Position numbers and translations under genes: made by a program. This document shows positions 1 to 45,734 of a DNA stretch of 45,734 nucleotides, one piece after another. Numbering within the stretch: the first letter of the stretch is position 1; every line of letters starts with the position of its first letter. The notes below the pieces were generated by a model. The model was not told where the DNA came from, ran no database searches, and was given only the letters and a program-made list of their open reading frames with translations. Where the stretch lies: positions 1 through 45,734 of the forward strand of contig MFNF01000014.1 in assembly GCA_001783715.1 (NCBI GenBank), read 5' to 3'. The stretch is from Candidatus Lambdaproteobacteria bacterium RIFOXYD2_FULL_56_26 (lineage in GTDB: Bacteria > SAR324 > XYD2-FULL-50-16).

Positions 1-3000
1 TCACTCTCCAGGTCCATGGAAAGGTCGAGCATTGCTGCTTGGTAGCCGGTTTTTTCCGCCACCACCGCCAACAGAGCCTGGGCAATCTGCCCTTGGGCCG
101 GGCCGGAGGTTGCGGGGGCCGCTTTGGCTGCTACCGGAGCAGCTGGGGCCGCTGGAGCCACACCGGCATTTTGGCCGGTGATGTGGTCGGCGATTTGTTG
201 TAAGGTCCGCAGGGCGCTCAGAGCTTCCGGTTTGAGTTCCTGGAGCCCCGGCAGTCGTTCTTGGATGCCGTAAAGAATCTCTACCCTCTTGATCGAATCC
301 ACCCCCAAGTCACTCTCCAGGTCCATGGAGAGGTCGAGCATTTCATGGGCGTACCCGGTTTTTTCGCTGACCACCGCCAGGAGGGCAAAGCCAATCGCCT
401 CCTTCAGGTCCTTCGAGGGAGGCAAGTGAGCCGGGGCCACCGCAGTGGGAGCAACGGGTTTAGGGGCTGGAGGAGCCATCACCGGTTTGGGCGCAGCCAT
501 TGTCTGCTGGGGCGCTGCCACAGCGGGTTGAGGAGCGGCCAACACCGGCTGGGGAGCCGGGGGGGCCACAATCTTTTGGGCCACCGGAGCCACCGGTTGA
601 ACCTGGAGAACCGGGCGCAAAGGAGGCTGGGAGGGGGCAAGTTTCATCCCGCCCAACAACGCCTGTTGTTGCCGCACCACCTCAAAGGCCTGGGCGGCAA
701 ACTGGGCTTGGTGGTTCAAGTAGGCTTCATGGACCCGCAGAGTTTCTTCCTGGTGCCGACTGAACCCGTCGATCTGTTTGGCCATTTGGGGTGCATTGGG
801 GCTTTGCAGCAACCCAAAAAAGGCCCGAGAATATTCCGCCTGGGCGACCAAAAACTGTTCGTGAACCCGGATGGTCTCCGACTGGTGGTTCTGAAAATCG
901 GTCAGGCTGTGGTTGACCGCTTCTACAATCTCAAGGTTCGGTTGGTTGACCGTCATGGACAAAGCTGGGGAAGGGGTAGGCTCTAGGCGCACCGGTGCGG
1001 GAGTAGAGGCGGGGACAGGGGGCCTGGCTGGAGCCGGAAGGACCGCTTGGGTCTGGGGCAGCCGGAATCCGTCTTGCAACGCCGCTTCAAAAGCTTGTTT
1101 GGTTTGGGGGCTGACATAGTTGGCACCGGTCAAAATCACCGCTGCGGGGTTGGGCTTTTTGACCTCCGGTTTGGGCCGGTGGCTCCAAGGGTCCAGGGCT
1201 CCAAGTTCCAATCCCCAGACCTTGAGCTGGGCAAAGCCGCTGCGCAATTGTCGGTCTGCCGGAGCCTTGGGGTTGGGGTTGAGGCTCAAGGCCACAAACT
1301 CCTGGCCTTCTAAGATGTTGCCCACCAGTTTGGTCAGGATCCCCTGGGGGCCGAATTCCACAAACACCCTGGCCCCGTCTTGGTGCATCTGGGTGATCTC
1401 TTGGGTGAACCTTACCGATTCCAAAATGTGCTCTTCCAGGGCCTTTTGGATCTTCTTGGGGTCCTTGCCGTGGGCTTTTCCGGTGCCGTTGGAGTAAACC
1501 GGAATCTTCGGGGCTTTAAAGTCCACCGCTCCAATGGCCGCCGCAAAAGGCTTTTGGGCATGACCCACCAAGGGAGTGTGGAACGCCGCTGAAACTCCCA
1601 GCATTACACAGCTAAATTTTTTGGCTTTCAGGTGAACCGCTGCCTTTTCCAGTTCCCCCTTGGGTCCCGCCAAAACCACTTGTTTGTGGCTGTTGTAGTT
1701 GGCCGCTTTGATTCCCTTGAACGCCTTCAGTTCCGGTTCAATCTCCGAGACGTTGCCCATCACCGCCATCATCGAACCGGCATCCACGCCGGGAATGGCC
1801 TTCATCGCCTGTCCCCTAGCCTTGGCAAGGCTCAGGTAGTCCTCTTCTTCGAGCACCCCGGCTGCCCACAGGGCGGTCAGTTCGCCAAAGCTGTGCCCGG
1901 CGGTCATCTCAGGGCTAAGGCCCGCCTGGGTCAATATTTTGTAAAGCCCCAGGGAAAACGCCCCAATCGCCGGTTGGGCGTTTTGGGTTTGTTGCAGCCT
2001 CTCTTCCTGGGCCTTTTTGTCTGCCTCGTTGAAGACGGAGATCGGGTACACCACTTGGCTCAGTGGCAGAGGTTGGTCTTCAAACTGTTGGTCCAGTTTG
2101 GAAAAGCCTTCTTCCATGGGTGGGAAGTTCCAAACCAAGTCCTTGCCCATGTTCAGGTAAGGGGAACCTTGCCCGGCGAACAGCGCCGCCACCTTGCCCG
2201 CAACCGCCTTGGCCCCGTAAAAAGCCCCTTCGGCCAAAGACAGGGTGGTGACCGACGGATTTTGGCTTAACCCTTGGATCAACTTGTCCAAGAGGCCCAA
2301 GGCTTCTTTGGCATCCATGGCCACCAAACCCGCCCTGCTGTGGGTTTTGGGGATCTTGAGCCGGTCCGAATCTTCTGCCCACTGCCAGAAGGCAAGTGCG
2401 CCGTCCGGGGCGGAAAGCAACCGTTGTTTGTCCGCTAAGGCGGCCAGAACCGCCGGGCCACTTTGGGCCTCTACAAACAGGCAGCTTGGGGTAGTCTGGC
2501 GGCGGAAGCCCAATTGCGCTTGGCCGTATTCCTCCAGGACATAATGGAAGTTGGTGCCCCCGAAGCCAAAGGCGCTGACCCCTGCCCTTCTGGGCTCTGC
2601 CCCCTTGATCCAGGGGCGGGTGCTGGTGTTGAGGTAAACCGGGCTGTCTTCGAGGCCTAAATCGGGGTTGGGTTCTTCGATGTTGATGGTGGCGGGCAAG
2701 ACCTTGTGATGGAGCGCCAAAGCGGCTTTGATGATCCCGGCGGCACCGGCGGCGTTTTTGGTGTGGCCCATCTGACTTTTGACGCTGCCCAGGGCAACCA
2801 ATTTTTTCCCTTGGTTTTTACCCAAAAATTGAGTCAAGGCGGAGGCCTCGGTGGCATCTCCAGCTTTAGTGCCGGTGCCGTGGGCTTCCCAGAGGCCAAC
2901 GGTCATCGGGTCCACCCCGGCGTTTTCGTAGGCCCGTTCCAGGGCCAAGAGTTGGCCTTCGGCCCTGGGAGCGTAGATGGATTTAAATCTGCCGTCCGAA

Positions 3001-3941
3001 GCGGAGCCCACCCCTTTGATTAGGGCGTAAATCTTGTCCCCATCCCGTTCTGCGTCCTCCAGCCGTTTGAGCAAAAGCATCCCGATCCCTTCGCCGATCA
3101 TGATCCCGGCGGAGTTTTTGTCGAAAGGTTGGAGCTTTTCTTTGGCCGTAAAGGCAGGAGTTTTGGAGAAACAAAGGTACATGTAGATACTGTTGTCCGT
3201 ATCCACCCCGCCCGTGATCATCAGGTCCGAGCGGTATTCCAACAGGTCGCTGACCGCCATCCTGATCCCAGCCAAGGAACTGGCGCAGGCCGCGTCCACC
3301 ACGCAGCTGGTGCTACCCAGGTCCAGCCGGTTGGCGATCCGCCCGGAAATAACGTTGCCCAGGGTGCCGGGGAAACTCATTTCTTCCCACCGGACGTAGG
3401 CTTTTTTCATCTTTTCGATCAGCACTGCCCGGTCACTCTCAGCCACCCCGGCCGAAGCCAGGACTCGTTCCCAGATCGGGCTTTGCAGCCGACTGATCAA
3501 GGGGGTCATCAACTTTTGCCCCCCCCCTACCCCCAAAATACAACCGGTGTTTTTAGAGTCAAAAGGCTTGAGCCCCTCTCCGTATCCGGCATCGGCCAGC
3601 ACCCGTTTGGCCAACACCAGGGACAAAAGCTGGCTGACATCGGTGATTTCGAGGATGTTGGGCGGCAGGCCCCATTCAATGGGGTTAAACTCGGTGCCCG
3701 GTAAAAAGCCCCCTTGGTTGGAGTAGGATTTGTCGGGGTTTTTGGGATCTTTGTCGTAGTAGTCGTCCAGGTTCCAACGGTCCGGCGGCACTGGCCTGAT
3801 GCAATCAACTTCCCCCAGGATGTTTTCCCAGTATTGATCCAGGTCCTTGGATTCGGGAAACAGGGCCGAAAGGCCGATGATGGCAATGGGGGTGTGCTGG
3901 AGCTTGCGGTTCAGCTTCTTGAGATTCGCTTTAGCAGCCAT
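1..3941 (-). CDS. pfaA: PfaA-type polyunsaturated fatty acid synthase, 3' end beyond window
   Basis: The frame is open from an ATG at 3941 to the window edge (about 1313 residues), so the protein is cut off. A ketosynthase domain fills roughly residues 15-460, with nucleophile Cys219 in DAACASS. An acyltransferase domain surrounds Ser684 in GHSFGE. A Pro/Ala-rich linker holds two similar helical segments around the shared residues RVHE. An acyl carrier protein follows, with phosphopantetheine Ser1216 in GVDSIKRVEIL, and a second ACP begins at the edge with the same LDLSMDLES stretch. KS-AT-tandem ACP is the layout of PfaA from the anaerobic PUFA (EPA/DHA) pathway; ketoreductase and dehydratase-like domains should lie beyond the edge. 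pfaB, pfaC and pfaD are not visible and would be expected further left. A related heterocyst-glycolipid or other type I iterative PKS is the main alternative. A terminator-like hairpin lies upstream, so it may have its own promoter. Confidence 0.9.
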   Translation of the reverse strand, partial: MAAKANLKKLNRKLQHTPIAIIGLSALFPESKDLDQYWENILGEVDCIRPVPPDRWNLDDYYDKDPKNPDKSYSNQGGFLPGTEFNPIEWGLPPNILEITDVSQLLSLVLAKRVLADAGYGEGLKPFDSKNTGCILGVGGGQKLMTPLISRLQSPIWERVLASAGVAESDRAVLIEKMKKAYVRWEEMSFPGTLGNVISGRIANRLDLGSTSCVVDAACASSLAGIRMAVSDLLEYRSDLMITGGVDTDNSIYMYLCFSKTPAFTAKEKLQPFDKNSAGIMIGEGIGMLLLKRLEDAERDGDKIYALIKGVGSASDGRFKSIYAPRAEGQLLALERAYENAGVDPMTVGLWEAHGTGTKAGDATEASALTQFLGKNQGKKLVALGSVKSQMGHTKNAAGAAGIIKAALALHHKVLPATINIEEPNPDLGLEDSPVYLNTSTRPWIKGAEPRRAGVSAFGFGGTNFHYVLEEYGQAQLGFRRQTTPSCLFVEAQSGPAVLAALADKQRLLSAPDGALAFWQWAEDSDRLKIPKTHSRAGLVAMDAKEALGLLDKLIQGLSQNPSVTTLSLAEGAFYGAKAVAGKVAALFAGQGSPYLNMGKDLVWNFPPMEEGFSKLDQQFEDQPLPLSQVVYPISVFNEADKKAQEERLQQTQNAQPAIGAFSLGLYKILTQAGLSPEMTAGHSFGELTALWAAGVLEEEDYLSLAKARGQAMKAIPGVDAGSMMAVMGNVSEIEPELKAFKGIKAANYNSHKQVVLAGPKGELEKAAVHLKAKKFSCVMLGVSAAFHTPLVGHAQKPFAAAIGAVDFKAPKIPVYSNGTGKAHGKDPKKIQKALEEHILESVRFTQEITQMHQDGARVFVEFGPQGILTKLVGNILEGQEFVALSLNPNPKAPADRQLRSGFAQLKVWGLELGALDPWSHRPKPEVKKPNPAAVILTGANYVSPQTKQAFEAALQDGFRLPQTQAVLPAPARPPVPASTPAPVRLEPTPSPALSMTVNQPNLEIVEAVNHSLTDFQNHQSETIRVHEQFLVAQAEYSRAFFGLLQSPNAPQMAKQIDGFSRHQEETLRVHEAYLNHQAQFAAQAFEVVRQQQALLGGMKLAPSQPPLRPVLQVQPVAPVAQKIVAPPAPQPVLAAPQPAVAAPQQTMAAPKPVMAPPAPKPVAPTAVAPAHLPPSKDLKEAIGFALLAVVSEKTGYAHEMLDLSMDLESDLGVDSIKRVEILYGIQERLPGLQELKPEALSALRTLQQIADHITGQNAGVAPAAPAAPVAAKAAPATSGPAQGQIAQALLAVVAEKTGYQAAMLDLSMDLES

Positions 3942-4120
3942 GGGCCTGGGTCGTTGGGTTCAAGTTGGCCCCGTTTTTCCCTCGGGGACTTGGACCACAA
4001 CCTATCAGGCTGGGCCAAGAAGGGCAATCCTTTATCCAACCTGCAAAAAACGTGTTTACCGTTCAACAGGTTATACACATTTTTTGGATCCGCAAGGGGG
4101 CAAAAATCCCCTCATTTTCC

Positions 4121-4145
4121 AAAAATTATGACAGGGCGGCTGTCA
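4121..4145 (-). terminator. Hairpin terminator after the NMO/FabK-like gene
   Basis: On the minus strand TGACAG pairs with CTGTCA across a CCGCC loop and is followed by TAATTTTT, 26 nt past the stop of the gene ending at 4171. It would separate the ETF operon from pfaA. A second short pairing, AGGGG/CCCCT, lies just beyond at about 4095-4112. Confidence 0.5.
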
Positions 4146-4170
4146 ACAATACAAAGCCCCTACAACCCGG

Positions 4171-5136
4171 TCAGAACAGAGCGGGGAGCCGATGCAAAAG
4201 AATTTCTTTGGCCTCCGCCACCATCCTTTCGATCAACTCGGCGCAGGTTGGGATGTCCTTGACCAAACCGACCGACTGGCCGCAGGCAAACAAAAACCCT
4301 TCCGGGTCCCCGGATTCCAAGGCAGCAAGGCCCAGACGGCCCGACAGGTGGGGAGCCAATTCCGCCAGTTCCGCCCCTCTCGCCTCCATGACAAGCACCT
4401 TGTCAGCCTGCCGGTTTCGCAGGACCCGCAAACTGTTTTTTAGGCTCCGTTCCACCAGAATGGTCGAGGTTTCGTCGGCACCCAACAAAGCTTCTTTGAT
4501 CCTCTGGTGCACCGGGGATTCTTGGGTCGCCAAAAAACGGGTCCCCAGGTTGATACCCTCGCAACCCAAAGCCAGCGCCGCCGCCAATCCTCTGCCATCA
4601 GCCAATCCACCCGAACCTACCACCGGGATCTTGAGCGCTCCGGCCACCACCGGGAACAGCACCAACCCGCCTACATCCTGCTCCCCCGGATGTCCGGCAC
4701 ATTCAAAGCCATCGATGGAAACCACGTCCACCCCAATGGCCTCCGCCTTGAGGGCGTGTTTGAGACTGGTACATTTGTGGATCACCTTGACCCCCGCTTG
4801 TTTGAGCAGAGCCATGTAGGGTTCCGGGTTGCGCCCGGCGGTTTCGATGATCTTCACCCCGGTCGAAAGAATGGCCTGGGCGTAAGCTTCGTAGGGCACC
4901 GGCTTTAAGGTCGGCAAAAAGGTCAGGTTGACCCCAAAGGGTTGGTTGGTCCGCTTCCTGATCTCGGCGATTTCCTGGATCACCAATTCGGGGCTGGGCA
5001 GGCTCAGGGCGGTCAACACCCCCAAGCCCCCGGCGTTGGAAACCGCTGCCACCAACGGGGCCCTCGAAACCCACATCATCCCCCCTTGGATGACCGGGTA
5101 ACGAATGCCCAGAAGCTCGGTCAGCCGAGTTTTCAT
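4171..5136 (-). CDS. Nitronate monooxygenase / FabK-like enoyl reductase family flavoprotein
   Basis: This is a 321-residue TIM-barrel FMN enzyme of the 2-nitropropane dioxygenase family. The N-terminus has the family's IQGGM strand (16-20). GFECAGHPGEQDV at 143-155 carries the candidate catalytic His149. GSGGLADGRG at 174-183 followed by GINLGTRFLAT forms the FMN phosphate site. Family members either oxidise nitronates or, as in FabK, reduce enoyl thioesters. The start overlaps the etfA stop as ATGA, so it is translationally coupled to ETF, and it is the last gene of the thiolase-ACAD-FeS-ETF run. That context favours an acyl-thioester substrate over detoxification, but this is inference. 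It is too short to be PfaD, the PUFA-synthase enoyl reductase of the same superfamily. Confidence 0.85.
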   Translation of the reverse strand: MKTRLTELLGIRYPVIQGGMMWVSRAPLVAAVSNAGGLGVLTALSLPSPELVIQEIAEIRKRTNQPFGVNLTFLPTLKPVPYEAYAQAILSTGVKIIETAGRNPEPYMALLKQAGVKVIHKCTSLKHALKAEAIGVDVVSIDGFECAGHPGEQDVGGLVLFPVVAGALKIPVVGSGGLADGRGLAAALALGCEGINLGTRFLATQESPVHQRIKEALLGADETSTILVERSLKNSLRVLRNRQADKVLVMEARGAELAELAPHLSGRLGLAALESGDPEGFLFACGQSVGLVKDIPTCAELIERMVAEAKEILLHRLPALF

Positions 5137-6032
5137 TGCAGGGCCTCGGTCAAGGCGGGCAAAAATTCCATCAGGTCGGCGACTACAAAGTACCGGGCCA
5201 CCTCCCCGATCGGGGCTTCCTTGTCCTTGTTGACCGCAATGATCAACTCGGATTTTTTCATCCCCGCCAAATGCTGCACCGCCCCGGAAATCCCGCAGGC
5301 CAGATACAGCTTGGGGGCCACCGTAGTGCCGGTGCTGCCCACTTGGTGGGAAGGGTCGATCCAGCCCGCATCCACCACCGGGCGACTGGAGCCCAGTTCC
5401 GCCTTCAAAACCGCCGCCAGTTTGCGGGCCAGTTCAATGTTCTCTTTTTTTCCGATCCCCCGGCCTACCGAAACGATCCGCTCCGCCTTGGAGAGGTCCA
5501 CCCCGGTCTTGGGTTTGGACTTGTAGCCCACCAAACCGGGGCCGGGCAGGGAGGGCAGGGTTTTGTTTTCCACCGTAGGGCTACCGCTCTCTTGGGCTGG
5601 GGCAAAGGCCCCGGCTTGCAGGGTGAGGATCGTCAACCCTGGGTTGGGGGCCAGTTGGCGGACCAATTTGCCGTTGCAAACCCCCACTTGGTAAACCCCG
5701 TCGGTTACCTCCTTGACCTCGGAGATTTGGGGAGCCGAGAGCGCCACCGCCAAACGGGGAGCCAAGTCCCAGCCATAGGCGGAGTGCACCAGCACCACCA
5801 GATCGGGCTTTTCGGCGGCTACCAGCTCTTGGACCATCGCCTTGTGGGCTTGGGGGGCATATTCGGGGCCAGCAGCCAAGACCAACTTCCCGGCAAAGCT
5901 GGGCCGGTCAGAGGTATCGCCCATCACCAAGCCGACCACCTCGGCCCCCAACCGGCCCGCAAAGCCCAACAATTCGGCAAAGCTGGGGTTGAGCTTTGCG
6001 CCCACCACTTCTCCAATCAACATTGCTTTCAT
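5133..6032 (-). CDS. etfA: Electron transfer flavoprotein alpha subunit
   Basis: The 299-residue protein has the ETF-alpha C-terminal FAD domain, including LYLACGISGAVQHLAGM from residue 242 and IIAVNKDKEAPIGEVARY. An earlier SVGRGIGKKEN segment contacts the flavin in this family. With EtfB it forms the soluble heterodimer that takes electrons from acyl-CoA dehydrogenases. It follows etfB by 9 nt and its stop overlaps the next start. The acyl-CoA dehydrogenase and membrane Fe-S oxidoreductase genes upstream supply the likely donor and acceptor. The length is slightly under the usual 310-330, with no obvious missing motif. Confidence 0.95.
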   Translation of the reverse strand: MKAMLIGEVVGAKLNPSFAELLGFAGRLGAEVVGLVMGDTSDRPSFAGKLVLAAGPEYAPQAHKAMVQELVAAEKPDLVVLVHSAYGWDLAPRLAVALSAPQISEVKEVTDGVYQVGVCNGKLVRQLAPNPGLTILTLQAGAFAPAQESGSPTVENKTLPSLPGPGLVGYKSKPKTGVDLSKAERIVSVGRGIGKKENIELARKLAAVLKAELGSSRPVVDAGWIDPSHQVGSTGTTVAPKLYLACGISGAVQHLAGMKKSELIIAVNKDKEAPIGEVARYFVVADLMEFLPALTEALQ

Positions 6033-6041
6033 TGTTTTTCC

Positions 6042-6806
6042 TCAACCGACCAGTTTTTTTTCTTTTAAGATCGCCACCAGTTTGGCGACCTTGGTGGCAT
6101 TGTCCCCTTCGATAAATTCCGCCGCCCCCCGTTTGGGCGGCAGGCTCAACCCTTGGGCCTTAACCCTGGGAGCGGTTTGTGGTCCCAATTCGATCGTCTC
6201 CAAGGGTTTTTTCTTGGCTTTCATGATGTTGGGCAAAGTGGGGTAGCGAGGTTGGTTCAACCCCAATTGGCAGGTGACCAACGCCGGAAGCCCCAAGGCT
6301 ACCTCGGCCCGCAGTCCCCCGTCCAACTCCCGCTCCACTTGGATCCCCCCTTCGGTTTTGGCAAACCCAACCACACAACTGACCCCGTTGATCCCCAGCA
6401 GTTCGGACAGCAACAGCCCTACCTGACCCGAACCTCGGTCTTGGGATTGCATACCGGTAAAGATCAGGTCAAACCCTTGGTCCTTGACCGCCCCGGCAAT
6501 GGCTTGGGCGACACTAAAAGAATCTCGGTCTTGGGCCTTGGGGTCGTTCAAGTGAATCGCCCGGTCCGCCCCCATGGCCAGCGCCTTTTTGAGCGCCTCG
6601 GCGGCCCTGGGGGGGCCTAGGGTCAGCACCACCAACTCGCTTTCGGGCAAGGATTCCTTGAGCCGGACCGCCTCCTCAATGGCATATTCGTCATATTCGT
6701 TGATCCGAAAGGACAAATCCGCTTCGTCAAACCAAGTGGCCCCAGCCGGGACCACAAAACGAGATTCCAGGTCGGCAACCTGTTTGATGCAAACTAAGAT
6801 CTTCAT
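6042..6806 (-). CDS. etfB: Electron transfer flavoprotein beta subunit
   Basis: The 254-residue protein starts MKILVCIKQV, as ETF-beta proteins do, and has the AMP-binding-region signature FTGMQSQDRGSGQVG followed by ALVTCQLGLNQPRYPTLPNIMKAKKK. The length is normal. It binds the structural AMP and provides the partner-docking loop of the ETF dimer. Its start codon overlaps the stop of the Fe-S oxidoreductase gene as ATGA, so these genes are translated together, and etfA follows after 9 nt. The order Fe-S oxidoreductase, etfB, etfA recalls the EtfBA-membrane oxidoreductase units of syntrophs and actinobacteria. Confidence 0.95.
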   Translation of the reverse strand: MKILVCIKQVADLESRFVVPAGATWFDEADLSFRINEYDEYAIEEAVRLKESLPESELVVLTLGPPRAAEALKKALAMGADRAIHLNDPKAQDRDSFSVAQAIAGAVKDQGFDLIFTGMQSQDRGSGQVGLLLSELLGINGVSCVVGFAKTEGGIQVERELDGGLRAEVALGLPALVTCQLGLNQPRYPTLPNIMKAKKKPLETIELGPQTAPRVKAQGLSLPPKRGAAEFIEGDNATKVAKLVAILKEKKLVG

Positions 6807-8800
6807 TGGCCCTCGTTGGATTTGGGTTCAGGCAGGTGGGATGCCAAAAGTTCAAGCAGGTCCATGGCCTTGAGCGGTTCGCCCTCCAGCCCCTTGGTGG
6901 CATCTTCCATCATGGTCAGACAGAAGGGGCAGCTGCTGACCACCAGTTCCGCCCCGGTTTTTTGGGCCATGGTGGCCCGTTTGAGGTTGATCCTAGTGCC
7001 CAACTTTTCCTCCGCCAGGATGCGCCCCCCGCCGGCACCGCAACAAAAGCTCTCCAGGCCGTTTTTTTCCATCTCCTTGAACCCCACCCCAACCCCTTCG
7101 AGGAGGTTTCTGGGGGCTTCAAACAGATTGTTGTACCGGCCCAGGTAACAGGAATCATGGTAGGTGACCTTGACCCCGGAGCGGTTGAGCTTAAATTTGT
7201 AATGTTGCCACAGTTGGTCGAGCAACTGGTTGGCGTGCAGCACCTCGGCCTGGAAACCCAGATCCCGATAATCCTGGCCCAAGGTTTGGAAACAGTGAGG
7301 GCAAGCGGTGACGATCTTTTTGACCCCCTTGGACTCAAAGGTGGCGATGTTTTCCTTGGCCAGGGACTGGTAGAGGTATTCGTTGCCCATCTTGCGGGCC
7401 GGTTCGCCGCAGCACCGCTCTTCTTTGCCCAGAATAGCCAATTTGACCCCCGCCGCCTGGGCGAGCTTGACCAGCGCCTTGGCGACCTGCTGGTTCCTGG
7501 GGTCAAAGGAACCATAACAGCCGGTAAAATAAACATAGTCCGCCTCGGCGACCTCCACCAAAGGCAGCCCGGCCGCCCAGTCGCCGCGGGTAGCCTTGGC
7601 GAAGCCCAAGGGGTTGCCGTTGACCTCCAGGTCGTCCATGGCCTTGGCCACTTCCTCCCCAGGGAACTCTCCTTCCATCAACACCATCGCCCGGCGCATC
7701 CCCACGATCTTGGGGATGTGTTCGATCTCGGCAGGGCAAAATTCCATGCAGGCCCGACAGGTGGTACAGGCCCAGAGCGCTTCCTTGCCCACCGCTTCGG
7801 CCAGATTGCCGTTTTTCAGCTCAAAACAAACCTTGCCCAGATCTTCGATCACCTTCATCGGGCTCAGGGGCTTGTTGGTGTTAAAGGCCGGGCAGCGGTC
7901 CTGGCAACGGGCGCAGGAGGTACAGGCATCAGTGTCGTAGATGTCCTTGAACCGCAGGTCCTTGGGGGTTTGGTAACCAAAGGTCTCCTGGGTCTCGTCC
8001 TCCAGGTTCAAGGTCTCCAGGTGCCCTTTGGGTTGGTTTTCAAAAAAGAGGTAGTTGACCGGGGTCAAGACCAAGTGCTTGAGCCGAGAAAAGGGGATTA
8101 AGGCGATGAAGACCATCACCAAAACCATGTGGAAGCTCCAAAGCCCCAGATGCAGCGGCAACACCCACTCGGGGGGCAGCAACTGGAAGTACCGGGCCAG
8201 CACCAACCCCACCGGGCTGTACTGGGAAAGCGGATCGTTGACCCCCAATTCGGTCACCAACATCCTCAGGCCTTCTAAGAAAAATCCGGTCCCTAGGATC
8301 AGAAAGAGGTCCAGGTAAAACACCAGATCCAGAGGCTTTTGGATCATCCCCTGGGCCCCAAAAAAATACCGCCGGGAGAACATCCCGCCGAGCATCAAAA
8401 CCGCCACCAGCCCCGAGAGGTCAAGCGCCAGGGAGTAGGCTTTGTAAAAATCGCCCTCCAAAAACATCCAACCCAAAAGAGGTTCGGTCAGGTCGGTTTG
8501 GATGAAAACCAACACCGTACCCAGGAACAGCACCCCAAAGGACCAAAAGAAGTAGTTGTGCAGCGGTCCGATGCCCGGCTCACGGGCGACCTTTTGTTGG
8601 AACAGCGCCTCGGAAAGAGCCCGGAAGATGCGCCCGCCCACTTGATCCAAAGGCCGCCTTTTTTGCCCCTGGGCATACACCTTGAGCCTGCGGACAAAGC
8701 CCCAGACCATCACCGCCAAACTCAAGACCGCCAACAGGTACATGACCCAAACCGCAAATTGCGGGATGTTCCAGTAGATCACACGGCTGTTTTCCATCAT
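6803..8800 (-). CDS. Membrane-bound Fe-S oxidoreductase, ETF:quinone oxidoreductase (EMO/EtfD) type
   Basis: The N-terminal ~270 residues contain several hydrophobic spans with His residues suited to haem or quinone binding (NarI-like b-type domain). Two ferredoxin-like 4Fe-4S motifs follow, CTSCARCQDRCP and CTTCRACMEFCP. Two heterodisulfide-reductase CCG domains come next: a GCYG...RCCGEPARK...CPHC block and a DSCYLGR...FCCGAGGGR...CPFC block. At 665 residues this fits the family that carries electrons from ETF to (methyl)menaquinone. It is coupled to etfB by an ATGA overlap and lies downstream of an acyl-CoA dehydrogenase, so the route acyl-CoA to ACAD to ETF to quinone is complete in one operon. 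An AGGA Shine-Dalgarno precedes the first ATG. HdrD/GlpC-like proteins share the cluster motifs but lack this ETF context. Confidence 0.88.
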   Translation of the reverse strand: MMENSRVIYWNIPQFAVWVMYLLAVLSLAVMVWGFVRRLKVYAQGQKRRPLDQVGGRIFRALSEALFQQKVAREPGIGPLHNYFFWSFGVLFLGTVLVFIQTDLTEPLLGWMFLEGDFYKAYSLALDLSGLVAVLMLGGMFSRRYFFGAQGMIQKPLDLVFYLDLFLILGTGFFLEGLRMLVTELGVNDPLSQYSPVGLVLARYFQLLPPEWVLPLHLGLWSFHMVLVMVFIALIPFSRLKHLVLTPVNYLFFENQPKGHLETLNLEDETQETFGYQTPKDLRFKDIYDTDACTSCARCQDRCPAFNTNKPLSPMKVIEDLGKVCFELKNGNLAEAVGKEALWACTTCRACMEFCPAEIEHIPKIVGMRRAMVLMEGEFPGEEVAKAMDDLEVNGNPLGFAKATRGDWAAGLPLVEVAEADYVYFTGCYGSFDPRNQQVAKALVKLAQAAGVKLAILGKEERCCGEPARKMGNEYLYQSLAKENIATFESKGVKKIVTACPHCFQTLGQDYRDLGFQAEVLHANQLLDQLWQHYKFKLNRSGVKVTYHDSCYLGRYNNLFEAPRNLLEGVGVGFKEMEKNGLESFCCGAGGGRILAEEKLGTRINLKRATMAQKTGAELVVSSCPFCLTMMEDATKGLEGEPLKAMDLLELLASHLPEPKSNEGQ

Positions 8801-8864
8801 TCTTTTCCTGCGCCTCGCTGTGTATAGGTTGTTGCCGGTACCCTAGCGCTTTCCCCAGGCCTTG

Positions 8865-10007
8865 TCAGCCCTTGAAAAGCCCCTTGGCGATCACGATCTT
8901 TTGGATCTCGCTGGTCCCTTCATAAATCTCGGTGATCCGGGCATCCCGGTAGAGCCGCTCCACCTCGCATTCTGCGCTGTAGCCGTAGCCGCCGTGGATC
9001 TGGAGGCTTTGGTCGGCGCAAAAGTTGGCCGCCTCACTGGCCAGGAGTTTGGCCATCGCCGAGGCCTGGGCGCTAGGGTGGCCTCCGCCCTTGCTCCAGG
9101 CGGCCTTGTAGGTCATCAACCGGGCCGCTTCCAACCGGCTGGTCATCTCGGCCAGTTTAAACTGGATCCCTTGGAACTCCTGGAGCGCTTGGCCAAACTG
9201 CTTTCGGTCCCTGGCATAGTTCACCGCCAGGTCCAAAGCCGCTTGGCCGATCCCCAAGGCCTGGGCGGCAATGGAAATGCGCCCGCCGTTGAGGGTCTCC
9301 ATGGCGATTTTAAACCCCTGGTCCGGCTGGCCCAAAAGCCGGTCCTTGGGCAGCTTGACCCCGTCCAGGGCAAAAGCACTGGTGTAAGAAGCCCGGATCC
9401 CCAGCTTCTCTTCGTTTTTGAGCAAACTCACCCCCGGCTCGGTCAGGTCAAGCACAAAGGCGGAAAGGCCGTGGTTGCCCAAGGTCTTGTCCCGGGTGGC
9501 AAACAAAACCCCGGTGCCCAGGTACCCGCCGTTGGTGATAAACTGCTTGGAGCCGTTGACCCAATAATGGTCCCCTCGGTCCTCGAACTTGGTGCCCAAC
9601 GCCCCAACATCCGAACCGGCCCCCGCTTCGGTGAGCAGGAAACAGCCGATCTTTTCTCCGGCCAACAAGGGCCGTAAAAAACGCTCTTTTTGGGCGGCAG
9701 TACCAAAGTGATGGATCGGGTCACAACAAAGAGAACTGTGGGCGGCCAGCAGCACCCCCGTGCTGGCGCAGGCACGGCTCAATTCTTCCACCGCCAGGAT
9801 GTAGCTCAGGTAGTCCAGCCCCGACCCGCCCCATTCTTCGCCGTAAGCTCCGCCCCACAGGCCCAGCTCGGTGAGCAGGGACAAGACCTTGGGGTCCAGC
9901 CGGTGGTTCCGGTCCGCCTCCTTGGCCCTGGGGGCAATCTCGGCCAACGCCATTTCCCGGACCGTTGCCTGGACCAACCGTTGGTCTTCGTTGAGCATAA
10001 AATCCAT
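8865..10007 (-). CDS. Acyl-CoA dehydrogenase, short/medium-chain type
   Basis: The 380-residue flavoprotein has the substrate/FAD signature CFLLTEAGAGSDVGAL, the QIHGGYGYSAECEVERLYRDARI C-terminal signature, and the expected catalytic base Glu363 in IYEGTSEIQ. This matches the butyryl/short-chain branch in length and motif. It introduces the alpha-beta double bond into acyl-CoA and passes electrons to ETF, encoded three genes downstream. The stop directly abuts the thiolase gene (start at 10007, thiolase stop at 10008-10010), and 64 nt separate it from the Fe-S oxidoreductase. Chain-length preference cannot be read from the sequence. Confidence 0.93.
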   Translation of the reverse strand: MDFMLNEDQRLVQATVREMALAEIAPRAKEADRNHRLDPKVLSLLTELGLWGGAYGEEWGGSGLDYLSYILAVEELSRACASTGVLLAAHSSLCCDPIHHFGTAAQKERFLRPLLAGEKIGCFLLTEAGAGSDVGALGTKFEDRGDHYWVNGSKQFITNGGYLGTGVLFATRDKTLGNHGLSAFVLDLTEPGVSLLKNEEKLGIRASYTSAFALDGVKLPKDRLLGQPDQGFKIAMETLNGGRISIAAQALGIGQAALDLAVNYARDRKQFGQALQEFQGIQFKLAEMTSRLEAARLMTYKAAWSKGGGHPSAQASAMAKLLASEAANFCADQSLQIHGGYGYSAECEVERLYRDARITEIYEGTSEIQKIVIAKGLFKG

Positions 10008-11183
10008 TTATCCCTCCGCCCGTTGCACCAAAACCGCCACTGATTCCCCACCGCCGATGCACAAGGCGGCCACGCCGTACTTGGCACCGGTCAGGACCAA
10101 TTGTTCCACCAAGGTGATCACCAACCTCGCCCCGCTGGCCCCCACCGGGTGACCCAGGGCGACCGCCCCACCGTTGACGTTGAGCCGCCTCGGGTCCAAC
10201 CCCAAGGCCCCAATGGCCATCAGGGGCACGGCGGCAAAGGCTTCGTTGATCTCAAAAAAATCCACTTCGGAAATCTTCACCTTGCCCCTTTCCAGGACCC
10301 GCTGGATCGCCGGGATCGGAGCCAGGGAGAAGTCTTGGGGCTTGAGGCTGACCGAGCTGTAGGCCAGAATCTTGGCCTTGGGCTTGAGCCCCCGGGCCCG
10401 GACCTCCGTCTCAGAAGCGAGCAGGCAGACCGCAGCGCCGTCGTTGAGGCTGGAGGCATTGGCGGCGGTGATGCTGCCGCTGGGGTCAAAGACGGGCCGT
10501 AGGTGGGGCAGTTTCTCGAAGTTTACCTTGCCCGGCTCTTCGTCCAAGGACAAGGTGACCGGGCCGGATTTGGCGGCCAAGGTAACGGGCAGGATCTCCT
10601 TGGCCAGTCTGCCGTTTTTCTGGGCTTCCAGGGCCAGTTGGTAACTTTTGATCGCATATCCGTCTTGGGCTTCCCGACTGATTTGGGCGGACTTGGTTTT
10701 TTCCTCGACCAGTTCCCCCATGGCCCGCCCCGAGGCCGGATCGGTCAGAGCGTCCCAAAAGAGCAGGTCCACCAATTTGGAATCTCCGGCTTTGAGCCCC
10801 TCTCTGGCACCCAAGATTGCGTGGGGAGCCCTACTCATCGACTCCATCCCGCCCGCCAAAACCAAGCCGGACTCCCCCAGACGGATCGCCCCCGCCCCCA
10901 GCATCAGGGCCATCAGCCCGGAGCCACAAACCTTGTTGATCGTCATCGCCGAAACCGACTCGTCCAGACCGGCCCGCAAGGTCGCCTGCCTCGCCGGGGC
11001 TTGGCCCGAACCGGCTTGGATCACTTGGCCCAAGATCACCTGGTCCACCGAATTGGCCCGGAGCCCCTGGCGGGAGACCAGCTCCGCCAAGAGCGGTGCG
11101 GCCAATTCAGGAGCGCTTTGGCTCTTGAGGCCCCCGTTGAAAGCTCCAAAGGGGGTGCGCAGTCCATCAACATAATAAACCAT
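10008..11183 (-). CDS. Acetyl-CoA C-acyltransferase (thiolase)
   Basis: This 391-residue thiolase has nucleophile Cys86 in KVCGSG, His345 in GGAVALGHPVGASG and the second Cys375 in CIGGGES. The last motif is usually CIGGGQG, so the E-S variant is a small departure next to the acid/base cysteine. It would catalyse either acetoacetyl-CoA formation and cleavage or the last step of beta-oxidation. It is the first gene of the minus-strand operon and diverges from merR across a 317-bp control region that holds a strong palindrome at 11376-11393. It differs clearly from the second thiolase at 14771-15949, so the two probably have different chain-length roles. Confidence 0.93.
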   Translation of the reverse strand: MVYYVDGLRTPFGAFNGGLKSQSAPELAAPLLAELVSRQGLRANSVDQVILGQVIQAGSGQAPARQATLRAGLDESVSAMTINKVCGSGLMALMLGAGAIRLGESGLVLAGGMESMSRAPHAILGAREGLKAGDSKLVDLLFWDALTDPASGRAMGELVEEKTKSAQISREAQDGYAIKSYQLALEAQKNGRLAKEILPVTLAAKSGPVTLSLDEEPGKVNFEKLPHLRPVFDPSGSITAANASSLNDGAAVCLLASETEVRARGLKPKAKILAYSSVSLKPQDFSLAPIPAIQRVLERGKVKISEVDFFEINEAFAAVPLMAIGALGLDPRRLNVNGGAVALGHPVGASGARLVITLVEQLVLTGAKYGVAALCIGGGESVAVLVQRAEG

Positions 11184-11375
11184 GGTTTTTGCCTTTCCTT
11201 CAGGTTGTCGCCGCTTACCGCCGCCCCTTTGTGCCCGGAACCCTTGCGGCTGGCCCTTTTCACCGGGCCAGATTCCCGGAATCCGTGAGAGACCCAGCCA
11301 TACCCAGCCTACCCTGCTTGGGGTCCGGTTTCAAGTTTTCTTGGACCGCTTGGCCTCTTTGGGGCTTGTCGCTAA

Positions 11376-11393
11376 GTTTACGTTAAGGTAAAC
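11376..11393. promoter_or_regulatory. Candidate MerR-family operator (site 1)
   Basis: GTTTACGTTAAGGTAAAC is a palindrome with one mismatched pair in nine. The same spacing and 13 of 18 bases recur over the fadN promoter at 12337-12354. It resembles, from memory, the LiuR-type MerR sites that control acyl-CoA catabolism in proteobacteria. Its position in front of thiolase and the MerR gene fits control of both. Confidence 0.6.
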
Positions 11394-11440
11394 CATTTAA
11401 AAAGAGGCTGTAAAGACCGTAAAAAACAAAGCCAAGGTTT

Positions 11441-11468
11441 TTGACAGTTTCTTTTGTTTAGGTATATA
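11441..11468 (+). promoter_or_regulatory. Sigma-70 promoter for merR
   Basis: TTGACA at 11441-11446 and TATATA at 11463-11468 are separated by 16 nt. The predicted transcript start lies near 11475, leaving a leader of about 25 nt before the ATG at 11501. The -10 sits inside the palindrome 11459-11472. Confidence 0.7.
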
Positions 11469-11472
11469 CCTA
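11459..11472. promoter_or_regulatory. Perfect 14-bp palindrome over the merR -10
   Basis: TAGGTATATACCTA is its own reverse complement and covers the -10 hexamer of the merR promoter. It is unlike the 18-bp palindrome upstream, so it could be the site of a different repressor or a second autoregulatory site. Confidence 0.5.
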
Positions 11473-11500
11473 CCCAGAACGTCAAGACTCCCAGACCGGA

Positions 11501-11905
11501 ATGATGAACCCACCCAAGCTAGAAATGGTGCAGATCGGCGACTTGGCCAAACAGCTGGGCATCACCACCCGCACCATCCGCTACTACGAAGAGATCGGCC
11601 TGATGCCCTCCCCGGAGCGGCTGGGCTCGGGGGTGCGCTGTTACGGCAAGGAAGGGGTGCTGCGACTCAAATTCATTTTAAAACTCAAGGAACTGGGGAT
11701 CACCTTGGCGGAGATGCAGGAGCTTTCGGACCTGTACCGGTCCACCCAAGCCCAAACCGTAGTCATGCCCAGGCTGGTGGAAATCTTGGACGGCCATATC
11801 GCCAAGATCGACCAAAAGATCTCCCGTATCTCCCTGTTGCGCCAAGAACTGGCCAACTACCGCAAAAAAATCGCCGAACTGCCCAACCCCAAAAACCAAC
11901 CATGA
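11501..11905 (+). CDS. MerR-family transcriptional regulator, likely of beta-oxidation genes
   Basis: The 134-residue protein has the MerR winged helix-turn-helix near its start (IGDLAKQLGITTRTIRYYEEIGL), the usual R-x-Y-x-x-E-G-V-L-R-L-x-F wing region, and a long C-terminal dimerisation helix with no cysteine pair for metal. It lies between two acyl-CoA degradation units and divergently from the thiolase operon. LiuR and similar MerR proteins repress branched-chain or fatty acid degradation in proteobacteria, and the palindromes at 11376 and 12337 are suitable sites. The effector, probably an acyl-CoA, is inferred. Two ATGs in a row and a third at 11525 make the exact start uncertain. The stop overlaps the thioesterase start as ATGA. 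Confidence 0.88.
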   Translation: MMNPPKLEMVQIGDLAKQLGITTRTIRYYEEIGLMPSPERLGSGVRCYGKEGVLRLKFILKLKELGITLAEMQELSDLYRSTQAQTVVMPRLVEILDGHIAKIDQKISRISLLRQELANYRKKIAELPNPKNQP

Positions 11906-12300
11906 AACAAGTCTTCCACAGCTCCATCGAGATCCGCTTTGCCGACCTGGATGCCTACGGCCACGTGAACAACGCAGTGTACTTCACCTACTTGGAGTCC
12001 GCCCGGACCAAGGCCTTCTCGGCTAAGTTCATCGACTTTATGAACGCCGGGCTTTTTTTTGTGGTTGCCCGTGCGGAGTGTGACTACAAGAAGCCGATCC
12101 TCTTGGAAGACGAAACGGTGGAGATTGATTTTACCATTCAAAGCCTGGGCCGAACCAGCTTTGAAGTAGTCTATGACCTCAAAGGCAAACAAGGCCAGTT
12201 GTTTGCCAAGGCCAAGACGGTGATGGTGGCCTTGGATGCCAAGAAGGGCGGGCCGGTAGCCATTCCCGAAAGTATCCGGGTCGGCCTTTTGGGGGAGTAG
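11902..12300 (+). CDS. Acyl-CoA thioesterase, YbgC/4-hydroxybenzoyl-CoA thioesterase family
   Basis: The 132-residue single hotdog-fold protein has the family signature RFADLDAYGHVNNAVYFTYLE, with the catalytic Asp17 and the GHVNN loop. Such enzymes hydrolyse acyl-CoA or acyl-ACP thioesters and work as tetramers. It is translationally coupled to merR, so regulator and thioesterase are made together. A thioesterase beside beta-oxidation genes may relieve CoA trapping or release products. The substrate cannot be read from the motif alone. Confidence 0.88.
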   Translation: MKQVFHSSIEIRFADLDAYGHVNNAVYFTYLESARTKAFSAKFIDFMNAGLFFVVARAECDYKKPILLEDETVEIDFTIQSLGRTSFEVVYDLKGKQGQLFAKAKTVMVALDAKKGGPVAIPESIRVGLLGE

Positions 12301-12336
12301 GACCGCCGTAAAGCCGACTGGAGGTTTTGATTTTTC

Positions 12337-12365
12337 GTTGACTTAAACGTAAAGCTCGGTAAAAT
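12337..12365 (+). promoter_or_regulatory. fadNAE promoter with embedded MerR-type operator (site 2)
   Basis: A sigma-70 promoter reads TTGACT (12338-12343), 16 nt, then TAAAAT (12360-12365), about 47 nt before the fadN ATG. The imperfect palindrome GTTGACTTAAACGTAAAG at 12337-12354 starts at the -35 and fills the spacer, the usual place for a MerR-family dimer. It matches the site at 11376-11393 at 13 of 18 positions. Confidence 0.65.
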
Positions 12366-12411
12366 AGCCTCAAAGTACCAACTTCAACACACCTCACCTA
12401 AGGAGTGGTTT

Positions 12412-14760
12412 ATGTCGCAGATCCAACGGGTAGCGGTCCTGGGGGCCGGGGTTATGGGGGCGACCATCGCCGCCCACTTGGCCAATGCGGGGCTTTCGGT
12501 CCTGCTTTTGGACATGCCACCCAAAGAAGGAAGCAACAAAAACGAAGTGGCGACCAAGGCCTTGGCGCAGTTGGCCAAATCCAAGCCTGCAGCTCTTTAC
12601 CTCCAAAGCAACGTCAACCGCGTCACCGCCGGGAACTTTGAAGACGACCTGGGCCAGCTCCAGAGCTGTGACTGGGTGGTGGAGGTGATCATCGAAAATC
12701 TGGAGATCAAACGGGCCTTCTACCGGGACAAGGTGGTTCCCTACCTGGGGGCCCACACCATTTTGTCTTCCAACTCCAGCGGCTTAAGCGTCCAGAAAAT
12801 GGCCGAGGTGCTGCCCCTGGAGGTGCAACAGCGGTTTCTGCTGACCCACTTTTTTAACCCTCCCCGGTACATGCGGCTGATGGAGCTAGCCCCTTGCGCC
12901 GCCACCAAGCCCGAAGTGATGGCGACCATGGCCGAATTTCTGGGGGCCAAGCTGGGCAAGGGGATCGTTTACGCCAAGGACACCCCCAACTTTGTAGCCA
13001 ACCGGATCGGGGTCTTTTCGATCTTTAACGCCATGCTCCATATGACTAGGCTGGGGCTGACCATCGAAGAGGTGGACTCTATTGCCGGTCCCGCCACCGG
13101 CAGGCCCAAATCGGCAGCCTTTCGGACTTCCGACTTGGTAGGCCTGGACACCTTGGTCCATGTCGGCAACAACAGCTACCAAAACCTGCCCCAAGACGAA
13201 CAGCGGGAAACCTTCAAGATCCCCGACTTCCTGGCTGCTCTGGTTGCCCAAGGCCAACTGGGGGACAAGACAGGAGCGGGGTTCTACAAAAAAGGCAAAG
13301 GCCCCAACGGGGAAAAGATCATCTTTTATTGGGACACCCAAGAAAAAACCTACAAACCCCAAACCAAGCCCAAGTTCGCCAGCATCGGGGCCAACAAGAT
13401 GCTTGACGGAGCAGGGGAGAAAATCAAGGCCCTGGTGATGGGCCAAGACCAAGCCGCCCAGTTTGCCTGGGCCAACCTGCGGGACACCTTGATCTACAGC
13501 TTCAACCGGCTGGGCGAGATTGCCGACGACATCGTCAACATCGACAACGCCATGCGCTGGGGCTTCAACTGGGAGTTGGGTCCCTTTGAGATGTTAGACG
13601 CTATTGGGGTCAAAGAATTCACCCAAAAGGCCCGGCAAGAAGGGGTGAATGTCCCCGAAGGGCTCGGCTCGGTGGAGCGGTTTTACCGGTACGAAGGTGC
13701 AACCAAACAATTTTGGGATGTACAGTCCAAAAGCTACCAGCCGGTACCCCTCAAACCCGGCCAAATCGAACTTTTTGCCCTCAAAAAAGGGGGCAAGGAA
13801 GCGCTGGGCAACAGTAGCGCTTCGTTGATCGACCTGGGGGACGGAGTGTTTAACCTGGAATTCCACTCCAAGATGAACACCATCGGCGGAGACATCCTGG
13901 GCTTTACCCTCAAAGCGGTGGACTATGTAGCCCAAAATGGGTTGGGTATGGTGATCACCAACCAGGGGGCCAACTTCTCGGTGGGGGCGAATCTGGCCCT
14001 CTTGACCGCCGGGATCGCCGAAGGGGAGTGGGACGACATCAACCTGATGATCCGGTCCTTCCAAAAGGCGACCAACGCCCTCAAATACAGCCCCTTCCCT
14101 ACCGTAGCGGCTCCCTTTCACCTCGCCTTGGGCGGCGGCTGCGAATACAGCCTTCATGCCGATGCCATCAACGCCTACTCCGAGACCTACATGGGCTTGG
14201 TTGAAGTTGGGGTGGGGCTTTTGCCCGCCGGAGGTGGCACCAAGGAAATGTGCATCCGGGCGGTAGAGTTGGGTGAACAGTTTGAGACCGATCCCAGCCC
14301 TTTCCTGTTCAAATACTTCCGGCAAATCGCTATGGCCGGAGTTTCCACCAGCGCCGAGGACCTTTTTGGCATGGGCTACATGCGCCCTGGGGACCAGGTA
14401 ACCATGGACCTGGACCGGTTGGTCTTTGATGCCAAGCAAAAGGTCTTGGCCCTGGCGGCCAACTACCGGCCCAAGACCAAACGAATCAACATCCCGGCCC
14501 CTGGAAGGTCCGTAGCCGCCACCCTCAAGTCCCAAGTCTGGAACCTGATCCAAGGGGGCTATGCCAGCGAACATGACGGCCTGATCAGCAATCTGGTGGC
14601 CGACGTAATCTGCGGCGGCGACGTGCCCCCCGGCACCTTGGTCAGCGAGGATTACCTCTTGGAGTTGGAACGGGAAGCCTTTTTGAAGCTCTGTGGCACC
14701 AAAAAAACCTTTGAGCGGATCTCGTTTACCCTAAAAACCGGCAAACCACTTCGCAACTAA
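12412..14760 (+). CDS. fadN: 3-hydroxyacyl-CoA dehydrogenase / enoyl-CoA hydratase, FadN type
   Basis: The 782-residue bifunctional beta-oxidation enzyme begins with the NAD-binding fold (VAVLGAGVMGATIAAHLANAG, residues 7-27). 3-hydroxyacyl-CoA dehydrogenase C-terminal domains follow to about residue 430. A crotonase domain comes last, with LALGGGCEYSLHADAI and GLVEVGVGLLPAGGGTKEM. This dehydrogenase-first order is that of Bacillus FadN (close in length) and the reverse of E. coli FadB. The gene heads a fadN-fadA-fadE operon, and AAGGAG-like sites precede fadN and fadA. It would hydrate enoyl-CoA and oxidise 3-hydroxyacyl-CoA. Transcription is probably controlled by the MerR-type site over its promoter. 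Confidence 0.93.
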   Translation: MSQIQRVAVLGAGVMGATIAAHLANAGLSVLLLDMPPKEGSNKNEVATKALAQLAKSKPAALYLQSNVNRVTAGNFEDDLGQLQSCDWVVEVIIENLEIKRAFYRDKVVPYLGAHTILSSNSSGLSVQKMAEVLPLEVQQRFLLTHFFNPPRYMRLMELAPCAATKPEVMATMAEFLGAKLGKGIVYAKDTPNFVANRIGVFSIFNAMLHMTRLGLTIEEVDSIAGPATGRPKSAAFRTSDLVGLDTLVHVGNNSYQNLPQDEQRETFKIPDFLAALVAQGQLGDKTGAGFYKKGKGPNGEKIIFYWDTQEKTYKPQTKPKFASIGANKMLDGAGEKIKALVMGQDQAAQFAWANLRDTLIYSFNRLGEIADDIVNIDNAMRWGFNWELGPFEMLDAIGVKEFTQKARQEGVNVPEGLGSVERFYRYEGATKQFWDVQSKSYQPVPLKPGQIELFALKKGGKEALGNSSASLIDLGDGVFNLEFHSKMNTIGGDILGFTLKAVDYVAQNGLGMVITNQGANFSVGANLALLTAGIAEGEWDDINLMIRSFQKATNALKYSPFPTVAAPFHLALGGGCEYSLHADAINAYSETYMGLVEVGVGLLPAGGGTKEMCIRAVELGEQFETDPSPFLFKYFRQIAMAGVSTSAEDLFGMGYMRPGDQVTMDLDRLVFDAKQKVLALAANYRPKTKRINIPAPGRSVAATLKSQVWNLIQGGYASEHDGLISNLVADVICGGDVPPGTLVSEDYLLELEREAFLKLCGTKKTFERISFTLKTGKPLRN

Positions 14761-14770
14761 AAGGAGAGAG

Positions 14771-15949
14771 ATGAGAACCGCCTATCTAGTCGCCGCCAAA
14801 AGGACCGCTGGCTGCAAGGCCAAAAAAGGAAAATTCCGGGATGTAAGGCCCGATGAACTGGCCGCCAAGGTGATCCAAGACTTGGTTTTGAGTTCGGGGA
14901 TCGACCCCAGCCAGATTGAAGATGTGATTTTGGGTTGTGCCTTCCCCGAAGGGGAACAGGGCATGAACATCGGCAGGATCGCCGCCATGAAGGCCGGGCT
15001 GCCCCAGTCGGTGCCGGGTATGACGGTCAACCGGTTTTGCTCCAGCGGCCTGCAATCCATTGCCCTGGCGGTGAACCAGATCCTGGCCCACAACGGCGAC
15101 GCACTGATTGCAGGCGGGGTTGAGTCCATGAGTCTGGTGCCCATGGGCGGCAACAAGTACAGCGCCAACCCCAATCTGGTCAAGGAATGGCCGGAATCAT
15201 ACGCCAACATGGGGATCACCGCCGAGTTGGTCGCCAAGAAGTACAACATTTCTAGGGAAGCCCAAGACCAGTTTGCGGTCTCCAGCCACCAAAAGGCCGC
15301 CCAGGCTGTGGCCCAAGGCCACTTCAAGGCCGAGATCACCGGGGTGGAGGTCGAAAGGGCCGAGCTCAAGGGAATCAAGGTACAAAAAAGCCTTGAAACT
15401 GTGGACCAGGATGACGGCATCCGAGCGGACACCACCTTGGAAGCGCTGTCTAAGCTCAAGCCCGCCTTTGCGTTGGAGGGAACCGTCACTGCGGGCAACA
15501 GCAGCCAAACCACCGATGGTGCCGCCGGGGTGATTGTGGTCAGCGAAGACTTCCTCAAGACCCACAATCTCACCCCCATCGCCCGGTTTGTATCCTTTGG
15601 GGTCACCGGCTGCGCCCCCGAGATCATGGGGATTGGCCCGATCCATGCGGTTCCTTTGGCGCTCAAAAAAGCGGGATTGTCGCTCAACGACATTTCGGTG
15701 TTTGAACTGAACGAGGCCTTTGCCGCCCAAAGTCTTGCCGTTTTAGGCCAGCTGGGTATCGACCCGACCAAGGTCAACCCCAACGGCGGAGCCATTGCCC
15801 TGGGGCACCCCTTGGGTTGCACCGGTTCCAAACTGACCGCCACCTTGCTGCACGAACTGGCCCGGAGAAAGGCCAAGTACGGCATGGTGACCATGTGTAT
15901 CGGCGGCGGTATGGGCGCAGCCGGAATCTTTGAAAACCTCTTGGTTTAG
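14771..15949 (+). CDS. fadA: 3-ketoacyl-CoA thiolase
   Basis: The 392-residue thiolase has nucleophile Cys90 in RFCSSGLQ, His346 in GGAIALGHPLGCTGSK and Cys376 in CIGGGMGAAGIFE, a complete catalytic set. It cleaves 3-ketoacyl-CoA in the last step of beta-oxidation. It starts 10 nt after fadN behind AAGGAGAG and sits between fadN and fadE, as in the Bacillus fadNAE operon. It is a different branch from the thiolase at 10008-11183, judging by the CSSG and IGGGMG variants. Confidence 0.94.
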   Translation: MRTAYLVAAKRTAGCKAKKGKFRDVRPDELAAKVIQDLVLSSGIDPSQIEDVILGCAFPEGEQGMNIGRIAAMKAGLPQSVPGMTVNRFCSSGLQSIALAVNQILAHNGDALIAGGVESMSLVPMGGNKYSANPNLVKEWPESYANMGITAELVAKKYNISREAQDQFAVSSHQKAAQAVAQGHFKAEITGVEVERAELKGIKVQKSLETVDQDDGIRADTTLEALSKLKPAFALEGTVTAGNSSQTTDGAAGVIVVSEDFLKTHNLTPIARFVSFGVTGCAPEIMGIGPIHAVPLALKKAGLSLNDISVFELNEAFAAQSLAVLGQLGIDPTKVNPNGGAIALGHPLGCTGSKLTATLLHELARRKAKYGMVTMCIGGGMGAAGIFENLLV

Positions 15950-15956
15950 GAGCCTT

Positions 15957-17729
15957 ATGGAAACCAAACTCTTGGCCGGTGCCGAGTACCTCATCCGTTC
16001 TTCCGACCCGGACTCGGTCTTTGTACCTGAGGACTTTACGGACGAACACAAACAGATCCGGGACACCACTTACGACTTTGTGGTCGCAGAAGTTTTCCCC
16101 CAATTGGAGGCCATAGACCACCAGGACTTTGGCAAGGTCAAGGAACTCCTGGCCAAGGCCGGAGAGTTGGGACTTTTGATGACCGACACCCCCGAGGAAT
16201 ACGGCGGATTGGACCTGGACAAGGTAACCAGCATGGTGATCGCCGAGAATATCGCCCGGACCGGCTCCTTTTCGGTCTCCTTTACCGCCCACACCGGGAT
16301 CGGCACCTTGCCGCTGGTTTATTACGGCACTGCGGCGCAAAAAGAAAAGTACCTGGGAAAACTCATCACCGGGGAATGGGTTGCCGCCTACTGTCTGACC
16401 GAGCCGGGCTCGGGGTCCGATGCCCTGGACGTGGCTTCCACCGCCACCCTGGAAGGGGACCACTATGTGCTCAACGGAACCAAGCAGTTCATCACCAACG
16501 GCGGGATTGCGGATTTTTTTACCGTCTTCGTCAAAATCGACAAGGAACAGTTCACCGCCTTCTTGGTGGAACGGACCTTTCCCGGCGTGACCATCGGGCC
16601 GGAAGAAAAGAAACTGGGCATCAAGGGCAGCAGCACCACCCAGGTGATCCTCGACAACGTCAAGGTGCCCAAGGACAACCTCTTGGGCCAGATCGGCAAG
16701 GGCCACAAGATTGCCTTTAACATCCTCAACATTGGCCGGATGAAGCTTGGGGCTTGCGTCAACGGTGCGGCCAAACAAGCGATTTTACCGGCCATCGAAT
16801 ACGCCAAGGAACGCAAACAGTTTGGTCACCCGATTGCTCATTTTGGAGCGATCCAGCAAAAGTTTGCCGATTCCATGGCCGAGCTTTATGCTTCCGAATC
16901 CTTGGTTTACCGGCTGGCCGGGAACCTGGACCAGTGTTTCGCCGGGTTGGACAAAAAGTCGCCAGACCACTACGCCCAACAAGAGGCGATGTTGGCCGAC
17001 TACAGCGCCGAATGTGCCATTGCCAAGGTCTATTGTAGCGAGATGTTGCAGCGGTTGGTGGACGAAGTGTTGCAGATCCACGGCGGCTACGGCTTCTTGC
17101 AGGAATATCCGGCCGAGCGGTTTTACCGGGACGAGCGGATCAACCGGATCTATGAGGGCACCAACGAAATCAACCGGCTTTTGGTCCCCGGCACCATCCT
17201 CAAAAAGGCGCTCAAAGGCCAACTGCCGCTCCAAAAGAAGGCCTTGGCCGCCTTTGAAGCCTTGATGAGCCCCAGCCTGGAATCCCCCGACCCGGCCGAC
17301 CCCTTTGGGCCGGAAAAGCAGGCGGTGGAAAATGCCAAACAAATCTTCTTGATCTTGGCTGGAGCAGCGGTGCAAAAGCTGATGGACCGGTTGCAAAACG
17401 AGCAGGAGATCCTGCTTTGCGCTGCCGATGTGGCCATTGAGCTTTATGCCATGGAATCGGCGGTGCTGCGGGCCGCCAAGGTTTACCCCAAGGCTTCGGC
17501 AGCCAAAAAGGCCTTGTACAAAGCCTTGGCTCAGGTAGTGGTGTTCTCTTCTCTTGAAAAGCTGGGCACCGCTGCCAAACAGGGGGCCTTTTACATTGAA
17601 GAGGGAGACACCCTCAACTTGATCTTGGGTGGGATAAGGCGGTACACCAAGTACGATGCTTCCGGGCTTTTGGCCGCCAAACGGTTGATTGCCAAGGAAA
17701 CCTTGGAACAAGGCAAGTACCCTCTTTGA
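15957..17729 (+). CDS. fadE: Acyl-CoA dehydrogenase, long FadE type
   Basis: The protein has about 590 residues. I chose the ATG at 15957 because AGGAG at 15948-15952 precedes it; an in-frame start at 15930 would lie inside fadA. The ACAD core has AAYCLTEPGSGSDAL, LKLGIKGSSTTQVILDN-like middle strands, a QIHGGYGFLQEYPAERFYRDERI signature and the catalytic Glu in IYEGTNEIN. A ~170-residue helical C-terminal extension follows, as in long-chain and very-long-chain enzymes and Bacillus FadE. It would oxidise long acyl-CoA and reduce the ETF encoded at 5133-6806. A strong hairpin follows the stop. Confidence 0.93.
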   Translation: METKLLAGAEYLIRSSDPDSVFVPEDFTDEHKQIRDTTYDFVVAEVFPQLEAIDHQDFGKVKELLAKAGELGLLMTDTPEEYGGLDLDKVTSMVIAENIARTGSFSVSFTAHTGIGTLPLVYYGTAAQKEKYLGKLITGEWVAAYCLTEPGSGSDALDVASTATLEGDHYVLNGTKQFITNGGIADFFTVFVKIDKEQFTAFLVERTFPGVTIGPEEKKLGIKGSSTTQVILDNVKVPKDNLLGQIGKGHKIAFNILNIGRMKLGACVNGAAKQAILPAIEYAKERKQFGHPIAHFGAIQQKFADSMAELYASESLVYRLAGNLDQCFAGLDKKSPDHYAQQEAMLADYSAECAIAKVYCSEMLQRLVDEVLQIHGGYGFLQEYPAERFYRDERINRIYEGTNEINRLLVPGTILKKALKGQLPLQKKALAAFEALMSPSLESPDPADPFGPEKQAVENAKQIFLILAGAAVQKLMDRLQNEQEILLCAADVAIELYAMESAVLRAAKVYPKASAAKKALYKALAQVVVFSSLEKLGTAAKQGAFYIEEGDTLNLILGGIRRYTKYDASGLLAAKRLIAKETLEQGKYPL

Positions 17730-17737
17730 GGTTCGGA

Positions 17738-17780
17738 CCGGCCCAAAAGCTCCCTTTTGGGGGGTTGCCTTTTGGGCCGG
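17738..17780 (+). terminator. Hairpin after fadE with two alternative pairings
   Basis: CCGGCCCAAAAG (17738-17749) pairs perfectly with CTTTTGGGCCGG (17769-17780). The loop contains a second CTTTTGGG copy, so CCCAAAAG can instead pair over a CTCC loop. It marks the end of the fadNAE transcript. No long T run follows, so it may be a Rho-assisted or processing structure. Confidence 0.6.
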
Positions 17781-17821
17781 ACTGGGGTCAACTGAGGGGG
17801 ACTCAATCCCTCTAAAGCCCC

Positions 17822-19180
17822 ATGCCCTACCGCTTCAGTCCGATCTTCGCCCTCGCCTTGTTCCTGGTCCTTTTGGGGCTAGGGGTTGGGGGCTATGTTT
17901 GGCTGGAAGACTATTCCTTCGCCGATGCGCTCTACATGGTGGTCATCACCGTGGCGACCATCGGTTACGGGGAGCCCAAAGCCCTGAGCGCAACAGGCCG
18001 GATGTTTACCATCGGGTACATCCTGGTCAGCTTCATCTCTTTGGGTGTGATTGGCCGCAAGCTGATGGAATCGGCATTGGAGGGTTTTTTTAGCGGCACC
18101 CGAAAAAATCAAAAGATGCGAAAAAAAATCGATGAACTCCAAGGCCATTACATCCTTTGCGGCTTTGGCCAAGTTGGGCGAGCGGTAGCCGAAGACCTGC
18201 TCAAGGAGAAGGTGGAGTTCGTGGTGGTCAACCAGGACGAACATGGGTTTGAACAAGAACCCTTTAATGTCTGCCTGCACTTGACCGGCGATGCCACCCA
18301 AGAACATGTACTGCTTGATGCCGGGATCAAACGGGCCAAGGGATTGATAACCATGATCAATTCCGACCCGACCAACCTCTACATCGTCTTGACCAGCCGG
18401 GAACTCAACCCGGTGCTGCACATCGTCTCTCGGGCGGAAGACCAACATTCGATCAAACGGATCAAACAAGGCGGTGCCGACCAAGTGATCAGCACCTACC
18501 TTTCGGTGGGCCAGAGGATTGTGGACGTGGTGCTGATGCACAGCGGCAAGGCAAGCTCCAAGGCCTTTGAACGCAGAAAGCCCCTGGCCCCGCAGTGGAT
18601 CGAAGTCCACGAAGGTTCGGCGATGATCGGCCAAGACCTGGAATCCCTGACCAAACAAATGGGAAAGGAGATATTGGGCCTGAGGCAAGCCCACAAGGAC
18701 TGGATCCAACCTCCCGGCAACCTTTGTCTGGCACCGGGGGATGCCTTTTTGGTCATGGAGGAGCCGGGTTCCCCCGGTCAGCCCAAACCCGAGACCGGAG
18801 GAGCCCCCAAAAAGGTGGTTCTGGTGGACGACAACTTGGTGATCCTGAGGCTATACACTAGGCTCTTCCAAAAGGCGGGCTTTTTGCCCCTGACCGCCCA
18901 GGACGGCGAGGAAGGCTTGGCTTTGATCCAACAGGAGTTGCCCGAGATTGCGGTGATCGACTACCAGTTGCCCAAGCTTTCGGGCATCGAGATCTGCCGC
19001 CAGTTGCGATTAGACCCAAGGTTTCAGCACACCAAGCTGGTGCTCTTTACCGGCGACGACAACCCTGAAACTCGGGCCAGCGCTCTGTCCGCCGGTGCGG
19101 ACGAGGTAATCCCCAAAACCCCCGATGCCTTTGCGATCATCAAAAAGGTCATTGAACTGCACGGCCCCCAGTCCGCATAA
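17822..19180 (+). CDS. Two-TM potassium channel with RCK domains and C-terminal receiver domain
   Basis: The 452-residue membrane protein has TM segments at about 7-27 and 61-80 flanking a pore loop with the K+ filter TIGYG (46-50). An RCK/TrkA-N Rossmann domain starts at ~109 (GFGQVGRAVAEDL), and a TrkA-C-like domain follows to ~312. A response-regulator receiver domain occupies 331-450, with D336-D337, phosphoacceptor Asp380 in VIDYQLP, Thr410 and Lys432 all present. The first part is the normal MthK/Kch-like plan. The intact receiver on the cytoplasmic end is unusual and suggests gating by a histidine kinase or by receiver dimerisation. No kinase is encoded nearby. The start lacks a strong Shine-Dalgarno site. 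Confidence 0.9.
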   Translation: MPYRFSPIFALALFLVLLGLGVGGYVWLEDYSFADALYMVVITVATIGYGEPKALSATGRMFTIGYILVSFISLGVIGRKLMESALEGFFSGTRKNQKMRKKIDELQGHYILCGFGQVGRAVAEDLLKEKVEFVVVNQDEHGFEQEPFNVCLHLTGDATQEHVLLDAGIKRAKGLITMINSDPTNLYIVLTSRELNPVLHIVSRAEDQHSIKRIKQGGADQVISTYLSVGQRIVDVVLMHSGKASSKAFERRKPLAPQWIEVHEGSAMIGQDLESLTKQMGKEILGLRQAHKDWIQPPGNLCLAPGDAFLVMEEPGSPGQPKPETGGAPKKVVLVDDNLVILRLYTRLFQKAGFLPLTAQDGEEGLALIQQELPEIAVIDYQLPKLSGIEICRQLRLDPRFQHTKLVLFTGDDNPETRASALSAGADEVIPKTPDAFAIIKKVIELHGPQSA

Positions 19181-19185
19181 CCCAC

Positions 19186-19206
19186 CCTCTCTTTGGGAGG
19201 TTTTTT
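19186..19206 (+). terminator. Terminator-like hairpin that includes the next gene's Shine-Dalgarno
   Basis: CCTCTC and GGGAGG pair (one G-T) over a TTT loop and are followed by six T residues, 6 nt after the channel stop. GGAGG of the right arm is also the only good Shine-Dalgarno for the MBL-fold gene whose TTG start lies at 19205. The element may terminate, hide the ribosome site, or both. Confidence 0.55.
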
Positions 19207-20155
19207 GGCCCCGACCTATCAGGTTAAAATCCACAAGATCCCCACGCCCTACCTAGTGGGGCCGGTGGATATCTTTGAGCTTTGGGGAGCAGGCAAGCAC
19301 CTCTTGGTGGACACCGGCCCTCCGACCAAAGAAGCTAGAGACTATTTGTCTTCCCAGATCGACTTGGCCAGCCTCGACTACCTCTTGCTGACCCACTGCC
19401 ACCCGGACCACTACGGCCAAGCCCAGTTTATTGTTGAGCAATCCAAGGCTGAAGTGCTGATGGTCAAGCTGGACCACGAGCTGTACCGGCTGTTTGACCA
19501 ACGGATGGAGTTTTTGGGCCAAGAATTTAAGGCCATGGGCTTCCCGCTCCCTTGGCTTTTGCTCTTTGAGGCCACCATGCCCCGGTTCCAGGGCACCATC
19601 CCTTTCCCCAAACGGGCGGGCTTGTTGGAGGAAAACGGCGACCTGCTGGCCCGGTTGGGCATCTCCTACTTCCTCGCCCCTGGCCACAGCCAGTCCGACG
19701 TAATCTATTTGTTCGACCAAAAGGCTATCACCGGGGACGTACTTTTGCGTAATATCTTCTCCGCCCCTTTACTGGACATGGATTTATCCCTGGGCCAGGG
19801 CCGGTTTTCCAACTACCGGGCCTACTGCAATACGGTCGGCAAACTGGAAGTCCTCAAAGGCCGTCAGGTCCTGCCCAGTCACAATGACTGGATCGAAGGG
19901 GTGGAGGAGCAAATTCTGTTTTATTGCCACAAGATCCTGCACCGAGCCCGGAAGCTTGAGCCGCTGCTCGAACAGGGCCTGGATCTGCACCAATGCCTCA
20001 AATCCCTCTTCCCCGGTCTGATCAGCGCTCCCTTCAAGCTTTACATCAAAGCCGGGGAGTTGTGCTTTCTCAAGGACTACCTGGAAGACCCCCAAAGACT
20101 CCATGAACCTCTGGCCCAACTGGGGCTCTTGGAGGCTTTGGGAATCAACGGCTAG
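19205..20155 (+). CDS. MBL-fold metallohydrolase
   Basis: A start at TTG 19205 is preferred because GGAGG lies 4 nt upstream; a TTG at 19193 falls inside the hairpin and lacks a site. This gives 316 residues. The metal ligands are clear: THCHPDH, then APGHSQSD, AITGDVL and a C-terminal SHND. This is the zinc- or iron-binding hydrolase fold of the glyoxalase II and RNase Z superfamily, with a ~90-residue helical C-terminal extension. The substrate is unknown. It is separated from the channel gene only by the hairpin. An AGGGATTT/AAATCCCT inverted repeat at 20253-20273 lies about 100 nt past its stop and may be its 3' end. Confidence 0.85.
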   Translation: MAPTYQVKIHKIPTPYLVGPVDIFELWGAGKHLLVDTGPPTKEARDYLSSQIDLASLDYLLLTHCHPDHYGQAQFIVEQSKAEVLMVKLDHELYRLFDQRMEFLGQEFKAMGFPLPWLLLFEATMPRFQGTIPFPKRAGLLEENGDLLARLGISYFLAPGHSQSDVIYLFDQKAITGDVLLRNIFSAPLLDMDLSLGQGRFSNYRAYCNTVGKLEVLKGRQVLPSHNDWIEGVEEQILFYCHKILHRARKLEPLLEQGLDLHQCLKSLFPGLISAPFKLYIKAGELCFLKDYLEDPQRLHEPLAQLGLLEALGING

Positions 20156-20370
20156 AATGGCCCTGTAAAAGCTTAGATGCGCTTCCAACAACAAAAATTT
20201 CCGCTTTTTTCTCCCCTGGGATTTCTGACCGACCTATTATCGCCCCCAGTCTAGGGATTTTCCCCAAATCCCTTAGTCTCAAAAGAGTCGGGGACCAACA
20301 CCTGTGCCTTGCCAAGCAGCAGGACCGCAATCGGAGTTTGTTTTGATTCTTTGGTAGCCTGGAAAAACAG

Positions 20371-20420
20371 AAAAAAACGACCTGCCTGCCCAGAAAGCCG
20401 CCTTGGACCTTGCAGGCAAG
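20371..20420 (-). terminator. Intrinsic terminator of the ftsW-murG transcript
   Basis: On the minus strand CTTGCCTGC pairs with GCAGGCAGG (one T-G) across a ~22-nt loop and is followed by TCG and seven T residues, starting 8 nt after the murG stop. Confidence 0.7.
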
Positions 20421-20427
20421 GGTTTTT

Positions 20428-21504
20428 CTAGAGTCGGTAAAACTCCAGGATTTTTTTTGCCATTTCCAGCGCTGCGTCCCCGGAGTACAGGGACTTGGCG
20501 GCCTGTTCCATAGACAACCGGCGCTGCTGGTCTTGGACCAGGGTCAGGATCTCTTGGGCTAGTTTGGGGCCGGTCAGTTCGGATTGTTCGATCATCACCG
20601 CCGCCCCGGCTGCCACCAAGGCCTGGGCATTTTTTTTCTGGTGGTCCCCCGAGCTGTTGGGAAAGGGCACCAGGATCGAAGCCCGGCCCATGGCACAAAG
20701 CTCGGCGACCATCGAACCGGCCCGGCCCACCACCAGATCGGCCCTTTGGTACCAACCGGCCATGTCGGTGACAAAAGGCAACAGTTCCGCCTGGGTCACC
20801 CCTGCCACTTGGTAGGCCTGTTTTATCTCCTCAAAGTCTGCCTTTCCGGTCTGGTGAAGAACCCTCAACCCCGCATCCTTGAGCAGTGGCAAGGCCTCAA
20901 CCATCGCCCGGTTGACGGCCCTCGCCCCTTGGCTACCGCCGACCAAAGCCAGGGTAAAGGGCGTTTCCGAACGCTGAAAAGGGGTAGCTGCAGCCTGGAG
21001 GATTTCTTGGCGAATCGGGTTGCCCACCACCACCGGGTTCTTGAACAACCCTTCCAAACCGGCGAAGGGGACAAAAGACAAAGGAACTCGGCGGCCCAAT
21101 ACCCGGTTGGTCATGCCCGGGTAGGCATTTTGTTCTTGGATCACCGTCCTAAAGCCCAAGGCCAGAGCCGCCAAGAGCATCGGACCCGAAGCGTAGCCGC
21201 CCACCCCAATCACCACCTGGGGCCGGAAGGACCAGAGGATCCCCACCGCTTGGCCCAGGGCCACCGGCAGACGGAGCAGGCCCAACAATTTTTTGACCGG
21301 CCCCACCTGATAAAGCCCGGAGACCGAAAGTTTGTAAAGCCGCCAACCGGCCGCAGGGACAGCCTTGGCCTCAATGCCCCGGTCGGTGCCGACAAACCGC
21401 ACCTCCACCTCCCGCAGACTTTGGAGCGCCTGGGCGACCGCCATTCCCGGAAACAGGTGCCCCCCGGTGCCGCCACCGGCGATCAGAACCCGCAGCTCAC
21501 TCAT
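20428..21504 (-). CDS. murG: UDP-GlcNAc:lipid I GlcNAc transferase MurG
   Basis: The 358-residue GT-B glycosyltransferase has N-terminal AGGGTGGHLFPG, the acceptor-side GVGGYASGP and EQNAYPGMTNR motifs, and the donor-side GGSQGAR and GRAGSMVAELCAMGRASILVPFPNSSGDHQ motifs. It converts lipid I to lipid II on the cytoplasmic face of the membrane. It overlaps the ftsW end by 8 nt, the usual dcw pairing. The other dcw genes (murD, mraY, murC, ftsZ) are absent on both sides within the window. Confidence 0.96.
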   Translation of the reverse strand: MSELRVLIAGGGTGGHLFPGMAVAQALQSLREVEVRFVGTDRGIEAKAVPAAGWRLYKLSVSGLYQVGPVKKLLGLLRLPVALGQAVGILWSFRPQVVIGVGGYASGPMLLAALALGFRTVIQEQNAYPGMTNRVLGRRVPLSFVPFAGLEGLFKNPVVVGNPIRQEILQAAATPFQRSETPFTLALVGGSQGARAVNRAMVEALPLLKDAGLRVLHQTGKADFEEIKQAYQVAGVTQAELLPFVTDMAGWYQRADLVVGRAGSMVAELCAMGRASILVPFPNSSGDHQKKNAQALVAAGAAVMIEQSELTGPKLAQEILTLVQDQQRRLSMEQAAKSLYSGDAALEMAKKILEFYRL

Positions 21505-22633
21505 CGACCGGCAAGGTTTTGGCGATGTTGATCAAAATGCCGACCATAAACATCCCAAAGATCAGGCTGGTCCCGCCGTAAGAAACAAAGGGCAGCGGGA
21601 TGCCCTTGGTCGGCAGCAGCCCCACCACCACCCCCATGTTGAGGATCGACTGGAGAGAGATCAAGGTAGTGATACCCACCGCCAGGATGCGGCCAAAATC
21701 GTTGTTGCATTCCTGGCCCACCTGGAAACCCTTGAAGGTAAAAATCACCACCAAGGTCACCACGAACAACACTCCCAAAAAGCCGGTCTCTTCGGCCAAG
21801 ATGGAGAAGATAAAGTCGGTGTGTGCTTCGGGCAGGAAAAACAGTTTTTGGGTGCTGTTGCCCAGGTCTTTGCCAAAAATTCCCCCTCGTCCAAAGGCGA
21901 TGAAGGATTGGATCAACTGGAAGCCAGTGTCGAGCGGGTCGGACCAGGGGTCCAAAAACCCGGTCACCCGCCGGAGCCGATAACTTTTGGAAAAAATCAG
22001 CATCACCCCCAATGCCCCTAAGCCGCTCAAGCTAAGCAGCATGTGGCTGGGCCGCAGCCCGGCCACAAAGATCATGGTAAAGAGGGTCAGGCTGATCAAA
22101 ACCGCCGTCCCAAAGTCCGGTTGCAGGATCAAAAGGAAAAAGAAAAACCCCATCACCAACAAGGCCGGGAACAACCCCCTGGAAAACTGGCGGATCTCGT
22201 CCTTTTTGCGGCTCAAAAAGCTGGCCATCCACAAGATCAGGGCCAGCTTCACAAATTCCGAGGGCTGGAAGCCGATCCCGCCGATCCGAATCCACCTCCT
22301 GGCGTTGCCCACCGAAGTCCCGATGCCGGGGATCAATACCGCCAGCATCATCACAAAGGCCGCCAGGACCAGGATCGGATAAAGAGGTTGGTACTTCTGG
22401 TAGGGAACCCGAATGGCCACAAACAAAAGCGCCGAGCCCAGGCCCAGGTTAAATACCTGACGACTCAAAAAATGGTAGGGGCTGCCGTAGATCTTTTCGG
22501 CGTAAATGGCGCTGGAAGAATAGATCATCAACAGCCCAACCCCGATCAGGGCGATCAGGCAAAAAAGGATCACCGCTTCGGGGTGGGACCTTTTGTGGAT
22601 GGGCTTCTTGTGACGGGAACCGGCTAGACGCAT
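21497..22633 (-). CDS. ftsW: Peptidoglycan glycosyltransferase FtsW
   Basis: The 378-residue SEDS-family membrane protein has about ten hydrophobic spans. The family signatures LMIYSSSAIYAEK, GGIGFQPSEFVKLALILWMASF, LLILQPDFGTAVLI and the C-terminal PTKGIPLPFVSYGGTSLI are all visible. It polymerises lipid II with its partner PBP at the division site. Adjacency to murG, with an 8-nt overlap, favours FtsW over RodA. The basic, short N-terminal tail is cytoplasmic. The gene begins 4 nt after the stop of the large acidic receiver-like protein, so the three are probably one transcript. Confidence 0.95.
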   Translation of the reverse strand: MRLAGSRHKKPIHKRSHPEAVILFCLIALIGVGLLMIYSSSAIYAEKIYGSPYHFLSRQVFNLGLGSALLFVAIRVPYQKYQPLYPILVLAAFVMMLAVLIPGIGTSVGNARRWIRIGGIGFQPSEFVKLALILWMASFLSRKKDEIRQFSRGLFPALLVMGFFFFLLILQPDFGTAVLISLTLFTMIFVAGLRPSHMLLSLSGLGALGVMLIFSKSYRLRRVTGFLDPWSDPLDTGFQLIQSFIAFGRGGIFGKDLGNSTQKLFFLPEAHTDFIFSILAEETGFLGVLFVVTLVVIFTFKGFQVGQECNNDFGRILAVGITTLISLQSILNMGVVVGLLPTKGIPLPFVSYGGTSLIFGMFMVGILINIAKTLPVDE

Positions 22634-22637
22634 GGTA

Positions 22638-25600
22638 TCAGCCTTCCAGCTCTTCCTTGATGATTTTTTGCATCATTTCGGGGAGCAGTTCGTCCAGAGT
22701 TTGGGTGATGGTGGACTGAACCATTTCTTCAATCATGGTACTCAATTGTTTTTGGAAGGTCGGGCTCACTTCCAGCACCAACTCCCGTTCGTTGTCCACC
22801 CTTGCCGCCAGAGGGGCCGACTCCGGCTCTTCCTCTTCCCCATAGCCGTTGTCGGTTGGCTCAAAGTCCAGGGGCAAAGCTGCTTCGGCCTCCTCTATTT
22901 CCTCAAAAACCTCTTCTCCAGCCTCTTTTTCTCCGGTGACTTCCTCTGCCGCCATTTCTTTGCTGGCCCCATCGGCACCAAAGACGATGGTCTCATCCAG
23001 TTCCCCTTCAAAGTCACCGTTTTTGTGGATGAACTGGACCGCCTCCAACTCCGGGCTGCCCTCCAGGGCCGAATCCATCTCCAGCACCGGTTCTTGGGCT
23101 TCTTCCTGCTCCAGTTCCTCGGCCAGAGCATCACCGCCGCTCAGTTCCCGGTCCTCTGAGTCCTCGGAAAAAGAATCCTCGAAGGCCGGTTCTTGCGGCT
23201 CTTCTTCCATCAAGTCGGGGTCAAAACCGGCGACCTCTTCTTCCTCACTGGTCTCGGCAAAGGCCGGTTCTTCCAGGTCCTCAAAGGCGGATTCCCCGTC
23301 CAGGTCCGGTCCGCCGTTGAAGTCTTCGTCCAGGGAAGGCTCTTCTTCCATCAGGTCGGGGTCAAATCCGGCGACCTCTTCTTCCTCACTGGTCTCAGCA
23401 AAGGCGGGTTCTTCCAGGTCCTCAAAGGCGGATTCCCCATCCAGGTCCGGTTCACCGTTGAAGTCTTCGTCCAAGGAAGGCTCTTCTTCCATCAGGTCGG
23501 GGTCAAACCCGGCGACCTCTTCTTCCTCACTGGTCTCGGCAAAGGCCGGTTCTTCCAGGCCCTCAAAGGCGGATTCCCCATCCAGGTCCGGTTCGCCGTT
23601 GAAGTCTTCGTCCAAGGAAGGCTCTTCCTCCATCAGGTAGGGGTCAAATCCGGCGACCTCTTCTTCCTCACTGGTTTCGGCAAAGGCTGGTTCCTCCAGG
23701 TCCTCAAAGGCAGATTCCCCGTCCAGATCCGGTTCACCGTTGAAGTCTTCATCCAAGGAAGGCTCTTCTTCCATCAGGTCGGGGTCAAACCCGGCGACCT
23801 CTTCTTCCTCGCTGGTTTCGGCAAAGGCTGGTTCTTCCAGGTCAGGCTCGTCTGCTACAGCCCCAGCATCGCCCTGGGCTTCGGCCGAATCAAAAGGGAC
23901 GCTCTGCTCTGCCTCCTCTTCGATGGCGGAGCCGCCGAAGACCGGCGCTTCTACGTCCTCGATTCTAAAGTCTTGCATGCTGAAGACTTCGGGGGACACC
24001 TCAAAGGTCACCTCGCCAAATTGGTCAAACTCTTGGTAGTCCTCGTCTCCGGCCTCCCCTTGGTCCTTGGTGGAGACGGTTTGGTAACCGACCTCGTTGG
24101 CACCCAGCGGCCCGTCCAGGTCCGGTTCCCCAGCCTCCAGGCCGATCCCCAGGTCATCACCAAAAGGCTCCAGCCCCGGTTCCGATTCATCCGATTCGTC
24201 CGCAACTTCCGATTCTTCTTCCGAATCCTCCTCCGTCTGGCCAAGGTCCTCACCGGTCAGGCCGGAGAGGTCGTATTTGGCCTTGGTGACCTGTCGCAGG
24301 TTGATCATCTGTTGCAGGCTGGCGGCTGCGGAACTGGCATCTTCGCCCAGGAAGTCGTCGAAGTTCAGTTCTTCATCCACGGAGGATTGATCTTCGGTCA
24401 GCTCTACCGGTTGCTCGTCGATCCCTTCCTCATAAGAATAGTCTTCCTCTTCGGAGTTTTCGCCCAACGGGGGGAACACCTCGAACTCCACTTCTATCGA
24501 AGCCGGTTCTTCAATCTCCAGGGTTTCGCTGTCTTCGGGGCCTTCGACCTCATTGGCGGTCAGGGAGAATTCTTGGCCGTCTTCTACCGACAGGTCCTGC
24601 TCCAGGTCGGACTCAAAGGGCAGGGAGGATTCCTCACCTTCCTCAACCGATTCGGGGAAGTCCCCCAAGCTTTCGATGTCTTCAAAGTCAACCAACCCCG
24701 GCTGGTCCAGGTCCGCTTCAGAGACTTCCTGCCGGGGGCCTTGGTCTTCAAAGCCGTCCTCTTCTGCGCCAAAGTCCGGTCCCCCGTCGTCCTCAACCGA
24801 GTCTTCCTCCAGGCCCGGTTCCTCCTCCAGTTCCCCAAAAGTAGCCCCATCCAGCTCCAGGGACTCGTCTTCTTCCAGGGGTTCAGTCCCAAAAGAGTCA
24901 AATTCCTCGGCCACTTCTTCCAGCTCGTCTCCGGAAAAAGAATCGTCCAGTTCGGCATATTCAGCCGTTTCTTCTTCTGCCAAGTCCGGTTCGGCAAAAC
25001 CTTCATCCGATTCCAGCTCTTCGGGCATCGAAATGGAAAGGGCGCTGAAGTTCGAGGGGTCCTCGGAATCCTCAAAGTCGTCCAAGTCACCGGCGGTTAG
25101 GTCCTCGTCCTCGCCCAGCTCCAAGGGCTCTTCCAGTTCATAGGAGTCTTCCGCATCCAATTGGTATTCCCCTTCCCCTTCCAAGTCAGGTTCCAATTCC
25201 GAGTCTTCTTCCAGGTCCGAATCTTCCCCAAAAGAACCGACATTGATCGGGGAGTAGGCACCCTCGTCAAAGCGGTCCAGGTCGTTGATCTCTTCGGGTA
25301 GCCGTTCCCGTTGTTCCTCTTCGTCATGGGCCAGACAAGCAAGATGGGTCAGGCCGGGCCTACCGGGCTGGGGACGGTTGTGGATCCCGGTGGTAAAATT
25401 GTTGTTGCGCCGCACCTCCAGCTTGAGGACCTTCAAGGTACGGCTCGAATCGGTTGGTTCGGCCTCCAGGGCTGGGTCTCCAAATTCGAGGATTTCGTTT
25501 TCCTCCAGCTCCAGACCCTCTTCGTCTTCCAAAGGTTCCGGGGTGTCCTCAAAACCTTCCGATCCCAGGTCAAAGGACTCTTCTTCCCCTTCTTCCAAGG

Positions 25601-26498
25601 CGGACTCATCCAGTTCAAACAGCTGCAATTCCTCGTCTTCCGGGGCTTCCGCTAGCCCTTTGGAACCGCCGAAACTACGTGGGGGTTCGCCGGGGGAAGA
25701 CTTCTGGGCAAAGTCGGTTCCAAACCCGGTTTGGACCTCATCCATGGAGGAACCCAGACCTTCGGCTTCGTTCAATTCTTCTAGGTCAAGCTCGACATCT
25801 TCATTCTCGTCTTCGGCCCAAGCCACAGTTTGGGGCCGCTGCTCGTCCAGTTCCGCCGGTTCTTCGGTCCAAGCCAATTCGTCGGGTTCCTGGGGGGCAG
25901 ACGCTCGCCCGGCGTTTTTGGGGACCTCTTCGGGCTCGACCGGTCTGGCAACGTTCCAGTGCTGGGTCGGATCGATTTCCTCTTCCAACGCCGCCATGTC
26001 CACCTTTTCCAGACCACCGGGATGGGAGAACTGGTTTTGCCGTTTTTGTTGGCCCGAGAGCAGTTCGATCAGTTCATCGTCCACCACCTGCAAACCATCC
26101 AGCTCATCCCTTCCGCCCTGTCCGGCGGCTTCGGCCAAAAGATCCTTGATTTGTTGGCTTAAGGTGTCGAACTCAAAGGGTTTGCGCACAAACCCGGCCG
26201 CACCCAGCTTGACCAATTTGGCTTCGTCCAGCCGGTCACGGGCCGAGGTGAGCAGCAAGACCGGGACTTTGGAGAGTCCGGGGGTTTGTTTGAGGGTCTT
26301 GAGGGTGCCGTAGTCCTTGGCCTCGTCCTGATTTGAAAGCAGGATCAGGTCGGGTTTGGCCGCTTTGGCGGAGCCAAGGAATTTGGCAGGGTCGGACTCA
26401 AGGAGGAAGAGCCATCCCGGGTTGAGGGAAAAGGCGGGGGAGGACAAAAGCTCCCGCACCATCATGCTGTTCTCCAGGACGAGAATCTTCCTGTCCAT
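22638..26498 (-). CDS. Large acidic repeat protein with degenerate receiver domain
   Basis: The protein has about 1286 residues, and its function is not recognised. Start ATG 26498 is preferred (GAGG 6 nt upstream) because the upstream in-frame ATG at 26546 lies in front of a promoter -10. Residues ~1-120 fold like a receiver domain (ILVLENSMMVRELL, LLLTS, GFVRKPFEF). The acidic pair is replaced by Glu-Asn and the phosphoacceptor Asp by Ser (ILLSNQDE), so it should not be phosphorylated. About 1000 residues then are dominated by Glu, Asp, Ser and Leu, with five copies of a 47-residue repeat. The last ~50 residues form a helical end, LDELLPEMMQKIIKEELE, like the ends of some delta-proteobacterial receiver proteins. 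It lies directly upstream of ftsW. A polar or divisome scaffold, as for FrzS- or AglZ-like pseudo-receivers, is speculation. Confidence 0.85.
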   Translation of the reverse strand: MDRKILVLENSMMVRELLSSPAFSLNPGWLFLLESDPAKFLGSAKAAKPDLILLSNQDEAKDYGTLKTLKQTPGLSKVPVLLLTSARDRLDEAKLVKLGAAGFVRKPFEFDTLSQQIKDLLAEAAGQGGRDELDGLQVVDDELIELLSGQQKRQNQFSHPGGLEKVDMAALEEEIDPTQHWNVARPVEPEEVPKNAGRASAPQEPDELAWTEEPAELDEQRPQTVAWAEDENEDVELDLEELNEAEGLGSSMDEVQTGFGTDFAQKSSPGEPPRSFGGSKGLAEAPEDEELQLFELDESALEEGEEESFDLGSEGFEDTPEPLEDEEGLELEENEILEFGDPALEAEPTDSSRTLKVLKLEVRRNNNFTTGIHNRPQPGRPGLTHLACLAHDEEEQRERLPEEINDLDRFDEGAYSPINVGSFGEDSDLEEDSELEPDLEGEGEYQLDAEDSYELEEPLELGEDEDLTAGDLDDFEDSEDPSNFSALSISMPEELESDEGFAEPDLAEEETAEYAELDDSFSGDELEEVAEEFDSFGTEPLEEDESLELDGATFGELEEEPGLEEDSVEDDGGPDFGAEEDGFEDQGPRQEVSEADLDQPGLVDFEDIESLGDFPESVEEGEESSLPFESDLEQDLSVEDGQEFSLTANEVEGPEDSETLEIEEPASIEVEFEVFPPLGENSEEEDYSYEEGIDEQPVELTEDQSSVDEELNFDDFLGEDASSAAASLQQMINLRQVTKAKYDLSGLTGEDLGQTEEDSEEESEVADESDESEPGLEPFGDDLGIGLEAGEPDLDGPLGANEVGYQTVSTKDQGEAGDEDYQEFDQFGEVTFEVSPEVFSMQDFRIEDVEAPVFGGSAIEEEAEQSVPFDSAEAQGDAGAVADEPDLEEPAFAETSEEEEVAGFDPDLMEEEPSLDEDFNGEPDLDGESAFEDLEEPAFAETSEEEEVAGFDPYLMEEEPSLDEDFNGEPDLDGESAFEGLEEPAFAETSEEEEVAGFDPDLMEEEPSLDEDFNGEPDLDGESAFEDLEEPAFAETSEEEEVAGFDPDLMEEEPSLDEDFNGGPDLDGESAFEDLEEPAFAETSEEEEVAGFDPDLMEEEPQEPAFEDSFSEDSEDRELSGGDALAEELEQEEAQEPVLEMDSALEGSPELEAVQFIHKNGDFEGELDETIVFGADGASKEMAAEEVTGEKEAGEEVFEEIEEAEAALPLDFEPTDNGYGEEEEPESAPLAARVDNERELVLEVSPTFQKQLSTMIEEMVQSTITQTLDELLPEMMQKIIKEELEG
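23198..23845 (-). repeat. 141-bp tandem repeats inside the acidic protein gene
   Basis: Four full units plus one partial unit recur at an exact 141-bp period; the CTTCTTCCAT-type segment starts at 23201, 23342, 23483, 23624 and 23765. Each encodes a 47-residue unit beginning LEEPAFAETSEEEE and containing AGFDPDLMEEEPSLDEDFNG. Differences are few (for example D to Y and E to G), indicating recent duplication or gene conversion. Confidence 0.93.
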
Positions 26499-26534
26499 CC
26501 AAGGCCTCGAAGGAATTAGGGTGCTACTTGGGGC

Positions 26535-26562
26535 ATTATAGGACATGGTTCCAAAAAATCAA
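26535..26562 (-). promoter_or_regulatory. Promoter of the acidic protein-ftsW-murG unit
   Basis: On the minus strand TTGATT (26562-26557) and a perfect TATAAT (26540-26535) are 16 nt apart, about 37 nt upstream of the ATG at 26498. The position rules out the upstream ATG at 26546 as the start. Confidence 0.65.
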
Positions 26563-26671
26563 CCTTAGTTTCTGAAAGATTTGCCCGTCCTTAGGGCCTT
26601 TGCAGGTCAGACTCTCGGGGCTTGAAGGAATCTCGGGGTTGTGAAAAACTGGCCCAAAAAGCGGAGGCACC

Positions 26672-26953
26672 ATGGAACGGATCGAACCCTGGTTGGAGAG
26701 CGTACGTTGGGCGGTGGGACTCGGGGTTATGGGAGTGGTGCTGGTTTTTGTGCTGGTCCCCTTGGCCAAAGCCCTTGGACAAGGCTTGCCCCCAGACGAC
26801 CAGGCCTCCAGACCCCTCAAACCGCCCCCGGACCCGATGCCCGCCAAAGACTCGCCCCCAAGCCCTCCAGAGGCCAAAAAAATCGTGGAACTGGCCAAAC
26901 AAGACCCCCTCAAAACCGCCCAACTGGTCCGCAACTGGCTCAAGGAAAAATAA
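26672..26953 (+). CDS. Small membrane protein with FliF C-terminal-like tail
   Basis: The 93-residue protein starts at an ATG behind CGGAGG. It has one TM span at about 13-36 (VRWAVGLGVMGVVLVFVLVP), a Pro/Asp-rich linker at 40-68, and a C-terminal helix pair at 69-93 reading AKKIVELAKQDPLKTAQLVRNWLKEK. That tail resembles the end of the flagellar M-ring protein FliF, which binds FliG: a charged helix, DP, then a helix ending in NWLKE. Full-length FliF is over 500 residues, so this is a miniature. It could be a free-standing FliG-binding protein anchored in the membrane, or chance similarity. No flagellar genes adjoin. Confidence 0.6.
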   Translation: MERIEPWLESVRWAVGLGVMGVVLVFVLVPLAKALGQGLPPDDQASRPLKPPPDPMPAKDSPPSPPEAKKIVELAKQDPLKTAQLVRNWLKEK

Positions 26954-27229
26954 CCGTCCCTGGCATCACCCTCCCTCAACCAAAGATCCGTCCCAAGGCA
27001 AACGGGGCGGGCAAGCGGAAAAACAAGCCTGGATTGGGGACCCATGAGTCTCAAAGGCTGGCTCTACGTTGGGAATGAAAGTCGCCCTTTTGGAATGGAA
27101 TATGCTTGATACTATTGCAAGAACCCCGGATTTCCCTGGAAAAAGAAAAAAGCTAGGAATTCAATCGGGAACAAGGGAGCGATTGGGCCTCTCCAAAAAA
27201 AGCTGGAGACCCCGCCAAAGGAGGGCAAC

Positions 27230-27457
27230 ATGGATGCCATTGAAATCAAAAGAACAATCCGGCAGATTTTGAACTACTCCACCTTTACCGATGTGGAACA
27301 CCACTTGGTGGTCGCCGGGTTGGGAGTCTTTCACATCAATGAGACCAAAAAGGACGCAGACTTGGCCGTAGATGTCTGGTTGCAGACCGACCAGGGAAAA
27401 CGGATCTGGTTGACTTTCGACAATTTGGAAATGGCTCTAGGCGACCTGATTCACTAA
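27230..27457 (+). CDS. Small protein of unknown function
   Basis: The 75-residue protein is preceded by a strong AGGAGG (…AAAGGAGGGCAAC then ATG). It has no TM span or signal peptide. The pattern, an initial helix (IEIKRTIRQILNYSTF) followed by alternating hydrophobic strands (HHLVVAGLGVFHI, ADLAVDVWLQTD, KRIWLTFD), suggests a small alpha-beta fold. I recognise no family. The last codons form the left arm of a 9-bp inverted repeat shared with the end of the convergent oadB gene. Confidence 0.65.
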   Translation: MDAIEIKRTIRQILNYSTFTDVEHHLVVAGLGVFHINETKKDADLAVDVWLQTDQGKRIWLTFDNLEMALGDLIH

Positions 27458-27471
27458 AGCCCCAGGTCGCC
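27440..27471. terminator. Inverted repeat between convergent genes
   Basis: GGCGACCTG (27440-27448) pairs perfectly with CAGGTCGCC (27463-27471) over a 15-nt loop, between the stop of the small plus-strand gene and the stop of oadB. There is no T run on either strand, so termination is uncertain. Confidence 0.4.
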
Positions 27472-27489
27472 CAAAGCAGAAACAACGAC

Positions 27490-29133
27490 TTACAGCAGCG
27501 CCAGCAAAACCCCGGCGGCCACCGCAGACCCGATCACGCCCGAGACGTTTGGCCCCATGGCGTGCATCAACAAGAAGTTCTGGCTGTCATACTCCAACCC
27601 CACCTTGTTGACCACCCTGGCTGCCATCGGCACCGCCGATACCCCGGCCGCCCCGATCAGGGGGTTGATCTTATCTTTGCTGAAGACGTTCATCAGCTTG
27701 GCCATCAACACCCCACCGGCAGTACCGATCCCGAAGGCAAAAGCCCCCAAGACCAAGATTCCCAAGGTTTCCAAGTTCAAGAACTTGTCTGCCGAAAGTT
27801 TACTGCCCACCGTGGTCCCCAAAAAGATGGTGACCGTGTTGATCAAGGCGTTTTGCATGGTATCCGAAAGCCGGTCAATCACCCCCACTTCCCGAGCCAA
27901 GTTGCCAAACATAAACAGACCGATCAAAGGAGCGGCACTGGGCAACAGCATGGCACAAATCCCCAAGACGGTCAGGGGCAACATCACCTTCTCCACCTTG
28001 GAGACGTGGCGAAGTTGGACCATCTTGATCTTCCGTTCTTCCTTGGTCGTACACCACCTCATGATCGGCGGCTGGATCAAGGGGACCAACGCCATGTAGG
28101 AATAAGCAGCCACCGCAATCGAGCCCAAAAGCCTGGGGCTCAAGTGGCTGGCCAGATAAATGGCGGTCGGTCCGTCGGCCCCGCCAATGATCCCGATCGA
28201 AGCTGCATCCCGCATGTTAAAGGAAATGCCGGGGATGTAGTTGAGGAACATCGCCCCGATCAGGGTGGTAAAAATCCCCAACTGGGCCGCACCGCCCAAC
28301 AAGGCGGTTTTGGGGTTGGCGATCATCGGGCCGAAGTCGGTCATCGCCCCGACCCCCATAAAGATCAGCAACGGGAAGACCCCGGTGGTAATCCCAATCT
28401 TGTAGGTGTAGTCCAACAGTCCGCCTGGCTCGGAGATTCCGGCCACCGGGATATTCGAGAGCACTGCCCCAAAACCAATGGGGATCAGGAGCAGAGGTTC
28501 AAAATCCCGGTAAGCGCCCAGGTAAATCAACAACAACCCTACACAGGTCATGATCAACCTGCCCCAGCCTTCGGTCCAGTCCAGGGAGTTTTTGGCGATC
28601 ATGTCGGCAATCCCGGTGGTATGATAAAGCTTGACCCCCATGTCCATCATATCGCCCAAATGGTTGGCCGCCCCAGTGGAGACGTTTTCGGTGATCACTC
28701 CTTCGGGCAGAATCACCGCCAACAGGTCCCCTTCCTGGTAATGGAGGTAGGGGGACATTTCCAAAAGATGGACCCGACCGGCTACCCCGGCCTTGACCGT
28801 GCTTTTGCTGCCGTCGGGCATCTTGATCAGGGCCAGTTCGTCACCCGAATAAACCGCTTGGCCAACGGTGACGTACACCTTCAGGACCTGAATGTCGGCG
28901 GGAGCTTCCAAGGAAGCGGCCCGAGCCAACATGATCTTGTTCATGTTCTCGCCGTGCATGGCATCGCCATGCATCGGTAGGGTTCCGGCACCTTCGTCCG
29001 TACCGGCGGTGACCGCCCCATGTACGGCATCGTTGGGCATGGTCCCGATCGTCCCCATGTCCGGCATGGCTAGGGCCACACCGGGCAGGAGGCTTAAGCA
29101 AATCCAGCCTGCCAAGTAACTCAAATGTTTCAT
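27490..29133 (-). CDS. oadB: Na+-translocating decarboxylase beta subunit with exported N-terminal extension
   Basis: The 547-residue protein is far longer than the usual ~380-430. Residues ~165-547 are the OadB/GcdB/MmdB membrane carrier, with [18 protein letters not shown] and [18 protein letters not shown], the segments holding the conserved Asp and Asn/Ser of the Na+ path. Before it come a signal-like N-terminus (to about residue 22), a Met/His-rich stretch at 23-65, and a lipoyl/biotinyl-like beta domain at ~70-145 ([21 protein letters not shown] ... [14 protein letters not shown]). The biotin motif EAMKM is replaced, so it should not be biotinylated. If exported, this domain would face the periplasm. 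It lies 7 nt downstream of the alpha subunit gene. Confidence 0.9.
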
Positions 29134-29140
29134 GGTACTC

Positions 29141-30910
29141 CTACCCGATGGTCAGTAAAACGTCGCCGGTCTGGACATTGTCCTTTTCGGAAATATAAAT
29201 CCCGGTGATCCGCCCGGCAATCGGTGCCTTGATATCGGTTTCCATCTTCATGGCTTCCATCACCAAAATCACGTCCTCGGCGTTGACTTGGTCTCCCACC
29301 GCTACTTTGAGGGCCATGATCTTGCCTGGGGTCGGGGCATGTACGTCGAGCCCTTCGCCGTGGGCGATCGGGTCGGCGGGAGCATGGGCATGGGCCACCA
29401 AGGGAGCCCCGGAGGGGCCGACCTGGACATTGTAGCTCTGCCCGTCCACCACCACCTGATAAGCCCTGACCGTATCAGTCTGGGTTTTGGAGGGATGCAT
29501 GGCGACTTTGGGTTCATCGGACTTCTTGCGGATCGACATCTCTGCCTTGCCCAACAAGAAATCCAACCCCTTGGCTTCACAAGAAGCGATGATAAAGAGG
29601 TTTTCGTCGGTCACCGGCAGGCCGTGTTGGGACAAAATCGCCTCGGCCTTGGGAATACCGGGGTCCAATTCGTCCAAGGGGTCACCGGTGAACACCGGTT
29701 TGCCCAACTGTTCGGAGGCGATGCGCACCACTTCCGGGTCGGCCGGAACCGGGGTGCGACCAAAGTACCCCAAGACCATTTCCCCATAGGCGGGGTTGAT
29801 CTTTTTCCAAGGTCCCTGGGTGACGTTCAAAAAGGCCTGTTGGAAGTAAAACTGGCTCACCGGGGTCACCGAGGTGCCAAAGCCCCCCAAGCGGACCACG
29901 TCGCCCATTTCTTTGATCACGTCCTTGTACAGGTGCAAGGTCCCGGTGTCCCTCATCATCATGGTGTTGGCGGTCAAAGCGCCGCCGGGCATGGGCGAAA
30001 GGGGGACAATGGGGGTAACCATCTTGGCTTCGGGGGGGAAGAAGTAGTCTTTCATACATTCCTCAAACACCTCTTCAGCCTTCAAAATCTTGAGGTGGTC
30101 CACATCCAAGGTCCATTCGGTGCCCTTGAGGGCGTGCCACATGGAGAGGATGTCCGGTTGGGCGGTACCGCCGGAAACCGGGCTCTTGGACAGGTCGATC
30201 CCGTCGATCCCGGCCTCAATGGCTGCCATGTATTGGGTCACCCCAACTCCGGCGGTATCGTGGCTGTGCACCCACAAAACCGTGTCCGCAGAGACCATTT
30301 TGCGGGCTCCCTTGACGGTTTCATACAGCTTGCGGGGGTTACAGGTCCCTGAAGCGTCTTTAAAACAAATGGAGTCGAAGGGGATGTCGGACTCCAAAAT
30401 CTGCCGGAGCCGGTCCAGATAAAACTCGGAGGTATGGGCCCCTTCGCAGCCCGGGGGCAGGTCCATGACCGCAATCACGATCTGGTGCTTGAGGCCATGC
30501 TTGTGGATCATCTCCCCCGAATACTTCAGGTTGCGCACATCGTTGAGCGCATCAAAGTTGCGGATGGTGGTCATGCCGTGTTTCTTGAACATCTTGGCAT
30601 GCAGCCCGATGATGTCCCGAGGCTGCTGGCTCAAGGCCACTACGTTGATGCCCCGAGCGAGGGTCTGCAGGTTTGCGTCCGGCCCCACCTGTTTGCGGAA
30701 CTGGTCCATCATGTCAAACGCCGATTCCCCACAGTAAAAGAACAGGCTTTGGAAGCGGGCACCGCCCCCTGCCTCGAAGTGGGTAATGCCCGCTTCTACG
30801 CTGGCCTGCAAGGCCGGTAAAAAGTCGGCAGTGGTAACACGAGCCCCAAAGACCGACTGAAAGCCGTCTCGGAAGCTGGTGTCCATAAACTTGATCACCT
30901 TTTGGGCCAC
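29141..30910 (-). CDS. oadA: Biotin-dependent carboxyltransferase alpha subunit (OadA-like)
   Basis: The 589-residue protein has an N-terminal carboxyltransferase TIM barrel with the metal site in [10 protein letters not shown] and [10 protein letters not shown] and the active-site Lys in [10 protein letters not shown] conserved PYC/OADA middle region ([10 protein letters not shown]) and an Ala/His-rich linker follow. The biotinyl domain has Lys555 in EAMKM. It transfers carboxylate from an oxoacid to biotin, for release by the beta subunit with Na+ export. [16 protein letters not shown] is more divergent than the ETxLRDGxQS of typical OadA, so the substrate may not be oxaloacetate; pyruvate- or 2-oxoacid-related reactions remain possible. 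It is encoded between gamma and beta subunits. Confidence 0.88.
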
Positions 30911-30918
30911 AGTCGCTC

Positions 30919-31185
30919 CTATTTCGATTGAGATTCGTCTTTTTTGTCGGTTTCATAAGCGGAGACCGCTGCAGCGATGACCGCCGCTGGGGCCGACTTT
31001 TTCCCTCTAAACTTGGCCACCTTGGCGGCCTTGGATTCCTCCAACTTCAACAACTCTTGTGCGCCGTGGCTTTTGGTCAGCTTGGCAACCAGATTGATGG
31101 TCAGGATCATCAGGGACAAGAACAGGTAAACCATCCCCATCCCGACCACCATTAGCTTCAGACCTTCGATTAGGGTTTGTTCCAT
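30919..31185 (-). CDS. oadG: Decarboxylase gamma subunit (OadG-like)
   Basis: The 88-residue protein has a single N-terminal TM helix (LMVVGMGMVYLFLSLMILTINLVAKL), then a charged, Lys/Ala-rich tail. Size, topology and position 8 nt before the alpha subunit match OadG, which links the alpha and beta subunits. The usual C-terminal His-rich zinc site is not evident. It is the first gene of the oadGAB operon. Confidence 0.82.
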   Translation of the reverse strand: MEQTLIEGLKLMVVGMGMVYLFLSLMILTINLVAKLTKSHGAQELLKLEESKAAKVAKFRGKKSAPAAVIAAAVSAYETDKKDESQSK

Positions 31186-31506
31186 CGTTTTTCCGCCACT
31201 CCGGGAGAATCTTTCGTTAGTCTTGCCTACCCCTCCGAACGAGGCTCAACCTAGGCAAAATAATGCATGGCGAGCGTAGTGGAGAAACCAGGGGTTGTAA
31301 ACTAATTTTTGGTCCCTTCCAGGCTACCTAAAACTGCACAAACAGCGTTCTAAAATCCAAATCCCAAAGGTTGTGCACCGCTTGATCAACGAACCACCCA
31401 CGCTGAGGGATGCCCCGCTTTGGAGCAAACCGGGCCAAAAAAAATTTAAAACCCTCCAAAGCCAATAAGTTTTGGACCCATGTTTTGCCTCTTTTTGGTT
31501 TTTTTT
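31186..31506. other. Intergenic region upstream of oadG
   Basis: There is no supported gene in these 321 bp. The half near oadG should hold its minus-strand promoter, but no hexamer pair is convincing. The remainder is AT-rich near 31437-31510, with long A and T runs. A minus-strand open frame running through 31328 is the shadow of the neighbouring gene plus unconserved sequence. Confidence 0.5.
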
Positions 31507-32034
31507 TTAGCTCCCGCCCAATCCCGCCTTGGCCAGCAATCTTTGGCCGTGCCCCCGGACCGAGGGACTGGAGCTTTGCGCCGCCGCCATCAGCAAGGGA
31601 TAAACCGTCGCCTTCAGTTTTGGGTCCAGCCGGGTCAGCTGGTAAAGGCCCTGCAAACTGAGGAAGCAGAGCACTTGGCTTTTGTGCCCCAGGTTGGCTT
31701 TGAGCTTGGGTACCAGGGAGGCCGCCTCCTCTACCCCCACTAGGTGGGGCGCTATCCGGGCAAAGGCCCACCGGCAACGGACCTCCTTGTACTCCCCTAG
31801 TTCATAAAACACAAAATCCCGGTAGCGGTCCAATTGCCTTGGGTCCGCCTCAAACAGTTCGGCCAAAAAGTCGGCCCCCCTGATCCGGGCAAAGGGCAGA
31901 TCCGCCTCCATTGCCTTGAGCAGTCCACCTAGGTTTTCCCTCTCCCTTTGGGTTAACCATTTTTTTACAACCTGCAAAACTTCAGGCTTGACCGCCCTAC
32001 AGGGCCGGACTACCCAAGCCAACAGCCAACTCAT
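31507..32034 (-). CDS. HEAT-repeat-like protein
   Basis: The protein has about 175 residues from the ATG at 32034, chosen because GGAGG lies just upstream and longer versions run into the divergent pta gene. The sequence is a series of paired amphipathic helices, for example WAFARIAPHLVGVEEAASLVPKLKANL and PSVRGHGQRLLAKAGL, the pattern of HEAT-type repeat proteins. No catalytic residues or signal peptide are seen. Its partner is unknown. It diverges from pta across 67 bp. Confidence 0.65.
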   Translation of the reverse strand: MSWLLAWVVRPCRAVKPEVLQVVKKWLTQRERENLGGLLKAMEADLPFARIRGADFLAELFEADPRQLDRYRDFVFYELGEYKEVRCRWAFARIAPHLVGVEEAASLVPKLKANLGHKSQVLCFLSLQGLYQLTRLDPKLKATVYPLLMAAAQSSSPSVRGHGQRLLAKAGLGGS

Positions 32035-32101
32035 CCTTGCCTCCCCTTGCTTATCTGTCTTATGATGGCCCAAGCCAACCTTTTTTAACCTGGGAGTCCC
32101 C

Positions 32102-34198
32102 ATGACCGCCAACCTGTACATTTCCGCCACCGAAGCCAAGAGCGGCAAATCGATGATCGCCTTGGGGCTGATGGAGTTATTGGTCAGAAAACTGGAACGA
32201 GTCGCCTTTTTTAAGCCGATCGTCAACCTGCGGCCCGGACAAACGGACAAAGACATCAAACTGATCCAAGAACACTACCACTTGGTGATGCCCTTTGAAA
32301 AGATGTACGCCTACACCGCCGAAGATGCCAGCCGTTTGATCGCCACCGGCAGGCACCAGGAGCTCTTGGAGGGGATTTTGGCCCGGTATGCTGAGTTGGC
32401 CGCCGAGGCGGACTTTGTGCTCTGCCTGGGTTCGGACTTTGAAGGGGTCACCAAGGCCTTTGAGTACGACTTTAACGCCGAGATTGCGCTGAACCTTTCG
32501 GCACCGATGTTGCTGGTCATGAAGGTGCGCAACAAGACCCACCGGGAGGTGATCGATGCCAGCAAGGTGGCGGTAGAGTCCTTTGAGAGCCGGGGCAACG
32601 AGATCCTGGGGCTGTTTTTGAACCAATGTGACAACCAAGAGGAAGGCTCCTGCCTGGAACAGCTGCGGGAACAACTGGGCGACAAGGTGGAGTTTGTGTT
32701 TGCCCTGCCCGATGATCCCTCCCTCCGGCAAGCCAACGTTGCCGAGGTTGCAGAACTGTTGGATGCCCAGGTGCTCTTTGGGTTCGACCAACTGACAAGG
32801 CAGGTGGGCCATTATGAAGTGGCGGGGATGCAGCTGAGAAACTTCCTGCCCCGATTGATGGAAAACAGCCTGATTTTGACCCCAGGAGACCGGTTGGACC
32901 TGATTTTGGGCTGTTTGGCCAGCTTCAAGTCCAGCACCATGCCCCACCCGGCGGGGATCGTCCTGACCGAAGGGATCAAGCCCGACCCGAGCCTGCACCA
33001 CTTGATCGAAGGGATCAACGACCTGATGCCGATCCTTTACACCAACAAGGAAACCTACGAAACCGCCGCCGCCCTCAGCCGTATCCACACCGCCTTGAGC
33101 CCGGACAACCCCCGGAAAATTGCCAAGGCCTTAGGGCTGTTTGAGGCCCATGTGGACCTAGAGCTTTTGAGCCAAAAGGTGGTCAACTACTGCCCCCGGG
33201 TGTTGACCCCCAAGATGTTTGAGTTCAGCCTGATCCAACAGGCCCTCAAAGACAAAAAGCACATAGTTTTACCGGAAGGGGAGGACGAGCGGATCCTCAA
33301 GGCCGCCGAGATCCTCCATTCCCGGCAGGTAGCCCAGTTCACCCTTCTTGGTGATCCCGATGAGATCCGGGCCAAGATCGGCACCTTGGGGCTGCACCTC
33401 GAAGGGGTGCCGATCCTAAAGCCAGAGAATGCCCCCAGGTTTGAGGAATATTGCCTCAAGTTCATGGAGCTACGGGCCCACAAAAACCCGACCCTGGAAC
33501 AGGCCAGGGACATCATGCGGGATGTCAGCTACTTCGGTACCATGATGGTCCAACTCGGTCATGCGGACGGCATGGTTTCGGGGGCCGCCCATTCAACCAT
33601 GCACACCATTCGGCCCGGCTTCGAGCTGATCAAGACCAAGCCCAACTGCTCCCTGGTTTCCAGCGTCTTTTTTATGTGCCTGGCCGACCGGGTGCTGGTC
33701 TATGGGGACTGTGCGGTCAACCCCAACCCCAACGCCACCCAGCTGGCCGAAATCGCCGTTTCCAGCGCCGAAACGGCCCTGGCCTTCGGGATCGAACCTC
33801 GGGTAGCGATGCTCAGTTATTCAACCGGCGAGTCGGGCAAAGGGGAGGATGTGGACTTGGTCCGAGAGGCAGTACGGTTGGCCCAACAAAAGTCCCCGGA
33901 CCTTTTGGTCGAAGGGCCGATGCAGTACGATGCCGCCGTGGACCCGGCGGTGGGCCAAGCCAAAATGCCCGGCTCCAAGGTGGCCGGAAAGGCTACGGTC
34001 TTCATCTTCCCGGACCTGAACACCGGCAACAACACCTACAAAGCGGTCCAGCGAAGCGCCGGGGCGGTGGCCATCGGCCCGATCCTCCAAGGCCTCCGAA
34101 AGCCGGTCAACGACCTGAGCCGAGGCTGTTTGGTGCCCGACGTGATCAACACCATCGTGATCACCTGCATCCAAGCCCAGGCAGTGGCCAAGGGTTGA
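32102..34198 (+). CDS. pta: Phosphate acetyltransferase, long three-domain form
   Basis: The 698-residue protein has an N-terminal BioD-like P-loop domain (SATEAKSGKSMIALGLMELL), a DRTGG-type middle domain from about 220, and the catalytic PTA_PTB domain in the C-terminal ~330 residues (VLPEGEDERILKAAEIL, DGMVSGAAHSTMHTIRP, NPNPNATQLAEIAVSSA, FPDLNTGNNTYKAVQR). This is the enterobacterial-type long Pta, interconverting acetyl-CoA and acetyl phosphate; the N-terminal part is regulatory. It forms an operon with ackA 61 nt downstream. With beta-oxidation genes nearby it can drain acetyl-CoA to acetate with ATP gain. Confidence 0.96.
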   Translation: MTANLYISATEAKSGKSMIALGLMELLVRKLERVAFFKPIVNLRPGQTDKDIKLIQEHYHLVMPFEKMYAYTAEDASRLIATGRHQELLEGILARYAELAAEADFVLCLGSDFEGVTKAFEYDFNAEIALNLSAPMLLVMKVRNKTHREVIDASKVAVESFESRGNEILGLFLNQCDNQEEGSCLEQLREQLGDKVEFVFALPDDPSLRQANVAEVAELLDAQVLFGFDQLTRQVGHYEVAGMQLRNFLPRLMENSLILTPGDRLDLILGCLASFKSSTMPHPAGIVLTEGIKPDPSLHHLIEGINDLMPILYTNKETYETAAALSRIHTALSPDNPRKIAKALGLFEAHVDLELLSQKVVNYCPRVLTPKMFEFSLIQQALKDKKHIVLPEGEDERILKAAEILHSRQVAQFTLLGDPDEIRAKIGTLGLHLEGVPILKPENAPRFEEYCLKFMELRAHKNPTLEQARDIMRDVSYFGTMMVQLGHADGMVSGAAHSTMHTIRPGFELIKTKPNCSLVSSVFFMCLADRVLVYGDCAVNPNPNATQLAEIAVSSAETALAFGIEPRVAMLSYSTGESGKGEDVDLVREAVRLAQQKSPDLLVEGPMQYDAAVDPAVGQAKMPGSKVAGKATVFIFPDLNTGNNTYKAVQRSAGAVAIGPILQGLRKPVNDLSRGCLVPDVINTIVITCIQAQAVAKG

Positions 34199-34259
34199 AA
34201 TTCGGACATAGACCGGGACAAAACCCAGACTGATTTTAATTAACCTTTATGGCTTGTTC

Positions 34260-35435
34260 ATGAAAACCTTGGTCCTCAATTGCGGCTCTTCTTCGATCAA
34301 ATACCGGTTGTATGACGGCGAAACCCTGCTGGCCGATGGGTTGGCGGAGCGGATCGGCGAATCTTCCGGTCGGCTGACCTACCACGGCAAGGGGGAGGCG
34401 GTGGAGCAGACCGGTCCGATCCAAGACCACCAAAGCGGCATGGAGCGGGTCCTGCAGCTCCTCACCCACCCCAAAACCGGGGTCCTGGCGAACAAGGAGG
34501 ATTTGACCCAGATCGGCCACCGGGTGGTCCACGGCGGCGAGGCGTTCCAACAACCGGCCTTGATCACCCAAGCAGTCCTCCAGGCCATCAAGGACTGTAT
34601 TCCCCTGGCACCGCTGCACAACCCGGCGAACATCACCGGGATCGAAGTGGCCACCCAGGTTTTCCCTGGGGCCAAACAAATCGCCGTCTTTGACACCGCC
34701 TTCCACCAGACCCTACCCGAAAAGGCGTACCGATACGCCCTGCCCGAAGCCCATTACCAGGAATTGCGGGTCAGGAGGTACGGTTTCCACGGCACCAGTC
34801 ACAAATTTGTCGCCCTGGAGGCCGCCAAGGTCTTGGGGAAGCCCATCGAAGACCTGAAACTGATCACCCTGCACCTGGGCAACGGCTCCAGCATGGCCGC
34901 CATTGCCGGGGGAAGGTCCATCGACACCACCATGGGCCTGACTCCCCTGGAAGGCTTGGTCATGGGTACCAGGTGCGGCGACCTGGACCCGGCGATCCCC
35001 GGATTCCTGGCCGAGCACTTAAATCTAAGCCTCCAACAGGTGGACCAACTGTTGAACAAAAACTCGGGGTTCAAGGGGTTGACCGGGCACAACGACCTGA
35101 GGACCATTGTAGCCAAGTTTGAAGCCGGGGGAGAAAAGGAAAAGCTGGCCTTGGAACTGGCGGCCTACCGGATCAAAAAATACATCGGTGCTTACACGGC
35201 AGCCCTGGGCGGATTAGATGCACTCATCTTCACCGCCGGGATCGGCGAACATTCGAGCCTCTTCCGCTCCTTGTGCGTTGAGGGCCTGGAGTTCCTGGGC
35301 CTGGGCCTAGACCTCACCAAAAACCAAGCCCCCCTCCACCCCGACCTGAGCCTGACCGGCTCCAAAGCCAAAATCCTGGTCATCCCCACCAACGAGGAAC
35401 TGATGATCGTCAGAGAGTGCCGGAGTTTGGCCTAA
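34260..35435 (+). CDS. ackA: Acetate kinase
   Basis: The ATG at 34260 is preferred because MKTLVLNCGSSSIKYRLYDG is the standard AckA start; the in-frame TTG two codons earlier is less likely. The 391-residue protein has the family motifs NCGSSSIKY, HRVVHGG, FDTAFHQTLP, RRYGFHGTSHKFVA, LHLGNGSSMAAI and FTAGIGEHSSLFR. It makes acetate and ATP from acetyl phosphate and completes the pathway with pta. The Shine-Dalgarno is weak. It ends 13 bp before a convergent gene with no obvious hairpin between them. Confidence 0.96.
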   Translation: MKTLVLNCGSSSIKYRLYDGETLLADGLAERIGESSGRLTYHGKGEAVEQTGPIQDHQSGMERVLQLLTHPKTGVLANKEDLTQIGHRVVHGGEAFQQPALITQAVLQAIKDCIPLAPLHNPANITGIEVATQVFPGAKQIAVFDTAFHQTLPEKAYRYALPEAHYQELRVRRYGFHGTSHKFVALEAAKVLGKPIEDLKLITLHLGNGSSMAAIAGGRSIDTTMGLTPLEGLVMGTRCGDLDPAIPGFLAEHLNLSLQQVDQLLNKNSGFKGLTGHNDLRTIVAKFEAGGEKEKLALELAAYRIKKYIGAYTAALGGLDALIFTAGIGEHSSLFRSLCVEGLEFLGLGLDLTKNQAPLHPDLSLTGSKAKILVIPTNEELMIVRECRSLA

Positions 35436-35448
35436 ACCTAGTCGCCAC

Positions 35449-36057
35449 TCAAACCTCCCCCAGGCTTTCCATCCAGGCGAGAGTGGAGGCGGCTCTGGGG
35501 TCGGGGGAGTGGCGAAGGGAGTCCAGGACCGCCAAGCGGCGCTCTCCCTTGAGGTTTTGGCCGAACTTAAATTTACCGGTGATCGAAACCGGGGTGATCT
35601 CCACCACTGCCGTTGCCTTGAGGGCCTTTTGGTGGTTGGGGTCCAAGGGGGACAAGGGTTGGTAGCCCCCTTCGGGTTGCATCTTGGCCATCAATGCGTT
35701 GAGCGCCCTGGTCTTGGTTTCGAGGTTTTCCAGTTCCACCGCCGTGCCTGCCACATGGACGGACCGAAAAAACTGGGTTGCTCCGCAGGCCTCTTGGGGG
35801 TGGGTGGCGTAAGAGGGGATGAAGGAAAACTCTTGGGCCACACTCAAATAAACTGGGGCGAACCGCCGCAGATTTTCCATCTTACGCCCCCGTAGGCTGG
35901 AGTGAAAATAAAACTTCCCTTGGGCAAACACAAAGTTCACCGCCGTGACATAAGGCCCGCCTTGTTCGTCCAAGGTGCCCAGGTGCAGGCAGTCCACCTC
36001 CGCCAAAAAGGTTTCGAGCAAGGCCGGGGACTGGATTAAGAATTCCGCTCTTCTCAT
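35449..36057 (-). CDS. Pyridoxamine-phosphate-oxidase-like FMN split-barrel protein
   Basis: The protein has about 202 residues from the ATG at 36057 (MRRAEFLIQSP); upstream in-frame sequence is poor coding. The N-terminal half has the split-barrel pattern CLHLGTLDEQGGPYVTAVNFVFAQGKFYFHSSLRGRKMENL, then ACGATQFFRSVHVAGTAVELE, as in NimA-like and PPOX-like flavoproteins. Such proteins bind FMN or haem and reduce small molecules; the substrate is unknown. It lies 80 bp downstream of hypD on the same strand and may share its transcript. Confidence 0.78.
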   Translation of the reverse strand: MRRAEFLIQSPALLETFLAEVDCLHLGTLDEQGGPYVTAVNFVFAQGKFYFHSSLRGRKMENLRRFAPVYLSVAQEFSFIPSYATHPQEACGATQFFRSVHVAGTAVELENLETKTRALNALMAKMQPEGGYQPLSPLDPNHQKALKATAVVEITPVSITGKFKFGQNLKGERRLAVLDSLRHSPDPRAASTLAWMESLGEV

Positions 36058-36137
36058 GGTCAAGTTTACAAGGAAAAACCGGCACCGCCGGGTTGAGTGG
36101 GACACCGGGGGACCGGTGCCCCCGGAAGAAATCTGCC

Positions 36138-37247
36138 TTAAATCGTAGAGGTCAGGTCGGGCGAGAAGCGATACCAGGAGTAACAAGTCCCTTCCACCGA
36201 GACCATACAAGGGCCTAGGGGTTGGCTGGGGTTGCAGTTGGTCCGAAAGTGTCCGCAGTCGGAAGGCCGCTTTTCGCCCAACATGATCCGGTGACACAAA
36301 CAGCCGGGAGGGTGGGCACTGGGGGCGTAGGCCGGTCGTTGGTCGAACCGGGCCATTGCGTCCAGGTGCCGGTAGTCGGCGTTGAGGGCAAAGGCGCTGC
36401 CTGGAATCTTGTCGATCCCCCGCCAGATCCCCGGTACCAGTTCAAAAACCTTGTTGATCAGCCTCCAAGCCGCCGGATTGCCTTCATCCCTGGCCACCCG
36501 TTTGAACCGGTTTTCCAACTTTGCTTGGCCCTGGTCGATTTGCTCCATCAACCCCAAAATCCCGAACAGCACGTCCGCAGGCTCAAACCCGGCAACCACA
36601 CAAGGCAGGTGAAACTCGGTTTCCATGAACCGGTAAGGCTCCAGTCCGGTGATTATCGCCGCATGTCCGGGCAACAAAAAGCCCTGGATGCTCTGGTCGT
36701 GGATTTCCATCAACAGCCGCAGGACCGGCGGCATGTAGCGGTTGGCCATCAAAAAGCTGAGGTTCAAGGGCAACTTTGCCCCCACCAGTCCGGCCACCCC
36801 CGCAGCGGTGGTTTCAAAGCCGACCGAAAAAAACACAAACTGCCGTTCTGGCCGCTCCTGGGCCTTGCCGATTGCGTCCAAGGGGCTGTAGATCACCTCC
36901 ACCTCCGCCCCGTCCTTGCGGGCCTGGGCCAAGGATTCTCGGGTTCCGGGCACCCGGATCATGTCCCCAAAGGTCAAAACGGTTACCCCCGGCAGACGGG
37001 CCAAGGTGACCGCTTGGTCGATGTCTTCGACCGGACAGACACAAACCGGGCAACCCGGACCGGGGACGATTTCGATCGAAGGGGGCAGGAGCTGGCGCAA
37101 CGCCGCTTGGTTGATCGCCTGTTCGTGGGTGCCGCAGAGGTGCATCAACCTCGTCTGGGGCCTTTTGGCGGCCAGCCGGGCGATTTCTTTGGCCAGTACC
37201 AGGGCGGTACTCTCGGATTCAAAGGATTTGAGGTATTCCAGTCCCAC
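36138..37247 (-). CDS. hypD: Hydrogenase maturation factor HypD, without neighbours
   Basis: The GTG at 37247 is chosen because GAGG lies 4 nt upstream and HypD proteins normally start close to LEYLKSFESE; a TTG at 37304 would add 19 poorly conserved residues. The 369-residue product has CGTHE (38-42), GPGCPVC (63-69) and the C-terminal cysteine cluster (GCLCHRIMLG ... DCGHFRTNCNPS ... CMVSVEGTCYSWYRF) for its 4Fe-4S centre. With HypC it assembles the Fe(CN)2CO group of NiFe hydrogenases. No other hyp or hydrogenase gene is in the window, so it is an orphan here. Confidence 0.93.
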   Translation of the reverse strand: MGLEYLKSFESESTALVLAKEIARLAAKRPQTRLMHLCGTHEQAINQAALRQLLPPSIEIVPGPGCPVCVCPVEDIDQAVTLARLPGVTVLTFGDMIRVPGTRESLAQARKDGAEVEVIYSPLDAIGKAQERPERQFVFFSVGFETTAAGVAGLVGAKLPLNLSFLMANRYMPPVLRLLMEIHDQSIQGFLLPGHAAIITGLEPYRFMETEFHLPCVVAGFEPADVLFGILGLMEQIDQGQAKLENRFKRVARDEGNPAAWRLINKVFELVPGIWRGIDKIPGSAFALNADYRHLDAMARFDQRPAYAPSAHPPGCLCHRIMLGEKRPSDCGHFRTNCNPSQPLGPCMVSVEGTCYSWYRFSPDLTSTI

Positions 37248-37632
37248 TAGGCCTCGAAGGGGGAGGTTGGTTCGGTCCGGCGGCCACCGGGGTCCCTGGG
37301 GCAACAGCGCAAATCCCTAGGACCGATGGGAACCCAAAGCTTAGGGGAGAGCGGCCAGAAAGGCAAATTCCTCAAGCTCCCGGCCTGGGTCTCCCGTTTT
37401 TTGAGGTGGCCGAAAAAATTTGGACCACCGGTTAAGCTCTGTCTTACCCTAGCCCAAGGTGCACAAAAGAGAAATCAAGAAAGCCCTGTGGAAGTTCGGA
37501 TTGATTTCTTGGAAAGGGATTTTCCCGCCCTAGAGGAGAGGAGGGCTGGGCCGCCAAGCATCATTGCTGGGCCGCACCCATTGGGCAGAGAAACCGCCCA
37601 GCCGAACTCAGGCCCAAACAAAAACCCCGGGT
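37248..37632. other. Non-coding gap between hypD and HD-GYP gene
   Basis: There is no supported gene. The hypD leader occupies the left end. A plus-strand open frame at 37326-37685 has no Shine-Dalgarno, an unlikely composition and overlaps the HD-GYP end. No strong hairpin with a T run was seen. Confidence 0.5.
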
Positions 37633-39066
37633 TTAGCCGGACAACAAAGAGAGATTGCCGAACAAATCCAAAGCATTGTTCTTAAAATAGTCCCGGTGGT
37701 TGACCGGCTTTTCGATTTTTAATTCCCCCAAGTCCGGTCGGGCCAAGTCCAGCAACTCGTTGTTTTGGATCAACCCACCTTGGGCATCCACCACCGGCAC
37801 CACCTTGGGCCGGGCACTGTTGGCCCCCTTGCCCACCACAAAGGCCACCTCGCCGTTGGAAAGCTCCACCGTCGAGCCTACAGGGTAAACCCCCAGGGCC
37901 TTGATAAAAAACAGCACCACCTGCGGGTCCAGCTGGGTTTTGGCCAGCTTGAGCAGGGTCTGCAACGCTTGGTTGGCCGACTCCGGCTCCTTGTAGGGCC
38001 GAGGGGTGGTCAGGGCTTGGTAGATGTCCGAGGTCCCGGTCAACCGGGCCAAAGTGGAGACTTTGTCGAAGGGGTAATTCGGGTAGCCGCCGGAGCGGGT
38101 GACGTGGTGGTGCCGGGTCATGTCCACCTGGAGAGAGGCGAACCCCAGTTCCGAAAGGATTTCGGACCCCAGCACCGGGTGGGTCTCCATTTGTTGTTTG
38201 TCCCTTTTCTCGAATTTGGTTTCCTTTTCCAGCAGGTCCCTGGGCAACTTCGATTTGCCCACATCGTGCAGCAAAGCGCCCACGGCAATGGCAGCCAGCC
38301 TTCCGCCCACTTCATTGCGCATCACGTGGCAGGTGGAAATCACATAATGAGCCACGTCCACCGAATGGCGGTAGGTGAATTGGTCCTCATGGGACAAAAG
38401 GCTGATTACGTTGCCCGAGTCGGGGTTCGCCTCGACCAGCTTGGCCAACTCCGCCCCCAAATCCACCGCCCCTTGCAGGTTCTTTTTGCTCATTTTTTTT
38501 GAGAAAAAGTTGCCCGAGTAGAGCTCCTCCAGGGTGCGGCTGCCCTCCTCCAAGGTCTCCCTGGCCCAGCCCAGGTGGTCCTGGATTGCCCGCAGACGAC
38601 CGGCGGCGGTCTGGTCCTTGGCCGTTTGGGCCGCCGGGCCTCGTTTGGTGGGGGCGGTCTTGGGCGGATCCGGCGGGGGCTCAAAGTCGTAGGCAAACGA
38701 ATCCAATACCGGGTACTTGGGGTCTTGGGTCTTGGCCATGAATCGAACTACCAGCACCTTGGAGAAACCGGCACTGCCGAGGATTTTTATGTGCTGGCTG
38801 CTTTTGATTTCCACCGGGCTTTCCAGACGACCAAAGCCAACCAACCGGTCCCCAATCTGGAGTTCATCGGCATCCACCGACTGTACCCGTTCGGCCCTCA
38901 GGACCGTCAGGTCATAAAATTCAAACTTTCTTAAAAAGGCCAGGACGGCAGGGGAGACAACTTGGAGCTTGGCGGGAACGTCAAGGAAGCGGAGCAAAAA
39001 CATCCCGGTCGTCAGAGCGGCGACCGGTAAGGGGACCTCTTCGAGCAGCTGCCTTGTCTCCGCCAT
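37633..39066 (-). CDS. HD-GYP-type phosphodiesterase with N-terminal unknown domain
   Basis: The 477-residue cytoplasmic protein carries the HD-GYP domain in its C-terminal half: HSVDVAHYV, LLHDVGKSKLP, a METHPVLGSEIL helix, then HHHVTRSGGYPNYP and SDIYQALTTPRPYKEP. Metal ligands (H, HD, H, HH, D) appear intact. The usual HHExxDGxGYP is altered to HHHVTRSGGYP, losing the Glu and Asp. Such domains hydrolyse c-di-GMP or cGAMP. The first ~180 residues resemble the N-terminal region of DUF3391-like HD-GYP proteins only loosely. A ~60-residue tail follows. A two-level hairpin lies in its leader. Confidence 0.85.
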   Translation of the reverse strand: MAETRQLLEEVPLPVAALTTGMFLLRFLDVPAKLQVVSPAVLAFLRKFEFYDLTVLRAERVQSVDADELQIGDRLVGFGRLESPVEIKSSQHIKILGSAGFSKVLVVRFMAKTQDPKYPVLDSFAYDFEPPPDPPKTAPTKRGPAAQTAKDQTAAGRLRAIQDHLGWARETLEEGSRTLEELYSGNFFSKKMSKKNLQGAVDLGAELAKLVEANPDSGNVISLLSHEDQFTYRHSVDVAHYVISTCHVMRNEVGGRLAAIAVGALLHDVGKSKLPRDLLEKETKFEKRDKQQMETHPVLGSEILSELGFASLQVDMTRHHHVTRSGGYPNYPFDKVSTLARLTGTSDIYQALTTPRPYKEPESANQALQTLLKLAKTQLDPQVVLFFIKALGVYPVGSTVELSNGEVAFVVGKGANSARPKVVPVVDAQGGLIQNNELLDLARPDLGELKIEKPVNHRDYFKNNALDLFGNLSLLSG

Positions 39067-39089
39067 TTGGACCCTTCAAAAACGTCAGG

Positions 39090-39133
39090 TTACCGCTTTG
39101 TTTGGGGAACATTCTCCCCAGTCGTTGCGGTAA
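39090..39133 (-). promoter_or_regulatory. Two-level hairpin in the HD-GYP leader
   Basis: TTACCGC and GCGGTAA form an outer 7-bp stem and GGGGA/TCCCC an inner stem. The structure ends 24 nt before the HD-GYP ATG and is followed on that strand by CCTGACGTTTTTG, so it could be an attenuator. I could not match it to a c-di-GMP riboswitch. Confidence 0.4.
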
Positions 39134-39160
39134 TAGCAAGCTATTCTTGGTTTTGCGTAT

Positions 39161-39197
39161 TTGTACTGACCTAAAAAAACAAAGACCCGGCTCCCGG
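39161..39197 (-). terminator. Weak terminator after the AI-2E permease gene
   Basis: On the minus strand CCGG-GAG-CCGG is followed by GTCTTTG and a run of seven T. The stem is only 4 bp, so the call is tentative. Confidence 0.35.
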
Positions 39198-39240
39198 CAA
39201 ACACCGAATTTTCAGTCCAAATGCTTGCCTCGACGGGAGG

Positions 39241-40545
39241 TCAAATGATCCGGTAAGCTTTGAGCTGCCGCAGGCTGGTGGAGACAAAGACCTTGACCAC
39301 CACGATTGCGGGGACCGCAAAAAGCATCCCGGCCAAACCCAGCAAAATCGAACCGCCCATCACCCCGATGATCACCACGATCGGGTGCAGGCTGACCGCC
39401 GTACCCAGCACAATGGGCTGGAACAGGATGTTGTCCAAAAGGTGTACCACTCCGACGCTGGCCACCACCCAAACCGGGATGCTCCCTACCTCCACAAAGG
39501 GCAAAACCGGGGAAAAATCCTCCACCACCAAGGCGTAGGCCAGCCCCACCACCAGACCAATGGCGGTCCCCAAAAAGGGAATGGCGTTGGTCACCCCGGC
39601 GATCAGGCCGATCAACAAGGCCCATTGCAGGTCCACTCCGATCAAAAACATGCAAAGCCCAAAGGAGATCCCGACCAAGCTGCATTCAAGCATGGTCCCC
39701 CGCAGGTAATTGCCGATCGATTGGTCCACGTCGTTGAGCACCGTCAAGGCCATTTCAAAATAACGGTTGGGCACCAGATAAACCAGATTCCGTTTGATCT
39801 CCCCTTCATCAACGATCAAAAACAAAAAGACAAACGGCGAAGCCAGCCAAAGAGAGACCACTCCGCTGATCTTGGAAAGCAGGGATTTTTCCCCGTGGGC
39901 CGCCGCCTCGCTGCCGGGTTGAGGGTCCGGTTGGTTGGGGTCGATGCTGTCGGTGGGGCTTTCCACATAGTCGTTGCCCAGTCTTGCCCGGTGGGCCTTC
40001 TGGTTTTCCTGGAAATAAATGAAGTACTTTTGGGTCACCATCGCCGGGCCGTACAGGATCATGTACTGCCGAATGAAGGTCTTGCGTTCGTCCAGGTCCA
40101 ACATGGCCAAGCTTTTGGCCTTGTCCACCAAGGGCCGGAGTTCCCCACCAAAGGTGCTGTTCAAAAAGTTGCCTTTGCCGTCTCCATCAAGGCCCATCAG
40201 CCGTTTGTACTGGTCGTTGATCTTGTATTGGATCCGGATCCGCAACTCCAGCTTGCCCAGTTCGCTGGGGATCACCGATTGGATCTGTTGGGTCAAAAGC
40301 ACCACGATCAGGAAAAAACCGCCAAACAACACCACCACCGCCAAATGCCCGGAGATGCCGATCCGGTGCATCCGGGTCAAGATCGGCCTGCAGAGATAGG
40401 CCCCCAAAGCCCCCACCACGCTGGGCAGGATCAGGTTGCGCAAGGCCCAAAACAAGGAGAGGGTGACCAACAGGCCCACCAGCCCCGAAACGGTGTAAAC
40501 CCAGACTCTCCGCTTGGCCCTGCTGCTGGTGCCGACGTTTTTCAT
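39241..40545 (-). CDS. AI-2E family transporter (PerM-like permease)
   Basis: The 434-residue membrane protein has hydrophobic pairs at both ends and a ~100-residue charged loop in the middle (about 120-225), which is longer than usual. The conserved C-terminal block LIGLIAGVTNAIPFLGTAIG ... HPIVVIIGVMGGSILLGLAGMLFAVPAIVVVKV is diagnostic. Members export autoinducer-2 or act as Na+/H+ antiporters, so function cannot be settled. It begins 4 nt after the cyclic-nucleotide-binding gene, so the two are probably co-transcribed. Confidence 0.9.
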   Translation of the reverse strand: MKNVGTSSRAKRRVWVYTVSGLVGLLVTLSLFWALRNLILPSVVGALGAYLCRPILTRMHRIGISGHLAVVVLFGGFFLIVVLLTQQIQSVIPSELGKLELRIRIQYKINDQYKRLMGLDGDGKGNFLNSTFGGELRPLVDKAKSLAMLDLDERKTFIRQYMILYGPAMVTQKYFIYFQENQKAHRARLGNDYVESPTDSIDPNQPDPQPGSEAAAHGEKSLLSKISGVVSLWLASPFVFLFLIVDEGEIKRNLVYLVPNRYFEMALTVLNDVDQSIGNYLRGTMLECSLVGISFGLCMFLIGVDLQWALLIGLIAGVTNAIPFLGTAIGLVVGLAYALVVEDFSPVLPFVEVGSIPVWVVASVGVVHLLDNILFQPIVLGTAVSLHPIVVIIGVMGGSILLGLAGMLFAVPAIVVVKVFVSTSLRQLKAYRII

Positions 40546-40549
40546 ACCC

Positions 40550-41083
40550 TTAGCCCTTGGCGTTGTAGAGTTGCTCGTTGGTGACCTTCAAACGTTTCCC
40601 GATGATCAAGGCCAGTTCCTTGAGGATCAAACTGCCGATCTTGGGTTCGGTGTCGATCAACTTGTTGAGGTCCGCCCGGAAGAAGGCCATGGCCTTGGTG
40701 TTGGTGGCCGCAATGGCACCAGCGGACCGGGGGGTGTCGTCAAGCAGGGCCAATTCGCCCAAAAAGGAACCGGGCCCCAGACTGGCCAGGATCATGCCCA
40801 CCTCCTCGTCTTCCTCGTCTTTGGTCATCACAATGTCCACCTGGCCGGAACGGATGATGAACATCGCCGCCCCCGGCTCCCCTTTACGAAACAAAAACTC
40901 CCCTTTGGAATAGTGCCGTTCGTAGATGATTTTGGCGACCCGCCGGAGCTCATTTTTGTTCAGCTGGGAAAACAGCGGGACCTTGGAGAGGATCTCCAGG
41001 ATGTCCTTTTTGTCCGGGTCGTCGCCTTGGTGGAAAAGGTTGTCCCAAAAAGCGTTCAGTTTTTGGTGCGGTTTTGTGGTCAT
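40550..41083 (-). CDS. Cyclic-nucleotide-binding domain protein
   Basis: The 177-residue protein is a single cNMP-binding beta-roll. KVPLFSQLNKNELRRVAKIIYERHYSKGEFLFRKGE leads into the phosphate-binding cassette GSFLGELALLDDTPRSAGAIA, with the Glu and Arg that contact the cyclic nucleotide. No DNA-binding helix-turn-helix follows, only ~35 helical residues, so it is a regulator or adaptor rather than a Crp-type factor. It lies directly upstream of the permease gene and may control it. Confidence 0.88.
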   Translation of the reverse strand: MTTKPHQKLNAFWDNLFHQGDDPDKKDILEILSKVPLFSQLNKNELRRVAKIIYERHYSKGEFLFRKGEPGAAMFIIRSGQVDIVMTKDEEDEEVGMILASLGPGSFLGELALLDDTPRSAGAIAATNTKAMAFFRADLNKLIDTEPKIGSLILKELALIIGKRLKVTNEQLYNAKG

Positions 41084-41267
41084 AGATTTTCCAGGTTTCG
41101 GGCCGGATTTTGGGTCTAGGAAGGAGGAAAAATCCTTCTTTTGGGGTTATGGTAAAAGAAAGGACCAGAGGAAGGCAACCTGGAATTTTTGGGCAAACTC
41201 GGACAAAAGTGGGATCACAGGGAACAACAAAAAGGCAGGGAAACGAAGGGGGAGGGGGAATCCAAGA

Positions 41268-41294
41268 ACCTGGCTGGGGGTTGCCCAGCCAGGT
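41268..41294 (-). terminator. Strong hairpin after the RRM protein gene
   Basis: ACCTGGCTGGG and CCCAGCCAGGT form a perfect 11-bp stem over a 5-nt loop, 11 nt past the stop. Only a short T-rich tract follows on the minus strand. Confidence 0.65.
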
Positions 41295-41305
41295 GCGGCT
41301 GAAGC

Positions 41306-41572
41306 TTAGAAGCGACGGGGACCGCGGTCTTCCCGAGGACGAGCCTCGTTGACGTTGATCTTCCGTCCACCCACGGTGGTACCGTTCAGTTCATCAATGG
41401 CGGCCTGCGCCTCTGATCCCTGGTTCATCTCAACAAAGCCAAACCCTTTGGACTGGCCGGTCTGCCGGTCGGTCACAATGGTAGCCTTGGCCACTTCGCC
41501 ATACTGGGAAAATACTTCTTTCAAGTCTTCATCTGTCATACTGTAGGACAGATTGCCGCAATAAATCTTCAT
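41306..41572 (-). CDS. RRM-type small RNA-binding protein
   Basis: The 88-residue protein starts at the ATG at 41572 (MKIYCGNLSYS); an in-frame TTG three codons earlier is less likely. One RNA recognition motif fills it: RNP2 IYCGNL and RNP1 KGFGFVEM with the aromatic residues that stack on RNA, then a short Arg/Asp-rich tail EARPREDRGPRRF. It is a bacterial Rbp of the cold-responsive RNA chaperone type, common in cyanobacteria and many proteobacteria. A large inverted repeat in its leader (41603-41662) may control its mRNA. Confidence 0.92.
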   Translation of the reverse strand: MKIYCGNLSYSMTDEDLKEVFSQYGEVAKATIVTDRQTGQSKGFGFVEMNQGSEAQAAIDELNGTTVGGRKINVNEARPREDRGPRRF

Positions 41573-41602
41573 GCCTTTCAAGCTCGCTCAAGCAGGTACA
41601 CA

Positions 41603-41662
41603 CAAGTGGGAACGCCCCCTCATGGGGGTTCCGGGCAGATGGACCCCCATGAGGGGCACTTG
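41603..41662 (-). promoter_or_regulatory. Long inverted repeat in the leader of the RRM protein gene
   Basis: CCCCTCATGGGGGT (41616-41629) pairs perfectly with ACCCCCATGAGGGG (41643-41656). An outer CAAGTG/CACTTG pairing (41603-41608 with 41657-41662) extends it across a 7-nt bulge. Each arm is itself nearly palindromic and could fold alone. It sits 30 nt upstream of the rbp ATG and about 80 nt past the next gene's stop. With no T run it looks more like an mRNA leader structure than a terminator. Confidence 0.55.
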
Positions 41663-41744
41663 CACCGATCCTGCGATACTCCTATATCCCTATTGCCTTT
41701 GTCAATCAGTATTTGGTAAAGTCCCGGCGCTCCTCTGGGGGTGA

Positions 41745-42857
41745 TTAGGCAAATATTTTTGCCCTTTGAGTTCTTAACGTCAGTTTTTGGATCTTGTTGT
41801 CCGGGCTGTAGGCAAAGTCAAAACCCAGCTGGTTGACCGCCTTTTGCATCACCGACCACCGCTGGGCAATCTCCTCCCTTTCCTCGGTGCTGGCCACCCT
41901 TTGGGACTCCATGGACCGGATGGCGGTAAAAAAGGCGTTGAGGTCCTTGCCCAGTTGCTCGTAATATTCCCCTTCCATCTTTTCGATCTGCACTGAAAGC
42001 TTCTTGAAGTCGGCGTTAAAAAACTGCTTGGGCCGCACCTGTTTGGAGCTTTCCTGGTCGATCACCTTTTTGAGGTTGGGGCCTACCTTTTCAAGCAGGA
42101 TCACCGAAAAGGTGATCAAAATCTTGATCTTGGTGGGGTTGCCAAAGGCAAACCGGTCAGAAACCAATTCCGCCAACTGCCGGACCGCCTTTTGTTTGCG
42201 TAGTTTTTTGAGCAACTCCGAATACTCGGACTCCGGCTCTTTTTTCTTGAAGAATCGGCCCAAGGTAAAACGGCTTTTTTTGCCTTCCAGCCAAGCGTCA
42301 TAAAGCACCTTGCGCCGGGCCGGGTTGGGGGCCACCCTCAATAGAGCCCGGTCCGCTTGGTTCAAGGTAAAGCCCAAGGTGGCGCAGGCCTTGGAAAACC
42401 GCTCCAAGGTTTGGTGCACCTGCGGAGCCGCTTCCTTGGGCAGGGGCTTGAGCAGAGTGGCGTAGTAGGTGTTGAGAAAGTGGGCCAGATCTGCCTCGAA
42501 CTTGGCCAAGGTTTTGGGGTTCTGCTCCAAGAAGGCCAAGAGGTACTTGTCGTGGGCCGCTCCCAGTTCGATCCGGTAGTTCTTGACCGGGCCGATCACT
42601 TGGCCGATCTCGTTGAAATACAACAGGTAAAAAAGCCCCTTAAAGCGGTTCGCCTGCTCGGAAGGCAGCTTGGCCAACTCCTGCTCGATCATCCGTTGGG
42701 ACTTGAACCCTCCTCCGTGGGCCAACTTGATGGCGCTCGAAAGCTGGGTGTGGATCAACTTCAAACATTCGGTCAGCAAAAACAACACGTCCGAGGTGAA
42801 CAGCTGTTTTTCCGCAAAACGATACTGCCGGTTTTTGCTCTGAAAGGGATTAAACAA
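41745..42857 (-). CDS. Protein of unknown function, mostly helical
   Basis: The product has about 370 residues. I favour the TTG at 42857 (MFNPFQSKNRQYRF) because AGGAG lies 8 nt upstream; a further TTG at 42878 has no site. There is no signal peptide or clear TM span, although ILITFSVILLEKVG is hydrophobic. The rest is alternating charged and leucine-rich helices with a Lys/Arg-rich centre (KKSRFTLGRFFKKKEPESEYSELLKKLRKQ). No family is recognised. It stands alone, with no neighbour in close spacing. Confidence 0.7.
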   Translation of the reverse strand: MFNPFQSKNRQYRFAEKQLFTSDVLFLLTECLKLIHTQLSSAIKLAHGGGFKSQRMIEQELAKLPSEQANRFKGLFYLLYFNEIGQVIGPVKNYRIELGAAHDKYLLAFLEQNPKTLAKFEADLAHFLNTYYATLLKPLPKEAAPQVHQTLERFSKACATLGFTLNQADRALLRVAPNPARRKVLYDAWLEGKKSRFTLGRFFKKKEPESEYSELLKKLRKQKAVRQLAELVSDRFAFGNPTKIKILITFSVILLEKVGPNLKKVIDQESSKQVRPKQFFNADFKKLSVQIEKMEGEYYEQLGKDLNAFFTAIRSMESQRVASTEEREEIAQRWSVMQKAVNQLGFDFAYSPDNKIQKLTLRTQRAKIFA

Positions 42858-43207
42858 GTTGCAAGCTCCTAGAGACAATACTTAAGGCATTCACCGGATG
42901 ATTCTAACTCCTTTGGGCCACAGGTTCAAGTCCTTTGGAACATTTAGATTCTTCGTTTGGAACCAAGGGACTAACCACCCGGTCCGAGAGAGCCACAAGG
43001 ACCAAAGACAGGGCGCAGGGCCGACAGGGGCCCAGAGAATCTCATTGGGTCGAAGACCGCAACAATGCTTGCACAAAAGGAACACTCCAGAACTGGACAG
43101 CTTCAGGACACCCTGATACTGCAAGGACACGGCGGATGGCGGTTGGTTATTGGACCAACCCCGTTGCCCCGTTTAAAACTACCCCTTAGCCCCACGTGCC
43201 TGCCTTC
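42858..43207. other. Non-coding gap with a possible tRNA-Arg remnant
   Basis: There is no gene in these 350 bp. At 42891-42945 the order GGA...TTCTAA..TCC, then GGTTCAAGTCC resembles the anticodon arm (TCT) and T arm of tRNA-Arg. The stems do not pair fully and the 5' half is missing, so at best it is a decayed fragment. A GGTTGGT/ACCAACC hairpin lies at 43141-43160. Confidence 0.35.
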
Positions 43208-43474
43208 ATGAACGAATCCCTGGTCCAAACCATCGGCATCATCGCCGGAACCCTCACCACCTTGGCTTTTTTGCCCCAGGTCATCAAAACTTGGCGCAGC
43301 CGCTCGGTTGCGGACATCTCCCTGGCCTGGGCCTGTTCGATGGTGGTGGGTATCTTTTGCTGGTTGGTTTATGGCTTGATGTTGGGGGAAATGCCGATCA
43401 TTGTGGCCAACCTCGCTTCCCTCACCTTGGCGCTGATGATGCTGGCCATGAAACTGAGGTTCAGCCGCAAGTAA
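43208..43474 (+). CDS. SemiSWEET sugar transporter
   Basis: The 88-residue protein has three TM helices and a PQ-loop (TTLAFLPQVIKTWRSRSVADISLAW), the bacterial half-SWEET unit that dimerises to pass sugars such as sucrose or glucose. The start at ATG 43208 (MNESLVQTIG) matches typical homologues; a GTG at 43196 adds four residues. Neither has a strong Shine-Dalgarno. It is the last GC-rich chromosomal gene before the AT-rich island. Confidence 0.9.
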   Translation: MNESLVQTIGIIAGTLTTLAFLPQVIKTWRSRSVADISLAWACSMVVGIFCWLVYGLMLGEMPIIVANLASLTLALMMLAMKLRFSRK

Positions 43475-43512
43475 CGGAAAGCCAACCACCGGAAAAAACG
43501 GAAAGGGGGCTA

Positions 43513-44010
43513 GGTTCTGTTGACATTTACCAGAGCCAGATGAGGGTTCCGACGAAGTAGAGGAAGGGCATGCACCGGTCCCCCAGCTTCTCGAAATCTT
43601 GAAAGACCCTGCGGAAGTGTTTTATTTTATTGATGAAGCGCTCCAGAAAATGCCGCTTTATGTGTAGGTTGGGCCTCTTTTTTAAGCTCCGGCGGAGCAA
43701 GGATGAGCCCGCACTATCCTGCTGTCGATCCGTAGGTTCTCCATATCCGAATCGGCGCTGAAATGGGAGAAGAGCAGCTCAACAACTCCGTGAGCTCGCC
43801 ATTGGGCGAACTGTTTGTAAATACAGTTCCATTTCCATACGTCTCAGGTAAAAGCCGCCACTGCCCCCCGCTGCGAGCCTACCACAAGACCCCTTCTAAG
43901 AAAACAGCGGCAGTCCGCTTTGTTGCCGGCGTAGGCACGAGGTTCCTGGGACAAAACCGCATAAATCTTCTCCCACTGGTCGTCTGCAAAGGCTATTGTC
44001 GTAGAAAACC
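43513..44010 (-). mobile_element. Decayed IS5-family insertion sequence
   Basis: On the minus strand, several frames together spell an IS5-type transposase: FADDQWEKIYAVL near 44010, GAVAAF then WKWNCIYKQFAQWRAHGVVELL, then MENLRIDSRIVRAHPCSAGA. After a jump comes the C-terminal KRHFLERFINKIKHFRRVFQDFEKL, ending at a TAA at 43527-43529. Frameshifts and stops break the reading frame. The whole central region with the last two catalytic acids is missing, so it is dead. GGTTCTGTTGACA at 43513-43525 resembles one inverted-repeat end; I see no matching end near 44010. Confidence 0.8.
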
Positions 44011-44133
44011 TGCAAAACAGTTATGATATTAGTTATATGAATGATATAACACAGCAATATCAACACAACCAAGTCAAGTGCCTGATATGTAGCGTTGTCA
44101 TACACCTGAGTTAAATTAGGGGAATATATGACA

Positions 44134-44172
44134 TTTTAAACTATAGTGTCCTAAGGACACTATAGTTTAAAA
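44134..44172. repeat. Palindrome H1 of a four-member array
   Basis: An 18-bp left arm and an 18-bp right arm are exact reverse complements over a TAA centre. The inner part reads GTGTCCTAAGGACAC and the outer arm is TTTTAAACTATA. It lies about 450 bp upstream of the AbiEi-like gene. Confidence 0.9.
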
Positions 44173-44297
44173 AACAAAAAATTTCAACCCCTTTATTTTG
44201 GACTGCTCGAAGGTTATTGTTAATTTTTAGCGGTTCACGCTTGTTTTTCAGACCAAATCCATAGCTAAACTTTAAATACCCCTTGAAATTATTTTTT

Positions 44298-44336
44298 TTT
44301 AATTGTATTGTGTCCTTAGGACACAATACAATTAAA
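44298..44336. repeat. Palindrome H2 of a four-member array
   Basis: Two perfect 18-bp arms flank TTA; the inner part is GTGTCCTTAGGACAC. TTGAAA at 44283-44288 and TATTGT at 44306-44311, 17 nt apart, make a sigma-70-like promoter whose -10 lies in the left arm. Confidence 0.9.
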
Positions 44337-44416
44337 TGAATATGAGTCTGTACAACTCGATTTTTCCAAGTGGTACATTTTTGCTTAGCCTTATCCCCAT
44401 GTGCTTGACATTTGTG

Positions 44417-44459
44417 ATATCTACCATATAGTGTCCTAAGGACACTATATGGTAGATAT
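44417..44459. repeat. Palindrome H3 of a four-member array
   Basis: Two perfect 20-bp arms flank TAA; the inner part is GTGTCCTAAGGACAC. TTGACA at 44405-44410 and TATAGT at 44427-44432, 16 nt apart, form a good promoter with its -10 in the left arm, about 165 bp before the AbiEi ATG. Confidence 0.9.
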
Positions 44460-44552
44460 ACGAGTTTTCCTGGATAATGGACCACTGGGGACTTGGAAAA
44501 GTAGGTTTAAATAAAGCTCAGTTATAAAACCTTGACTAGAATAATTTATTCA

Positions 44553-44591
44553 AACACGATCTATCCGTCCTGAGGACGGATAGATCGTGTT
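44553..44591. repeat. Palindrome H4 of a four-member array, beside the AbiEi ribosome site
   Basis: Two perfect 18-bp arms flank TGA; the inner part is CCGTCCTGAGGACGG. It ends 5 nt before GGAGG and 13 nt before the AbiEi ATG, so it would sit in the mRNA leader. TTGACT at 44532-44537 lies upstream, without a good -10. Confidence 0.9.
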
Positions 44592-44604
44592 GTTTTGGAG
44601 GCCT

Positions 44605-45483
44605 ATGCTCATACGAACAGCGATATCAAGGTACCTGCACGAGTCTGATCGCAATATCATGACCACTCACGACCTGAGCCTTCTCTTATTCACTCTAATG
44701 GAAAAGGGCGAGTATAAAGGGGAAAGACTTAACATCAAAAGAACACCGAATAAAAAGGATATCTCATATTACGTAAGTCAACTTCAATATTATGGAGTCA
44801 TACAAGAGGATGGTGAGCTTAGCAATGTTTACCAAATACTAGCACGCCCAAAAATAAGTTTGGACGAAAAAATTTCCCAGGCAGACCCATTCGCCGTAAT
44901 TTCCTACCTATCTGCAATGCAATATCACGGGATAACAGATCGACGTTCTTCTATTGTTTATTATCGAACCGCAAATTTACAGACAAGGAAAGCTGCTATA
45001 CATGATAGTTTAAGCAAAGCGTTGGGGGAGTATGAATACGATAAGTACATAAAATCTGGTATGCCCAGCATGACAATATTTCACCCTAAAAAGCCGAATT
45101 TAGTCCATTCGGTACACTCGTCAAGTATAGAAAAGCATTATGTACTTTCACACGGGAAAGGGAAAGTCGCATCTATAGCAAGTTGTTTTTTGCAGATGTT
45201 GCAAAAGCCAGAATTTTGCGGAGGAATATACCATGTAATAGATGTCTTTGAGGAATACAGTGAGGTTTACTTAAACTTAATTGTGAACTTCATAGATAGG
45301 CATGGGACCAGTATAGATAAAGTTCGAGCAGGATATATATTGGATGAACGACTAAAGTTGAGACATGAGGTGATAGAAAACTGGGTACAATACTCGCAAA
45401 GGGGAGGCTCGAGAAAGCTAGATTCAACAGCAGCTTATCAGCCAAAATATTCCGAAAAGTGGGCACTTTCAATTAACATTTAA
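44605..45483 (+). CDS. AbiEi-like antitoxin / transcriptional regulator
   Basis: The ATG at 44605 follows GGAGG by 3 nt, giving 292 residues. The N-terminal part is a helical, probably winged-helix region. The family-like core is SQADPFAVISYLSAMQYHGITDRRSSIVYY, and later VASIASCFLQMLQKPEFCGGIYHVIDVF, both matching the AbiEi pattern of a 'Y-S-S-A-L-x-x-H-G-L' segment and a 'D-x-L-x-x-P-E-x-x-G-G' segment. AbiEi proteins bind DNA, repress their own operon and counter AbiEii. The gene is AT-rich with many ATA and AGA codons, unlike everything before 43.5 kb, indicating transfer. TAATG overlap couples it to the next gene. Confidence 0.78.
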   Translation: MLIRTAISRYLHESDRNIMTTHDLSLLLFTLMEKGEYKGERLNIKRTPNKKDISYYVSQLQYYGVIQEDGELSNVYQILARPKISLDEKISQADPFAVISYLSAMQYHGITDRRSSIVYYRTANLQTRKAAIHDSLSKALGEYEYDKYIKSGMPSMTIFHPKKPNLVHSVHSSSIEKHYVLSHGKGKVASIASCFLQMLQKPEFCGGIYHVIDVFEEYSEVYLNLIVNFIDRHGTSIDKVRAGYILDERLKLRHEVIENWVQYSQRGGSRKLDSTAAYQPKYSEKWALSINI

Positions 45484-45698
45484 TGAACTTACAAGACCAC
45501 GAAAAAATAATAATCCGCGCTTTTGCAAAGATATCTCCTACGTGCTACTTAAAGGGGGGCACCTGGATGGATATTGCAGACAATTCACCAAGAAGAACGA
45601 AAGATATTGATTATTCGACCACACAGCTTTACACAGAAGGCTTCAATATAGATAATGGGTCAAGACTAGAACAGCGGGTTTTCTCTGATCAGTTTTAG
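45483..45698 (+). CDS. AbiEii-like nucleotidyltransferase toxin, apparently truncated
   Basis: Only 71 residues are open before a TAG, against about 220-320 for intact AbiEii proteins. The visible part has the nucleotidyltransferase start, CYLKGGTWMDIADNSPRRTKDIDYS, including the KGGT loop and the DxD metal site. After the TAG the same frame reads on (KDFVNINLPIVI) to the window edge, so a nonsense mutation or a frameshift is likely rather than a natural end. It overlaps the antitoxin stop by one base (TAATG), the normal AbiE arrangement. Whether a functional copy exists cannot be judged from 36 further bases. Confidence 0.65.
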   Translation: MNLQDHEKIIIRAFAKISPTCYLKGGTWMDIADNSPRRTKDIDYSTTQLYTEGFNIDNGSRLEQRVFSDQF

Positions 45699-45734
45699 AA
45701 GGATTTTGTTAACATCAACCTTCCGATTGTTATA

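Follow-up and report, generated by a model that had tools for sequence, protein, structure and literature searches.

The AbiE locus on contig MFNF01000014.1 of Candidatus Lambdaproteobacteria bacterium RIFOXYD2_FULL_56_26 is preceded by four long palindromes with a common core. It raises the question why their outer arms differ from copy to copy and yet remain exactly self-complementary within each copy. The window, i.e., the whole stretch of 45,734 nucleotides (45.7 kb) that was analyzed, contains the following features at this locus.

44134-44172, no strand: palindrome P1, arms of 19 bp, single-base center A at 44153
44187-44182 and 44164-44159, minus strand: promoter-like boxes of P1, TTGAAA and -10 box TATAGT, spacer 17 bp, directed leftward, away from abiEi
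44298-44336, no strand: palindrome P2, arms of 19 bp, center T at 44317
44283-44288 and 44306-44311, forward strand: promoter-like boxes of P2, TTGAAA and TATTGT, spacer 17 bp, expected start at the dyad
44417-44459, no strand: palindrome P3, arms of 21 bp, center A at 44438
44405-44410 and 44427-44432, forward strand: promoter of P3, TTGACA and TATAGT, spacer 16 bp
44553-44591, no strand: palindrome P4 (proximal), arms of 19 bp, center G at 44572, right end 13 nt upstream of the ATG of abiEi
44532-44537: weak promoter element of P4, TTGACT, 40 nt from the dyad
44605-45483, plus strand: abiEi, ATG start, Shine-Dalgarno-like GGAGG at 44597-44601, PADLOC PDLC02237 (E 1.9e-82)
45483-45698, plus strand: 5' part of abiEii (nucleotidyltransferase toxin gene), PADLOC AbiEii (E 3.6e-8)

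The palindromes and genes of the window

All four palindromes, which an earlier sequence-only reading had placed around 44153, 44317, 44438, and 44572, are real and perfect, and each has one central base. The common core, the differing outer arms, and the absence of a T run after the palindromes were also as described, and only the arm length of 18-20 bp has to be corrected to the measured 19-21 bp. To the description of the copies it has to be added that P1 and P2 are part of a 56-nt inverted duplication (79% complementary, window 44132-44338), with their boxes back-to-back and facing outward. Apart from P1 to P4, the window contains no palindrome, odd or even, with perfect arms of at least 11 bp. 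The sequence GTCCTNAGGAC has four matches in the whole 3.08 Mb genome, all of which are P1 to P4, and a reversed control pattern has three matches. The best promoter in the window is that of P3 (TTGACA-N16-TATAGT), and the boxes of the proximal P4 are poor. The region just upstream (43515-44030) resembles, by eye, a decayed transposase fragment.

The abiEi product is predicted to comprise a winged helix and a C-terminal domain (model pLDDT 92.8), and the best PDB folds for the model are 6y8q (AbiEi) and 1zel (Rv2827c). The Pfam domain AbiEi_1 is present in 8 of 10 relatives, and the window protein itself has no match. On the available tests, i.e., the PADLOC profile and the predicted fold, the locus is assigned to the AbiE family. 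An in-frame stop interrupts abiEii after 71 codons, at a distance of 36 bases from the contig end, and part of the N-terminus is missing (45483-45734); the gene is probably broken or misassembled. In most plasmid relatives abiEii is annotated beside abiEi. Given the P1/P2 duplication, the poor P4 boxes, and the early abiEii stop, the locus of the window may be decaying or rearranged.

Conservation of the palindromes among AbiEi relatives

Such palindromes were found just upstream of abiEi in 84 loci of an AbiEi subfamily (29-41% identity, window included), and the proposed tie between the palindromes and AbiE is thereby strongly supported. A scan of genome contigs provided 80 further relatives. 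With phyla taken from the record titles, the loci belong to at least eight phyla, namely Pseudomonadota, Cyanobacteria, Verrucomicrobiota, Desulfobacterota, Bacteroidota, Acidobacteriota, Nitrospinota, and Dadabacteria. All nine plasmid relatives (about 29-38% identity) contain one or two palindromes immediately upstream of the gene. One or two copies per locus are the rule, so that the four copies of the window are unusual for the family, and in 27 loci one palindrome was found. Three further loci begin at a contig edge. The only loci that have upstream DNA yet no palindrome are L049, L108, and L114, and in all three of them abiEi is damaged: the gene is N-terminally truncated in L108, frameshifted in L114, and in L049 the normal 5' end is lost and there is no ATG. 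The other AbiEi family (AbiEi_4, PF13338) was used as a control, and none of its 28 loci has a palindrome with arms of at least 12 bp.

Palindromes scattered over the genomes and unconnected to AbiE would have spoken against the proposed tie. A search of 30 AbiE genomes (about 150 Mb) for the promoter-type pattern TTGAC-N22..27-GTCCTNAGGAC gave 28 matches, each of which is, by its coordinates, inside an AbiE locus. In 51 other sampled genomes of the window's phylum neither an abiEi gene nor the longer core GTGTCCTNAGGACAC was found, which is consistent with an acquisition of the window locus by transfer. A BLAST comparison of the palindrome region with E. coli genomes and plasmids gave no useful match.

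Several loci deviate from the common form or have additional neighbors. In the cyanobacterial versions (L042 and the Pseudanabaena loci L041, L044, L048, and L106) the core is ATCCTNAGGAT, and the arms of the four Pseudanabaena copies are much longer (32-34 bp) and extend up to the -35 box. Both palindromes of L071, an Akkermansia MAG, are imperfect, and one of them holds the only G:T pair of the whole set. In the plasmid loci L028, L305, L310, and similar ones, a gene for a WGR-domain protein and an integrase/recombinase gene are frequent neighbors of abiEi. In some enteric plasmids abiEii is followed by a third gene, which is annotated as a PP2C-like phosphatase in L031.

Viral contigs were scanned for four 15-base cores and for the promoter pattern. 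Nearly all matches were chance matches with arms mostly not exceeding 9 bp, and no match of the promoter pattern had long arms. Two intergenic palindromes on viral contigs (L164:5490 and L171:231) share the core, with arm lengths of 19 and 18 bp, respectively, and are without AbiEi. Their neighbors are phage structural genes and an early gene of unassigned function, and they may be chance terminators or decoys. Near position 7957 of the viral contig L015, tandem repeats built on AGTGTCCTAAAGACACT surround a core match and have an iteron-like appearance.

Pairing versus sequence of the arms

Pairing was counted in 137 distinct palindromes at 18 positions per arm, i.e., for 2466 pairs. Watson-Crick pairs account for 2460 of them, and the remainder are one G:T pair and five other mismatches. 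The strictly conserved sequence is confined to the core, with the fixed tip GTCC-TNA-GGAC, and most positions from 6 onward show each of the four pair types. Pairing at positions 6-18 was 99.7% over a set of 46 arm clusters, compared to 33% after shuffling (maximum 42%). Beyond position 12, the arms of two copies of one locus are 29.6% identical, compared to a background of 26.9% for copies of different loci, so that a half-site sequence common to the copies of one locus, which is a trait of known AbiEi operators, was not found. The arms are free in sequence and bound to exact self-complementarity. That pairing itself is maintained had been suggested from the window, and it is now strongly supported by arms that are almost always perfect and freely variable in sequence in 84 loci. 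A protein that reads the sequence would conserve the bases of the arms or ignore them, but it would not keep them complementary, and therefore an operator recognized by its linear sequence fails to explain the arms. A CRISPR-like memory in the arms was also considered, and it was dropped because relatives carry identical arms.

Concerted evolution of the arms

The evolution of the arms was followed in the closest pairs of loci. Only 1 of 134 flank bases differs between L098 and L100, yet the palindrome has a T:A to C:G change on both sides and an A/T flip of the center. A center flip of the same kind accompanies a single difference in 129 flank bases between L080 and L082, and L185 and L186 differ by an A:T to T:A change on both sides. 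Three paired changes and one center change were found among plasmids of Sulfitobacter and Pseudosulfitobacter. The rate of paired arm changes is similar to that of changes in the flanks, and intermediates with a change on one side only are hardly ever found. Most center changes are A/T swaps, matching the expected outcome of an inversion of the center. Within a clonal set of five near-identical plasmids there are no center flips, and therefore template switching is not very fast.

Published work gives homogenization of arms together with inversion of the spacer as the signature of template switching from one arm of an inverted repeat to the other (PMC8604942; also PMC8794818). The both-sided arm changes and the A/T flips are the signature of template switching at a DNA hairpin. 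The concerted changes thus indicate that the hairpin forms in nature, with the qualification that assembly or library artifacts at the center base are possible in draft genomes. Template switching by itself might suffice to maintain perfect arms, with no selection on folding.

Promoter geometry

In 52 of the 84 loci a TTGAC -35 box lies to the left of the proximal dyad at a distance of 33-38 nt, which is exactly 33 nt in 28 of them, and there is one match at the mirrored position. The left arm of the proximal palindrome contains an AT-rich, -10-like sequence at the correct spacing. Because the box has a fixed distance to the dyad, the transcription start, which is predicted from box spacing, coincides with the dyad, and the palindromes are thus putative promoters. 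The same boxes occur at distal palindromes, and 24 of these face away from abiEi and 12 face towards it. Behind the outward-facing distal promoters no conserved gene was found, only clade-specific matches. Terminators were dropped in view of the missing T run and the position of the predicted start site. A single-strand promoter for conjugation was dropped, as the start would fall into the loop.

The sequence-only reading had named an operator array for AbiEi as one possible function. This is the best functional reading because each proximal palindrome is located on a sigma70-type promoter with the predicted start at its dyad, but an operator that is read as sequence leaves the arms unexplained.

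A proposed promoter-operator that may fold

In the reading that we favor, with a rough probability of 55%, the palindromes are promoter-operators of the AbiE operon, AbiEi reads the tip and autoregulates the operon, and the arms are selected for folding of the DNA into a hairpin or cruciform. The action of AbiEi at the tip is proposed by analogy with Streptococcus agalactiae and Mycobacterium tuberculosis, and the cruciform switch and the selection of the arms for folding are what we infer. Each proximal palindrome straddles a sigma70-type promoter with the dyad on the predicted start site and the -10 box inside the left arm, and AbiEi would recognize the symmetrical tip and autoregulate this promoter. 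Under negative supercoiling the DNA would form a cruciform, and its opening would occur at the start site, which RNA polymerase melts. Folding would lock the -10 box into the hairpin and turn the promoter off, and AbiEi, attached to both identical tips or to the core, would either hold or release this state. A mismatch arising in one arm would be copied away by hairpin template switching, which would also flip the central base.

A rough energy estimate with textbook constants indicates that arms of 18-26 bp extrude at a sigma of about -0.03 to -0.046, which is within the physiological range, and that with one mismatch the threshold becomes about -0.04 to -0.065. Three points speak against the favored reading: the GC-rich center should slow down spontaneous extrusion, the distal copies face either way, an arrangement that no simple repression model calls for, and the window's own proximal copy has a poor promoter.

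Alternative explanations

The main rival is an ordinary B-form operator. AbiEi would then bind nothing but the dyad core GTCCTNAGGAC, and the arms would be incidental, kept perfect by template switching that is unusually frequent since transcription opens the dyad. This rival agrees with the observed concerted arm changes and center flips, with the ability of template switching to homogenize arms and invert spacers by itself (PMC8604942), and with the core being the only strictly conserved sequence. However, arms have been retained in all 84 loci. Their length is about 15-34 bp, most often 23, and there is not a single core-only locus. At other places, the arms next to GTCC-type cores mostly do not exceed 9 bp, and outside the elements the fetched loci contain few long, perfect, nearly loopless palindromes. 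The constant presence of the arms and their narrow length range argue against this rival, which we regard as rather unlikely. An operator of the Streptococcus type, with two 23-bp half-sites that are read as sequence by AbiEi monomers, would have the same position at the promoter, a half-site length equal to the commonest arm length, and the same protein fold. But in S. agalactiae the outer 11 bp form a perfect repeat and the 23-bp repeats have four mismatches (PMC3985639), while here the outer arms are not conserved between copies presumably served by one protein, yet they are perfectly paired, and such an operator is very unlikely.

Any RNA that spans a palindrome would fold, and a message from a forward distal promoter, P3 in the window, would include the proximal hairpin. 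An RNA hairpin in the 5' leader of abiEi, as a binding site of AbiEi or a substrate of RNase III, is conceivable on this ground, but the -35/-10 spacing sets the start at the dyad, and RNA from that promoter would contain only the right arm, i.e., half a palindrome. In addition, only one palindrome was found in 27 loci, 24 distal promoter-like elements face away from the gene, and the single G:T among all pairs counted fits an RNA poorly. Rfam gave no match near the gathering score, only chance hits. The structured, antitoxin-like RNA of the sequence-only reading is thus disfavored, and we consider an RNA hairpin very unlikely. Its further suggestion, hairpins for an unknown nuclease or recombinase, has found nothing pointing in this direction. 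Loci are often on plasmids and near recombinase genes, which would suit such a substrate or a mobile palindromic element, but the position at the abiEi promoter is fixed, the genome of the window has no other copies, the 30 AbiE genomes have no promoter-type copies elsewhere, and the viral pattern matches have no long arms. The probability of this explanation is minimal.

Comparison with known systems

The favored promoter-operator has relatives among characterized systems. In S. agalactiae, AbiEi binds two inverted repeats at its own promoter and thereby represses it (PMC3985639), and the promoter of M. tuberculosis Rv2827c, which exhibits type IV toxin-antitoxin autoregulation, has been used as an analogy for the action of AbiEi (PMC7319586). 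In these operators as well as in the palindromes, a gene for a protein with AbiEi fold is beside its own promoter, the promoter is overlapped by inverted repeats of about 23 bp, and more than one repeat pair is possible; the overlap of repeats and promoter is evident here from the position of the TTGAC box. However, the known operators have a conserved outer half-site and mismatches, whereas here the central part is conserved and the outer arms are free yet perfectly complementary around a single central base. In contrast to the known operators, two palindromes can be about 80-150 bp apart and may drive divergent promoters.

An engineered E. coli promoter was repressed by cruciform extrusion (Horwitz and Loeb, 1988, as cited in PMC6060812). 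It also had a palindrome within the promoter, the folding of which is expected to stop transcription; it was synthetic, whereas the palindromes described here are natural, widespread, bound to one gene family, and have a conserved tip. On the textbook-constant estimate, they have what a cruciform-regulated promoter needs, a perfect palindrome on the promoter with arms that could be extruded at physiological superhelicity. Arm homogenization and spacer inversion are shared with quasipalindromic hotspots of template switching, but these represent scattered mutation events, whereas here nearly all loci of one gene family have the perfect state. The kind of operator is thus already known. In the open-access full-text papers searched we found neither the core sequence nor AbiE palindromes of such a kind, nor a sequence-free form with the dyad at the start, although a prior description may exist.

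Significance

The combination of free letters and almost unbroken self-complementarity in 84 loci from at least eight phyla points to the folding of the DNA itself as the target of selection, and such selection can rarely be demonstrated in bacteria. Concerted arm evolution and center inversion are visible in near-identical genomes. We put forward, tentatively and with some doubt, that the palindromes may be a family of cruciform-switch promoters across phyla, in which supercoiling-driven folding of the start site would gate a toxin-antitoxin/phage-defense operon and the antitoxin would read hairpin tips, not the linear sequence. The loci represent a series of natural variants that is ready for testing cruciform control of promoters in vivo, and they offer a test of how the AbiE defense operon is switched. 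If the proposed folding is true, changes of DNA topology or replication, e.g., upon phage infection, would switch the AbiE operon.
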